DNA from: Ulota crispa
Taxonomy: Eukaryota; Streptophyta; Bryopsida; Orthotrichales; Orthotrichaceae
DNA length: 64,000 bases
Direction: 5' to 3'
Assembly (NCBI GenBank): GCA_963920765.1
Contig: OY987246.1
Coordinates: 16,736,868-16,800,867, forward strand
How positions within the stretch are numbered: the stretch's first letter is position 1; every line of letters starts with the position of its first letter. A program made the position numbers and the translations under genes. Of the stretch, positions 1 to 64,000 are shown piece after piece. The notes beneath the pieces are model-generated. The model made no database searches, was not told the DNA's origin, and saw only the letters and a list, made by a program, of their open reading frames with translations.

Positions 1-771
1 TGGACTATTCCATGAAATACGGTATCTGAAATCTTGTACTCCTAAACATATATTTCAAACCAAGTTTTAATGACATAATTTTTTTTTATAGAATTTCCAT
101 TTTCAATTAAATTTCACATTTGAGAATCCCAATTTTCAACCTCATAACACTCAATAGTACTAATAAAGGCTGCCCTCCCTCCAAGAGAATGGTGTGGAAT
201 ATTTACACCATTTTTTAATTATACAAACACTGGATTGTATTTGTCAGAGAGTTTATGAAAAAGAGGCTGAGTTTAGTGCACATACACCAATGTGGAGGCC
301 TAACCATGTCAGAACAAAAAAAAAAAAAAAAAAAAACAATTTTTTTTTTTTTTTGTCGAGATGAAGTTCGTGGATGATACGCTACTGAATGTTATGCTTC
401 GGACAATCAGGCCTGTCAATTCTTAAGAATTTAGTATGGCTATGGACTTGGGACAGAACGTGAACCACCTCTTACTTGCATTCTGAAACACCCTGAAGCA
501 GTAGTGGATACCCTACACTGAAAGAGTTCCAAAGCAACAAAACACCCTAAAAGCCTGAAGAATGTTGAAACTTGTATCTTGTTATAAATTCTAAATGATT
601 CCGCTAGATCAACAGCCGCAATTCAGTTCTGTGAACTGGAATTCTGATAATCATGACGTGTCTATTGAAATTTATAATGTGAAGTACCTCCTGCAAAAAA
701 CAGTCCAAAAAAAAGGACTAGTACTTCAAAAATGAAGCGTAAAATAATGTTTTGAGAAAACTACTAATAAG

Positions 772-970
772 GAAAGAGAAATTTTACGGATACCCTTGAA
801 GTTTGAAGTTTGCAATATTTGTATAGATATCCCTGGTTTTTTGACAAATATCTTTGTGGTAATTTTTAAGCAATTGTTTGATGTGCTAGTCACTTCTTTT
901 TTGACCAATGTTGGATAAGGGAGTGCAATGGAACAAAACAGAAGCAACTTGCACACAAAGGAAGGAGGGT
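772..970 (+). mobile_element. Truncated Mutator-like MITE copy
   Basis: This is the left part of the same family as the copies at 46776-47093 and 63281-63603. Shared phrases include GATACCC-TTGAAGTTTG, GATATCCCTGG, ATTTTTAAGC and GACCAATGTTGGA with the spacing of the other copies. The right inverted terminus (TTGCAAACTTCAAGGGTATC) is absent, so it looks truncated after the middle. No flanking target duplication is seen. Confidence 0.6.
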
Positions 971-3639
971 TTGGAGTCTGGACCGAGCAACAAGATTAGA
1001 GCCGTGCAATAGGGTTTGTAGAAAATTTGAGCTCAAGCACCTCAAAAATCCCTTTACAACTTTAATCTAAGGTATTTGTTTTCATTTTACAAGGATAAAG
1101 TGACCTACATCCCAAAACGCAAGGAGATAAGGAAAAAATGGATAAAGTTGGATAGAATTGTCAACATGTGCACGTTCATTCAGAAACTATACTAACAGTA
1201 GTAAACTTTGGCTGTTTCATTCATTTTTCTGTATTTTTTTAGTGTTACGTTAGCTAGTGACAATTTGAAGTAAGATTTAACTTAGGCAATTTCTGGCCAA
1301 AAAAAAACCCTGCTTTAACCTGCCACGAGTCAAAATTGGCGTACGAGATTTGCTCCCTCAATTTCAACTAACCAATAGCCTATATTTTCTTTCAAAAGCC
1401 CACTCAATTTGTTCAACAATGTCAATTACAACTAGCCATAAATTTGACCATTCATGATTAATCTATTTGTGTTTTCAAACTTGTCTTAAATTTAGATACA
1501 AGCGGTTTATCCTATTATCATTGGGCCTTAATTCAAATATTAATTTAAAAATTTACAATACACCGAGAGTCATGATTATGATGTCATTTAAAAGATAATC
1601 AAATCAAGATTTTGTATCAAGTTCCAAATTCCTAAATAAGTGAAGTTTGAGTTAGTTATTAAGGTTTCAATGAGGTAAGATCAAGGTTTCGCTCAAATTT
1701 GAAATTGCCCTATCATCACTTCCTTATCACTTCTTTCAAGGTTTTTATTGTCATACATGATCATATTTTGTCATTTTCATTTTTGAACTTCTTCCTTTCT
1801 TTGACCTTTGTGGTCATCCATAAGTGCTATCTTAGTTGACAAATTTTAATTGGTTTTAGTATTTTGCAACTAACATTGCTATAACTAAGGCGTTGGGGCA
1901 ATAAATTGTATATTTAACTAAGGTCTTCATAGCTAATCCGCTATATCTTTTGCAAATTTTGGTCAAATGGAACAAAAAGTGCACTACTAGTAAAGGACTC
2001 TAAGACCTTTTTTATGATACTTGTAAATTTGGATTTGAAACTAAACCCTAAAATATATGAATTTTTGAAGATGGAGAAGTGATAAAAGGGGCGGAATGAT
2101 AATAGGGTAAACTACATGTAGTTACATTTCTTAAAAATAAGCAAAAGAATGGAGGACATAACACCAAGTTTAGTGCATCCATGGTAAAATTGGTATTTTG
2201 CCATTGCAATTGTATGCTAGGCTCATGATGTTTTTTTTATTTTTACAAAGCTATACTTTGTCTCATGTTCGTCCACGTTCCTCAAAACCCTTAACCCGTA
2301 AACGTTAGAAAGGCCCTTTGCAACCAGTACAATACATGGTATTTTTCTTGTATTTGGAATGGATCCACACCTCTACTACATTTAAGATCAACAAAGAAAT
2401 TGGAATATAGATAAACGCAGTTCTAGTGAACTATTTGAGATCCCAAGTTAAAATTTCTTATTGGTAGCAAATGCCAGATATATGGCAACGTATCTACTAT
2501 GCCCTCCTGACATTTAGGGGTTAGTATCCTTTGCAAAACTTGAAGATATTTGCTTAACCAGGTTTTTTTAGCTAGCATTAGTTATAAGGAAATTTCCTTG
2601 CGTTGAACTTTCACCGTAACAGTCACATTTTGATTAATTTCCATGACTTTTGTATACATACCAATTCTACTTCCTCCACTTGGCAATCAAAACCCACTTT
2701 CTCCAACAATCCAATGACAACCATTGCTCTAAACACCAATTCTCTTTACACATTGCTCCTGTGTTCATGTTCCCATACTTTGTTGAATCATAGTGCAGAG
2801 GACCACCAAATTACAAATACTTTTAACAAAAGATAACCTAATTGCATCATTCAAATGATTTCAGTCTAGACAAACCAAAACATTAGAAATTGTACTACCA
2901 AATCCTCTTTAATTTGAAATAAAATTTTAGGATAAAGTTTCCAGAATTTGAAATAATAGTCCACACACATACATATAGATGAACTGTCTATCCCTATCCA
3001 AAGAACACACAATGTCCAGATATGGGAATTCACCATAATGGTTGGTTTTGCCATTCTACCCCTTTAAAATATGAAAAAAAACATGAAAAATAGAAAAAGC
3101 TGCTTCTCATCACTAGTGCATAATGTTTTGGGATATCCATAATGTATGAAAGTATTGTCAGAATGTCGGCATAATGTAAGGAAGTGTCAGTGGAGGCTCA
3201 GATGCAGAGTTTTCGTGAAAGTTTCCAAAAGCTTACACTGTTTTCAATTGGTAAAATGAAAGAAAAATAATAATGGCAATACCCTGCACATGGCACAGCA
3301 CAAAAGCTTCCCATTATGAATTTATCTGTGGCTTTGTAATTTTTCTACATCATTATAAAGTGGCCATTTTTTTGATCTTATGTATATGGAGGCATCTCAA
3401 ATTCTTCACTTATTTTGCCTTGGGGATAAAAACACGTCTCTAGTGTTTGTAAATGTGGCAAAACATCCTCAAAAATTGTGCCCAATTTTTTTAGGGACTT
3501 GCTCAAGCAAAACCTCCATGTTGTTAACGGGGCATTTTGAGTTAAAGTTTGATGTTGTACATTGTCTATATGCCAAGCCTACCTAACTCATACATATTTT
3601 CTGCAAAATATAAGATGTTTTGAGAGTCGAATGCTTTTA

Positions 3640-4060
3640 GGAGGTGGATGCCTTTAGAATCTCCTACTTTAGACCAAAGGCAAGGTCTTACTGACATACA
3701 AGACCATGATAGAAGTGCGCTAGCATTAGGAAAAATATGGGGCCCCAATAAGGCCCTAAGTTTGGGGGTCCTTAGTCATGGGAACCTAATTCCCAATAAA
3801 ACCATGCACAAGTTGAGGTGGCATCATTGATGCCACCTCAGCTTTTTCAAAAATTTTATTAAAAAAAAAACTGTTTTATTTTTAAGATTTTTATTTTTAT
3901 TTTTAAGATTTTTTTAATTCAAATTTTCCGGCCATCAGCAAGCTGGTTCCCCACATCGGGAACCAAAAGAATGGGGGCTGCCAGTTCGTTTTTAAAGGCC
4001 TTCTGAAGGCCCCATAATCATCAAAAAGTTTTGATGATTAGTGCCAAATAAGCCTTCATC
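3640..4060. repeat. Hairpin-rich repeat with 14-bp perfect inverted arms
   Basis: A near-perfect palindrome lies at about 3814-3840: the arm TGAGGTGGCATCA is followed by its reverse complement TGATGCCACCTCA. It sits between GGGACC/GGGGCC-rich phrases that recur in inverted form (CATGGGAACCTAATTCCC; CATCGGGAACC). It is probably the remnant of a foldback or MITE-like element. No coding content is seen. Confidence 0.45.
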
Positions 4061-4700
4061 ATATTGCTTGTTTGTTTTTTTTCTAAATTTTGATTCGAGG
4101 CAATTTTTCCAAATGGCACATTTTCAATCTTTTACCATGTGTTCAACTTTTGTGCGCATTTATCTAAAAGGATGAACATCAACGTGCACGCAATGGTGGC
4201 AACATTCACAAAAATCTTGTGCCCACCTTGAGGTGTTGTGTTAACACACCTATGTGTTGCTTTAGCAAAAAATAATAATAAGACTACAAGTAAAATTGAA
4301 CATCATAGTGTTCGACTAAGGGAGTGCTATTTCATGAGCAGTGAGCCATGAGCAGGGAATATTGGTCAAATAATAATTCCACTTATAACCACGTACATAG
4401 GGCCCTGTAATTGTGCATTTTAAACTAACATCTCTTAAAAAAAACTCGTTATTTTTGTAATTATTTCAATGATTCTAAGTTGAGAATCTGTTCTTGTCCA
4501 CAAAATCTTGAATCCCCATTCATTGCTCACCATTTTACACTCACCAAATAGTGTCGTCTGCCCAAACTAATGAAAAACTTTGAAAGAGCCTGGATCGGTG
4601 GAGATGTTCTTATGGCGTAAGATATTTGCTTGCTGTCTGCCAGGGCGCCAACGTTCGTGCTCTGATGTTGGTGAGACCCAGGTGATATAAGTATGATGCG

Positions 4701-4874
4701 GGTATCAACTTGGTATAAACGTGGTATCAACTTGGTATAAACGTGTATCAACTTGGTATCAACGTGGTATCAACTTGGTATAAACGTGGTATCAACCTGG
4801 TATCAACCTGGTATCAACTTGGTATAAACGTGGTATCAACCTGGTATCAACTTGGTATCAAACTCGTATCAAGC
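4701..4874 (+). repeat. 12-bp tandem array, GTATMAACNTGG units
   Basis: About fourteen head-to-tail units alternate between GTATCAACTTG, GTATAAACGTG and GTATCAACCTG variants. Because the unit is a multiple of 3, both strands stay open and produce artificial repetitive peptides (YQLGIN-type on one strand). The unit order suggests higher-order duplication of 24- and 36-bp blocks. No gene is inferred from the open frames. Confidence 0.9.
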
Positions 4875-5767
4875 CGAACCAGGCTGCTCAAGCAGTCTTT
4901 TCTTGAAGTGAACCGTAGCTGCAGTCCTTTCCGAAAATGCTCTTTTCTGCATCAAAATTCCTTACGACACTTGCAATCCAGTGATCGATCGACAGCTGAG
5001 GATGCACTCGCCAAACTCTCATGCCTACAACTCTCAAACGGTAAGAAAATAAATAAATCTTGATACTATTAATCATAGCTCTCAAGTTTTTCAAATCATT
5101 TGTTCATTATTTCGTAAAACCTCATTTAGTTCAGTAAAATTTTAGTATTTTCTTGCTCGTTAATACAGCTTATTGAGATCCAGAGTTTAGATCCGTAATT
5201 CCGAGTTTCGGCACGAATTTTGATTTCCAAAGCCTATCCTGAATGATGCTTTTGAAAGGCTAACGGCATTTTTTTGTTTTTGCATTGGATATCCACGAGT
5301 CGTTATTAGGGTTAGCGATGTGGAGAAGAGCGAGGTTTCTTGATTTAAGAAGTTGAAATCTTAATCTCCAAAATATTGTTTAGTGTTTGACATGAGGAGA
5401 TAATTGACGTGGTTCGAAATGCGAAGTAGAACATAGTTTGTGTTCTTGTTTTTTGTTTGTTTTTGAGACAGTGAAATTAATGTGATGTGGTGCTTTGGAT
5501 GCCTTGAGAGCTTGTAGTTTGAAATATTTGAGCTAACCTCTTCGCGGTTTTTATCGATACAACCTTTTTTTTTATGTGTCCATGTGGCATAGTTTGTTGA
5601 ACAAATTGTTCATTTGTTCATTTGTTCAATTAAAATTGTTCTTAGGAGCAGAGTTTTACTTCTTCTGATTATGGCCGTTGTGGCAAAGTATGAGTAGTTA
5701 TCTCAGTGGAGAGCCCTGGAATTGAGAAGTTAACTGAAGCTGGTGAAACTTCTTTCACATACGAGTT

Positions 5768-6129
5768 TTAAATATCTTCTTCTGAAGATCTTCCAAATAT
5801 GTCCGGTTCTTGATTTGGCGTATTTTTTTCATTGGAACTGACTACTTTTGCCTCAACAAGTTGCTGAGCGTTCAAAGTTAAAATAGAAATTTGCGACAGT
5901 AATGTCAAATACACATGCGAGATGATTAATCCTTGATTCGGATACTGGCTAAGCAATCGAAGAGCTTCAGCAACTGATCCAGAAATTGCATAGTGTCTTC
6001 GCAGGTCACGAGCATGGCACTAATCCTAGTACTCTCGTCATTGGCTGAGTCCTGTGCATTTTCAACTGCCCTTTGGCGCGAGCACCATGGCCAAGATTGC
6101 ACAATTTCATAAGGATTCTCATCATTCAT
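5768..6129 (-). pseudogene. Frame-broken coding-like fragment, unknown protein
   Basis: Two overlapping minus-strand open frames (6129-5926 and 5956-5768) read like one protein broken by a frame change near 5935-5950. The first ends ...DQLLKLFDCLAS and the second continues SQYPNQGLIISHVYLTLLSQ. Composition is normal for a soluble helical protein, with even use of charged residues, unlike the surrounding AT-rich noise. I do not recognise the family. The second part ends at a stop after EPDIFGRSSEEDI. It may be an exon pair with a tiny intron, or a decayed gene. Confidence that it was once coding is moderate. Confidence 0.35.
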
Positions 6130-6539
6130 TGGTAGATTGGCTGACTGCCATTCTCTCCTTCATTACAACATCCATTGTGTTCTTGCACATCCTCATCAAG
6201 GGAGAGTGGTAATAAAGAGGACGTTAGCGCCTTTATAATCAATACCACAGGTCAGTAAGATCAAACCCTAGGAAACTCCTCTTCTATTAGGCTTGTAGCA
6301 AGAAAGTCTGCACAGACGCTCTGACCTAAGCTTAGACCCTATTAGCTTCAATTTGTAGAGTTTGTGATTTATGAGAGTGCTCTAAAGCGATACTTAACCT
6401 TCCAGTGTTATCAATGTTGTTGGCAATTACTGAATGATTCACTATTGTCTCTTTGCAATGACATTTTAGAGTATCCTGCACTGTTTAGAACATCTCTAAA
6501 ACCTTCAAACCATGTCATGGTGATAAAGTTGGTGAAATA

Positions 6540-6958
6540 CTCCCTCTGTCCATTATAAAGCTCCAAAAAGCTTCCTTGCAAAGGATTAACTGTGTTTTTA
6601 GTCTTTGCGCAAGTGACACATGTATTCTAGATTCAATATACCATCTATCAAATGTATGTAAAACCTCCAGTTTTGATGTTGTCGTTTAGGCACCCAAATT
6701 TCATGCAAAAAGTACCATATTTGTGCATGTTGTTAGCTCCTCATTAGTGATGATTTAAAGATTAGTAGAAACAACGATACCTCATATGGGCAAGGCCAAG
6801 CTCGTTAGGAGAGGAATGCTCCCTAATTGCTTAACTTGCCCTCGTGAGATCATTGAACATGGCAAACGCTTTCTGAGCGTTTGAAAGTAGCAAAACGGAG
6901 CTTTTTAGTGGGAGAAGAACTATGCGTAATTTGGACCTTTATAATGGGACAGAGGGAG
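6540..6958. mobile_element. Stowaway-type MITE (Tc1/mariner)
   Basis: The left end CTCCCTCTGTCCATTATAAA and the right end TTTATAATGGGACAGAGGGAG are inverted, and a TA dinucleotide borders both sides (6538-6539 and 6959-6960). CTCCCTCYGTCC with a TA target duplication is the hallmark terminus of plant Stowaway MITEs. Inner arms also pair (GCTCCAAAAAGCTT near 6561 with GGAGCTTTTTAG near 6898). At 419 bp it carries no transposase. It lies directly upstream of the centrin-like gene, and an ATG at 6922 inside the element is in frame with that gene. Confidence 0.85.
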
Positions 6959-7041
6959 TAGTTGGAACTCAGGCGGTAAGACTAAAAAGTGTGAGTATAA
7001 CAGGGCTCCAGAAAGTTCTTAGTGCTGCGAAGAATTCAAAA

Positions 7042-10000
7042 ATGCTGGATGAAATGCCAACCGCGTACATGGAACCCATGAGACAACACGGCCTGCAAGG
7101 TCTTAGCAGAAGAGGTTCATGGAATCCCGTTTCTTCACCTTCTTCACCTCTCTCAAGAGTTGCCCCTCCTACCCCCACGGGCTCGCGTCTGGGAGCTTAC
7201 ACCATGCCATTGTATGTCAGTGCAAGCCCCAGGACATTTCGGAAAAATAGTGAGTTTTTTGACATCAGTGACACCGACAAGCATGAGATCAGGCTGGCAT
7301 TTGAGCTGTTTGATACCCGCAAAGTTGGCAGACTTGGCTACCGAGACCTGAAGGTAAACATTGTGGCTATCCTTGCTGATGTGTGTTGTTGAAGGTGGAG
7401 GTTTCTAATTGCATCGCTTACAGAGTCAAGTGCAGTGTTGTCTTGTTGGACAAATTTTGGGGTCTGGTAGTTGTGTTGTATGTTTGACGTTCAATGTTGC
7501 ACATGACAAATGTCAAGTATGTGTGATATTTTTGTCTAATAAGTCCATGTTTAACAAGTAAGATAATTTGAAAATTTACTTTAAATACGACTCAAAATTT
7601 AGAATCTAATAAATGTTTAGTAAATTGAGATACTTCAATAAAATGAAATGTTAATATGTCAAGATTGGAAATAGAAAGTGCCTTATTTAAAAATCAACTT
7701 TAAAATTGACTTACTAGATAGACGGAGGAGCTCTTGTATCTATGACATCATGTTTGTCAATTTGTTGTCATGTTGGGGAAGACAACACTGGTCAAGTGTG
7801 ATTATTGAGAGATGTACAGAATTATGGAGAGAATTTGGGTGCAAGAGTCCAATATGTTGAGAACAAAATTTCGTCGCTATGCATGCAGTTCCAAAGTCAA
7901 GAGTGTGCAGCACTATATTAACCGTAGACAACCCCAAATTTTATTCAAGTCTAAGTGGCTATAAACATTTAGCCGAGTTATGCTACCTCCGCTTGTTAAT
8001 TGAGGGTCGACCAAGTGTATAAGTGGATGAGTTGTTGATAATAATGAGTTAGAATAGGAGAAGGAATGATGTCCCTAGAAATCTCGGTATCATTTACTTT
8101 TCTCATAGTTGTGCACATTTTTATTTTCCTTGAACTGTAGGACAGACATTGAACTATAAAAGGCGTTATGAATATAATACAGTGGGTTTTCCAGACCTTT
8201 GTGTAACTAGCAAGGCGGTGTTTAATGTTCCACATAAAGCACAAGAGAGCTCTAAATCATTTATGTTCTATAATTTACTCACTGTGGGTCCATAAGATAT
8301 CTTCTAATCATGTGTCATCTTTAGTTGATGTAACTTGAGGTTTGAAGTGATGTTATTGTTTTTAGAGTATGATGGTACGGGCTCACATAGACTGCTTGCA
8401 GCCATTGGGATAGTTTGAGTTGACACAATCTAAGGGCTTTTTTGTGTGAGAATCCTTTTTTGATGTCTACACGAAAGATCAAGGAAAGCGGAAATCTGGA
8501 TGCAGGTGGCAATGAGAGCTTTGGAATGTGATGTGAAGAAGGCGGAAGTGTTAACCTTGATGCAAAAGTACTCCAAAGACGACAACTTTGAGATTGGCTC
8601 TAACGAGTTTATGCAAATAAGTGAGCCTTCACAAACTTTGAAATAATAAAAATAATTAGGAATGATAAGAGCATGCAATCAGGAAGATTCAATAAAGCTG
8701 TGGCAAATTAAAGCACAATCTGCAAACTACAAAAATAAAACAAAGAATTTCATTAGAGGGAAAAATGGAAGATACACCAACTAATCTTGTTCAAAAGGCT
8801 TTCATTTTTGCGTGTACTAACCAAATATATCTGGTCATGAAAGTGATGAGAAAGTACAAGGAGAAAGACCCAGAGGTGGACATTGGCAAAGTGTACGCAG
8901 TATTTGATGAGGAAGGCAAGGGCAGAATATCGGTAAGTATGAACGTTAAATATCTAGTAACTTATAGCATATAAGCCAACTAGGGTCTTGTATTGGCATT
9001 ACAATTTTAGTTTACAGGTATTGATTTATGCAAAACCAGATCACACTTACAATGAATTTGGCATCGCATGCAATACATACGACACTTTGGACTTAAAAAC
9101 CTTATGACACATCCAATGAACCGAAGGTCCAATTCACTTGGTAATATCAAGTAGGGCTTCCTTGCCACACTTCTTCTATGCTATCTTTGGCCTTGAGAAA
9201 CTTGTTGACTATTTATCTTCTACGGTAAAACAGTAGTTAACAACTTTATCAAGTCAGACTAAAGTTAGGAGAAGCCCAATGTCATTTGCCCTTAGTTAGG
9301 GTTGACAACTGGGTTGCAGTAAGTTTTGCGAAGCACCCTTATAATCACCAAGAAGAACATTGCACCAACTTCCTGGTTTATCCTTAGAAAGCATCTAATG
9401 TTGCGTGTAAAGCATGAGCAGATAAGGAACATAAGGAGAGTGGCTAGGGACCTCGGTGAAGTGTTTACAGATGAGCAGCTCGAGGCCATGATCAGTGAAT
9501 GTAAGTCCTCTGAATCACTACTTATGGAATCTTCTGAATGTGACCTTTGAACTAGAGTCGCTTCAAAATTTCGCATTAAGAAATCATCGCAAAAGGCTTA
9601 CCACTTTTGTTTTGGAGCTGTTTTGAAGCTCTAGAGCAAAATCACCGACACAACTTTCAGATAGCTCTGAGTTGGTTCTAAAGCGTCCAATCTCGTTTTT
9701 ATTAACTGGCGGATTTTCAGCAAAGTTGGCAGAACTGAACACCGCTCAACTAATTAGTTTTTAAACTTTTGGATTTCTCGGTACTTGAAAGTCATAATTT
9801 TCATATGTTAGGCACTTGAATGTCACTTTGCGTAACGTTGTTAAGCAACCAGGCTAGGGTGTCTTTTGAGAAACGTTCTACCCAAGCAAGGCAAAGCTTC
9901 TCCAATCTGTGTCCTTGCTTCTTTGTCCTGGCCACTGCCTGCTTAATTATTACCATGTCCCTCCTTTCACCTAGCCCCCCCCCCCCCCCCCCCCCCATGC

Positions 10001-10609
10001 TTAATCTCCGTCGCATTTGTTTTAATAAATGGTAAAAAATATCACGCACGGCCTGTTCGTAGTTGAGGAGCAAATCTGATGTGCTCAGCAATCTTACGTA
10101 AAACATTCCATTTTAATTAATTTGACCTTTATTTCCGGCCTCCACACGACCACACTAGGTAAATCTTGCATCATATGTCTGATGTATTTACGTAGTCAAA
10201 ACTTTAGATACTGAGCATCTTGGCTATGGGGTGTGGATGCAGTTGACAAGGACGGGGATGGTGAAGGTAATGCAGCCACTCTTATTACTGATTTCTGCAC
10301 ATAATCGAATCGCTGTAACAAAACAGGAACCTGGTCAACTTGCAAGTGTGTCTTTTCAAATTTTAAAAAATAAATCCTGAGCACAGAATTGTATTAAGAT
10401 TTAATGCAGTCTAACTTGCAGGAGCTGTAATTCGTGGATTGGAAAAGAACTGACTCTGGTGATCTTCACAAAATCTGATGAAGTAGACGGCAGGATATTC
10501 GAGACTCAACCAGCTGACATACATATGGCCTCTTTCATTTATTGTTGAATGTGCAGTCACTCGGGATGAGTTCTACAGCATTATGAGAAGGCACGAGGGT
10601 CAAGAGTGA
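7042..10609 (+). CDS. Centrin-like EF-hand protein, six exons
   Basis: Centrins are four-EF-hand calcium-binding proteins of basal bodies, mitotic poles, and nuclear pore and DNA repair complexes. Exons: 7042-7353, 8506-8620, 8844-8932, 9422-9500, 10243-10266 (24 nt) and 10557-10609, all joined by GT-AG introns with consistent phases. The model gives 223 residues from ATG 7042; ATGs at 7054 and 7069 are alternatives. The core aligns throughout with centrin: DTDKHEIRLAFELFD, then VAMRALECDVKKAEV, then MMRKYKEKDPEVDIGKVYAVFDE, then RRVARDLGEVFTDEQLEAMI, then FDKDGDGEVTRDEFYSIMRR. Only EF-hand 4 (DKDGDGEVTRDE) has a full calcium loop. Loops 1 (DTRKVGRLGYRD) and 3 (DEEGKGRISIRN) lack key acidic residues, and loop 2 (around SKDDNFEIGSNE) is also degenerate. 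A Ser/Pro-rich N-terminal extension of about 55-60 residues replaces the usual short basic tail. It is a divergent centrin rather than calmodulin, judged by the VAMRALE and RVAxDLGE signatures. Confidence 0.85.
9975..9996 (+). repeat. Poly-C tract of 22 in centrin intron 4
   Basis: An uninterrupted run of 22 C lies in the intron between centrin exons 4 and 5. Length is likely variable between individuals or uncertain in assembly. It can form G-runs on the opposite strand. Confidence 0.95.
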
Positions 10610-13400
10610 TGACCAAGTCTGTGTTACTGTTGCACAAAACGAGGAATATAACCACGAAACAGATCGCAACTCCTGGCAGTAGAAACCTGCCTATAAAACC
10701 AACAGCTTTGCTCACAGGAGTTGGGGAGATATTGGGGGTATGCCCGTGGCTGGGGAATCGACCAATCACTCAATTTCAGAGACACAATTCCCATGACTGA
10801 CAGAGAAGAATCGGGAAGGGAAAGAGCAAAAGCAAAAGTAACATAAGCTGAAACACATTATTTGTTCCAGCAATTCTCGGACAGACTCTAATGCCGATCA
10901 TTGGACTACGAAAGACTACCCATCACCATGGATTAGTACGATGTTACGAAACTTTGAAATGATAGTGAGAACAAATCACAACAAACCTTTATAAATAAAA
11001 AATGAAAGCAAGAATGAATGAAGCACGGGAGCAATAGCATTGGGATTAAAATAAGGGGGTAGGGTAGAAAACAAAAATCAACGCCTTATGTTTTCACTTA
11101 TAGGTATTTGGTTAGAGATAATAATTCGGTAGATTGTAAGCTCATTCATTTGGTGCAAGACTAAATTGAGTAAGATCCCTTCACATTAATTTTGGATGGC
11201 ATATGTCTAAATAGTGTGAAGGTCTAGCTTGCAACATGTCTTTATTTACAAATAGGATTTGGCCATAATCTGTTGTTGCCCTTGAAGTTAGGTAGCCATT
11301 TGGTGTTGCACCTTTTGTAATGTGGCATCCTTCACTAACACATCCTCCCAAATCTTCTTGAAATTTTGGCCACTTGAATCACACCATTCAAGATAATATT
11401 TGATCCTATAGCTCACAAAAGGTTGAATCTATCTAAAATGTTATAAACTAATTCATTAGTACTCCTTGTAGATTTATTTATCATTTAAATTAATGCAAGT
11501 TAGGATTACTAATGTGTTACACAAAATAAAAATAGGTTGTGTACTTCTATTATTTTAGAGGTTGCAATATTTATACTAACTTATAACAAAGTTTTGATGA
11601 AATTTGGCAAAAAAAATGCATTCTTGTCTTGAAATTCTACTTAAGCTTGTAGTTCTAGCAAAAAAATTGTTAGCACCTTTAGAAGATATTTAGCCAAAAA
11701 AGGAAAAAATTGACTAGACATTTTTCATAAAGAATGGGTTTTGTTTCATAAAAGACGGGTTTTATTCCATATCTTAAATATCAGAGGTTCCATTGAAAGT
11801 GCGTCAACAAATTTTGCGCTACAAGGTTGTCAAAAAATCCAAAGTTTAATGGATGCTCATGTTGAAGCATTATCCATGTCTAGCCCTTTGTGGAAGTCCT
11901 ATGATATCAATGTGGTAAGTTCTTTATCTTAAGAGGGTAAAACTGCAGCCATTTGCCAATTCTATCTATCATTTGCCTAATCTTGTTTGCATTTTGTTAA
12001 ATTTGTCCATGACCTGCATAATTTTGCCTACCTACTTGTTGATTTTTCCATTATCTACCTATTTGTAAATTATTTTCTATTATCCACCCAATCCTATTTG
12101 CTATTTGACAATCATAATACTAAAATCACAAGGCCCTCTGTAATATCACATCTTACTCTTTGTAATATCACATATCCAGTCTTTGCAATATTATACTACT
12201 AAAATCACAATGACCTTTAAAATATTACATCTAACATGTGTAATATCAAATCTTCAGTCTCTGTGATTCATCATACTATTAAAATCACAATGGCCTTTGT
12301 AATATCACATCCCAACTTTTGTAATATCATATCTCCACTCTTTGTGGTATTATTACGTAGATACAATTTGAAGACTTATTGAATATTTTACTTTGCATTT
12401 GATTTAACATATGAAAATCCTAATAAAATACTAATGGTGAATGGGTAGCAACATAGTGTTGCAAGCACCATCTGTTAGTCATACTCCTAAAATCACATGG
12501 ACCTTTTTGATATCGTTTATCCAATCTTCAAAATACTACCACATAGATACAAGTTGAAGACTTACTCAAATTTTTACATTGCAATCTATTCAACATTTGA
12601 AAGTGAGATAAATACATTCATAGAAAAACAATTTATTTTCATATACTTAAAAAAACAATTCCTTTCATCAAAGCTAACTTCTCATCAAACCCCTCACTAG
12701 ATTAAATTTTAGTTACAAAAGGAAAAAAAATTAAATCTTTATATAAAAAACATAGTCAATAACTTTATATATAAAGAACCACCTTTGCAATTCTAACAAG
12801 ATAGGCTACTCTACAGTCTACACACCTTTCCATGCAATGGGAATTCCTTTTGAAAACTTAGTGACAAGATAATTTGAAACCACAAAATTTTCATGACATC
12901 TCCAAGAATATATGGTGATGCCTTCATAAATTCTGTAGATTCACTTTGTTTCCCCCTAATTTTCTTAAATACATTCAAATAAACCAATCCAACAAAAGGA
13001 TGATGCAAATCATCTTCTATTTTTTTATTTTCATCATTAGCTTGTAAATGTGTAGGCAATGATATATTTTATAGTGTCCTGATCCTTCAATTTTTTCAAA
13101 CCAATATAATTTTCCCACTTCCGGCTATAGTGGTAATATTGATCTACGGCCGTCAGATAGCATATGATACCTAAGACTTAAATCATATAATTCATAAGCT
13201 ATAAAAATATCCTTTCTATTTAGCATTAGATGTACCATTAACTTGTGTAGTAATGTCTTCATTGACCTAATGTTGTCTTCAAGCTATTGTCTTGGTTTTG
13301 ATTTAATTACCTTCATGAATGATAGGTTTGACTGCATTGCCTCAATACTCTCTTTTGATATCGGCAATCATTCATAGTATTCAGCTCTAAAAAGGATCTC
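10610..13400. other. Centrin 3' flank, then gene-free AT-rich DNA
   Basis: The first few hundred bases (10610 to about 10870) have gene-like base composition and are probably the centrin 3' untranslated region. After about 11000 the sequence is strongly AT-rich, with no recognisable protein. It contains the interspersed repeat at 12106-12600, listed separately. Confidence 0.5.
12106..12600 (+). repeat. Interspersed repeat with TTTGTAATATCACATC sub-repeats
   Basis: Irregular units of about 40-60 bp share the core TTTGTAATATCACATC and ACTATTAAAATCACAA. They are followed by a unique tail (AGATACAATTTGAAGACTTA ... ACATATGAAAATCCTAAT ... GCAAGCACCA). The same array plus the same tail recurs at 56098-56450, and a partial second tail copy starts at about 12480. 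This looks like a dispersed element with an internal minisatellite. No termini or target duplications could be fixed. Confidence 0.7.
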
Positions 13401-13449
13401 ATAGACTCCAAGAAATTCATGCATAAAATTGACATTATTTTTCTTTTCT

Positions 13450-16080
13450 AAGTCTAGTATTCTAAATCCTTTGTTTTTGTATCCTCTAACCCATCAAGTT
13501 TCACAACCACCAAGTCATTGAGCATGTACTTTGTTCCCTCATGTATTAGAAAAAATAATGTCTTCACTTCATCCTTAGATTCAAACGTTGTGTTCTTTGT
13601 TAAAAGCCCTTGCTCCTTCCATTGTTCCATCAAATATATTTTCACCGTCCTTGATATACTATTCTTATTTCCGCCTTTTCACCCCACATTTACACCCTTC
13701 TTTTTTAAAACCTCCTTACATGCACAAGTAGATATCATATGTTGGAAATTTCACAATTTCATTGCAAAATCTCTTGATGAAATTATAAAACATCCATTCA
13801 AGTGATTTGCAAGGCATTTTATCAAATGAGTACCTGTCAAATCAATCCAAAATTGAAAAATTGAATACATCCTTTAAATATACATGCTTTAGTAAGAATA
13901 TGAGATAAAATAAATTTACACTACTTATAAATAATGTAAATAAATAAATAAATAAATAAAACCTTCAAATCTTTGCCTTCTATTAGAGGTCATCAATCTA
14001 GCATGCAATAAGTTAATTGCTCTTTGTGGTGGATATAATAAATTTGAATCCTAATGCTTTTGCTTATACAAAGAAGTATAAGATGTTCTTGCATGGTAAG
14101 CTCCATACGTCAATTTGTTCTTTAGACCTTCATGTTTGTGTTAATGTTCACATAGCTTGACACATTCCTTTCATATTGAAAACCTCAAAAAACATCATGC
14201 TATCCATGCCTTGAAACATCATTGAGGAGCTCACCGTTTCCTACAACACAAAACAAAAACCACATTAATCTTTAAAATTATTTTACAAAATTTAATACAT
14301 TCTCATATCATAAACCACGTAATAAAGTTATTGAAAATAAACAAAAAATTGTACCTACTACATGTTCTACTATAGAGCTATTTGATCCATATAGTTCATC
14401 TCACCTGATGCGATATGCAACCAAAAATTCTCTATCAACAATTGTAGATTCTATAGTCCCTCCATAATTTGAAGAGTGTGACTAAAGAATAATCAAGAAA
14501 TCTCAACAAAAAGATGCCATCAAATGCATAATTCATCTGATTTTTGATAACCCATTTAGTCTAGCACATAAAGTAAACACCATTTTATGAAAAGAATAAT
14601 TTCTTCCGCTTTCCAATACACAAACTTGTCTATAATACCATTTGGCCACTTTGTACCCAAATTCTTGGGTCTATGACTACTAACTTCTACTAAAGCTTTT
14701 TCAAGAAGAGCAATTCTAGAGCAATAATCTTGTTTTAGTTTCAAAATATAATTTTTGAAGATGTGTAAAGGCAAAATATGCATCACATAATAAATGAAAT
14801 CCAAGGATAGATTAGATCCATATAAATAATATAAATGCCACAATTCTGAGATATCATTAACACAAAGTTATTGCATTTGTTGCTTCTAAGTTGTGTACCT
14901 ACAATAGTTCAATACAAATAAAACATTAAAAAATGCATTTAAAGAAAAAAAGGATTAAAAAAAATCAGCATGGATGTAGTAATTCACCTTATAATATTAA
15001 TTTTTTTTACTTACCTCGGATATTAAATCCTTCCTAATTTGCAATGGTGGTAGATAATATGCTTGTCTTCTATTATTAGGATACACAACATTTTTCCATA
15101 TAAACTTTGTACCATTATATATCTCTTGCAAGTATTATAACATTTATTTTTTAATCCTCCCATTTTTGTTTGAGTTGAGTAATCTCTAGTCCAAAGCATA
15201 AACATTGGACCATGCAATTTTGATTTTCCATCTCCTATTGTTGATAAATTTGAAGAGATGAGATTATTAGGATAATTCTATTCTACAACAAAACCTTCAA
15301 TGAAAAGTGATTCAAATTTTGAATCAACGGCTCAAGGAATGTTGTTAGAATACAATTTTCACTATCCTTGCACATTGATAATTTGTTTTGATGATGCAAG
15401 TATAAAAATTAATGGAACATGTCCCACAACATTGTCTTTTTCTCCATTCAAAATCTCTATTTCAACTACACAAATGTCTAAACTTTGGTGTTGCCGTTAA
15501 AAAACCATCTTAATGACTTGCTAATGAAAAATTCCTTGGATTTTCTTAAACGCATCTATAGTAGACACAAAGTTAATAAGCTCATTTTTCATATAATATA
15601 AAATAAGATAAATTCAAAAATTACATAATTAAGAGTATTTCCCAAAAAATTAACTTGTACTTACTTGAACAAAATATTTTTTGGATATAATAATTGTAGA
15701 ACAAGTTGAACCATCAAATACATACTCCTGACTCCTCAGTAGTGGCATTCCATCCTCTTAATAGTTCATCTCATGATGTAAAAAATGCACAAAATACTTT
15801 TCCATAGTCTGTATAATTACATTTCACTAGCATTTCCCATTGTCAATTGGGATCTCAAAAGGCTTGACAATTTTTGAATTTTGAACCATCTCAAATTTAT
15901 TAGAACTTACACCTTGCCATTTGCTTTCATTTCTCCAATGCTCTAAGAATTCATGACATTTCTTTCTACTATTGCAGAGCTGCTCTAACTTCCTTGCTAT
16001 TAGTAAATAATTTATTAAAAAATAGTGTTTTTGTAAAGCATGACAAACAAAACACTTTTCCTGCATATTTTGCAATTCTT
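13450..16080 (-). pseudogene. Decayed Tnp2 / En-Spm-like transposase
   Basis: Minus-strand fragments in the correct order resemble the Transposase_21 (Tnp2) family of CACTA/En-Spm elements. At about 16070-15830 there is a CFVCH-containing segment. At about 15217-15010, LWTRDYSTQTKMGGL precedes a Cys pair and then NRRQAYYLPPLQIR, matching the family's mTxxDf..mxG..kxxCxxC....rRxxLPxxhxxR pattern. At about 14800-14560 a D-x-x-x-x-VMH-type segment is followed by RPKNLGTKW...YWKAEEIILFIKWCL, matching the downstream Lys/Trp-rich region. Fragments lie in different frames with stops between them, so the gene is dead or heavily intron-split. CACTA termini were not located. It could be a related superfamily; confidence comes from the motif order, not from any single match. 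Confidence 0.5.
13937..13961 (+). repeat. (TAAA)n microsatellite
   Basis: About six units of TAAA in tandem within the decayed transposon region. Confidence 0.9.
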
Positions 16081-17844
16081 TTGTAATTTAGGATCATTCT
16101 CACGATCATACTTCACTACAAATGGTCTTTCATAAATATCTTTATTACTAAGACTCAATAAACATGCAAAATAATGTTTGTCAATACTTCCAGTACAAAG
16201 CCTGTACTAAATAGATTTTAACATGCTATTCTTTTTATAATCCTCTACTAGTTGATTGTAAGAAGTTGGAATGTTTATCTCTTTTTCAGTTGATCTAGTC
16301 ACATATTTAAAACATCCAAAAAAAAACCCCTAGTTTTTTTGGTAACCCAAATGGCCAATGAAATAACATTATTATTTACAAAAGTATATACAATTTTTAT
16401 GATGTACTAAATCTAATATAACATAGATTATTAAAATTTAAATCATTAATACTAAAATAACAAATTAAACAACAAAAATATTATCAAAAGCATTGAAAAA
16501 CTAATAAAACATTTAATGAGCATATTATCCGCTTGTGAAAATAAATGACTAATACTCATGGATTCAATAAAAGTAGCATTCTTTTTATATTTTCTTTTAC
16601 ATAATCTTTTTTGCAAAAACAATGAAACTTTATCTAAAATCATATCAAATTGAAGTGATCAATTGTTGCTAAAAGCAATGGTAATTTAGAAACTAAAATT
16701 TCTTAGTTGTTTATCCAAAAGTGGTTGATTGCTGTATTTTATATGTATGCTTTCTTGATGTTGTGCTAGTATAGATTTTTAATTTAGTGTTTTCAATTGA
16801 AAAATTTCTCTAGGAAATTTTCATAATATATTCAATATTCCTAGAATCAAAACACAACTAACTCTTTTTTTGAGCTAGTTTACAAAAATTAAATATTAAC
16901 TTTGACCAATATGTTGAAAAAAAGAAATTTGTCCTTAGATCTTAGTGTGGTACAATGAGCTTGAGGTAATTGCATTGAGTAAACTATGATTTGGAAAGAG
17001 CATTTGTATTTGCTACAATTCATGTTATTTGTCCCTCAAAAGTGGGTATTTGCTCACTACTTCTACAATATGTGCAATTTTGTTTGAAAAAGGTTATTGT
17101 ATAAAAAAACACCTACTATTAAAAAATACGCTTAAAGATTATTAAAGCCTATGATCATGTGTTTTGCATAGGACTTGATAATAAGGCATGTAATACATAA
17201 TGCGTTTTTTTGATTTTGAAGACATGAAGGTTTTCAAACAAGGCATTTAATGTACTTATTAGTTATTAGCAATAGGATCCATGAGTATTAAATTGACATA
17301 CATATTTTAAATTATAATATATATCTGAAAAAATATATGCAACAAAAAATAATAGTTGTAAAAATTGTAAATTTTTTAGATTAGATAACAATCCTAAATA
17401 ATATCATTCAATGTATATGGGCATCACAGTTTGAAATGACTATATATCATTAGGCAATATAGTCAAGTTTTTTAATCAAATGTTAAAAGATAACAAGCTA
17501 GTAAAGATTAAAACACAAACAAGGGATGAAGTGCATGCAAAAATTGCTTGAAACTAAAGAGTTTTTCTTTATCAAGATTTTGAAATTTGAATTTTGGAAT
17601 GCAAAAATGATTTTAAGTGTTCAATTAGTATGAGTTTATGGTGTAGGCACCATGTAACTTGTGATTACATATTTATTTGGAGTTGGGATATTGAGATATT
17701 TGAAATTAATGTTATTAGATTTTGGTGAAATTCACTTGTTGAATTTTAAAATAATGTGTTTTTGAGAACAATTGGAGTAATTTTATATTTGTTTCAATAT
17801 TTGGTATTATGTTTTTTGATTCTTAGGTTTTCATTTAAGCTATC

Positions 17845-18405
17845 ATGGCTCCTAAAAGGAAGAAGACTTGGGAACGTGATGAAAGTGCCAAAGAAGCAAG
17901 ACAAGCAAGAAGTGAAAAAAAGAATGAGAAGAATGCGGAGACTAATGCTAAGAGAAGGATAAGAAATATGGTTTACTCAAATTTTGAAAAACAGAAGGCA
18001 TCAATTCTACTTCCCATTTTGATGAGTGAGAACATGCAATCTTCTTCATTACTAAAGGCTATGGTACAAGGATTTCTTGATGATTTGAAATTGTTTTATT
18101 TTAAACACCACAAATTTCTTTTTCTAGTTCTGCTTAATTCCTCCAATATTTATGTTTCATACATCTTACATGCCTTGCATGGATATCTTGATTCCATAGC
18201 AAGTGATGAGGTGGAGAAAATAAGAGTTGAAATAGTAATAGGCTACTTTGAAATTGTGCCCCCCAAGCCTATAATATTTTGTACTGAAATTAATAATTTT
18301 AATAAAAATGTTCAATGGATGAATTGCCAAATTATTTTAAAAGTTACTACCATATTTCCTAGATTTTGGATGAAAGTTACTAACAGTAATAAATCCTACG
18401 GATGA
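17845..18405 (+). CDS. Hypothetical protein ORF, basic N terminus
   Basis: This is an uninterrupted 186-codon frame beginning ATGGCTCCTAAAAGG in an AT-rich region where most frames are short. The first 50 residues are highly charged (MAPKRKKTWERDESAKEARQ, then Lys/Glu/Asn-rich), suggesting a coiled or nucleic-acid-binding N terminus. The rest is hydrophobic and shows no family I recognise. The position just downstream of the transposase relic suggests a transposon-encoded accessory ORF or chance survival. An A nearly adjoining the ATG gives an acceptable start context. Later codons may be intronic. Confidence 0.3.
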   Translation: MAPKRKKTWERDESAKEARQARSEKKNEKNAETNAKRRIRNMVYSNFEKQKASILLPILMSENMQSSSLLKAMVQGFLDDLKLFYFKHHKFLFLVLLNSSNIYVSYILHALHGYLDSIASDEVEKIRVEIVIGYFEIVPPKPIIFCTEINNFNKNVQWMNCQIILKVTTIFPRFWMKVTNSNKSYG

Positions 18406-21400
18406 GATTGAACATATTGTAAATTCTATCTAGTTTCATCAAAAAAATTGTTACTAGCTTGCATTGTGATGTGCGTGTTGCTGTATTAATTAGCAAAAAT
18501 ACAGAAAAAAAACCTTAGTCCATCCAAGATTTGCCCGCAACATACCCAATTTACCTAAGAATTGCATGCAACTACGCTGCGTTGTGGTGCAAAGTTTTGA
18601 GTGAGAGTCCTTTCTTGTCAATCATTCTTGGTAAATTTTTTGAATTTTGTAAGCTTCAAAGATTTCAAGTTTGAATTTATGCACTGAAATACTTAGTTTG
18701 CACTCATTTCAATCATGTACAATGCGTAATACTCATGATGCGATTTAGTTTCTAGAAAATATTGTGTGATAAACAATTTTCTTCTCTACATTTGTCATTG
18801 TGAAAAGGTATGGAACTGCCTGATGCTAAGTTTTTTTTATTCTCTGTAAGTACTTCCAACTGTCAAATATTCTAGTTGAGAGAGTGTCTTGAGGACACAA
18901 ACATGAGGTGTTTTTGTAATTTTTGAAATGCATGACTTGTAAGCTCTGCTTTATGAATTTTTGGGGTATTTGAGAACAAATTAGTGTTTTGATGGAAGAT
19001 GCTTCATAATTCATACCTAAATTGTTTATCTCTGTTGCCCCTTTAAAACATTGGGTCTCTTTCTTTTGAAAGGGAGACATTCTCTTTGCTAGTAGATTGG
19101 GAAACAAAGTGCATATATTTGTCATTGTTATGTAGACGTTACTTTTGTGAATTTTGAGTATTAACAAGGCTCAATTAACATGTGAGCTTCTCATGCTCAC
19201 CTTGAGAATTTTTGATTTTCTAGAATTTGTTTTCATCATTATCATTGCTTGTAAGCGGGTAGTGTAGAGCAATAACATGAAGTGTACGGTAAGTTTTCTT
19301 TTTGATGTGTTGATTTTTTGGGTTGAAAAATGGAGTTTTTTGTTTCTTTTAGTGTGTTTATTTTAATTGTTTTTCTTCTATACAATGTAGGTAAGTTATT
19401 GTAAGGAGACTTTTATTGGAGATGAAAAAAACAACGTCATTGCTTCTTCACATGAAAATGCAAAATTAAAAAGCATTTACAAACTTCAATCAGGCACTGA
19501 AAATACAAATGTCAACTCAACCGTCATATGAAGACCTAGAGTGCCAATGAAATAGGGGAAGGTAATGAACAAAGGAAGAGCTCCTCTTGTTTAGATCAAT
19601 GGTAAAAGACCTGACAAAGGAAAAATTGCATTTTTTGGTTCAAGAGAGAGGCAAAGATTGTTTGACAGAACATGAAGAGATTCAAGCAGCTAACATTAGG
19701 AAAAATTCAAGTGTGCTTCTTTAGATGGGGATTTCTAACCTTGGTACTACAGAAGAAAAAAGAAAAAAGAAAAAAAAAAAAAAATTACATATATATTTTT
19801 GAAAGGAACAAGAGAGAGTTTGTAGTATTTGTGAAAAAAGGAAAATCAAAGAGACAAGAGGGAGAGGATGTTGTATTTGAGGAAGAAATGGTAGACAAAA
19901 TGGTTAGAATGATATGAAAAAAAGAAGAAGAAGGGTATCAAAGAAGAAAACATTGAAGGAAAAGAGGTTTACATTAGAGATTGAGTGCTTGGAAGATGTG
20001 AGTGACAAAATGAGGATTGAATTTATGAAGGGCGTCAAAAAATCTTGATTCAACACTATAGGTATATATAAAATATAATTGAAATTCATAGCTATAAATT
20101 TATTTTTGTTATTTGATTGATTTTTGAATTTTCTTATTCTTCTATTTATGAAATTTTTGTTATATTTACAAATTTTTAATAATGCTTTGTTCTTGTATTA
20201 TTGTAGATTTCTTTTATCAAGTGATGGCTAAGGATTTAGAAATTAAAAATTATGTAGTGGAGGAGGAGAATTCATGAGGTTTTAAAGGTTTTTTTTTGTA
20301 GTTGTGAAATGAAGTTAGAAAGTTTTGGGTTGTTATTTTGTGAACATTGTGGAAAATAATAGTTGGGTTTTGAAGTAGGAACAACAATAAATAATCATAT
20401 AGTACATGAAGGTGTTGAAGGTGTATTTGTAATTTCAAAAACTCTTCTTACTTATAAACATCTTTTTCATCCTAAACCTAGAAATTTGGAGGCTAATAGA
20501 TTGTAGGGGAAGAGTTTTTTTTTTTTTTTTTTTTTTAATTCTACACAAGACAGCATGCTTTTGAATCACAAAGATGTCCCCCATTGGTTTTCTCAAATGG
20601 ACAATCCTTTGGTGAGTGATTTTTTGCAGCATTGTTCAATTTGACAAGATGAAGATTTGATGGACAAACTTACCAAATTTGTGAAGAAAAGGAAGCCAAA
20701 GTTGGTGAATTTAGTTTTCTTGGAAGGAGTTACTTTACGTTGGAAAATGCAAGATATCATACATTACGCAATTGAGGTTAAACATTATAGGAAGAAATTC
20801 ATGTCATAAAGTAGTTTTTTTTTTAACTATTTTGTTATGGAAATCTAAGTATATGAATTATTTGTTGTGACTTATAATTTTTTTAATGTTTTAATATGTT
20901 TGATGCTTTATTAGAAATTTGAACTTAATAATTATTTGCAAACAGCTCCTTGCATATGTGAACTTATTTTGCATATAGTTGATAAAATAAAGTTGTTGAA
21001 TCTACAAATTTGATTTAGATCTAAATTTATGTATTGTCATAATATATCTAAATTTCTATGCATTTTTGTCCTTATATTGTGTACACAAAACCACATCAAT
21101 GATTGTTCTAATTTTTGTATTTATGATTTTGCATGGACATGCGGCTATCCTTTGTACTTGGACTTTTGAAGCTATGTGTAATGACACTTACAATTTGGGC
21201 TTCATATAGGTGCCACTATAAATTACCAAGAAAAAGAAACAAAAGGTGAGTAGTGGCAAGAAAAATGCTTTTTATATACTAGAATACTAGGATTTGAATT
21301 TTGCTTATTGAATATTTTTTTAAATGTTCTTTTGATCAATGCTAAATATTTTAGGTTGTTATCATATATTCATTATTATGCAGTAGAAGAAATCATATTT

Positions 21401-22023
21401 GCAATCATGAACTTTTTAATTTCACTAAGCAATCCTATCATTTATTTGTCATGATGGGTGCAATTTGTTGCTAGTTTGTGAAGAATTTTGATGGCAATGC
21501 TTGCACATCCTTCAAACCTTCCTCAAAATGCAACCCAAAGTGTAGTCTCTTGTAATTTATGATGATTTTGTAGAGATCCTATCCAGATCCTATCAAAGCT
21601 TTTTATATCATGCCACAAGAAACTTGGGGTTATTGTTGCATGATAATGGCACTTTTGTGATTAGTTTTCTATATGGTGTAATTGATTCTATATGCAAATG
21701 TTTAATGGAAAAGTTGAAGACCATTTTCACACTTTGATTTCTATTCAAATTATTGCCCTATAAATTGATAAAGAGTCTAGTCAATGAACAAAATAAGAAA
21801 TGAATTGTTGTCCAATTTTTTTTTGGATGATGGGTTTTTTCAAAGATTGGTTGTGATAATGTTGATATGAAGGGATTCTAAGTGGTAGGCTATTTTGGAC
21901 CAAGAAGATGCTTATGAGGAGGGCTAGAATTTGACATTAAAGTCAAGATAAATCCTTATCCTTCAACAATTTTAGGAGAAGAGTCTCTTTAATATGAATA
22001 ACCATGCTAGGATATGATGTTTA

Positions 22024-22227
22024 TTGAAATACTGCAATTGTTGTCATGGATATTTTCAAGCATGGACTTTGAATGAAGGCAGTTATGCCGTTACCAAGTA
22101 TGCCTCTTTTGGTAAGTTCAATTTGAGGAGTGACAAATGGTCCTTTGGTGTGTCCCAAACTCCAAGTATAGAGAGATTGCAATGTTCAATCTTGTTTTTG
22201 CATATTATTCTCAAGGTATATGTTTAA
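22024..22227 (+). pseudogene. Coding-like relic with CNCC motif, unknown
   Basis: A 67-codon frame reads KYCNCCHGYFQAWTLNEG and then YAVTKYASFGKFNLRSDKW. It has balanced composition unlike its surroundings, suggesting a former exon. No start or splice signals are clear, and I do not recognise the family. Further weak coding-like scraps follow to about 22600. Confidence 0.25.
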
Positions 22228-23574
22228 ATGCAATTTAATTTAAGCCTTACAACCCTACAAAGCTTGTGTTGCTAGTGACAACAAAGAATGTACCAAATTT
22301 GCTAATATGATGTATTCTACATGCAGCTGAATGGGACAAATTATTGACCAACTACCGTTGAGATGTTGAACTTGCTCCAAACTTTTCTTTTGCAGTTGCT
22401 AACTATGCATTGGTGAGACTTTGCATTCCTTTGCCTCTCTCTCTCAAATTTGAGTTTTCTTCAATTACTGAAACCGTTACTTTCTATTGAGATTTACATC
22501 CTTTTTTTTTCTTTCTCCTTTTGGCATTTTGTCAGATTCTATACCAAATTGGCAAAGAGAAGAAAGCGTTTAGACTATTCAAATGACTGCTCCAAAATAT
22601 CTTGAGGTATGTTAAAATGTTGTGTTTTGTCAATTATTTTGCTCCCCTTAGTTTGTTGAAGGCAAAATGTTAGTGTTTGCTCAACTTTGCACTAGTCAAT
22701 TTAGGGGGGCATGGGCTACATGTATTTCTTGTGGTTTAGATTGTAATTCAAACCTCATGTATTTTTTAAGGTGTAGCCAAACTTTGAGCCCTAAGGCCGT
22801 ATTGATGACTACAATTGCAGTTTTAAAATAGCTTTGAGTGTTTTGGTATGATTGTTTTTTCAAGTATAACACTTGCACTAGAAACCCTACCAAAATCTTA
22901 CCATATTCTGATAAAGAAATACTAAATGTGCCAACATTGAGATGGCAATCATTTACATTAGTAACGTAGATCCTAAAAATAATAGTGCGCACTTGGATAC
23001 TTTTGTTTATTTTTTTCTTGTTTGCATGCAGCCTTGATTCACTTCTTCACTTGTCTATTGAAGAAATAATAGTAAATTTTTTTGTGGATAGCCCCTTCAA
23101 AATTAGGTAGATGTCCAATATGTCAACTTCAGGCCTAATTCCTTGTTGGGCTTGGGAATAGGAAATCCTAAGTTGACAAATAATTTTACACTACAAAACT
23201 TGTTTGCTGTTTCTGAATTTCACTATTTTAGAGAAGCATAGCAATTTACCAGATGAAGGATTAATTTAGGCACCAAACTTGAACTAAAATAGGTATGTAG
23301 TTGGCATTTTGTCCAAGCAAAATCTATCTTTTACCGTGACTACATGCTTTTTTTTTTGATTTTGCAATTTCTACATGTCAAGGCAGCATGCATTGGCTGT
23401 GTCACTCTACTTGGACGGCCTCACAGTTGAGGCGGAGACTAATGGGGGGCAAGTTGAGATAATCCACATTCATCCAAATTATAGTTGGCTATGTTTTGCA
23501 ATATACCCAAACCTTTGTAATATCAGTTGTGCAATATGCACATTACAATGATGTGGCACTTAACTCTATTGTGT

Positions 23575-24190
23575 GTTAACCGCCCTAAATGCCTGAGGCC
23601 TTTTTTTAGTTTGTAAACATTTCCCTAAAATGAATAGAAAACAAACATTTTGATAAGTTGTATCACTTATTTTTAAATTGTAACCGTACAAATTCAAACT
23701 AATTATGTGAGAGATTACATAAGAAAAGTAAATACAATAACATCACTTATGGATTGAAAGATTATAATGTTTAATCAAGAGGGTGTTGAAACTGCAAAAA
23801 CAATTGAGGGTCTTTCAATCCTCTTTTCACAAGTCAAATCTAAAAAGTTGGTCACCAAAAAAATACGAAATTAAAGAACATATCATACATAACTCTAATC
23901 AATTTATTGCTTTTCAAAATCTCTTTTACAATTTTTAAAATGAATTTCTAGTGTAAATTTTTCTCCGAGATCTAGTGTATTTGAGGCTCATTTCCAATAA
24001 CTTTGAACACTACAAAAAGTCAAGACCCTTGCACAAATTTTTAAAAAGAAAAATCATAATAAAAAAATTTCAAATCAAAATTTTGATGCTAAAACTAGAG
24101 TTCAAAGAAAACAATTCAAAAGTATAAACTACTAAAAATAGCAACTTTGTTAGGTTTTTTGGACTTCAAACAGTTCAAAGTATTGTTGAC
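23575..24190 (+). mobile_element. Degenerate copy of the 645-bp TTAA-type family
   Basis: The interior matches the elements at 51496-52136 and 54215-54860 over several hundred bases, for example AACCGTACAAATTCAAA, ATCACTTATGGATTGAAAGA and AAGAGGGTGTTGAAA, then TTTCAATCCTCTTTTCAC. The left end is diverged (GCCCTAAATGCCTGAGGCC) and the right end is not intact. An old copy with lost termini. Confidence 0.7.
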
Positions 24191-24298
24191 ACCAAAATTT
24201 GGTGCTTCATACATTTAGAAGTTAAAGAGGTACTTGGGTTGCAAGAGTAAGGTGACCTAAAATCCTTCTCTACACTTGTTTTTATTTATTTATTTACT

Positions 24299-24335
24299 TA
24301 TATATACATACATATATATATATATATTTATAGAT
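24299..24335. repeat. TA/CATA microsatellite
   Basis: An imperfect run of TATA, CATA and TATATATATATA. It is potentially length-variable. Confidence 0.8.
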
Positions 24336-24359
24336 TTATAGATGTGTATGGAATTTTTA

Positions 24360-24720
24360 AAGCCACATACTCGGAATTTGAGGATTTAAAGCTAAATTTC
24401 TTCATCCAAGTGGTCCATCATTTCTTAATCATGGCATTTCCACCTCATTAAAAGAAAGAACAAACATTAAAAAAAATTGAACCTTTATTGCATCATTGCA
24501 AAAATTTTGATGTATTTTTGCTTCATATAATTTCAAATTCCTACATTTTCAAATACCTTCAAATGTTGTGGATATAGCCCTCAAATGATAGTTTGTGGAT
24601 ATAGCCCTAGATTGATAGAAATGAAACAAATCTTTTAGCACAAATAATAAATCAACATCAAAATTTCAGATTTCATGCTCAAAGCACACCTTGGGTTATG
24701 GCTTCAGCAATTTTAGGTGT
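24360..24720 (+). mobile_element. Diverged copy of the 59.6-kb MITE
   Basis: It shares an ordered series of phrases with 59617-59935: GTGGTCCATCATT..TTAATCATGGCATT, then CACCTC.TTAAAAGAAAG, TTTTGATGTATTT, GAAACAAATCTTTT and ATTTCATGCTCA. The terminal inverted repeats present at the 59.6-kb copy are not recognisable here. Confidence 0.65.
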
Positions 24721-24973
24721 GACTTTAGTCAATTACCTCTCTTTACATATGACAACAGGAATATAAAGTAAGTGCATAATACAGCGTGATCAAAGGAGAT
24801 TTAAATTGATTGTATCCATTTCTTATGTGGTCACATTCGAATTGAAGATGTGACATTAGAGAAAGAGGTATTGAAAATTATTACATGAGTGTTTTATGTA
24901 TGCTAGATTAGGGTTGCTATATGTTTTAATACCAAGTGCTTATGGAGATTAATATGTCTAGTCTGATAATTAA

Positions 24974-25020
24974 CCCCTAAATGTCCAAGAGGACAAAAAT
25001 TGTCCTTTTCATGCTAGAAA
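24974..25020 (+). mobile_element. Solo left terminus of TTAA-type element
   Basis: TTAA (24970-24973) is followed by CCCCTAAATGTCCAAGAGG. This matches the left terminus class of the piggyBac-like elements downstream. No matching right end was found before the next element begins at 25870. The body to about 25100 may belong to it, so the true extent is unknown. Confidence 0.5.
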
Positions 25021-25832
25021 AACACCTCGAGGGTGGAAAAATATTTTTTTTTCAAATTTTTTTCTTGAAAGTGGTTAGAAAGATGTGCCATATCACTGAA
25101 TGCCAAAATTAGCTGCTCTCAACACCAATTTGTAAAGAGATGTACAAGGTCCCGCGCTACCTTTTTTGTGAGGGCAGCATACACTATTATCTTTTTCTTC
25201 TTTTGAGGAGAATATTATCTCTCGTGAACACATGCCACAAGCTGTTCACTACACACAGTGCACTTTCCTTGATCTAAGCCTTGGGTTGGCCATGGGTTTA
25301 GGGTCCGTGGGGTTTATTTTTTTATTTTTCTATTTTTTTAAGGATGGAAAACACAAGGACCGAGAGTAGGTGCAAAAACTCGCAAGTGGCCACCCAGACT
25401 GGTGCAAGCTCTAGAATAATTTAACCCCCTCTTGCAAAAAGATTCCCAGGTTTATTTAGTCCGTATTATTGTACTTTACATTGTTCATTACTCTTTCTCA
25501 ATAAACATTCCAGGTTTGAAACTATTTTTGGTCACATGTTTGTCTTTCATCGAATCTGACTTGTTGAAATCAAGTTATTGTGGACATTTGCAAAATTTTC
25601 ATAGACAGGTTACTAGTTTAGAGTCTTGGACTTTAGGTCGTAGTCCTTTATAAAACCCCTCCCACACATTTAATTTTTCAACAAATTCTAAAGTGATTAC
25701 ATATTTGAAAAGTCAACTCAAGGGGACAAAATGTACTAGAATTTGAAAAGTAGATTATTCTTATTTCATGATTTTAATCCATGTCAAATGTAATTTAGCA
25801 CAAATGAGTATGCCATATTTATTCACTTTTAT

Positions 25833-25856
25833 CAACATCATCAACATCATCAACAT
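25833..25856 (+). repeat. (ATCAACATC)n microsatellite
   Basis: Three to four units of ATCAACATC lie just outside the left end of the 25870 element. Confidence 0.85.
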
Positions 25857-25869
25857 CTTTGTGGTATTG

Positions 25870-26803
25870 CCCCTAAAGGACTAAGCCTTTTTTTTTGTCA
25901 AAATCACTAAAAATTGTTACTTCTAGGAGATGAGTAAGAAGGTAGGTTCTTTTTTCTTTTTTGGGAAATCCAACCATAGGATCTTGCCTTAGACTAGAAG
26001 AGGTACTTCTGGGAAAAAAATCAAATCATTCTAGATAGAGATGATGGAGATATTTACATCTGAAGTGAAAATTAAGGTTTTTTTCTGTGCTATCCAAAAA
26101 ATTTAGAAGCCTTTGACCACTCTTACATGAAAAAAATTACTCTACACAAAGTTGGGGTTTATTTTTTCCATGTAGAGGACCAAGTTAGGCACGTGTGGGA
26201 GAATTTTCAAATCAATTGGAACTATGCAACACATGGGAAATAAATAGCAAGTAAGAAAGAAGTAGAGAATGAGTCAAATCACTAAATTGTTAAGAATTTA
26301 TTATTGAAATGAAAATTGCAAATCCCAATAGTTACAATGTTGTGATAAACAATCTACTTCCTTAGGTTTAGTTTTTTTTTCCAAAATGTTAAAAATTGTG
26401 GAAAATAAAGAACTTCAAAGTTTATTTTAGAATATAGAATTCATAATTGCCCACAAACTAAAACATCTCATAACTTTCATCTCATTGATTGAAATAGAAT
26501 GATTCAAAGCTTCCCGTGTGTAAAAAAATCTAAAGAACCAATTATAAAATTTTAATTTTAGAAAAATGGAAATTTTAAAGAAGTTTTTGGGCTGCCTAGA
26601 TTGCCCTCCCACCCTCAAGCAGCAAAAATTCTTGCATAACTTCTTTGTCAAATGTCAGAATGAGGAAAAAATTAGATGCTTACATAGATCTTTGAATTCC
26701 CCATCTTCCATAAAAGTTTCAGAAAATTACAAAAAGTAGTTTAGCCATAGGTACATGCCCAAAATCTCCATTGTCCTCCAAAGGGACAACAGTCCTTTAG
26801 GGG
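25870..26803 (-). mobile_element. piggyBac-like MITE B, 934 bp
   Basis: The left end CCCCTAAAGGACTAAGCC and the right end AGTCCTTTAGGGG form 13-bp terminal inverted repeats. The right side is bordered by TTAA; the left flank is ATTG, so that copy of the target site has decayed or the end is displaced. The interior, read on the minus strand, matches element E (49152-50066): GATGAAAGTTATGAG then GGGCAATT, and GGAAGCTTT.AATCATTCT. No transposase ORF is present. Non-autonomous member of the 900-bp family, in inverted orientation to E. Confidence 0.8.
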
Positions 26804-27124
26804 TTAAGAACTTGAAATTTTCTCAAATCAAGCAAGCCTTTTATACATTGAGGTGAATAGATTGAGAATATAAATGTGGTAAATTGTTGACAAACTTGTA
26901 GTGATTTGAAAAGCCTTTAAATCATAATTGGATTTTTTTTTCAAATGTTTTTTTTCTAACACTTCTTTTAATTAGATTTACATCAAACTTTAATAGAATT
27001 TGCTCCTTTTTCTAAGCTTTCAAATATGTAATTATTTTTAGATTTGGTGAATTATTGATTGCGTGAGAATTTTTTTTTAAAGGACTACAACTTCTTGTCC
27101 AAGACTCAATTTTGGGAACAACTA

Positions 27125-27506
27125 GGGAGACACCCCCCAGTTGCTAGGGAGACACCCCCTACAGTCCAACCTATTAAATTTGAGATTATTATTACATTGA
27201 TATATGAAATAAAATCAAAACAGTATTTTAGCGCAGATCTACATCTACAAGTGTTGCAAACACACAACAAATATGTCTCATTTGTGACATGGTCAAGAGT
27301 TAAACTTACAAACAAAGGGAATGACTAGTTTTAACTCTTAGCCATGTCACAAAGGAGACATATTTTTTATGTTTGCAATGCTTGCAAATGTAAATGTGCG
27401 CTAAAATATTGTTTTGATTTTATTTCATATTTTAATGTAATAATCATCTCAAATTTAATAGGTTGGGCTAGAGGGGGTGTCTCACTAGCAACTAGGGATA
27501 TCTCCC
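27125..27506. mobile_element. Palindromic foldback element, arms about 180 bp
   Basis: Almost the entire 382 bp is an inverted repeat around a short loop at about 27305-27328. The left end GGGAGACACCCCCCAGTTGC matches the reverse complement of GCAACTAGGGATATCTCCC at the right end. Inner arms also pair (CTATTAAATTTGAGATTATT with its complement, and ACATGG.CAAGAGTTAAA with TTTAACTCTTAGCCATGT). Both arms carry open frames that are mirror images, which are not genes. No target duplication was certain. Confidence 0.85.
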
Positions 27507-29297
27507 GAGTCATTTCCTATATTTTTTATAGTTGGATGGGGGTTCTTGAAGGATACTTGTAAGTGACTATTGTTTACTTGGGGGCATTAGGCCTACGAAC
27601 AAAAAAAATTACAATTAATTAGTTTATGAAATGAAACACAAGAGGAAATTTCATTGAACTTAAGTTGTTTCATATTTTTTGTGCCTTTGCATGTTCTGTT
27701 TTGAATTTTCAAAAATAGGAGCTTGTAAGGCATCTGTTTGAGTTTTTACAAGGTATCACCAATTCATGAGTTTGGCCTTTAGTTGATTTTGGGAGACTCA
27801 AAAATGATACTAAGGCAATTTATGTTGAACCCAAGTAGTTTTGGTAAGCAATCCGTTGAGTAAGGTTGTTTTTGACATTCTAAAATTTATATATAAGCTT
27901 TGTGTTGGACAACATATTGTTTATGGTAAATGGAAGGCAGATGTTGCACCACCTTCATGTTGTTACAATGATCTTGTCTCATTGCATGTGCTAATCATTG
28001 TTTTTGGTTGTTGATCATTTCGGATGTCTTGCTAAGCTAGTGAAAGGAGCTCTAAACAATGACAAGTTGAGACTCAAAGACCTATGAGAAGTTACAAAAT
28101 GAGCTACTGAGAGTGAAGTTTGAGTTTGAGGGAAGTAGATTGTAGTTGGAGTACATGTTTGGAGGTTTGTAGTCAATGAAGTTGTAGTGATACTTTGTTT
28201 GTTGTAGTACTTTGAAGTTGCTTTTGGTGTATTTTTGTTTTCGAAATACCCCCTTTACAAACTTAAGTGGGAAATTGTAAAATACTCCTTTGAATGTTTA
28301 TGTAAACAATATAATTTGGAAATCGATTTTGAATTCCTCAATGTTTTTTTTTTTTTTTTTTATATGTGCATGAATGTATTCATTTTTCCTATGCTGGAAT
28401 GTAATAGGTTTTACTTACAAAAATAAGTATTGTTTCCCCGTGAGCTTCAGGATTTTATGTGCAAAGCTGATTTTATCCACATACTAGAATATGTTGATTT
28501 TTTCCTACAAGAGTTCTTCATGATTTTTACTACACAATAATATGGTTTGTTTTCCCTGTGAGTTTCACAATTTCATATGCCAAATTCATGTTATGCACAT
28601 ACTAAAATACATGAATTTTTCCCTACAAGAATTCTAAGTGATTTTCACTAAACTAAAATGCTCACAAGTTTATTGATATTTCTTTACATTTTCTTGAAGG
28701 AATTTCTTCTTCCCATTTTCCCTTAGTGATTTTTCCCTGTCTCACATTTCCCTGTGACACAATATTAATTTCCCTCCGTCTTGTAGATTTAGGCCTTTCA
28801 CACAGAGAATTTCATTATATATCCCTACAGGGAAACCTTGGAGACAATCAACAACGTTGTTGATTGTAATCAACCAGGATCAAGCTAAACCTGGGTAACT
28901 AAGGGTCTCCAGAAGGATGCGAGGGATACTGTATCGGCCATAGAGGCGACTTTCAACAAGCAGCAATCGGTGGCTGATTTCAGAAGGGCATGGAATCCAC
29001 CGTGGACCGAAGAGATGATCGTTGACTCTGTGAGATCGGAACACTTTGAATCTGCTTCAATCCTAATGTCAGTGTCAGGCATAGCATGCAAGAGCAAACA
29101 AGTAGAAAAACAGATTCCTGACATGACTCCGATCATGACTCCAAGATAGTGTAAAACACATCTGAAATCATTCTAACTAAACTAGTCTTTTGCACTTGTC
29201 TGATTCTATCTTCTCAGTGGTGCATGCAATTTTAGAATGAAAACAAAGCAAACAGAAGATAATTATCCAGACATTAAGTCATTCTCCAGCTGTGCTA

Positions 29298-32200
29298 CTA
29301 AGGATTCACGACCACTAGCAGTAAACCATTCTTGTAATCACCTTCCATTTTTCTGGTATGATCACCAACTTTTGATGAATCCTGGAGAAGTCGCGCGCAG
29401 GCCAAAAGCTCCATCTGCAGGCTCATGTTCTCTTTCTCAAGCTGCACAATCGTGAAAGCAATGCATCAGCTATTACTACGAAGATGGTGAATCGCGTCGT
29501 AGCTCTAACCGTTGTCCTCTACAAACATCCGATGATATCACTCAATCAGAATGAGAGTCAAATAGTATAAACAGAACTGTAATCAAAAGTTAGTCCAGAT
29601 GTGACCATTTCGTTCTCGTCCACGAGCTTTTCTAAAGAGTGTTGCAACAATCTGATAGTCTTGGCACTATCATCTTCAACTGACAGTAACAGCTTTTCTT
29701 TATCAAAGCGCTCGTAATGAGGTATATGCTCCTCTGCATTACTCTCATCATACTTATGATCAAATCCCTTGCGAGACTTTGCCTTTCCAAAGTTGTCTCC
29801 TAGGAGACCCTCTTCAACAAAAATGTTCTCGAAAAGCTCCATTATTCCGTCTAGAGTTTGGGGAATCAGTGTTGGAAAGGAGTTTATTGGCTGTCATACA
29901 AGGCCAAGCACATCCACATGTGAGCAGTACATCCACCGAAGTGAGATAGTTTGAATGTTATGCATTTGTATGGAAAGGGATTGCACCTTGTCCCGTGAGC
30001 TTGGGCGAGTATCAAGATGTAAATTGGCCTTCGCGTCAAAAGACATCTCTGTTCAACATTATGAAAAATATTGGTAAATAGTTTGGGTAAATAAAAGTGA
30101 TGGGCGCACTGTGTACAGTACAATATCTTGTTTGATCATCAGTAAGGTGAAATTGGGACTAATGTGACAAGTGAGCGAAACCTGGATCCAACGAGCGCAG
30201 TCGTGCACTAGACATAAGAAGCTGTGCCCGCAGTTGTTCACATTTATCTTGGGATTTCTGCAGCAGAGACTCAAGTTCGTAGCGTCCTCTCTCGGAATTT
30301 ACTTTGGGTTTATTTTTTATCTGCTTTGCCCTGCCAATGCAATTGTGGCCACAAAGAGCCATTTTTGTTTCTCAATTTATGCTCATCGAGAATGCTTACT
30401 GATCCAGATATTGAAAAAGGTAATATCTGAAAACAGCTGTATTTGGGTAAATCTCTATCTTAGAGAGGTTCAGGATAGAACAATGTTGAATTTTACACTT
30501 CAAGTTGTACTAGATTATTTCAGTCCATTTAATTGCCAATGGACAGTCACCTGGTTCCAAAGCGCAATGTCGACAACGTCTCAGAAGCCTGCAAGGTGCT
30601 TGGAGAGCAGCAACAAAGTAGAGTTGTCCTTGAATTTCCTCCCTGTTTCAAGTTCAACAAATGTTGCATCCGTCAAATACCTGAGCTTAATTCAGAAAAT
30701 TCCAGACTTTTACTGCTTCGTTTACACCAAGATTTCAGGCTTGATATATTTTGTCAAATGCCTGAAACAACACGTGTATTACTTACAAGTGAGTCTTGAA
30801 GAATTCGTGTCAATTTTGAGTCACGATAAGGTATGTGGCACGGTCTGTCTGCAATATGAGGTTTTTGAATCAGTCACCATCTCCTAACTCTTCCACTTAG
30901 AGAACTGGTAAATGGTGTACAGGTATTCAATAATCGATAGTGGATGATAAAATGTTCTCCCCACTCCCTCTTCAAAGAGGGCTGTGTCAACTCACCTGAA
31001 GTAAGTGCGTTGATAACGTTACCGAGAGCTGAAAGTGACTTGTTAATTGTCTTAGCTTCACAGAGAAGTTTTCCTTCAGCCCATGTTTCTTCCACCTTTT
31101 CTGATCCTGCCAGGTCTACTAGGTAGATTCTCCCTGTTTTCACACTGCCTCATGGCCAGAGTTGATCTGAATTTGATGGTACATTTACTGATATTGAAGA
31201 GCTTCAGGAGATGGCTAGAATCTTATTTGTCAATAGTAATATAATCATACTTCCGTTCAACTTTTTGGAGTCTATTGCAAGGAGGAGATGAGCATATTTG
31301 TCCATGGTCAAGAAATACCTCCGATCCTCAATGTGTGTCTGTTGGATAGTGAACAGGAAGATACAATGGCTTCGGCTGTTCTCGGAATTTATCACTTTTG
31401 GAGTAGGTCAGGGAACAACTCAGGTGACGATGGCAATTTTATCTTCAGAAATCAGCAAGCATATCGTGCTACGTAAACTCAAGAAGATGAATTCTATTGA
31501 GTTGTATTGCGCAGCAACTTGATGATAATCATATTTCGTCTATTCGTTTAACTAAATTCCCATAAACCCTAACACTAAACGGATAAACATATTTTAGTTG
31601 CATTTCGCTGGAAAAGCTCGAAGAGCTCACACATACTATTACTGAAGTAGCACTCTACACAAAGGATACAAGTTTGACCAACAGCTCGGTTTGCTATACC
31701 AACCTGGAAACGACAGAATATTTTCTTAGTGCTGAGAAATGATCATATCGGTATGGAGTAGTAACTATTGGTATTAAGGCATACTTACCTGCAAAATCTG
31801 GAGCGTTTCTTTCTTCGACTGGACAAATTTCTGTCCAACATATGCCATCGAATTGAGAATCAGTGCAGCCATACCATGCAGAGCAAGATTTGTATCATTC
31901 AAACTGGCAAAAAGACAACTTACCTCAGTGACTCCCGCCACAAACATTCCCTGTAATTTGTCCTCTTTCACCTGCAAGTTTTCCTTCTTGACGTTCAAAA
32001 GGTCCCTGCACGTAGACTTGCAAGTTTTCAGATTATACTTTTTGAGGAAAATAATGAGCGCTCAAAGCAGTGAGAAATAATGGTCAGTTATCTGCAATTA
32101 CCTTATTCTCTCCATGTATATCTCTAGCTGTAAACACAATCGCTCACACACGGAGATTTGGTGAGAAACAACGCCATTGTTGTTCGCGAGTCTCTTGAGA

Positions 32201-33606
32201 CGATTAGTAAATAATTTCTTTAAATGAAGAAAAATAGCCTTGCAAAGAATCACAACCATTGACAGCTTGATTAGAAATCCAGTGGTTTCGTCAGCAGTCT
32301 CAATAAAGTCAAAGATGCATTCCGCCACTCTTGGAAGTATTCCTTTCAAACCAGGATCTCTGGTCTGCATGCTCGGCCCCTACATCAAATTTCACGAGTA
32401 TACCATTGCCGTTTTAGTAACGATTAATTAAGTAAGCTCGAGTCAGGCGAAATGGTCCGAATTGTCTACTTTTTGAAAAGCTCAGTGCATGCCATCAGCC
32501 AATTACTTGTGAAACAGCGCGCTACGTGCATTTGAACTGAACTGACTATATACACAGCCAAACGAACGGAGAAGCACTTGCCTCCATGCTATAAGTCTTC
32601 CCCGCTCCAGTCTACAAATTGAACGTTGTCAACAGACCACGACTTGTGCTCAATATAATTAAACAATTTTCTGCCTCAGTCAGAAATTGACATCTACATG
32701 TATCAAGTATTTCACGAAATTTTGCGCATTGTCGTTAAAAAACTAACACCAGACTTAGAATTCAAGCAGAGCAGGGGAGTCCGGTTTTTTTTGACAGTTT
32801 TCGAACCTGACCGTACGTAAGAACGGTTCCATTAATCGCATTCATTGCGTCTACAAGGCACCATCCAACACATTCAGAAATCATGTCCGAGGAATCACAT
32901 TATTCCTACTCTTCCTACAGAGCCGAAAACTTGAAAAGACATCAAAACAAGAAAGATAAAGCTCTGACCATGGCTTAAACTTGTTAAATCCCTAGAAGCT
33001 TTCTCTAATGGAAATTATTAAAATAAAAAGATGCACTAGTGAAGGAAAACTATCTACCTCGTACAATTGGCAGAGCGACAAAGTCAATATGTCCGTTTGA
33101 ATGGAATCCTCGTAGAATATCCTGTCAAATGTAAAACTAGTCTCCTCTTGATCTTTTTCATACTGGCAACAATACAAGACAAAATTACACACAGGAACAA
33201 AGATATCCTGGACGGTTGCTAATTACGTGACATCATCATGTATTCAACACATTACTGCACATTTATCGCGTCTGGAATGCATCTGCAGCTGATAAAATGT
33301 GTACATACAGCAAACTAATTGCCGAAGAGAACAAGAACTTTATCATTCGAAATCTACAGCACATCATCCTCGTGTTATAAACTCTTTATATATTGGAACT
33401 AAATGCAGCGAACATTAAAGAAAACAAGAAAATATGAAAATAGCCTTATTTCACCACTTTAACAATAGATATGCACATTGCGCTCATATTATTACCTTAA
33501 ACATCACGCATTCATTGTTCAACCGCCGGATGCATACCGGAGAAGCTTGCAGCGACTCCCGAGAATTCAATGATCGAAACCGCACGCACACAGACACATT
33601 CGACAT
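29298..33606 (-). CDS. KIN-1 family kinesin motor, possible frameshift
   Basis: Microtubule motor of the plant kinesin-1 group. I reconstructed 16 exons on the minus strand: 33606-33496, 33162-33058, 32850-32807, 32611-32582, 32379-32257, 32127-32102, 32005-31924, 31830-31789, 31704-31671, 31394-31319, 31144-30996, 30848-30787, 30642-30551, 30330-30182, 29850-29606 and 29441-29298. The total is about 504 codons, starting [13 protein letters not shown]. Motor motifs occur in order: [12 protein letters not shown]-loop [12 protein letters not shown] split over an intron; [20 protein letters not shown]; switch [10 protein letters not shown]; switch [60 protein letters not shown]. The C terminus is a short coiled coil. 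Exon 4 ends with a GC donor (GAG/GCAAGT). Exon 2 needs one extra base near 33085-33090 to join [10 protein letters not shown] to DFVALPIVR; without it the frame breaks. The last two exons are less certain. Confidence 0.85.
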
Positions 33607-34367
33607 CGAAAACCGATCGTTTCTAAAGACACTGTGACCTCTTCAGCGTGCTTGAAAATAACAATGGCCCGCCCCGATCTGCATACAAAACGAGACATGT
33701 ATTGAAGCGCGAAAAACAATTTTGAAAGAACCAAAAGATTTTCGACGAACGAAACTGTTGACGTTTTGAACGAGAAATGGAATTCCGTCGACACTTTGTG
33801 CACCAAGCCGACGCAACAAACTGCGACGAAAGTTGTATCATCGAACGAGAAAAGAGGGAACGAACGAGAATTTTGAACGGACGCGAAAACGTGGGATTCT
33901 GTCGATGATTCGTTGGAATAGAGGACGGATGGCGCAGGACGAGTAAGCACTCCTCTTATCTGATTTGCGGTTTTCGTCGAGGGACAAGCTTTGCAAGTGG
34001 CTACGCAGAGTTCTCTGAGAATCTCTGGTCTGGAATGCTCAAGCTCAATTTGTAGCTCTTCAAACTAAACGGACTGTCTGCATTTGGCTCTTCATGGATA
34101 TCTGATAGGTTTTCTTGCACGCGGATTATTTAATCTTTTGTTGCTGATGTTCGAGATAGAACATGTATTAGGGCGGAAGCTGCAGAGAATTTCAATTTCG
34201 AAGTTGGATTGAGAGGCGAAAGTTGCAGGCATGTTATTGTATCTCGAAGGAATTCTTGTTTTCTCCGTGAATTGGCGTGTCCGGGGTGGAAGTATGTGAG
34301 GAATTAGGTGGCTGCGGTGTAGGGAAGTGGTAGGTAATCGAGGTTGAAGTGAAGGCTCGATTCCGTT
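33607..34367. promoter_or_regulatory. Divergent intergenic region, KIN-1 / PPR-SMR
   Basis: 761 bp separates the two start codons, and the genes point away from each other, so both promoters and 5' untranslated regions must lie here. Base composition is less AT-rich than the transposon stretches. Repeated CGAACGA and CGAAA phrases occur at about 33700-33870. Open frames here on the minus strand (33567-33950 and 34092-34436) have no family features and probably are not coding. No TATA box could be assigned with confidence. Confidence 0.6.
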
Positions 34368-37300
34368 ATGGCATTCGTGGCGGAGGCAGGCCACGGTCGT
34401 CTCCTCACGGGAACTGCCCTCGCTCACTCCAACCATAGGTGCAGGATTCGTGAATTAACCCTAACTTTACTCTTTCGAGCTATTAGAAATGCTCTTGGAT
34501 TGTTTGGCAGAAATTTGGCTCGAGAAGTGCAAAACAACAAGCTCTCTGATAATGCAGAAACAATCTTGACGACTTAGGTCTGTCGGTGTTTGTAGATCTT
34601 TAAGCAGTGTTGAGCTAATTTCAACTTTAGTACTGTCTAGGTGTATCTCAACTGAGATACGGTTTATTGACTTTGTAATATCAAGACGTGTATCATATCT
34701 TTCTTAGGCAGTATCGCTAGCTTGCTACTTGTTTAGCAGTGAACAGTAGCGCTCGTTCAATCAATCAGTCTGACTTCTACAAGCATATTTACGTTCGGTT
34801 GGCCTGTGCAGGTGCAGCTCACGGTTGAACATAAAGTCATGTGTTGTCAGGGGTCGAATTGGCCTCGAGAATTCGCATCAAGTAGTAAGGTCAAAGAAAA
34901 AAGCTTCTGCGCCAAGAGACTTGCCTGTGTCCTCATGGCTAGAAGGCACACCAGCTTTACCGAAGAAGAGGATTATGGATTTTACTGTAAAATGTGCTAA
35001 TCCCTCTGGCCAAAGCTTGCAACCAACAGAAAGTCCAGCGGGCTCACCTTCCGATCCTCTTAGGAAACAGTTACGATTTCGAAATTTGCCGAAGGAATTA
35101 CCTGCTAAGAATGCTCAGCCCGTAAGGAAGCCCTTACCTCCTGGACCTCCTGTCCCTTATTTTAGGAAGTCTTCTTCAGGGGTAAGACGTGGACCGTACT
35201 TGAGGCGCACTTCAGGGGAGATTGAGGCTTCTCCAGGAGCACATGAACAATCATCCGTCACCCGTTCACATACCAGTAAGGCAGTCGACTCCTCACTATC
35301 AGGACTGTCAGAGAAAATGCTTTGGTCAATGCTTAATGATTGTTCGAAGCAGCGCAACTGGCGTATCGGTCTTGATGTAAGTGATGTCATTAATCTCACA
35401 TCTCGCACTTTAGAATTTCTTCATTGTGGTGTCAAACTGAATAAACCCGCATGCTTGTGCTATGGACATGTTGCAGCTTCCTCAAATTTCAGTTTCTCTT
35501 TCAGGTGTGTGTTTTTAGATGAATGTTTGTCCACTGTGGCTTTTCTTTTATTCTATATGACCGGAGTTGAACATTCTCGGATGCTTTTGAAAGGATCTCA
35601 TTTTGCGGATGGTTTGTTCAAATCACTAAGATTTTTAGTCTACTCGCTGAATGTGTTTTACAATTTGGTGGACAGGTGTTTGCAGCCATGAAACAAGTAG
35701 AGGGGTACAAAGCCAACGTTCGTCTGTATTCCATGATCATCCGCATTCTGGCTAAAGCTAACCAACCTCAACGAGCACTTCAACTTTTCGACGAAATGCA
35801 GACCGCTAGAATTGATCCAGATGTTTACGTTTTGACGGCCCTTCTGGATGCATATGGGCGATCCGGTATGCTTGAGAAAGCAGTGTCTGTGTTCCAAAAG
35901 ATGAAAGAAACCCCTGCTTCTAAACCTAATGCTACCACATATGGTTACATGATGGCTGCATATGGACGAGCTAGACAATGGGAAAAAATTGACGCATTGT
36001 TTTGCGAAATGAGAGATATAGGTTTGAGATCACTCAGTTCCACATTTAATGTTGTAATCGGTGCCTATGGTAAAGGAGGTCTCTGGACTAAAATGGAGGA
36101 GGCATTGGATGTAATGGTTGCTTCTGGCTGTACTCCAGATACTTCCACATTCAATACGATGATTGATGCTTATGGCAAAGGCTCCCAGTACACGAGTATG
36201 GAAAGAACTTTTGAACGAATGCAGTCTGCAGGCTGTCCAGGAGACATATTAACTTACAGCTCACTCATACACGCGTATAGGAGAGCCGGTCAGTTTGAAA
36301 AGATGGAGAAGATCTTGGAACAGATGCAGATAGCAGGATGCAAGCCAGATGTAACAGCTTACAGCCTTCTTATTGATGTTTATGGCAAGAGAGGAATGCT
36401 GAAGAAAATGGAGGCGACCTTGCAGGTACGAATTAAATTTTGCTGATAGTTGTTGAGATCGGTAAAGCTTGTATATAGGATTTTCTAGCCCTGATGCATT
36501 CGTTTGATTTGCGATGTTTTAGCCGCCCATGAATACCTCTTTTCCCTCCATATATCAGTTAGAATAGACTCAATAGTAGTTTCTTGTTCTCTGAGTTGTG
36601 AATCCTAAAGGATGTTGTTGATCGAAGTAGTGGCCAAAATTAAAGATGAGTCCTCTTGGCAGATGTTAAATTGGAAAATGTCTCATCATGCTTATGGAGA
36701 GGTTCCAAATACTCCAAGTTCCCAGGTAGGTGAAAGTAGAGCTTACTGCTTTGCAACGTAAATTTCAGGAAATGCAGGAGGCTGGATGCAAAGCCAACAT
36801 TGTGACATACACAGGAATCATGGATGCTTATGGGAAAGCAGGGAAGTATGAAGAGATGGAGCGAGTCTGGAAAACTATGAAACATTTGTGTCTGCAGCCT
36901 GATTATTCTGCTTATGTTGCAACTATCAGTGCGTATGGTCGGTGTGGTATGTACGACAAGATGGAGACCAGGTTTCAAGAGCTTGAGGTTTGACCTTATA
37001 CACAGAAATCAAGCAAGTTGTCAGATTCTGCGATTATCATAAGATAAAAGCGGAACTTCATTAAACTTCTAAAAGGTTAAATTAAGGTCTGGTGCACCGA
37101 AACGGCGATTGGTTCTTATCTTGCACAAAGGCTCCATTTTAGTCTTTTGATTGCCAGTGTTCAACATTTGCCACTACGGATGCTGTAGAAGTTGATCAGT
37201 TCTAATCAAAAAAAATCTATTTATCAACCGTTGGGAGGGTATTTATCAGGAAATTTGGCCTGAAATCAGACTCGTCTGCAAACGCAGGAAGCTGCTAAGG

Positions 37301-39096
37301 AAATGCGTTTTGGCGGACCAAAGCTTGGCACGTTCGCTTACAATGTCATAATTGATGCTTATGGCAAAGGTAAACTTATCGATCACATGGAATCAACGTT
37401 GGAGGTTATGCAATCCACTGGGTACCGTCCTGACGTGATTACCTACAGGTAACTCCATCACAGCTTTTCTTATTTCTGGTTAATCGGCAGGTTAGACCTC
37501 CTGTATAATGGACTTTTCTGCGAAAGTAACATTTGCTGAAGCATCTAGCCAACAATCTGAAGAGGTTCTTCACTCACTATTGGTGTTGTATTTGTTTGCA
37601 GTGCATTAATCAACGCTTATGGAAAGGCCGAGTTACTTGAGAGGATGGATTCCACTTACGTGATGATGCGCGTGAAGGGAGTATCTCCAAATGAACATAC
37701 TTACAGTGCATTAATCGACGGGTATGGAAAGCTAGGAAAGGTGGAAAAGGCTGAAGCTGTATTAGAAGAGATGATCAAGGCCGGGATCAAGATGAATGTG
37801 GTTGCTTGCACGTCCATCATCAATGCGTACGGCAGCGCAAGGAGGTTCCAGGTAGGTCAACTATTCGAACAGAAACAGCAGTGCTTTTCTGCAGAAAGGT
37901 AGAGATATTCTCGTTGCGCGTTGTCTGATTACAAATGAGGTTGTGCATGGTTATCTCAGGACATGGCAGCGAGGTTCTTTGCTTTGAAGGTAACTGGAAT
38001 GGATCCGAGCTGCGAAACCATTGGTGTTCTGCTCACTGCTCTGTGCTCTTGCCGCTTGCACAAGGAAGTTTCAGCACTTCTGGATTGCATCCAGAGTTGT
38101 AAGAAGTTTGCAGTAATTGCATGGCTACTGGAGGAGAGAGAGGAGATCCAGGGTAGCAGATCTTTATGGGTTGAAGCCACTACTCTGTTTGATGCATTAC
38201 AGTCAGAAGGGACTGCATCAAGGTTAATTTTATATGATTCGTTAGTTGAAGCACTTTGGTGTTTTGGATGGAGAGGTCGTGCATGGAAGGTGCTCACGGC
38301 TGGACGTGAACGAAGCGTATTTCCCCAAGCAAGGGTAGTGGCCGACGAGGAGCTCCTGCTAGACCTGCATCTTCTCTCTGTAAACGTAGCTCAAGTGATG
38401 CTCGTTTCTTGGCTTTCCGAAATGGAATCCACGTGCATCAAAGAAGATACTCCTTATGAACAGGTGCGTCCTCTGGTCCTTGCTGTCTGCCAAGGGATCT
38501 CCTTTTTTGTTTTTTCGAATTTACATCCAAGGCTCATCATTTCTAAATCTTCTTTCCTACGGTCAGTAGTTAGCTAATAGAAATCCTCTAGACTTATGAG
38601 TGTCTGTACTCACTTTGAATCGTTTTGTAATTCTCACGTTTTATTTCCGGGCTAGACTTCACTAATATCACTCTGACTGAATACCAAATTCAAATAGGAT
38701 ATCTCTCTAATTTTCATGCTACATGTGAAGTCCTCTGGATGTCTAGACGTCTGCTTGTTCTCTTTCTCAGCCATTCGAGCAAGGTAAACGTTTTCTTTAT
38801 GCGAAAGTATGAGAGCCTAGATGGTAAGTCAATCGAGTGTATTTGTGCAGGTTACTGTAATAACTGGGTGGGGAAGGCGGAGTAGAATAGAGGGCGATTC
38901 TCCTCTGAAGGCAGCTGTTACCTCAAGACTGGCATCCATGCACAGTCCGTTCAGGATTCCGCGGGAGAATGCAGGACGTTTTGTGGCACCTGTCAACCAG
39001 GTCTGTGGATGGCTGTCAACAGAGCGACTGAGTAGTCATCTTTCCCTAGAAGATGTTGAAGTCCCGGGTCCGAGCCACTTGATTTCAAAAGCGTAG
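34368..39096 (+). CDS. P-class PPR protein with C-terminal SMR domain
   Basis: Probably a plastid or mitochondrial RNA-binding/gene-expression factor. Exons: 34368-34438, 34818-35376, 35676-36425, 36769-36987, 37288-37448, 37602-37851, 37960-38463 and 38851-39096, all GT-AG and all phase-compatible. They give 919 codons without a stop. The N-terminal ~110 residues are basic and Ser/Ala/Pro-rich, like a transit peptide. About 13 tandem 35-residue PPR motifs follow, most with the phrase DAYGKxG between helices (for example FNTMIDAYGKGSQYTSMER), plus a partial fourteenth. After a linker (LWVEATTLFDAL, ALWCFGWRGRAWKVL) comes an SMR domain with LDLHLLSVNVAQ and, in the last exon, VTVITGWGRRSRIEGDSPLK. 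Length and C-terminal layout resemble the group that includes GUN1, pTAC2 and SVR7; the SMR tail (MHSPFRIP..GRF.AP.....WL) is closest to GUN1 as I remember it. Orthology is not proven, so no symbol is given. The exon 1 / exon 2 junction is the least certain. Confidence 0.88.
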
Positions 39097-39660
39097 TCGG
39101 CTATAGTTGCAGCTTCACTTGCCCATGCAAACGCAACCAGAATCCTCTCATCGTACCCCGAACAAGGAGGTATGTCGATCTTCAGGCGTAACATCTTGCC
39201 TGTTATTTGTTGTTTGCAATGAAGAAGGCATTTAAAGCTTGGACATAGTTTAGGATGTACTTGTCCTTATCAGAGAGTTCCTGTTGGCTGATCGCACCGC
39301 CTTGTGGCTGTTCTCTGTCTGAGAGCACTCTGAATGTGGCAGTTTCTTTCTGCTTCTTTATTAATTGTTGAGAATACTGCTTTTATGTTCTTTCAGTGTG
39401 ATATCTCACGAATGGTAGTCACATTTCCTAACGTTTGAATTCTGTTCGCAGGGTCAGAAGGAGATGATCGATCGATACTGTACTCGGTATGGTTATCTAC
39501 GGCGGCTAGCGTGGTCTGAATCGGAATCACTGAACGATCCTGCGCTGGTACAGTATCCTCTCATTTATATAGAGTTGGATAGAAACAAAGCTGAAAGTTG
39601 GTGAACCCTGTAATATAATAGTTAGGCAATTTATGGGAGGCTAGACTGTAGGAGAGTAAC
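39097..39660 (+). other. Probable 3' UTR with intron, PPR-SMR gene
   Basis: After the stop there is a good donor (ACAAGGAG/GTATGTCG, about 39170) and an acceptor (TCTGTTCGCAG/GGTCAGAAG, about 39451). The downstream piece reads GQKEMIDRYCTRYGYLRRLA in one frame, so it could instead be an alternative coding exon. Without transcript data I treat it as a spliced 3' untranslated region. Confidence 0.4.
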
Positions 39661-40012
39661 CAGGGAACTCCTGTATGAATGCTCATAAAACAAGTCTTTC
39701 TGTGTGTACCACGCAGCAGTATGTACTCCCCTTTCAGTTTTTTTTGTTCACCTTTATTGGAATAACCTTTTCATCCTATTCAGCTGTGTCCTTTCAAATG
39801 CTCGGTAGTACAGGGCCGGAGCTGTACCTTCCAATAATTGCCCATTATAATGTCACATATCACGATCATAAGACGCAAGTTGCAGGAGCAATTGTCCAAT
39901 TAGTACCGGTACGACACTCAACCCTCTGCATGTGTTGCTTATTTGACATGGGGAAGCAGTCCAATAATGTATCTAAACATGGTAAATTGTGAAATATATT
40001 TCAGAAAATGTA

Positions 40013-40830
40013 TAGTTCCTGGAAGTAATGTTACGTAATCCATGTTTTGGCATTCTAAACAAGTTTGTGTAACAAAAAATATAAATGGTATTCAACCTCA
40101 TATTATTGGTATTTGATTCTCATGCAATCCCAATCAACCATACCAAATTTTGGTTACTAAAAACCAAAATCCTACTTTTGGAAAAAAATTTGTGTCAAGA
40201 ACTTGGTTGTACAAGAAAGTTGATTAAAACACATTGGTGATGAATTTTTGAGATTTGATTGCATGGATATATATGTAAAAGACATTCATACGTTCTTTAA
40301 AAAGTTCAAAATTGTCAATAGAGATTTGAATGCTAGGGTGATCATGACCAAATTTAGTAAACTAAATATCTCTATTTTTTAATTAGCTTTTGGCAAAATA
40401 AACATACCATCATACTCAAAAGTACAAATTTAATCATAATGATTGGGTCAATTAGCACAATTTAATTACTATAAAGAATTATCTTGTCTTACTAACTTCG
40501 GTCATGATCACGCTAGCATTCAAATCTTTATTGATGGATATTGAACTTTTTGAAGTTGTTTGTTACAAGGAAAAATGTGCTTATGAATGTCTTCTACATA
40601 TCCATGCAATCAAATCTCAAAAATTCATCACCAATGTGTTTTAACCAACTTTCTTGTAAAACCAAGATCTAAATAGGATTTTGGATTTTAGTAACCAAAA
40701 TTTGGTATGGTTGATTGGAATTACATGAGAATCAAATACCAACAATATGAGATTGAAATACCATTTATATTTTTTGTTACACAAAAGTGTTTGGAATGCC
40801 AAAACATGGATTATTACTTCCAAGTACTAT
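40013..40830. mobile_element. Long-TIR element, arms about 350 bp
   Basis: The left arm begins ATAGTTCCTGGAAGTAAT (40012) and the right arm ends ATTACTTCCAAGTACTAT (40830). The arms pair nearly continuously inward: CATGTTTTGGCATTC with GAATGCCAAAACATG, AATTTGGTATGGTTGATTGG, and GATTTGAATGCTAG.GTGATC. The loop is about 40365-40485 and has no coding content. Long terminal inverted repeats suggest a Mutator-like or foldback element. Clear target duplications are not seen. It lies about 0.4 kb after the probable end of the PPR-SMR transcript. Confidence 0.85.
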
Positions 40831-40867
40831 AAATGCCAAAACATGGATTATTACTTCCAAGTACTAT
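40794..40867 (+). repeat. Tandem duplication of the element's right tip
   Basis: The last 37 bases of the long-TIR element (ATGCCAAAACATGG...TTCCAAGTACTAT) occur twice head to tail, at 40794-40830 and 40831-40867, with one base changed. The outer copy lies beyond the terminus that pairs with the left arm. Confidence 0.85.
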
Positions 40868-40869
40868 GA

Positions 40870-42640
40870 AGTTACTTAGTGTTTTATAAAGATTTAAAAG
40901 GGTTAAACACTAATATCCTGCTTCACCACCCTATTTACGGTTTGTTCACACTTAGTGTTAGGAGGGGTATTAGCAATATGAATGCAGTCTATAACTGTGT
41001 CCAAATGCATTTAATTTTCCTACTACCCTTAGCAAATAATTAATTTGGTAAGGACAAAAAGTAACTTGAGTCGAAAGCAAATTAGTCGATTCTGAAGTGA
41101 TTTACATTAGACAGCACCTGCAGGGCTATCACGATAAAAACTCTCTTTCTACAGCCAAAGACAATCACCCCGTCTTTTCAAGAGCAAACTGCAGCTGCAG
41201 GTGCAACAAGCGTAATTTTCACCATCAAGCCAAAACGGTGCGTTGTAAAAAACCCAAGTTCAGAAAAAATAGCTCTCAAAGATTCCATCATAATGTTATT
41301 GCAAAGTTGCTAAGATGCAAAAGCGTTAAAACGCACTTAATGCCTCAAGCACTCTAATGTAAGAGCACCGCCAAAGAATAAGTCAAACTGCCAACGTGGA
41401 CTTCAAGAGCATAATCTCTTGCAAATCCGCTCTAGCAAGAATGGATGACCAAAATTTCTCCGATTCCACTCACTAGTGTAAATCAGGAATTTGTTGTTGA
41501 TTTTGAGCCTAGAGAAGCAACAAAGATAGTATACACTACACTATATGAGAATCAAATTTACAATACTAAGTTGCTTACAAAAAGGGTTGTTACTTTTGTG
41601 GGTAACCTTCACAAAAGAGGACGCCGCTTCTTGATTTGCGTCTGATGTTGACCTAATGTTTCTGTGTTTCGCTTAGCCTAACAAGGGTGTCTCCACTTAG
41701 TTGAGTTCACAGAACCAAAGCTTTCATTCATCTGAAGCATTTTCCATTGACCTGGAGATAAGACAAAAACACGTGAAAGTAAGAAATCAGGCAAGAAAAC
41801 AGTTGGAATATGTAAATCCTTTTAAAGATATTCCTTATCCATTTGACCTTCATGACTCCTAGTTCTTTATATCGTGCAAGCCACAAATGAGCCACATGGC
41901 AAAAACTCCTGTAGACTAAAGGTGCACTTACACTTAGTGATAAGAACAGTGTTAACAAATTGATCTAACCCAAAGGTGGTACCAACATGCATCGTAAGAA
42001 ATTCCTACATTCTCCAATACCGTAGAATGCTACCTTGAGCACATGTGCACATGGTTCTTTACATATCTACGAACCAAATAGAATTCAAAGCCCAAATCTA
42101 CACAAAGAAGAAAATCTCCCAAATGGTACCAGCCAACTATAAAACCTGACAACCTCGATGACATAACGCTATATTTGATATTTATGGTGTGATTTATTTA
42201 TAACTAGTATACTTAAGGTGTTCCAGTAACCACCGTATTTTCAGTTTAAGTCCGAAATTCATGTTGAAATCTCGATTTCATGGTCAGTACTATTTACTAA
42301 AATTCTCAACCCTTGGCTAGATCAAAATTGGCATAAACTAAAGGGCGTCACATTTGTGCACAACCCCATTTCTATCTTATTAGGACTTTCAACAAACTAC
42401 TAGAACACTTAACTCATCAAGTATTGTCACCTAATCCTCCGTTCTTAGGAATATTAAAAAGACCTATCAACGACTGAAAAATATAACCTTTCCTAAATCC
42501 ACCATTCAGAGGTCTCAACATAATGGCTACCCAAATCATAAAACATTAGCAACGTGTAATTCAACACCATTCATAAAGATGGTGCAGTTTGCATGGAGAA
42601 CTGCAGTAAAGCTGATCATCCAACCCTCCATGATTAGTGC
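40870..42640. other. Gene-free intergenic stretch
   Basis: No recognisable protein or repeat is seen. A slightly less AT-rich island at about 41090-41640 contains short frames without family features; a non-coding transcript or old exon cannot be excluded. Confidence 0.4.
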
Positions 42641-43120
42641 AAAAATTAGAACAAAAGGCAATAGAAATGAAGTGCAAGTCTCCATAACTAGTACAAAAAT
42701 TAGAAGAAAAAAAAAAGCAATAGAAATGAAGCACAAGCCATAACTAGTGCAAAAGTTGGACGAGAATGTAGGGCAAGCCTCCATAACTAGTGCAAAAATT
42801 GGAAAAAAAAAGGCAATAGAAATGAAGCGCAAGTCTCCACACCTAGTGCAAAAATTAGAAGCAAAAAAAGCAACCATAACTAGTGCAAAAGTTGGAAGAA
42901 AAAAAGGCAATAGAAATGAAGCACAAGCTTCCGTAACTAGTAGTGCAAGTCTCCACAACTAGTAAAAAGGGTGGAACAAAAAAAGGCAATAGAAATGAAG
43001 TGCATATTTTCATAGCTAGTGCCGAAGTTCAAAGCAAAAAACGCAATAGAAATGAAGTGCAAATCTCCATAACTAGTGCAAAACTTAGAAGAAAAAAATG
43101 CAGTAGAAATGAAGTGCAAG
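42640..43120 (+). repeat. Minisatellite, about 58-bp unit, 8-9 copies
   Basis: Imperfect units read GCAATAGAAATGAAGYGCAA, then GTCTCCATAACTAGTGCAAA, then AATTAGAAGAAAAAAA. Copies start near 42658, 42717, 42772 (short), 42811, 42869 (short), 42907, 42987, 43042 and 43101. Several units have lost about 20 bp. The array begins 58 bp beyond the stop of the minus-strand secreted-protein ORF. It keeps both strands partly open, giving spurious frames. Confidence 0.92.
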
Positions 43121-43177
43121 GGACCAGGGAAGAAGGATTAGAAAGGAGCAATTTTTTGTGTAGAAAAATGCAAGCGC

Positions 43178-43630
43178 TCACCATAGCAACAAATCCGAGG
43201 AGCGCTCCGGCTGAACATGCTCGTGGAAGTGGACATACTGATGATGCGGCGTCTCATCCAAAGCGAAGAACAGAAATGTGTCATTAATATCCACCGACAC
43301 AGAGTGTCCGGCGCCAGAGGAGCTCTGCGGCAGCAGCTTATCAATGGTGGCCGCGGCATGCTCGCCGTCCTTGAGCGTCACCACGCACGCCTGATCGCTT
43401 CGGGACAGCGGAATGGAGAATGTGGAGCCCGCTTCCAAGCGCTTCTCCGGATGATCCTCGCAGCTGATCGTCGCCTGCATCCCCGAATAGTTGAAGAAAT
43501 CCAACGTCGGACCCGATTGCTTCTCCATCGCCGCCACTCTCATTACTACCGACAGCCACATCAGCACCAGCATCATCCCCGCCATGGATCGTTGCATCGT
43601 AAACATCGTCAACATCGAACTAGCTTCCAT
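43178..43630 (-). CDS. Putative small secreted protein, 150 aa
   Basis: This is an intact frame with clearly higher G+C than its surroundings. The N terminus has a hydrophobic signal-like core (MAGMMLVLMWLSVVMRVAA) followed by a polar mature part, with only two cysteines (ISCEDH and DQACVV) that could pair. The C-terminal half is His- and acid-rich (ETPHHQYVHFHEHVQPE). I do not recognise the domain. Starts at 43630, 43615, 43606 or 43597 are possible; the shortest places the hydrophobic core nearest the N terminus. The last codons include a strong splice donor (CTATG/GTGAGC at 43182/43181), so the true protein may continue in a downstream exon that would lie across the minisatellite. Confidence 0.55.
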   Translation of the reverse strand: MEASSMLTMFTMQRSMAGMMLVLMWLSVVMRVAAMEKQSGPTLDFFNYSGMQATISCEDHPEKRLEAGSTFSIPLSRSDQACVVTLKDGEHAAATIDKLLPQSSSGAGHSVSVDINDTFLFFALDETPHHQYVHFHEHVQPERSSDLLLW

Positions 43631-44095
43631 TCAAAGGCCTTGATCACTACCGCCAATTCGACAAAACGGGGAAATGCTCAAACAAGCTTGGAAAACATCA
43701 ACCTGTCCTATCAACAATCTGACAAAGAGAAGTGGGTTGAAAGCACCTAGTATTTAACAACAGTGAGGTCCTGAGAGAAAAGGAGCTTCCAGTCGAAGAC
43801 CTTGATCACTACCGCCAATTCGACAAACCGGGGAAATGCTCAAACAAGCTTGCAAAACAACTTGCTTTATCGACAATCTGACTAAAAAAAGTGGCTTGAA
43901 AAGCAGCACGAGAAACTAGTTATCTAGCAACATCGAACTTAGCTTCCGGTCAAAGGCCTTGATCACTACCGCTAATTCGACAAAATGGGGAATGCTCAAA
44001 CGAGCTTGCCAAACAACAACCTGTCTAACTAGCAATCTGACAAAAAAGAAAGTGGCTTGAAAAGTAGCACGAGAAACTAGTTATCTAACAAGAGC
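43609..44095 (-). repeat. Three-copy tandem duplication, about 160 bp
   Basis: The phrase CTTGATCACTACCGCCAATT followed by CGACAAA..GGGGAAATGCTC and AACAAGCTTG begins at 43639, 43801 and 43958, so spacing is 162 and 157 bp. Copies 1 and 3 share the preceding AACATCGAACT.AGCTTCC. Copy 1 overlaps the first codons of the secreted-protein ORF: the plus-strand CTTCCAT that encodes its first ATG is CTTCCGG in copy 3. The repeats therefore form the immediate 5' region of that gene. Confidence 0.9.
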
Positions 44096-44099
44096 GAAA

Positions 44100-45099
44100 T
44101 GGTAAGAGATAGGAGCCCTTTCCAAGGCGGGACGAACGAGGCAAAGAAACGATGGCGTTTGGGTTCACCATGTCCGGTTCAAATTTCAAAAAAGTGACCG
44201 CTCGGTTTTTAACGTACAGCTTGCGATCGAAGCGTCTCAGCCGTTACGCAAATGCAATGGAAACGATGAACCCTATAGAGCTGTGGGTGGTGGTAATACG
44301 AAGACATGCAGTTGTTGTGACGGCGGGCCAAGGTTAACTAACGAGGGCAGATACGATAATGGCTTTCCTTGAGGATTTTTTGACCTATCTCCACTGCGAT
44401 GTCGATCACCAACACTAATGTATGAAAACCTAACTGACTCGTGTAAACCCCAGATAAGCTAAGCAATCGTCAAGCACTGCAGCAACATCACAACAACGAA
44501 AGATAAACAACTACTTGCAAATGCTGCACGTCTGTTCTAACGAACACACGAGGTTGAATATGGGGTGCTAAATTTGACACTTGGGAGTTGGTTGCGGAGG
44601 AGAAGGGGAAGAGAACTCGGAGTGGTGAGGGAGTCGATGTGACTGCACCTGTGAGTGGCGACTATGGCGACTGTGAGGAGCTAGAAAGGCGGGTGAGCGG
44701 ACAGCTGCCGACAAGAGAGAGAGCGAGAAAGCGGTGCAAGAGGGTGTGCCGCAAAGGCATACTTTATAAATCTCGCCGCATGGGAAGGGGGGGCGACAGT
44801 ATTTTGAGGACCGTTTTTTTTTTCTCTCTCCCCCGATCGGAGGCGACGATGCGGTCGAGAGAGAGCGAGCGCGAGACTGCGAGAGTGCTCTGCCGCTGCT
44901 GCAGCTTTTCTGGTGATGGCTGATGAGTGGGCGCCTCGTAAGCTGCTGCTGCAGCTCCAGGATGGCTGAGTTTACTGCACATAACTGACGTTGATGTGGG
45001 GCCCGGGTAGAAAAGCTCATGTTTTTTCCAAATAATGGTAAATTTTTGTTGTTCAATTGTGTCCTTCTCTCGGTTTGAGGCAGGGTTTTTGAATCCAAA
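44100..45099. other. G+C-rich intergenic island, no clear gene
   Basis: From about 44100 to 45010 base composition rises, with purine-rich AGAGAGAGCGAG and pyrimidine-rich CTCTCTCCCCC tracts. Frames on both strands are long (44588-44923 plus, 45113-44568 minus) but Arg/Ser-rich and without motifs, as expected from composition. It could be a promoter and 5' untranslated region of an unseen gene. Confidence 0.4.
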
Positions 45100-45408
45100 T
45101 AAGGTAGGAGCACCCATAAACGTCAAATTAAGGGTTTTGAATATGATGACTATTAACAAAGTTATAGGATCTTATTAGGAATAGAAAAAAAAATGAGTTT
45201 GCACTTTCAAATGTATTATTTGGATACCGTGAGAATAAGTTGTGAATTTTTAAAGAGAAAATTGCCATTGCACCCATAATCAACACTAAGGTTTCATGTT
45301 CACATATTGTACATCCTTGTCATTACATCTATTCATTTCTACAGATTTTCCAAGATTTCAAAGGTGACGGTTTTGGGGACACTAACGCTTATGGGTGTTC
45401 CTACCTTA
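45100..45408 (-). mobile_element. TAAGGTAGGA-terminus MITE with 10-bp flanking repeat
   Basis: The left end TAAGGTAGGAGCACCCATAA and the right end TTATGGGTGTTCCTACCTTA are inverted. The flanks TGAATCCAAA (45090-45099) and TGAATTCAAA (45409-45418) are direct repeats with one mismatch. A target duplication of 9-10 bp points to a Mutator-like element. The interior matches 60086-60405 in opposite orientation (CAACACTAAGGTTTCATGTT against AACATGAAATCTTAGTGTTG). No ORF of note. Confidence 0.82.
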
Positions 45409-45794
45409 TGAATTCAAAATTTTTAGTCAATCTTGTAATGGTATATATCTATCTAAACTCTCACATTTTTTGACTTGTTAAAAAACAAGGGTTTTTGACC
45501 TAGTCCCACATTGACATGTGTGTAGGGTTGGGGTTAGATGGCATGCCATATGGTGGGACTTGAGATGCAAAATCCCATCATTTTTACAAACCGAGGTAAG
45601 AGCAAGGAAAGAGTAATAATTTGCCCCCCTATGTTGGTATTTGTTCAATGATATCCTCCTCCACAATTCTAGCTTGAACAAGGATTTTGAATCCAAATCT
45701 GAATTCAAAATTCTCTAACTCAATCTCATCATATATATCTAAATGCTCACATTTTCTGTGAGGTAAAAAAGCTAAAAAAATTCTACTTTGGCCC

Positions 45795-46120
45795 TAAGGT
45801 AGGAGGTTCTAAAATGATGCACTCCTCTAAAACAATGCACTTTCTCAAATGATACTCAATTTATACATGTTATTTTCATAACCCTTCAACAATATATAGG
45901 AGATGTACATTTGAGGAAGTGCATCATTTTAGAGCACCTATGGCCTTTCCACTTCAAAATTTCATAACTAAGTCCACAAAATTCTATGAAATATTATGGG
46001 TTAGATGCCAATTCTCCTAGACTTTCAACAAAAATTTGCTGAAAAATATTTGAAGAAATTTCACCTCTTTAAAATTCAGTTTCAACCCTCAAATGCTCCG
46101 TTTCAGAACCTCCTACCTTA
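45795..46120. mobile_element. Foldback MITE with TAAGGTAGGAGGTTCT ends
   Basis: The left end TAAGGTAGGAGGTTCT and the right end AGAACCTCCTACCTTA are 16-bp perfect inverted repeats. Inner segments also pair (AAAATGATGCACT with AGTGCATCATTTT). There is no coding capacity and no target duplication was found. The terminus is shared with the 45100 and 62338 elements. Confidence 0.75.
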
Positions 46121-46149
46121 CATAACGGCAACCTATCTAACCTCAGCCA

Positions 46150-46360
46150 TATGTGCAGTAATTAAACTGAGCCCAGCTCCAGGATGTGAGCACTGCCGCC
46201 GCGGCCGGGCAGCTTCACGGAGGAGAGTGAGACCAAGCGCCGCAGAAGCTGCGGCTGCTGCCTCCATGGCCGCCGTGACGTGGCCTGCATGGGATGTTGC
46301 TCCGCTTGTTGGCAGATTCAGCGTGACTGCGGGCGGCTCTGACGAGTCTGACTAATCTGA
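46150..46360. other. Small G+C-rich island
   Basis: An abrupt island rich in GCC/GCG in otherwise AT-rich DNA. Plus-strand reading gives an Ala-rich segment (AAEAAAAASMAAVTWP) and the minus strand gives MEAAAAASAALGLTLL. It might be a remnant of a first exon or transit peptide, but no continuation is visible. Confidence 0.3.
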
Positions 46361-46775
46361 CATCCTAAATTTAGCCGTTTAGATTGTTTTATTTTTTCTC
46401 TTGGGCGTGTCAGGACTCCGGAAGACCGGAGGAGATTGGGTTTTTTTTCTTTTTGGTTTCTGCTATTTAAGGGGCACCTCTTTTTAGGGGATGTGCGTTC
46501 TACATAAAAGGAAATATCTTCACGAATGAAGGGAAAAACGAGTAGATAATAAGTTATGAGCCGCTTCACACTAGGAGTCAAGGCCATGAAAACTTGAGTT
46601 TCGGCGTCATTTTGATCAAAATTTAGCCCAAATGGCCTTAAGAAAGGTTCCAAGTGTCCATTACAATATGAATATAGTGAGGCTAACTCTCTTATGTGTA
46701 AAGATTTTAAGGTCAAAAAGTTGAGGACACTAGAACAAACTTAGAGAATTTTAAGAGAAAATGAATTGAAAAAAT

Positions 46776-47093
46776 GGGAAAATTTCATGGATGCCTTTGA
46801 AGTTTGTAATATTTTCATAGATACCCTAGTTTTTTCAGAAATTTCACAAATACCCTTGGACCATAATTTGCAAGCATCTATTTGTTGAGCTTGCACTTTC
46901 TTCATGACCAATGTTGAAGAAGGGAATGTAATGAAATAAAAAAGAGGCAACATGGGCACAAAGGAAGAATGGAAGTGACATGCACAACAAAACAAATGCC
47001 TAAGTTTTTTGGTCCAAAGGTATTTGTGAAATTTCTGAAAAAGGAGGGGTATCGAACTATTGCAAACTTCAAGGGTATCCATGAATTTTTCCC
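46776..47093 (+). mobile_element. Mutator-like MITE, same family as 63.3 kb
   Basis: The left end GGGAAAATTTCATGGATGCC and the right end GGTATCCATGAATTTTTCCC are inverted. Arms extend about 75 bp, including TTTGAAGTTTG.AATA with TATTGCAAACTTCAA. The interior matches the 63281-63603 copy (GTTGAAGAAGG, GGTCCAA.GGTATTTGTG). The flanks do not show a clean duplication, so the copy is probably old. Confidence 0.8.
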
Positions 47094-47237
47094 TAAAAAT
47101 AAACATATGGTATTTAACTATAATATATACTAACTAGGATCAACAACCTAAAATGGCTGTCACCTTAGTACTCATGAAAAAAATGGAGTTCTAAGTAAGA
47201 AAATGGTGGCTCTTGTCTTTTTTGTAATGTGCCTTAA

Positions 47238-48124
47238 CCCCTAAAGCCCCAAAGTCCCCTTGGGGGACTTTTAGGATTTTGGGTAGGCTTTTGTGACCTC
47301 AAATTTTTACATAATTTTCTGAAACATTTTAAGAGTGTGTAAGAATGTATAAGGTTTGTGGGATGCAAAAAATTATGTGATTGTGTCTCATGGTTCAAAA
47401 GTTATGGGCTTTTTTTGGCCAAAAGTAGTTCAAGGGGCAGCTTGAACAAGGGGAATAATGTTGACTTTGGAGGGGGGGAGCAAGGAGAGGTTGCCACATG
47501 TTGCTCTCGTGGTCCCCATTACTTTGTCATTGGCCCCCTTTCATTTCCAATTAGGAGGTCAAATTGGGCTTTGGGAGCTTTTAAGTTTTAGAGATTTTGA
47601 GTTTTTTAACTTTCTTTTTCTTTGACAATTGAAGTACATGTTTATCTTCAAACTTGTTGTTTGGATTTTCCATATCTAAAAACTTGCGGTGGGAAACTTC
47701 ACTCAAAAATGTCATAGTGTATTGGCAAAGCTTGTTATCTACTAGCATTGCAATACATTTTAGGATGTGTTGTGTGTCTTTGATTGCCTTGAAAATTGGT
47801 AGACATATGTCTAACTTGATTTCCTATAAGATAAAATTGCATCTTCAAGGTTTGTAGTGCAAAGAAATTAGCAAATGGTGGTCAAAGCCATCTTAAATTT
47901 TTGGGCACCATGGAAAAAAAAACTTCTCTCTTGATGTGGTCATAAATTTCAATTTGTGAGGTCAAATGTCACAAAAATTTTAGTGATTATTTTTCTACAA
48001 GTGCATTACAAGATTCTATGGTTAGATTTTCAAGAACAACATTTTGTTGAAATTTTTGATGAATGCAACAATAGGACCAGTTTTGAGTGGTTTTTGGCAA
48101 AAAATGGCCTTGGTAGTTTAGGGG
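47238..48124 (+). mobile_element. piggyBac-like MITE C, 887 bp
   Basis: TTAA (47234-47237) is followed by CCCCTAAAGCCCC, and the right end TAGTTTAGGGG is followed by TTAA (48125-48128). Interior parts resemble element E (AAAAGTTATGGGCTTTTTTT, GGGCAGCTTG). Nothing over 80 codons, so non-autonomous. The right TTAA is shared with the next element. Confidence 0.82.
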
Positions 48125-48128
48125 TTAA

Positions 48129-48368
48129 CCCTTGAGTGCCTTGCCCAAATTCATGTTGCGTTGGACCTCATTGCAAACAATTTAGCGCCGCAAGTTCAAA
48201 ATAACATCTTGAAGAGTTAGCCATCGGTATTGCAGAAGGCTTAGGATCCGCATATGTATGAAAAGTTTGGTAAGCATTCATTGCACAAAGCAAAAGATTA
48301 TAATGATCAAACTCAACAAATTGTTGAATATGGAGAGGCTAGATTTGGGGCGCTGGGATGCTCAAGGG
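48129..48368 (+). mobile_element. TTAA-flanked mini-element D, 240 bp
   Basis: The left end CCCTTGAGTGCC and the right end GGATGCTCAAGGG give 8-bp perfect inverted tips. TTAA borders both sides (48125-48128 and 48369-48372). It differs from its neighbours in having CCCTTGAG rather than CCCCTAAA, like the CCCCTCAAGG class. Its left TTAA is the right TTAA of element C. Confidence 0.7.
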
Positions 48369-49151
48369 TTAACACTCTTAAAAATTTGTAAACCAACTTT
48401 TTGCTTAAGTTCTTATATGAGAATCTTTTTGTTTATGTAAGGTTCTGTTTTAATAAAATGAAAACTAGAAAATAAAGAACTTTGCAATGCATGTATACAC
48501 CAATTTGCAAAGATAATTTGGAAGTATTTGTGCACCATACTTTTGCAATTTTGAGTACAAAGTAAACTATAGAAAATTACCTGATAGTATTTTAACTCTT
48601 ACTTTAGCACCTTCATACTCAATTTCTTATATACCAATACAATTTTATTCTCATTTTTTGAATTTTTAGCAATGAGTGTTTAATTATTAAAATAATAATA
48701 ATAATACTGAAGCTTCAAGTAAGATTAATAATACAAATTGTGAAACTTTTTATTTATTTTTTGGAGTGTAGCACATGCAAAAGTCTAGGTTGAAATACGT
48801 AGGTTGAGGGTTTCACGCACAAGCAATCTCAAATTTGTGCGACTAGTTACTTAGGTTTTGTCTTCATTTCCAATGGTTTAATCATGAATATGCTCTTGCT
48901 TGAGGCCCTTAGCTTGCGTAAATATTGTTTGAAGAACAAACTATGACTTATCCTTTGTGTTGGCAGGAGTGGCAGTTACATAATGTGATACCACATCGCA
49001 ATTTCTATTGTTACATTCACAAGTATGAGATCAACCAAAAATGCAAAAGATTTTGGGCAAGCAACATTTACGTGAGAAAACAAGAAGGCCAAACATCTAA
49101 GTGGTAAAACCCTGATGATCTTTGCAAAAGTAATGTGTATAGTGACTTTAA

Positions 49152-50066
49152 CCCCTAAAAGACTAGACCCCCTTTTTTAGAAACATAGCAATTTTGGGCA
49201 CGTACTTGTGATACGAGCTTTTCATATATTAGGCTAAAATTTTAATGGAATGTGGGGACAAGGTTTATCTTTCATATGCACTAAATTTCATTACGTTTGG
49301 AATTATGAGTAAGAAGTTATGGCCTAATATGTTGCTTTTTACATTTGGCGGGCAGCTCGGGCAGTTTTGTAAAAATCACTTTTTTCAAAAACAAAATTTT
49401 TAAGTGGGTTTAGGAGATTTTTGTGAATGTAGGAAGCTTTCAATCATTCTTTTTGGATCAACAAGATGAAAGTTATGAGGATTTTTTTGTTTGCGGGCAA
49501 TTTTGGATTCTCTACTCCAAAATAAACTTTGAAGTCCTTTATTTTACTCAATTTTCAACATTTTGGAAAAAAAACAAAACTAAAGGATGAATATTTTTTA
49601 TGACAACATTATGACCATTGGGATAGGCATCTTTCAATTCCATAATTATATTCTTAACAACTTAGTGTTTTGAATTATTCTCTACTTCTTTTTACTTATT
49701 AATTTTTTTCCAAATGTTATACAACTCCAAATGATTTGAAACTTTTTGACATGTACTTTACTTAGGTGGAATAAGGAATTTAGAGAAGCACCACCCACAT
49801 GGCCTTTTTTCCTTAAAAATTTCACCTTCTAAATGGTAGCTGCCCAATTTTTCACAAAGATGTTTTTGAATATTCAAACCATTCTAACGTCCAATCCATG
49901 TGATGAAAAACCCTGAATTTTTTTCCACATCTTTTAAAACCATTCTTCTACAAGATCCTATAGTCACATATGCATAAAAATGTTTTTTTTTTCAAATTTG
50001 GTTGATGTTCTAAAAATGACAGTTTTGAAGAGTTTTTGGTGAAAACTTTGCTTGGTCCTTTAGGGG
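49152..50066 (+). mobile_element. piggyBac-like MITE E, 915 bp
   Basis: TTAA (49148-49151) is followed by CCCCTAAAAGACTAG, and the right end GGTCCTTTAGGGG is followed by TTAT (one base from TTAA). Interior homology to element B on the opposite strand runs for several hundred bases with conserved order, defining a 0.9-kb family. No transposase-like ORF is seen. Confidence 0.82.
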
Positions 50067-50599
50067 TTATGAAAAAAAATAATCAACTCACATATGGTCC
50101 AAGATAATGAATTATAAAAGAAGATTGCAATCTTAGTAAACATTCTGTTCAAGTTGAAGAATAAAGGCTTCCATCGATTTCTTAAAGTTTCATTATTCTC
50201 AGTCCCCGTAAAGCTGCAGTTTCAGAGTACTCCTCTTCATGTGGTTTAGTGTGGTAGTTGGATTAGTATAACTACGAATGCAAAGAATTCCACTAGCACT
50301 TTTAAATGCTGACACGTGGAATTATTTATTAGTTTCATCTCGTCCTCAAGTAAGCTATAGGTAATTCTGAGTGGAATAAGTTTAGAGTCAATGTATGAAT
50401 GGCCACTTGTGCTGCGCCCGCGTCCCAACTCCCAAGTCCCATAGAATTCTCAAAATCTAATTGATTCAAAATTGCTAGATTTTTTTGGGCTTTCAGTTCT
50501 AGAATTATCCCTAAAATTCATACCTTGTTTTCTAATTATGTGTCTTTTTGGAATTCTTGAAAATAAGTGCAAAAATATTTAAATGTGCCGACTAGTTAA

Positions 50600-51452
50600 C
50601 CCTTAAAGGTCTGTGCATCCAAAAAGTGGATGCGCCTTGGTCAACCTTAATTGTAGTTTTCAAACTATTAATTTTTGGCACGTGGTTCAATTAAAGAAAA
50701 CAAAGCTTGACAAGTTTCCTTTCTATTCAATCTAATTTTTTTGAAAAATTTCAAAAATTGAAAGAGTTATTGTCATTGAAAACTCCAAGTGTTAGAATCC
50801 AAATAACACAATATGGTGTGTTTTTCATTCATATTTTATACTCTTTAAATGCATTAAAAAGTTGAACTACAAAATCATGTTTCTCATTCTGCCATTCATT
50901 TATAATAGAAATTATAGATTTTTTAAGTATATATTCTAATTGATATGATTTTATTTCCACATTTAGTTTTAAAAAACACAATAATTCAAACTTTCCATTA
51001 AGCTTATTGAAAAAAATAAAGTAAATAGATAATGAATGTGTCTTCCAACAAAAAAATATCAAGATTTCATAAATTGATTAAATATAAGGATGAATTTGGT
51101 TTGATAGGCAAATTTTACTTTAGATTCTTTGTTGTGGTTGTTTTGGGTGTAAAAAATAAAATAACCCATTAAAAAAATTTCACACTTATCCTTAATGCTA
51201 CTTGTACCTCTTGAAAAAATTCAAGTAATTTGGATTTTTTGCTATTTTAACTTATTTATGTTCATTTTTTGAAAAGAAAATGAAAACAATTACATTTTTT
51301 CATGAAACAAATTGAAATTTCTTGCAGTGATATATCATTCAAAGTTTCAAGCAATAAAAATACAAAACTATTGTTTGCACACACTTTAAAAGGCAAAATT
51401 GAGCTTAGACATGAAGTTTGACCATTTCAAAATGGATCAAATCCTTTAGGGG
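50600..51452 (+). mobile_element. piggyBac-like MITE F, 853 bp
   Basis: TTAA (50596-50599) is followed by CCCTTAAAGGTCTG, and the right end ATCCTTTAGGGG is followed by TTAA (51453-51456). The tips match as CCCYTAAAGG. The interior is very AT-rich without coding sequence and shows no obvious homology to B or E by eye. Confidence 0.78.
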
Positions 51453-51495
51453 TTAATCTGGTTCTTGCAAACTCAAGACCAAACACAATTCTTAA

Positions 51496-52136
51496 CCCCT
51501 CAAGGCCCATGCACTTTCTTGAGTATCTCAAAATGTGTTTTTGGATGAACAAAATGTCAACATTTTGATAAGTTGCATTAATTTTTTAAAATTGTAACCA
51601 TACAAATTCAAATTAGATATGTTATAGAACACATAGGAAAAGAAAACACAACAATATCACTTATGGATTGAAAGATCATAACATTTACCAAGAGGGTGTT
51701 AAAATTGTGAAAGTGATTTGAAGTCATTCAATCCTCTTTTCACATCTCAAATTTAAATTTGAGGATACCAAAAAAATATGAGTATGTAAAGTTCAACATG
51801 TGTAACCCTAATCAATCTACGGCTTCTTAAAATCTACTCTACAACTTTTTAAATTAAGTTTATAATGTGATTGTTTCTCCAAGTTCTAGTGTACTTGAGG
51901 CTCATTTCCAAGAGCTCTCATTGCTAGAAAGTGAAGATTTGCAATGGACACCCTTGCACAAAATCTTAAATAGAAAAATCATAATTATTCATTTTCAAAA
52001 TCAAACTTTTGATACTAAAACAAGACTTTAACAAGAACTTTAAAAAAAAATCATTGTAATTAATCATGAAGAAAATTTAGGCATCCCAAATTACAAACTA
52101 GGAGGGACAATTTTGGTCCTCTCAGGCCTTGAGGGG
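51496..52136 (+). mobile_element. piggyBac-like MITE G, 641 bp
   Basis: TTAA (51492-51495) is followed by CCCCTCAAGGCCCATG. The right end CAGGCCTTGAGGGG gives 12-bp inverted tips and is followed by TCAA (one base from TTAA). The interior aligns collinearly with element I (TTGAGTATCTCAAAAT, ACACAACAAT.TCA.TTATGG, AGAGGGTGTTAAAATTG, ACACCCTTGCAC). Non-autonomous. Confidence 0.82.
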
Positions 52137-52363
52137 TCAAAGGATGGAGCTACTATAATACATACTATGTATGCTGTTATATGACTTGCATATGCTACCA
52201 ACAAAAAGTTTTAATTTGGAATCTTGTCTACCAAGAACAACATTGATCTATATTCTAACTTCTTTGTTGATCTCAAATGTAATAAAGGTGTGGATGCACT
52301 CCAAATACAAGAGAAATGCCCTATATTGTATTGGTTGCAAAGGGCTGCTTTGTCCTTTAGGGG
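52137..52363 (+). mobile_element. Right-end fragment K of TTAA-type element
   Basis: It ends TTTGTCCTTTAGGGG followed by TTAA (52364-52367). The body (TGCTACCAA.AAAAA, CAACTTCTTTGTTGATCTCA, GGTGTGGAT.CA.TCCAAATA) matches 58495-58681, so both are right halves of one family. The left terminus is missing because element G directly abuts it. Confidence 0.72.
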
Positions 52364-52986
52364 TTAAGGTAGTCACTTCAGAAACCGCACTAAGTGTTTA
52401 GAACAGTTCATGTAGAGCTGTCCATAATCATGCATTTGGCTTTTTGAATGGATCACATGATGTCAATTTAGTAACTGTGCTTGTGTCTACAGGGTTTAAG
52501 AAATGCAACTTACTGTTGGGAATTGTTGTTGAGTAAAACTTAGGTATACTTCATATGAAAATGAACAAATATGTGCTTTCAATCATGATTTAGAATTAGA
52601 AAATAGAATGGGGTGCTTGTGCTCTTTAAGACCCTTATTTGAGCATTCTCAACTTTGTGATGGTTGTTTTTTGGACCCATGTGATCTATTTACAAGCTAC
52701 CTTGAAACCATGAGTGCCATAATCTATGGTCAAGAATAGCTACCTATGCCCTTTTTGGTTAAATAAATTGTAGTTAATTTAGAGCATCTCTAACGTTACT
52801 CTCCACCTGCCCAAATATTGGGATGTGGTTTGGCCGGACTCAAAAACCAGGCCTAATGGGGATACACCACCCACCCCTACAATTTTTGAGGCCTCTTCAA
52901 GCGTGACCTTTCACATGCCAATTTTTGGTGCGTTCTCCAAATTCTAGCGAGCTTGATTATCACTTTTTTTTTGGAGGTTAGATCTC

Positions 52987-53395
52987 TAAGGTAGCCACAC
53001 CCATACGCATGGATGTCCCCATGGGATTCACGTAACACATTGTCAATGAACAATGGTTATGGGTGACAAAGTGATGGCTGTGGGTGACAAAGTGATGGTT
53101 ATAAGTAACAAAGTGGTGGTTTTGGGTGACTAACATGATAACTTTGAGTGCCCCATTTTACTATTTAAGAACCAGTATGCATTGTTTTTAGCATCTCTTA
53201 CACACAACTATACAATTTTAGTGATTTTGGACTTTGAAGAATCTTTGTGAACAAATGTTTGCAATTGGAACTTTGAAATTGATGCCAACATATTTGGCTT
53301 CCTCTAATAACTTGACAATATTATTTTCAAAGTTCAACAATTGATTTTCCTACTCCAAAATCCTTAGTTTGATGCTTATGGGTACTGCTACCTTA
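52987..53395. mobile_element. Diverged TAAGGTAG-terminus element
   Basis: The left end TAAGGTAGCCACACCCATAC and the right end TGCTTATGGGTACTGCTACC-TTA are imperfect inverted repeats related to the 45100 and 60086 elements (GTCCCCAT near the left end is shared). It contains a short 23-bp tandem array at about 53056-53150 (GTGATGG.T.TGGGTGACAAA, four copies). Confidence 0.6.
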
Positions 53396-53399
53396 CCTC

Positions 53400-54133
53400 C
53401 CAAGTAATAGAATCAACCAAGTTCACAAGATGTCAGGGCCAACTCCAAGTGGGACAAGGAAGTTACAGCCCCACTAGCAACCTTTGGCATGCATGTTTAG
53501 CTACGAACTAGTGTGGCCCTACGCCATTGGCCCAATTTTCACCCCCCATGCCATCTCCTCATGCCACCTGTGGTTAAACTTGTCCTCTACTTTATTTTTA
53601 AGTGGACATCCAAATTTTACTTTAGTTAAACTTGTACTCTACCCTATTTTTACATAAAACTTGTCTTTGGCCAATCAATAAATTTATAAAATTTTAATCC
53701 ATAAAAAACTTTGAAATTCAATAACTTTCTCAGTGTAGGTCCAAATGCCACCAAACTAAGCTTGTGCACCCCTCCTTGCCAAGAGCTTTCCAAAGATACC
53801 AAGCATGCAATGGGGGACACATGGTCCGGGAGATCTCAATGTGACAAACAAACAAACAAACAACCTGATTTAAGCTATAGATGTTGGCTCTTGGGCCAAT
53901 TGTTGCCATGGCCAACTAAATTGTGGCACTAGTTCTATTATGGCGCCTTCCATGTGGCAACTAAGGTTGGAGATGCTCTGATACCAACTCAAATTTTTTG
54001 CTTTAAATGGCCCTAGAACTCTTTCTTCCATTTGCCTTTTAGTCACTAAAAATATCCCTAAATTGCCAAGGTGGCATGATTTTCCCACAAATGCCCTCTT
54101 TCCCTTAGGTGGACGGTTCATGAGCCTCCTACC
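53400..54133. other. Intergenic, no gene seen
   Basis: Contains an (ACAA)n run at about 53846-53865. At about 54122-54136 it carries the phrase GCCTCCTACCTTA, the right terminus of a TAAGGTAGGAGGC-type element whose left end I could not place. No coding region is recognised. Confidence 0.4.
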
Positions 54134-54137
54134 TTAA

Positions 54138-54210
54138 CCCCTCAATGCCCCAAGTATCACAAACTACACGGAAAAGGGAGCCAAATTTTTGTTGATGGGG
54201 CGTTGAGGGG
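54138..54210 (+). mobile_element. Minimal TTAA-flanked element H, 73 bp
   Basis: TTAA (54134-54137) and TTAA (54211-54214) flank CCCCTCAATGCCCC ... GGGGCGTTGAGGGG, inverted at 13 of 14 positions. It is little more than two termini, so it is probably an internal-deletion derivative. Its right TTAA is also the left TTAA of element I. Confidence 0.8.
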
Positions 54211-54214
54211 TTAA

Positions 54215-54860
54215 CCCCTAAACTCCCTTAGTATTTTTGAGTATCTCAAAATTTGCTTGAAAGTGAACAAAATGTTGGCATTTTGATCAATTTTATCAAA
54301 TTTTTTTTGAAGTGCAACCGTACAAATTGAAAGTAGACATGTTATAGATTACATAGGAAAAGAAATCACAACAATTTCATTTATGGATTGAAATATTATG
54401 ATGTTTGATCATGAGGGTGTTAAAATTGCAGAAGTGATTTGAAGTCTTTCAATCCTCTTTTTGCATCTCAAACCTAAAGTTGAGAGTACCAAAAAAACAT
54501 GAGTATGTAAAGTATAACATGCACAACCCTAATCAGTTTACGGCTTCTCAAAATCTATTCTATAGTTTTTTAAATTGAAATTGTCAGTGTGATTTTTTCT
54601 CCAAGTTCTAGTGTTCTTGAGGCTCATTTCCAAGAGCCTTCAACACTAGAAAGTGAAGATTTGCAATGGACACCCTTGCACTAAATCTTGAATAGACAAT
54701 CACATTAATTCATTTTTAAAATCAGACTTTTGATGCTATATCAAGACTTCAATGAGAATTTAAAATAATAACAACCACTAAAAAAAATCTTGAACAAACA
54801 TTGCGCATGTCTGAATAAAAATGAGAGGGGCACGATTTGAGCCCCTTGGGCGTTGAGGGG
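54215..54860 (+). mobile_element. piggyBac-like MITE I, 646 bp
   Basis: It begins CCCCTAAACTCCCTTAG directly after the TTAA shared with H and ends TTGGGCGTTGAGGGG followed by TTAT. Collinear with element G across the whole interior. The left tip is of the CTAAA type and the right tip of the CTCAA type, so it may be a hybrid or diverged copy. No transposase. Confidence 0.8.
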
Positions 54861-55699
54861 TTATTCTCCTCTTCCAGTGATATTGGGTTTGGATTTGGTC
54901 TTGTATGTAATTTTATTCAAAAACCTTATTTCATTCTGTTGTAAGGTCATTCTTACTTTGTATGAAATAGGTTATAGACCTTGGGCTATGGCAACTTTCA
55001 AGATTACTTATGTTCAAGTCCAAAACCTGGATTCTTCTCTACTACAGTAGTGCTTGGATACAATGAAAGTATCCGGATAGCATATTCCTTTCATTTATGG
55101 AAAACATTCATTGTAACTAAACAAGCTTTTGTAGCTCCCCAACCATCAGGGACAGTCATGTACTTCATCTTAGCCAAGCATTTTTTCTTAAAAAGGTTCA
55201 TCTTTGGGAGGCACTACTGTAGTCAAAATCCAACTCCACGCCCTGAAATGGTTTTTGTTGAAAAAGGGTAAAAGTAACATAAAACATGAACTTGCAATTA
55301 TTTTGTTGGGAAATCCCTCCCAAGTTGGATTTGACCTTTTATAAACTCAATTCATAAAACAAAGCGCTACTTTCATGGAGCAAAAAAGGGTCCGAGAAAT
55401 ATTTGAGATTTTTTGGTAGATTTCCTTCAATTTTTGTATCGAACCGATTTATCAAGAAGCTCTTTTGGTTATTTTCTCTATTTCATTCTATAAGTAATTT
55501 TTTTGAAATTTTTGACCGATTTTTAGCCAAAGTCTATAAATTGCAAACGATTTTTTCTCAATCCATCGGCTAGCATTGAACTAGCGGTCGGTTCTTCCCG
55601 GACCTTGGAGCAAAGTAAAAAAAATGTTGCCATGCATTTCTAAGTGAACAAGAATTTGAGACTTGAACATATTCGTTTGACTTCTCAACCAATTAGCTT

Positions 55700-55790
55700 T
55701 TGAGATTTTATGGAGAGTTGGGATTTCATGGGGATTTGGGAATTCATCGAGACTTAGAGGTTCATGGGGACTTGGGAGTTGGGCATACTG
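55700..55790 (+). repeat. G-rich tandem TTCATGGGGAYTTGGGA
   Basis: About four degenerate 17-bp units (AGTTGGGATTTCATGGGGAT, TTGGGAATTCATCGAGACTT, and so on) in an otherwise unremarkable region. Clustered G-runs on the plus strand. No gene is inferred. Confidence 0.6.
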
Positions 55791-56097
55791 CAAAGTGACC
55801 TACTGTACCTCTAAATTATTGCTTCGACTGATGAATATAAGCCAACTACCCAAAAAAGAAAATTGTGCGATTTTATTTTTGCCATAAACTTACCCCATCT
55901 TGACCCTGGCTATGGTACCTTAACAACAAAATAGATTAAAAAATTGGATGTTATTGTCAAATCCCCCACATCTTAACGTTGGGTTGGTAATTATTTGCAT
56001 GAACAAATTAAGGATAGTCTGTATAATGAATGGAAGGACCTACATGGATGATTCTATCCATTTATTTCTAATATGCGTTTATTCAATAGTATGTATT

Positions 56098-56450
56098 GCT
56101 TGGTCAATCACATACTATTAAAATCATAGTGATCTCTGTATCACATCTTGATCTTTGTAATATCATATCTTCAATTTGTGATATCATACTCTTAAAATCA
56201 CAAGAATCTCTCTTATATCACATCCCAATCTTTGTAATATCTCATTCTGACATTTGTAATATCACATACCAACCTCTAAAATATCACATCCCGACTTCTG
56301 TAATATCACATCTCCACTCTTTGTGATATTATCACATAGATATAATTTGAAAACTTATTCAAATTTTTACTTTGCATTCTATTTAACATATGAAAATCAT
56401 AATGAAATCCTAATGATGAATGCATAACGTAGCAAGCACCAACCACTAGT
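56098..56450 (+). repeat. Second copy of the TTTGTAATATCACATC repeat
   Basis: It has the same sub-repeat array and the same tail as 12106-12475 (AGATATAATTTGAAAACTTA, ACATATGAAAATCATAATGA, GTAGCAAGCACCA). Two copies 44 kb apart in one window indicate a dispersed family. Confidence 0.75.
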
Positions 56451-56459
56451 GAAACAATA

Positions 56460-58490
56460 AATAAATAAATAAATCTAAAAGTGTAATTATCCGAAACTAA
56501 CACAGCAGGAGAGTTTAAGAAGCATTTCACAAGGTCATAAAAGACAATGAAGTATTAATCCCTAACTCCCTTTACACTAAAAAATGTATAAAAGTGTAAG
56601 ACCCTAAAAAAAACATGAACCCGCTAAAAAACATAAGATCCCGTGGGGCCACAACCAAACGAGTTAATCCCAGCATCTGACTACCATTCTTCATGTGACA
56701 ATGAGTAACTTACATTCTCACAAAGATTAGAATGTGGAGAGTTTCAGAAGAGGGGGCTATAAGGCCATTATTGTCAAAGGTTAGGTAAATCAACATGGTA
56801 TCCATGATTGGGCATAGAAAAGTCAAGAGATAGATTTGATTGTAGATTTGGTTTTCTTACACATCCGTTTAGAGCTTACAATGATATGGTTGAGAAGCAT
56901 TGTTTAATTCAGCAAAAATTCCACCAAATAACGTTTAGAATTTACAAAATGAATGTGAAAATGAGTTGAAATAATTATGAAAATCACATTTGAGATAATC
57001 GGCTGAAAGTGAACAACTGTTTTGGTCAAGTAGTATACTGGGGGGACCACTCATATTCCTCTATATCGGAGGGAGCGTTGCATATTGGTCTCTTTGCTAA
57101 AACAAGAACGCATTAAAAAGTTTGAGAATAGTTGACAAGGTAGAATTAGTGCTCTTTAATCTCTTAAATGATCAAAGAATGCTTCATTTTCCTCGAAAAA
57201 AAAGAGAAAGAAAAAACAAACAAGAAGAACAAGTGGTGACTTTCATACAAAAACTGCAGTCTATAATCTACTAGACATTTTCATATGATTGACTTCTATT
57301 GTAGTAAGCAATTTTTGTAAATGAATAAGAAAACCACAAACTCAAAAGTTCTTCTAAAATTGAGTGTGAATTGAATATTAAGTAAGTTATCTCAATTATT
57401 GACCTGGCACTAGTAATTCTACCTTGTACTAATTCAAGATAAAGGTGAATTAGCAAGGCACGCTACGCTAGCCAGGGGATTTGTAGCAATATAAGTTAAT
57501 TCAATATACCATGAGCTACAATATTTAAATTCTATCTCTAATATTACGACTCAAGTGGCCCAAATTTCAAGGAGATTTTGCAAACATCCAACTCAACTAT
57601 AGATTCTAAAAAGGATGTCATCTTATGGAGGCTCTACCACCAAATTGCTAATGGAGGGGTGATGAAAGGTTGTTGCTAAAACCCTACTTGAAGAATAAAG
57701 GCACAAGGCATGCCATATTTCACACTAATTAAGCAAAATTCACCCAATTTAGTGTGGAAGAGTCTTGCACTACTATAGTCTGATAGCAGATTTGGCTACC
57801 AACTACCGAATGATATAATTTTTACAAAAAACATGATTTGGCATTAAAAAAATTGATTTTATGAAGATTCAGCAATTTCATTAAAAAATGTTATTATTTG
57901 GCAATTAGCTTGATACAAAGTTTGATATTGATTGAGCCCTCCTAAAATCACCCTAGACTTTTCAAAATTAGCTTATAATGCTTAGAATTTTAATTTTTAG
58001 TTTTGTTTGACATTAGACACTTTTGAAAAATGGTATATGAAATAATTTAGCTAAATTTAGAAAGATTATTTTATGTCAAATTTGCTATCAACCTACAATA
58101 TTCAAAATTGGCATTAGTTGAAACAACATGTGTAGGATGTTAGCATAAATTCTTTTTACTATGAGTTCATAGTGTGATGTTCTAACCACAATGGTTTTTT
58201 TAGGTTTTTCTGATACCTTGTTGCTCAAGGTCATATTTGAAGGGTCTTTTTTTGTGTTGTGAACATTTCTAAGGTAAAACATATTGGCACCCTTTTCACT
58301 TTTAAGACCCTTGCAAAGAAAATGTTTTGGAAGCCTTTGTAGCACAAATATTGCTAAAATAATAAATGAGTCCCTCAGAAATTTGATGAATGACTTTGGA
58401 TGATTTGAGAGAATATAATGGCGTCTCCAAGGACAAGCATGACCTAAGATGTGTTGCCTTAAACGTCCATAAGGCATAGTATATACGCTA
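56460..58490. other. Intergenic, no gene seen
   Basis: AT-rich, with short frames lacking family features and a simple (AAAT)n run near 56455-56475. Nothing further could be supported. Confidence 0.5.
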
Positions 58491-58494
58491 ACGT

Positions 58495-58681
58495 ATAATT
58501 GTCATTTGCTACCAATAAAAAAAATTAGTTTGGGATCTCAAGTAACTCATTAGAACTGCATTGATCTATTCTCCAACTTCTTTGTTGATCTCAAATGTAA
58601 TAGAGGTGTGGATCCATTCCAAATACAAGAAAAATACTCCATATAGTACTGGTCGGAGCGGCACGCTCAGACGTTTAGGGG
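58495..58681 (+). mobile_element. Right-end fragment L of TTAA-type element
   Basis: Homologous to 52137-52363 throughout and ends GACGTTTAGGGG followed by TTAA (58682-58685). The left terminus was not found upstream within 1 kb. Confidence 0.7.
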
Positions 58682-59573
58682 TTAACTTACCAAGTAACTT
58701 GTACAGGAATGCCGAGTTTTAATTGTATCGTACAGTAATGGGTCCCTTGGGTAATTCTGGTATATTGCTGCAATAATGCCCAAGTTTTTTGGTAGGACAT
58801 ACCATAATAATTTATCACGTGTGTAATAATTCAAGTAAAAAAATAATTTTGTATGGGAATGATTCTTCAAGTTAGGCACCTTTGCCTTGATAAAATGGAG
58901 TTAGGCCCACTTGGCATTTTAAATCTCCTTTGTATTCTGAAGTTCTTATCGAACCAAAACCGCCGTTGGTTGGTGCAGGGTCAAGCCCCCTTGTTTAGGC
59001 CCCAATTTGTGCAGACTATGTGGGAAGTATATGGGAAGTGATTCTTCAAGACTTGCATGTGAAGGCCGGGCCGTACCTGAAGAAAATGCCATTTGAGAAC
59101 AACATTTTGTAAAAAACAAGTGGTCACATTTAATTCATATTGTAAAAGGAAATTCTTAGAAATTTGCACTCATGTTTATGTTTCATTTGAATCTAATGGT
59201 TTTGGTTTTTTTAGAAACTATTGTTTTTAATAGTGGATAGGTTACTTTTTAGTAAAACGCATGGAACCTTGAGAAAGATGGTTGTCCTCCAATAGCTCTG
59301 TTTATTACACATACATTGATGTGGAGATTAGGATTAAAAAAATGATTTTTCACATGCCAAAAAATGTAAGAGTTTAGAGGAAATTGAATTAGGAAATTTT
59401 GAATACACACTTGGATACAAAGATCCTAATTTGGGTCTAGAACCAAGGAGGAGGATACAATTGACCAACTCCAACTTGTAAGAGGAAAACTATTACTATA
59501 CTTGTTAGTTAAAAAAATGAGATTTTCCACCACAAACACATATGTGCAATAGTCCAATCTATCTATACAAATA

Positions 59574-59974
59574 GGGACTTGCTAACGCAACACCCTAAAT
59601 TACTAACGGGGCACCCCATGTGAGGATGAAATTTGATAATTTAGAGCTATTTTTGATTTATTCAAGAGGTCCATCATTCATTCAATCACGGCATTATCAC
59701 CTCCTTGAAAGAAAATAAGACAAATACAAATTTTCTTTTGAAATATTATTGCACCAATACTATTTTTTGATGTATTTCTACTTTAAGTAACTCAAAAGTT
59801 TTATATTTTTAATTTCAAATTTAAGCACACCTATTATTTTTGAGTTTAGCCTTAGAATGATAAAGGTGAAACAAATCTTTTGATCCAAATAAAAAAAACT
59901 AGTATTAAAAATCACATTTCATGCTCATAAGGGATGTTCAGTTAACAATTTAGGGTGTTGCAATAGCAATTCCC
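59574..59974. mobile_element. MITE with TA flanks, 401 bp
   Basis: The left end GGGACTTGCTAACGCAACAC (then CCTAAATTACTAAC) and the right end GTTAACAATTTAGGGTGTTG (then CAATAGCAATTCCC) form roughly 34-bp imperfect inverted repeats. TA abuts both ends (AAATA/GGG and CCC/TATA). The interior matches 24360-24720. No coding capacity. Confidence 0.75.
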
Positions 59975-59984
59975 TATATATATC

Positions 59985-60512
59985 CTTCAAATAACCCATA
60001 AATACATTTTACTTCTTTAACTATTCCAAACCAGTTGCTTTGACCTTTGTGGCATTGACATGAATCCAAGTTCCAACACAAGTTGTAAAAGTAGGGACAC
60101 CCATAAGCATTAGTGTCCCCATAACCGTCACCTCTAAAATCTTGAAAATTTGTAAAAGTAAATAAATGTAATTACAAAGATGTACAACATGTGAACATGA
60201 AATCTTAGTGTTGGTTATGGGTACAATGGCAGTTTGCTCTTTAAAAATTCACAACTTATTCTCTCAGTATCCAAATAATACACTCAAATGTACAAACTCA
60301 TTATTTTTTTGTTACTAACAAGACCCAATAATTTACTAAATGTTTATTAATAGTCATCATGTTCAAAACCCTTAAACTAACGCTTATGGGTGTTCCTACT
60401 GTAATAGTCCAATTTACCCCTCAAAAAACCCAAAAATACGTTTTACTTCTTCATCTGTTCCAAACTGACTGCTTTGACCTGTGTAGCATTGACATGAATA
60501 CTGTAAGTTACT
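59985..60512 (+). repeat. About 90-bp direct repeat flanking a MITE
   Basis: The block ACCCATAAATACATTTTACT ... GCTTTGACCTTTGTGGCATT ... GACATGAATCC at about 59990-60070 recurs at about 60424-60500 as ACCCAAAAATACGTTTTACT ... GCTTTGACCTGTGTAGCATT ... GACATGAATAC. The MITE at 60086-60405 lies between the two. Confidence 0.8.
60086..60405 (+). mobile_element. TAAGGTAGGA-related MITE, second copy
   Basis: The left AAAAGTAGGGACACCCATAA and the right TTATGGGTGTTCCTACTGTA are inverted. The interior is the reverse complement of much of 45100-45408 (ATAATACACTCAAATGTACAAACTCAT). The ends have drifted from TAAGGTAGG and no target duplication remains. Confidence 0.75.
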
Positions 60513-60724
60513 CAAAACTGCAATTCTACCGTATGCTTATTTTCCACTACTGATGAAAAATATTCAGCCCTGAAAACCATCCAAGAGTTTTCATCCACAT
60601 ATTCAAAATTTGGCTCCAATTCTTCGTTTCCAGAACATTCGGGCTTCCTCTCGGGAGGTGCATTAGGGTTTCTCGGATGTCCGGAGAAAGCTTGGCTATG
60701 GCGTAATTTATTACTCCAGGACAA
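60512..60724 (-). CDS. Possible exon, unknown protein
   Basis: A 70-codon frame with balanced, polar composition (HPRNPNAPPERKPECSGNEE, then NFEYVDENSWMVFRAEYFSS) in a locally less AT-rich island (60500-61200). It may be a first or only exon; a second frame at 61230-60940 in the same island and strand might be upstream sequence. The 60.4-kb MITE region lies immediately downstream and may have cut the gene. No family recognised. Confidence 0.25.
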   Translation of the reverse strand: MSWSNKLRHSQAFSGHPRNPNAPPERKPECSGNEELEPNFEYVDENSWMVFRAEYFSSVVENKHTVELQF

Positions 60725-61219
60725 TTATCAGCTTTCGGAGCTCAGTAATGGCTAATACCTTAAGTCGATTCATGCAGTCCGGATTTTTGTTGAGATTTCT
60801 ATGAAAATCGGCACCAAAAGCAGACTGTGAGTTTCAATTTGATGTTGAGTCGCTCGGAGAAGATGGCTGTTTCTGGCGATCTTTGTGGAAAAAATTGGAC
60901 GTCGCAACAAATTCTATGCGCTCCTCCTGGAATTGCAATTTATTTTTGGCAATTACGATTGTACAAGTGAAGAAATTCAAGAGCTGGCGCAACTTTGAAG
61001 CGAGAGGAAAGCAGACGTGAGCTTGGAGGATGCTGGAAGGTGAGATCATGAGAAGCGCAACACAATTTTGAGTTTGAGTGATCAGATTTGTTGTTAGATG
61101 TTTTGATAGATCGTATTGTAAAGAGCGTTTCGATGGATTTTGTATCAGGGCTTTGAGAAGTCAAGATGTCAAAGGATTTTACGGTTGCATCGGGAAGATG
61201 AAGAGCTTGGATTATAATA

Positions 61220-61635
61220 GGGCGCTTCAAACATAAAATCTGGTCTACGAGTTTCTCACCTCATAGGTCCAAGCTCATTAGTGAATTATTTTCATTCACT
61301 CACATGTTCAAAGTTTGAGATACTCAAAGTTTGAGACACCCATGAGTTTGTGGTCAGCCTCAAGTAAGCTTTTGAAAGAAATTTCTGTGGGGTGGATGAG
61401 CCGTGTGAAGGTGAATTTCTAGAATTCACTTGTAATGTGAATCATGTTAGGATGAATTCCAAAGATGAGTCACCTCACTCTTTACTAGTGAATGCACCGC
61501 TCTTCGCTAGTGAATGCACCGCGAAGAGTGAATGCACCGCTCTTTGCTAGTGAATGCACCGCTCTTCGCTATTGAATTCATGGAGGTGAATTGTGACGTG
61601 AGTCACTTGGAACAAAAATTGATGTTTGAAACCCC
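61220..61635 (+). mobile_element. MITE copy 1 of a tandem pair, TAATA flanked
   Basis: The left end GGGCGCTTCAAACATAAAAT and the right end TGATGTTTGAAACCCC are inverted. TAATA lies on both sides (61215-61219 and 61636-61640), a 5-bp direct repeat (or TAA plus chance). It contains five copies of a roughly 21-bp tandem unit (TAGTGAATGCACCGCTCTTCG) at about 61488-61570. Confidence 0.8.
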
Positions 61636-61640
61636 TAATA

Positions 61641-61962
61641 GGGGGTTTCAAACATAAAATCTGGCCTTTTAATTTCTCACCTCGTGATCTCCGCTCACTA
61701 GTGAATTGTTTTTGTTCCCTATCACGCGTAAAGTGTGAGACATCCATGAGTTTGCGGAAGTTTTTGCAAAAGAAGTTTTGGGATTTGAGGATGCAGGTGA
61801 ATGAGCCCCACGAAGTCACGAAGGTGAGTTTTTGAAGTTTACTCCTCACGTGAATCACGTTAGGAGTGAAGTCCAAAGGTGAGTCACCTCCTTATTCACT
61901 AGTGAATTCACAGAGGTGAATTACAACGGGAGTCACCTAAAAGAATTGATGTTTGAAACCCC
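61641..61962 (+). mobile_element. MITE copy 2 of the tandem pair
   Basis: It begins GGGGGTTTCAAACATAAAAT immediately after the TAATA that closes copy 1 and ends TTGATGTTTGAAACCCC. Collinear with copy 1 (CACTAGTGAATT, ATGAGTTTG, GTGAATCACGTTAGGA, GTGAGTCACCTC) but without the 21-bp tandem insert. Confidence 0.8.
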
Positions 61963-62029
61963 AATGTAAAGTTTCTTTAGAACTTTGGTAAGTCGCTTGA
62001 GAAGCTCTTGCTAATGCGCACGGCAGTTG

Positions 62030-63020
62030 TTGAATGTCTCACCATGGTACAGACCAAGATGTCGTATGTGTTGTTTGTCTTCTTTGAACTGCATTGCGCC
62101 ACTGTTGGTCATTATCATGGTAGGAATTCTTCTGCATGATTTAAGAGAGGCGGAATTGTTGTTGCATGGATTAGTAGATCATTATGGAAAGAGCTTTTTG
62201 GCAGGCTTTGTGTCATGGCTTCGAGAAATCAAGGTAACAAGGATTTTATTGTTTCATTGAAGGTTAGGGATCGAAGTGATTCTAAATAGGAAGAGGTTGG
62301 ATCATAGTATAGAATGCTTCTTGAACTCGTTGAATGATGAGGTAGGAGGCTCTAATTTTGCTTGGGGTTCTAATTGCGTTCACTTTGACATGTTCTTTCA
62401 AATATCTACTATTGTTATTATGTTATTAATGATTTAGGTAGGTTTAGGAAGTTAATCTAATTTGCAAAGCCTACCTAAGTCGTTAATAATAATAGTTATT
62501 TGAAGGAACATGTCATCCATTCCTAAATATGAACATAATTAGAATCCCAAGCAGAATTCAAGCCTCCTACTTTAGTACAAATTTGAAAAATAATTCATTT
62601 TTTGTCAAAAAAAAAAATTGATCATAACACAATGTTTTAGTTGGAAAAAAGCGTAATTTTGGGACTTTTGGATTTTATGTTTTTAAGAGATTTATGGTGA
62701 TTTAGAGTGCATTTTATGATGATTTCTTCAAGACCCTAGATCAGCAATGAAATATCTTGCAGAAATTCTCAAAAAACTGTCTTTCTCAAAAAACTCTTTT
62801 TCAAAACTCTCTTTAAATCGCCAAAATATTCTCACAAATGTAAAATTCAGTATCCTAAAATCCGTTTCGGGGAAAGACTTTTTCCTAAATTAACAAATAT
62901 CGTGTTCAGGGTGTCCCACCACGGTATCGCATGTGGTGTTATTTACCTTCGTCGGTCTTCAGTGTGCCATGCAATGAGTGGGCATGCTGATCATTATCAT
63001 GGTGGGAATGCCTCCTGCAT
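62030..63020 (+). repeat. Diverged direct duplication around a MITE
   Basis: Segments at about 62030-62140 and 62905-63020 align: GTGTYRC(C)ACCAYGGTA, CGTATGTG.TGTT against CGCATGTGGTGTT, then TTGGTCATTATCATGGTAGG against CTGATCATTATCATGGTGGG. Each contains short open frames (62027-62260 and 62902-63090) that may be remnants of a duplicated exon. No family is recognised. Confidence 0.5.
62338..62574. mobile_element. Palindromic MITE, arms about 100 bp
   Basis: The left end TGAGGTAGGAGGCTCTAATT and the right end AATTCAAGCCTCCTACTTTA are inverted, and inner arms pair as CATGTTCTTTCAAATA with its complement and AATGATTTAGGTAGG.TT with its complement. It belongs to the group with TAAGGTAGGAGG ends. 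Confidence 0.8.
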
Positions 63021-63280
63021 TAGCGTCTGTACGTTTGCACTTTATGGCGATCCCATCACAACACCCTTTCAGTCAGTAATTATTGTTTAATAAGTTGTCG
63101 CTGAGCTCGTCGTGAGTAACTGTTCGTTATTATACGTCCTGGCCGACCGGAGTTCGCTCCTGCAAAATTTTAATGGTCTTGTACGTTGTGGGGTCAAGTA
63201 TTGGTGAGTCCTATAGAAGGGAAAGCTTCAAGTTGAGATTTCTAACTCAATTGCGCGTCAAAATGACGCATTTCTTTTTA

Positions 63281-63603
63281 GGGAAAATTTCATTGATACC
63301 CCTGAAGTTTGCAATATTTACACAGATATCCCTACTTTTCCAGAAATTACACAAATATCCCTAATCCAAAATTTTCATGCGTTTGTTTTGTTGTGCATAT
63401 CACTTCTCTTCTTCCTTTCTACGCACGTTGTTTCTTTTTTGTTTCATTACATTTCCTTCTTCAACATTGATCATGAAGAAAGTATAAGCACAACAAATAA
63501 ATGCCTTCAAAATTATGGTCCAAGATTATTTGTGTAATTTCTGAAAAAGCAGGGGTATGTATGTAAATATTGCAAACTTCAAGGGTATCAATGAAATTTT
63601 CTC
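63281..63603 (+). mobile_element. Mutator-like MITE with perfect 9-bp duplication
   Basis: It begins GGGAAAATTTCATTGATACC and ends GGTATCAATGAAATTTTCTC, with arms of about 75 bp. The flanks are TTCTTTTTA at 63272-63280 and again at 63604-63612, an exact 9-bp direct repeat. G-rich tips plus a 9-bp duplication fit the Mutator superfamily. It is the best-preserved of three copies in the window (others at 772 and 46776). No coding capacity. Confidence 0.88.
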
Positions 63604-63612
63604 TTCTTTTTA

Positions 63613-64000
63613 TCACCTACTTCGATGTCTATTATTATACCAAATAGGCACGTTATTTTGGCACCTATAACCCTACAGACTAGCGCGTCCAGGTCAAACG
63701 ATTAGGTGGGAGGTGCTTGAAGTTACGCTATGTGCGAGTATGTTTGTGTTGGTAACATTTTTTCTCAATTTTGGTGGAAAGGTAGATTGGGTTGTTATGC
63801 GAGAATTCAACCCCAAATGAGTTCCATAAAATTACTTTGAGGGATCTAGGAAGCTACCGTCACTCAACTCTAATATCCTTCAAGTCCTAGTTTAATATTG
63901 TTCCCAGCTTTGTTGATTGCAAAGGAACAGCTTCGAGAATGTGTTGTTTACCCATAATTACCCTCTTTGATTACTTTCCGATAACCTCACTTACCTCAGT
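63613..64000. other. Window end, no gene seen
   Basis: AT-rich sequence without a recognisable coding region or repeat. Confidence 0.4.

Follow-up and report, generated by a model that had tools for sequence, protein, structure and literature searches.

A cluster of MITE-like elements in a moss genome, very probably of piggyBac origin and inserted at TTAA

Geneticists who work on animals rely heavily on piggyBac, and animals are where this superfamily is best known. A cluster of short repeats in the window (the whole 64,000-nucleotide stretch of Ulota crispa DNA analysed here), with terminal inverted repeats that begin CCC and are flanked by TTAA, raises the question of which transposase could have moved such elements in a plant. 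We conclude that they are very probably non-autonomous, MITE-like members of several piggyBac families residing in a nuclear moss genome, and that a piggyBac transposase presumably moved them into TTAA.

The elements and their coordinates are listed in Table 1. The first-pass annotation had described inverted termini of the type CCCCTMAARG, and this motif is indeed enriched in the window, with 8 exact matches against 0.36 expected and, when TTAA is placed in front and up to two mismatches are allowed, 19 against 1.94 (neither figure was reached in any of 100 shuffles). The exact 10-mer stands at some tips only, however, others being variants such as CCCTTGAGTG and CCCCTAAACT, or CCCTTAAAGG at the left tip of element F. 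Likewise, the TTAA said to lie outside the left tip of essentially every intact copy is found at 8 of 9 elements (A-I), but the ATTG of element B had been passed over. Outside the right tip the description was accurate: TTAA occurs in 5 of 8 cases (B-I), the exceptions being elements E and I (TTAT) and G (TCAA). Neighbours C and D have a single TTAA in common (the left TTAA of D), as do H and I (the left TTAA of I).

Table 1. Positions of the window elements and of the two-tipped transposase-bearing copies
Feature	Sequence	Coordinates	Strand	Left flank	Right flank	Remarks
Third-family element	window	2295..2520	-	TTAA	TTAG	226 bp; left tip CCCGTAAACG, right tip CCCCTAAATG
Element A	window	24974..25298	+	TTAA		left tip CCCCTAAATG; stated end marks where homology stops
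Element B	window	25870..26803	+	ATTG	TTAA	934 bp; very probable non-autonomous piggyBac element
Element C	window	47238..48124	+	TTAA	TTAA	887 bp
Element D	window	48129..48368	+	TTAA	TTAA	240 bp; tips CCCTTGAG
Element E	window	49152..50066	+	TTAA	TTAT	915-bp MITE
Element F	window	50600..51452	+	TTAA	TTAA	853 bp
Element G	window	51496..52136	+	TTAA	TCAA	641 bp
Third-family piece	window	52161..52363	+		TTAA	right tip and ~200 bp
Element H	window	54138..54210	+	TTAA	TTAA	73-bp minimal element
Element I	window	54215..54860	+	TTAA	TTAT	646 bp
Third-family fragment	window	58469..58681	+		TTAA	right tip CCCCTAAACG (minus-strand reading)
Transposase-bearing copy	L039	1367-6385				two-tipped
Transposase-bearing copy	L040	1401-6418				two-tipped
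Transposase-bearing copy	L041	1400-6493				two-tipped
Transposase-bearing copy	L043	971-6708				two-tipped

Several of these elements have recognisable relatives. The inverted tips of element B are perfect over 13 bp, and a relative in L005 matches it at 83% identity across 938 of 942 positions; elements G and I form one family (79% identity). Element A, for which no clean right end was found to go with the left tip at 24974, is matched at 77% by an element in L046. The third-family piece at 52161..52363, whose left end was searched for and not found, has relatives at 2295-2520, at 58469-58681 and in L040. Automatic pairing of tips also returned spans that we did not count as elements, namely 24974-26803 in the window, L002 1785-2396, L008 771-1229, L041 6293-6493, L043 3921-6708, L044 2313-6280 and L048 6062-6429.

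The suggestion that these repeats live as MITEs agrees well with their structure. Elements B-I measure 73 to 934 bp, no open reading frame of at least 150 aa (stop to stop) was found in 47238..54860, and the 40 matches scored among 4,509 first-look candidates for element E comprise E itself and 39 full-length or nearly full-length copies at 89-91% identity; in the four E copies that were read (L008, L064-L066), TTAA is present on both sides while the flanks differ. Judged from sequence, the window elements thus have the shortness, the lack of coding capacity and the high copy number of MITEs, and element B shares one end with transposase-bearing elements. The exact string TTAACCCCTMAARG occurs 5 times in the window against 4.1 expected (17,661 occurrences in 274.8 Mb), so that the window appears typical of the genome.

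Across the 275-Mb genome, TTAA followed by CCCYTNANNG, a tip of the kind found in the piggyBac superfamily, occurs at 50,697 sites, compared with 535 for the reversed control. The 16-base tip CCCCTAAAGGACCAAG is present in 3,614 copies, 3,038 of which directly follow TTAA (84%; chance ~1%). These flanks bear directly on Tc1/mariner-type MITEs, which would duplicate TA only, with the outer T and A either belonging to the element or reflecting a loose preference; TA is contained in TTAA, and Tc1/mariner MITEs are frequent in plants, as the text of PMC12550479 has it. At CCCCTAAAGGACCAAG tips, however, the outer T is retained in 3,038 of 3,178 cases (95.6%) and the inner T in 3,038 of 3,165 (96.0%). 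With both T positions conserved to the same degree, a duplication of TA only is ruled out, and the first-pass annotation was right to favour TTAA. A further tabulation, in which the flank lay outside the search pattern, covered 207 kb of sequence and left out L001-L008, which had been picked by TTAA, as well as five loci contained in longer ones. Here TTAA precedes CCCCTMAARG in 5 of 10 cases and CCCYTNAWNGMC in 23 of 36; some of the other flanks are one base off (ATAA, TTCA, TTGA, CTAA), and the remaining cases, at other positions within transposase loci, are not necessarily tips.

One 947-bp copy provided an empty-site comparison: its joined flanks align without gaps across the junction with 10 of 10 uninterrupted relatives, which indicates that at this one site the insertion added the element and 4 bp, a gain of four bases and not the two expected of Tc1/mariner. 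The relatives read CCAA (9) or CTAA (1) at the target and not TTAA, so the host site must first have turned into TTAA. Together with the piggyBac transposase domains framed by such tips (see below), these observations make a Tc1/mariner origin extremely improbable.

A profile search of the genome for the piggyBac transposase (PF13843) returned at least 120 matches (best E-value 1.3e-73), and 110 of the 120 rows are interrupted by stops. The 30 loci with the best scores, together with L050, were aligned at the three catalytic columns, which we take to be D268, D346 and D447 of piggyBac; aspartate occupies them in 28, 23 and 26 of the 31 sequences, asparagine being the commonest replacement. (A strict motif pattern for the third aspartate matched none of 30 loci; it was too tight and was replaced by the alignment.) In 17 of 30 loci the domain is followed downstream by a C-terminal cysteine-rich finger pattern, with a stop inside 3 of these; the pattern was not found in the other 13. 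Among the loci examined, no transposase combining an intact frame, the finger and both tips was seen. The transposases match piggyBac (PDB 6x67, E-value 4e-20) and piggyBat (9c0f, E-value 6e-17) and are real piggyBac homologues, which speaks against the alternative, also raised in the first-pass annotation, of a convergent lineage.

A search reaching 1.5 kb from the transposase domains recovered hardly any tips at 30 loci, because the elements reach further out. When 12 transposase loci were read out to 6.5-8 kb, both tips were recovered at four (L039, L040, L041 and L043), only the 3' tip at seven (L042, L044-L047, L049 and L050) and no tip at L048; left ends were searched for at L044-L047 and not found. 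The four two-tipped copies are 5.0-5.7 kb long and flanked by TTAA on 7 of 8 sides, with TTCA to the left of L040. L039 and L040 are 90% identical, and their homology stops within one base of the flanking TTAA. At four of the PF13843 loci read out, transposases thus lie between tips like those of the window repeats, as the proposed piggyBac identity implied. Two outcomes had been named in the first-pass annotation as refuting its reading; the genome-wide flanks did not show the first, and the PF13843 loci read out did not show the second. The first 351-363 bp of element B resemble the 3' ends of L044-L047 (71-78%) from the tip onward, that tip being CCCCTAAARGA preceded by TTAA. Since L044-L047 show a 3' tip only, element B is tied to its transposase-bearing relatives by one end only. 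Of 30 transposase loci, element B matches just 4 (L025, L026, L034 and L038).

Kolobok and Sola use TTAA as well. As this target is not exclusive to piggyBac, another superfamily of that type might have made the elements, with piggyBac transposases merely lying nearby. We consider this very unlikely, given that, among the loci read out, four PF13843 genes are enclosed by matching tips (in two of these copies the homology stops at TTAA) and that the end of element B shares homology with those of four further transposase-bearing elements.

A piggyBac origin in the moss itself also has to be weighed against tips and transposases contributed by an animal or fungal contaminant of the assembly, a thought prompted by the superfamily being best known from animals. 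The host was correctly called a plant: the LEAFY gene of bryopsid moss type and the PPR-repeat gene in the window point to a land plant and, within land plants, most probably to a moss. PF13843 matches are spread over contigs C1-C11, and a 239-bp TTAA element sits between two LEAFY exons (L051 and L052, the same element shown twice and counted once), interspersed with a plant gene. The probability of contamination is accordingly negligible.

We therefore return to piggyBac. A transposase with a DDE_Tnp_1_7 core, three catalytic aspartates and a C-terminal cysteine-rich finger would have been encoded by the 5.0-5.7-kb elements of the same genome, would have recognised the shared CCCYTNANNG tips, and would have excised the elements and pasted them into TTAA, leaving TTAA flanking each insertion. 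The window elements were presumably moved in trans by those transposases and, by analogy with the known piggyBac mechanism, the cut-and-paste chemistry may have proceeded via TTAA hairpins. The stops in 110 of 120 transposase rows, together with the 91% likeness of even the closest E copies, suggest an old invasion, and transposition has probably ended or nearly ended.

Recognisable tips exceed 50,000, and if the window is representative, such elements would make up roughly 8% of the DNA. Somewhat speculatively, mosses, or some of them, might be home to a piggyBac lineage of long standing that comprises many families, forms a major DNA-transposon component, has been missed by catalogues lacking a piggyBac class, and has left behind L048. 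This last is an apparently intron-bearing piggyBac gene whose matched parts contain no stops, and it may be a domesticated host gene. Tens of thousands of tips in one plant genome suggest that schemes for classifying plant MITEs should include a piggyBac class; they also offer a natural plant system for studying TTAA-specific transposition, silencing and possible domestication.

In the open-access literature searched, piggyBac is scarcely described in land plants. Plant piggyBac-like elements are mentioned in passing in PMC8086355 and PMC10813416, and a fern genome table (PMC6890710) gives 1,230 piggyBac copies with a genome share of 0.00%. A survey of plant MITEs in 207 genomes, four of them bryophytes, contains neither 'piggyBac' nor 'TTAA' in its main text (PMC12550479). 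The notion of an undescribed plant lineage consequently holds in part: a description of piggyBac elements in moss was not found in the open-access literature, but such elements had already been mentioned from plants. The superfamily is already known; its host here is little described, and the scale is large.

The moss transposases resemble piggyBac (PDB 6x67/6x68) and piggyBat (9c0f) in their homologous core, the three aspartates and the C-terminal cysteine-rich finger. With the piggyBac superfamily at large the elements share CCC tips and TTAA duplication, from which they differ in their plant host, in the many families within one genome and in being mostly decayed. PiggyBac-derived MITEs, reportedly described in a coral study, are likewise non-coding and tied to piggyBac and TTAA, a likeness of kind; the host here is, by contrast, a land plant. 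Finally, the moss elements resemble the MITE groups named in PMC12550479 in being numerous, non-coding and bounded by inverted ends.

The first-pass annotation had proposed that the tipped elements of the window duplicate TTAA on insertion and had called for a genome-wide comparison of TTAA with TA. As a pattern including TTAA is unable to test TTAA, the inner 16 bases of the tip, CCCCTAAAGGACCAAG, were counted alone. The genome holds 3,614 copies, of which 3,038 directly follow TTAA, as against about 1% by chance (calculated from the window G+C content of 35.8%); the reversed CCCCTAAAGGACCAAG control gave 0 copies with TTAA and 0 without. Under a TA-only duplication the outer T would vary freely, yet it is present in 3,038 of the 3,178 copies keeping TAA, and this alternative was rejected; the inner T is present in 3,038 of the 3,165 copies keeping T.AA. 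The comparison therefore upheld TTAA. In a small unbiased sample, the 10-mer originally proposed, CCCCTMAARG, follows TTAA in 5 of 10 cases.

Within the window, tip patterns occur far above chance and the elements are real: single-base reading identified two tips in eight of them (B-I) and the left tip alone in A. TTAA lies outside the left tip in 8/9 elements (A-I) and outside the right tip in 5/8 (B-I), each right-hand exception being one base off, which agrees with the first-pass description; that description had, however, missed the left flank of element B (ATTG, three bases off TTAA). The abutting neighbours C and D have one TTAA in common, as do H and I. Elements B-I total 5,189 bp, or 8.1% of the window (summed from coordinates). 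A further two-tipped element was also found, and two minimal elements, one of them with ATAA on its left side, comprise little beyond their tips (see table).

Coordinates of the features discussed (within the window, or within the named locus elsewhere in the same genome)
Feature	Location	Position	Length
Element A (left tip at 24974; right limit set by the extent of homology)	window	24974-25298	
Element B	window	25870-26803	
Elements C-I	window	within 47238-54860	
Additional two-tipped element	window	2295-2520	226 bp
Minimal element	window	54138-54210	73 bp
Minimal element	L039	1125-1195	71 bp
Empty-site element	L003	1505-2451	947 bp
Element between LEAFY exons	L051 = L052	995-1233 = 2407-2645	239 bp
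Transposase ORF	L050	2528-3958	476 aa
piggyBac-type gene	L048 (G000:C1:1178200-1184700)	about 891-4300	
Matched parts of this gene	L048	about 2510-2941, 3212-3796	
Self-matching repeat	L043	1980-2385	~400 bp

Empty-site evidence comes from one insertion, the L003 element, which has TTAA on both sides and is inserted within another repeat. Its flanks, joined after removal of the element and one TTAA, match locus L008 (76%) and nine more copies (L054-L062; 82-84%). Because the junction is gap-free in all 10 relatives, the gain at L003 is four bases in addition to the element itself. L054-L062 come from 40 matches scored of 261 first-look candidates; one was L003's own left flank and 39 cross the junction by query range, nine of these having been read. 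Since the target position reads CCAA in 9/10 relatives and CTAA in the other, we infer that the L003 host copy had turned into TTAA prior to insertion.

A genome search with the piggyBac transposase domain profile (PF13843), in which 116 of 528 first-look candidates were scored, returned at least 120 matches, every one above the curated cut-off (best E 1.3e-73). Twelve of these loci were read further out: four have both tips (L039, L040, L041, L043), seven have the 3' tip alone, their 5' tip not being found (L042, L044-L047, L049, L050), and no tip was found in L048. The missing 5' ends may extend further out, have decayed more strongly or have been deleted. L039 and L040 share 90.5% identity across 5.0 kb, and their homology stops at most one base from the flanking TTAA on both sides (TTCA at the left flank of L040). 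L041 and L043 carry the transposase between a tip at either end, and the L043 tips, TTAA followed by CCCCTAAATGCC, resemble that of window element A; the 3' tip of L049 is preceded by TTGA. Element B matches 4 of 30 transposase loci: its first 351-363 bp align with the 3' ends of L044-L047 (71-78%), homology beginning at the tip, while the 5' ends of these loci were searched for and not found. The start of B also matches an element near L042, past that transposase's 3' tip (73%). A repeat that matches itself in reverse (L043, L044, L045, L047) lies near several transposases in both orientations and is possibly a separate hairpin repeat. The expectation that same-type tips would border a piggyBac transposase was thus supported, and the TTAA gain together with PF13843 between tips identifies a true piggyBac population, as first proposed.

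The L050 ORF matches PF13843 across 340 of 349 positions (8e-60) and the solved structures of piggyBac (4e-20) and piggyBat (6e-17). The three catalytic aspartates, which we take to be D268, D346 and D447 of piggyBac, are kept in 28, 23 and 26 of 31 aligned copies, and in 17/30 loci a cysteine-rich finger pattern is present beyond the end of the domain. The L048 gene is a candidate domesticated gene, judging from its sequence, and no tips frame it within 6.5 kb. Its matched parts contain no stop; it is apparently intron-split (GTAAG ends the first part), retains the VDE, TDN and GIDVVDQ motifs and has a finger-like stretch downstream in a different frame.

Only 10 of 120 PF13843 match rows are free of internal stops, several of them partial. 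By eye, TAG and TGA are more frequent than TAA among these stops, and N is the commonest replacement of the catalytic D; both would be consistent with decay through C-to-T changes in methylated DNA. Another 39 scored copies of element E reach, or almost reach, its full length and share 89-91% identity with it; the four that were read completely are bordered by TTAA at each end, and their flanks differ. E departs from the majority of these four at 47/898 sites, and 18 of the differences are C>T or G>A. The E family therefore spread by a burst that is not recent; other families may still be active.

Genome-wide (274.8 Mb), TTAACCCCTMAARG occurs 8,864 + 8,797 times (backwards pattern 8 + 3) and the looser TTAACCCYTNANNG 25,390 + 25,307 times (275 + 260); these are counts of tips, and two tips per complete element would give about 25,000 elements. 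The window is of typical density (5 exact TTAACCCCTMAARG against 4.1 expected from the genome rate), so that a genome share of roughly 8% can be extrapolated from this single window.

Two exon-sized matches to the LEAFY DNA-binding domain together form one gene, the second reading KPKMRDYVHCY; aspartate at that position presumably marks moss type II LEAFY. Site 312 is one of three type-defining LFY sites, Bryopsida members are type II with one liverwort type II gene reported (PMC6588583), and type II occurs in mosses and type I in liverworts and tracheophytes (PMC8742948). Given the LEAFY gene and its type, and a PPR-repeat ORF within the window, the host is a land plant and most probably a moss of the Bryopsida. 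Between the two LEAFY exons, presumably within an intron, sits a 239-bp element flanked by TTAA at each end.

Among the titles and abstract openings of the open-access papers listed we found no description of native piggyBac in moss; in one moss genome paper (PMC10619864), both matches to the name were the word 'piggybacking'. Plant piggyBac-like elements receive passing mention in PMC10813416 and PMC8086355; a fern annotation table gives 1,230 copies at 0.00% (PMC6890710), and a grass annotation table gives one. A plant review lists piggyBac among class II superfamilies, citing general classification, and piggyBac and TTAA are absent from the main text of a MITE survey of 207 plant genomes including four bryophytes (PMC12550479). 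Such silence is weak evidence of absence. The population is not categorically new: its elements are of a known kind, in a host from which they have hardly been described, and their scale is unusual.
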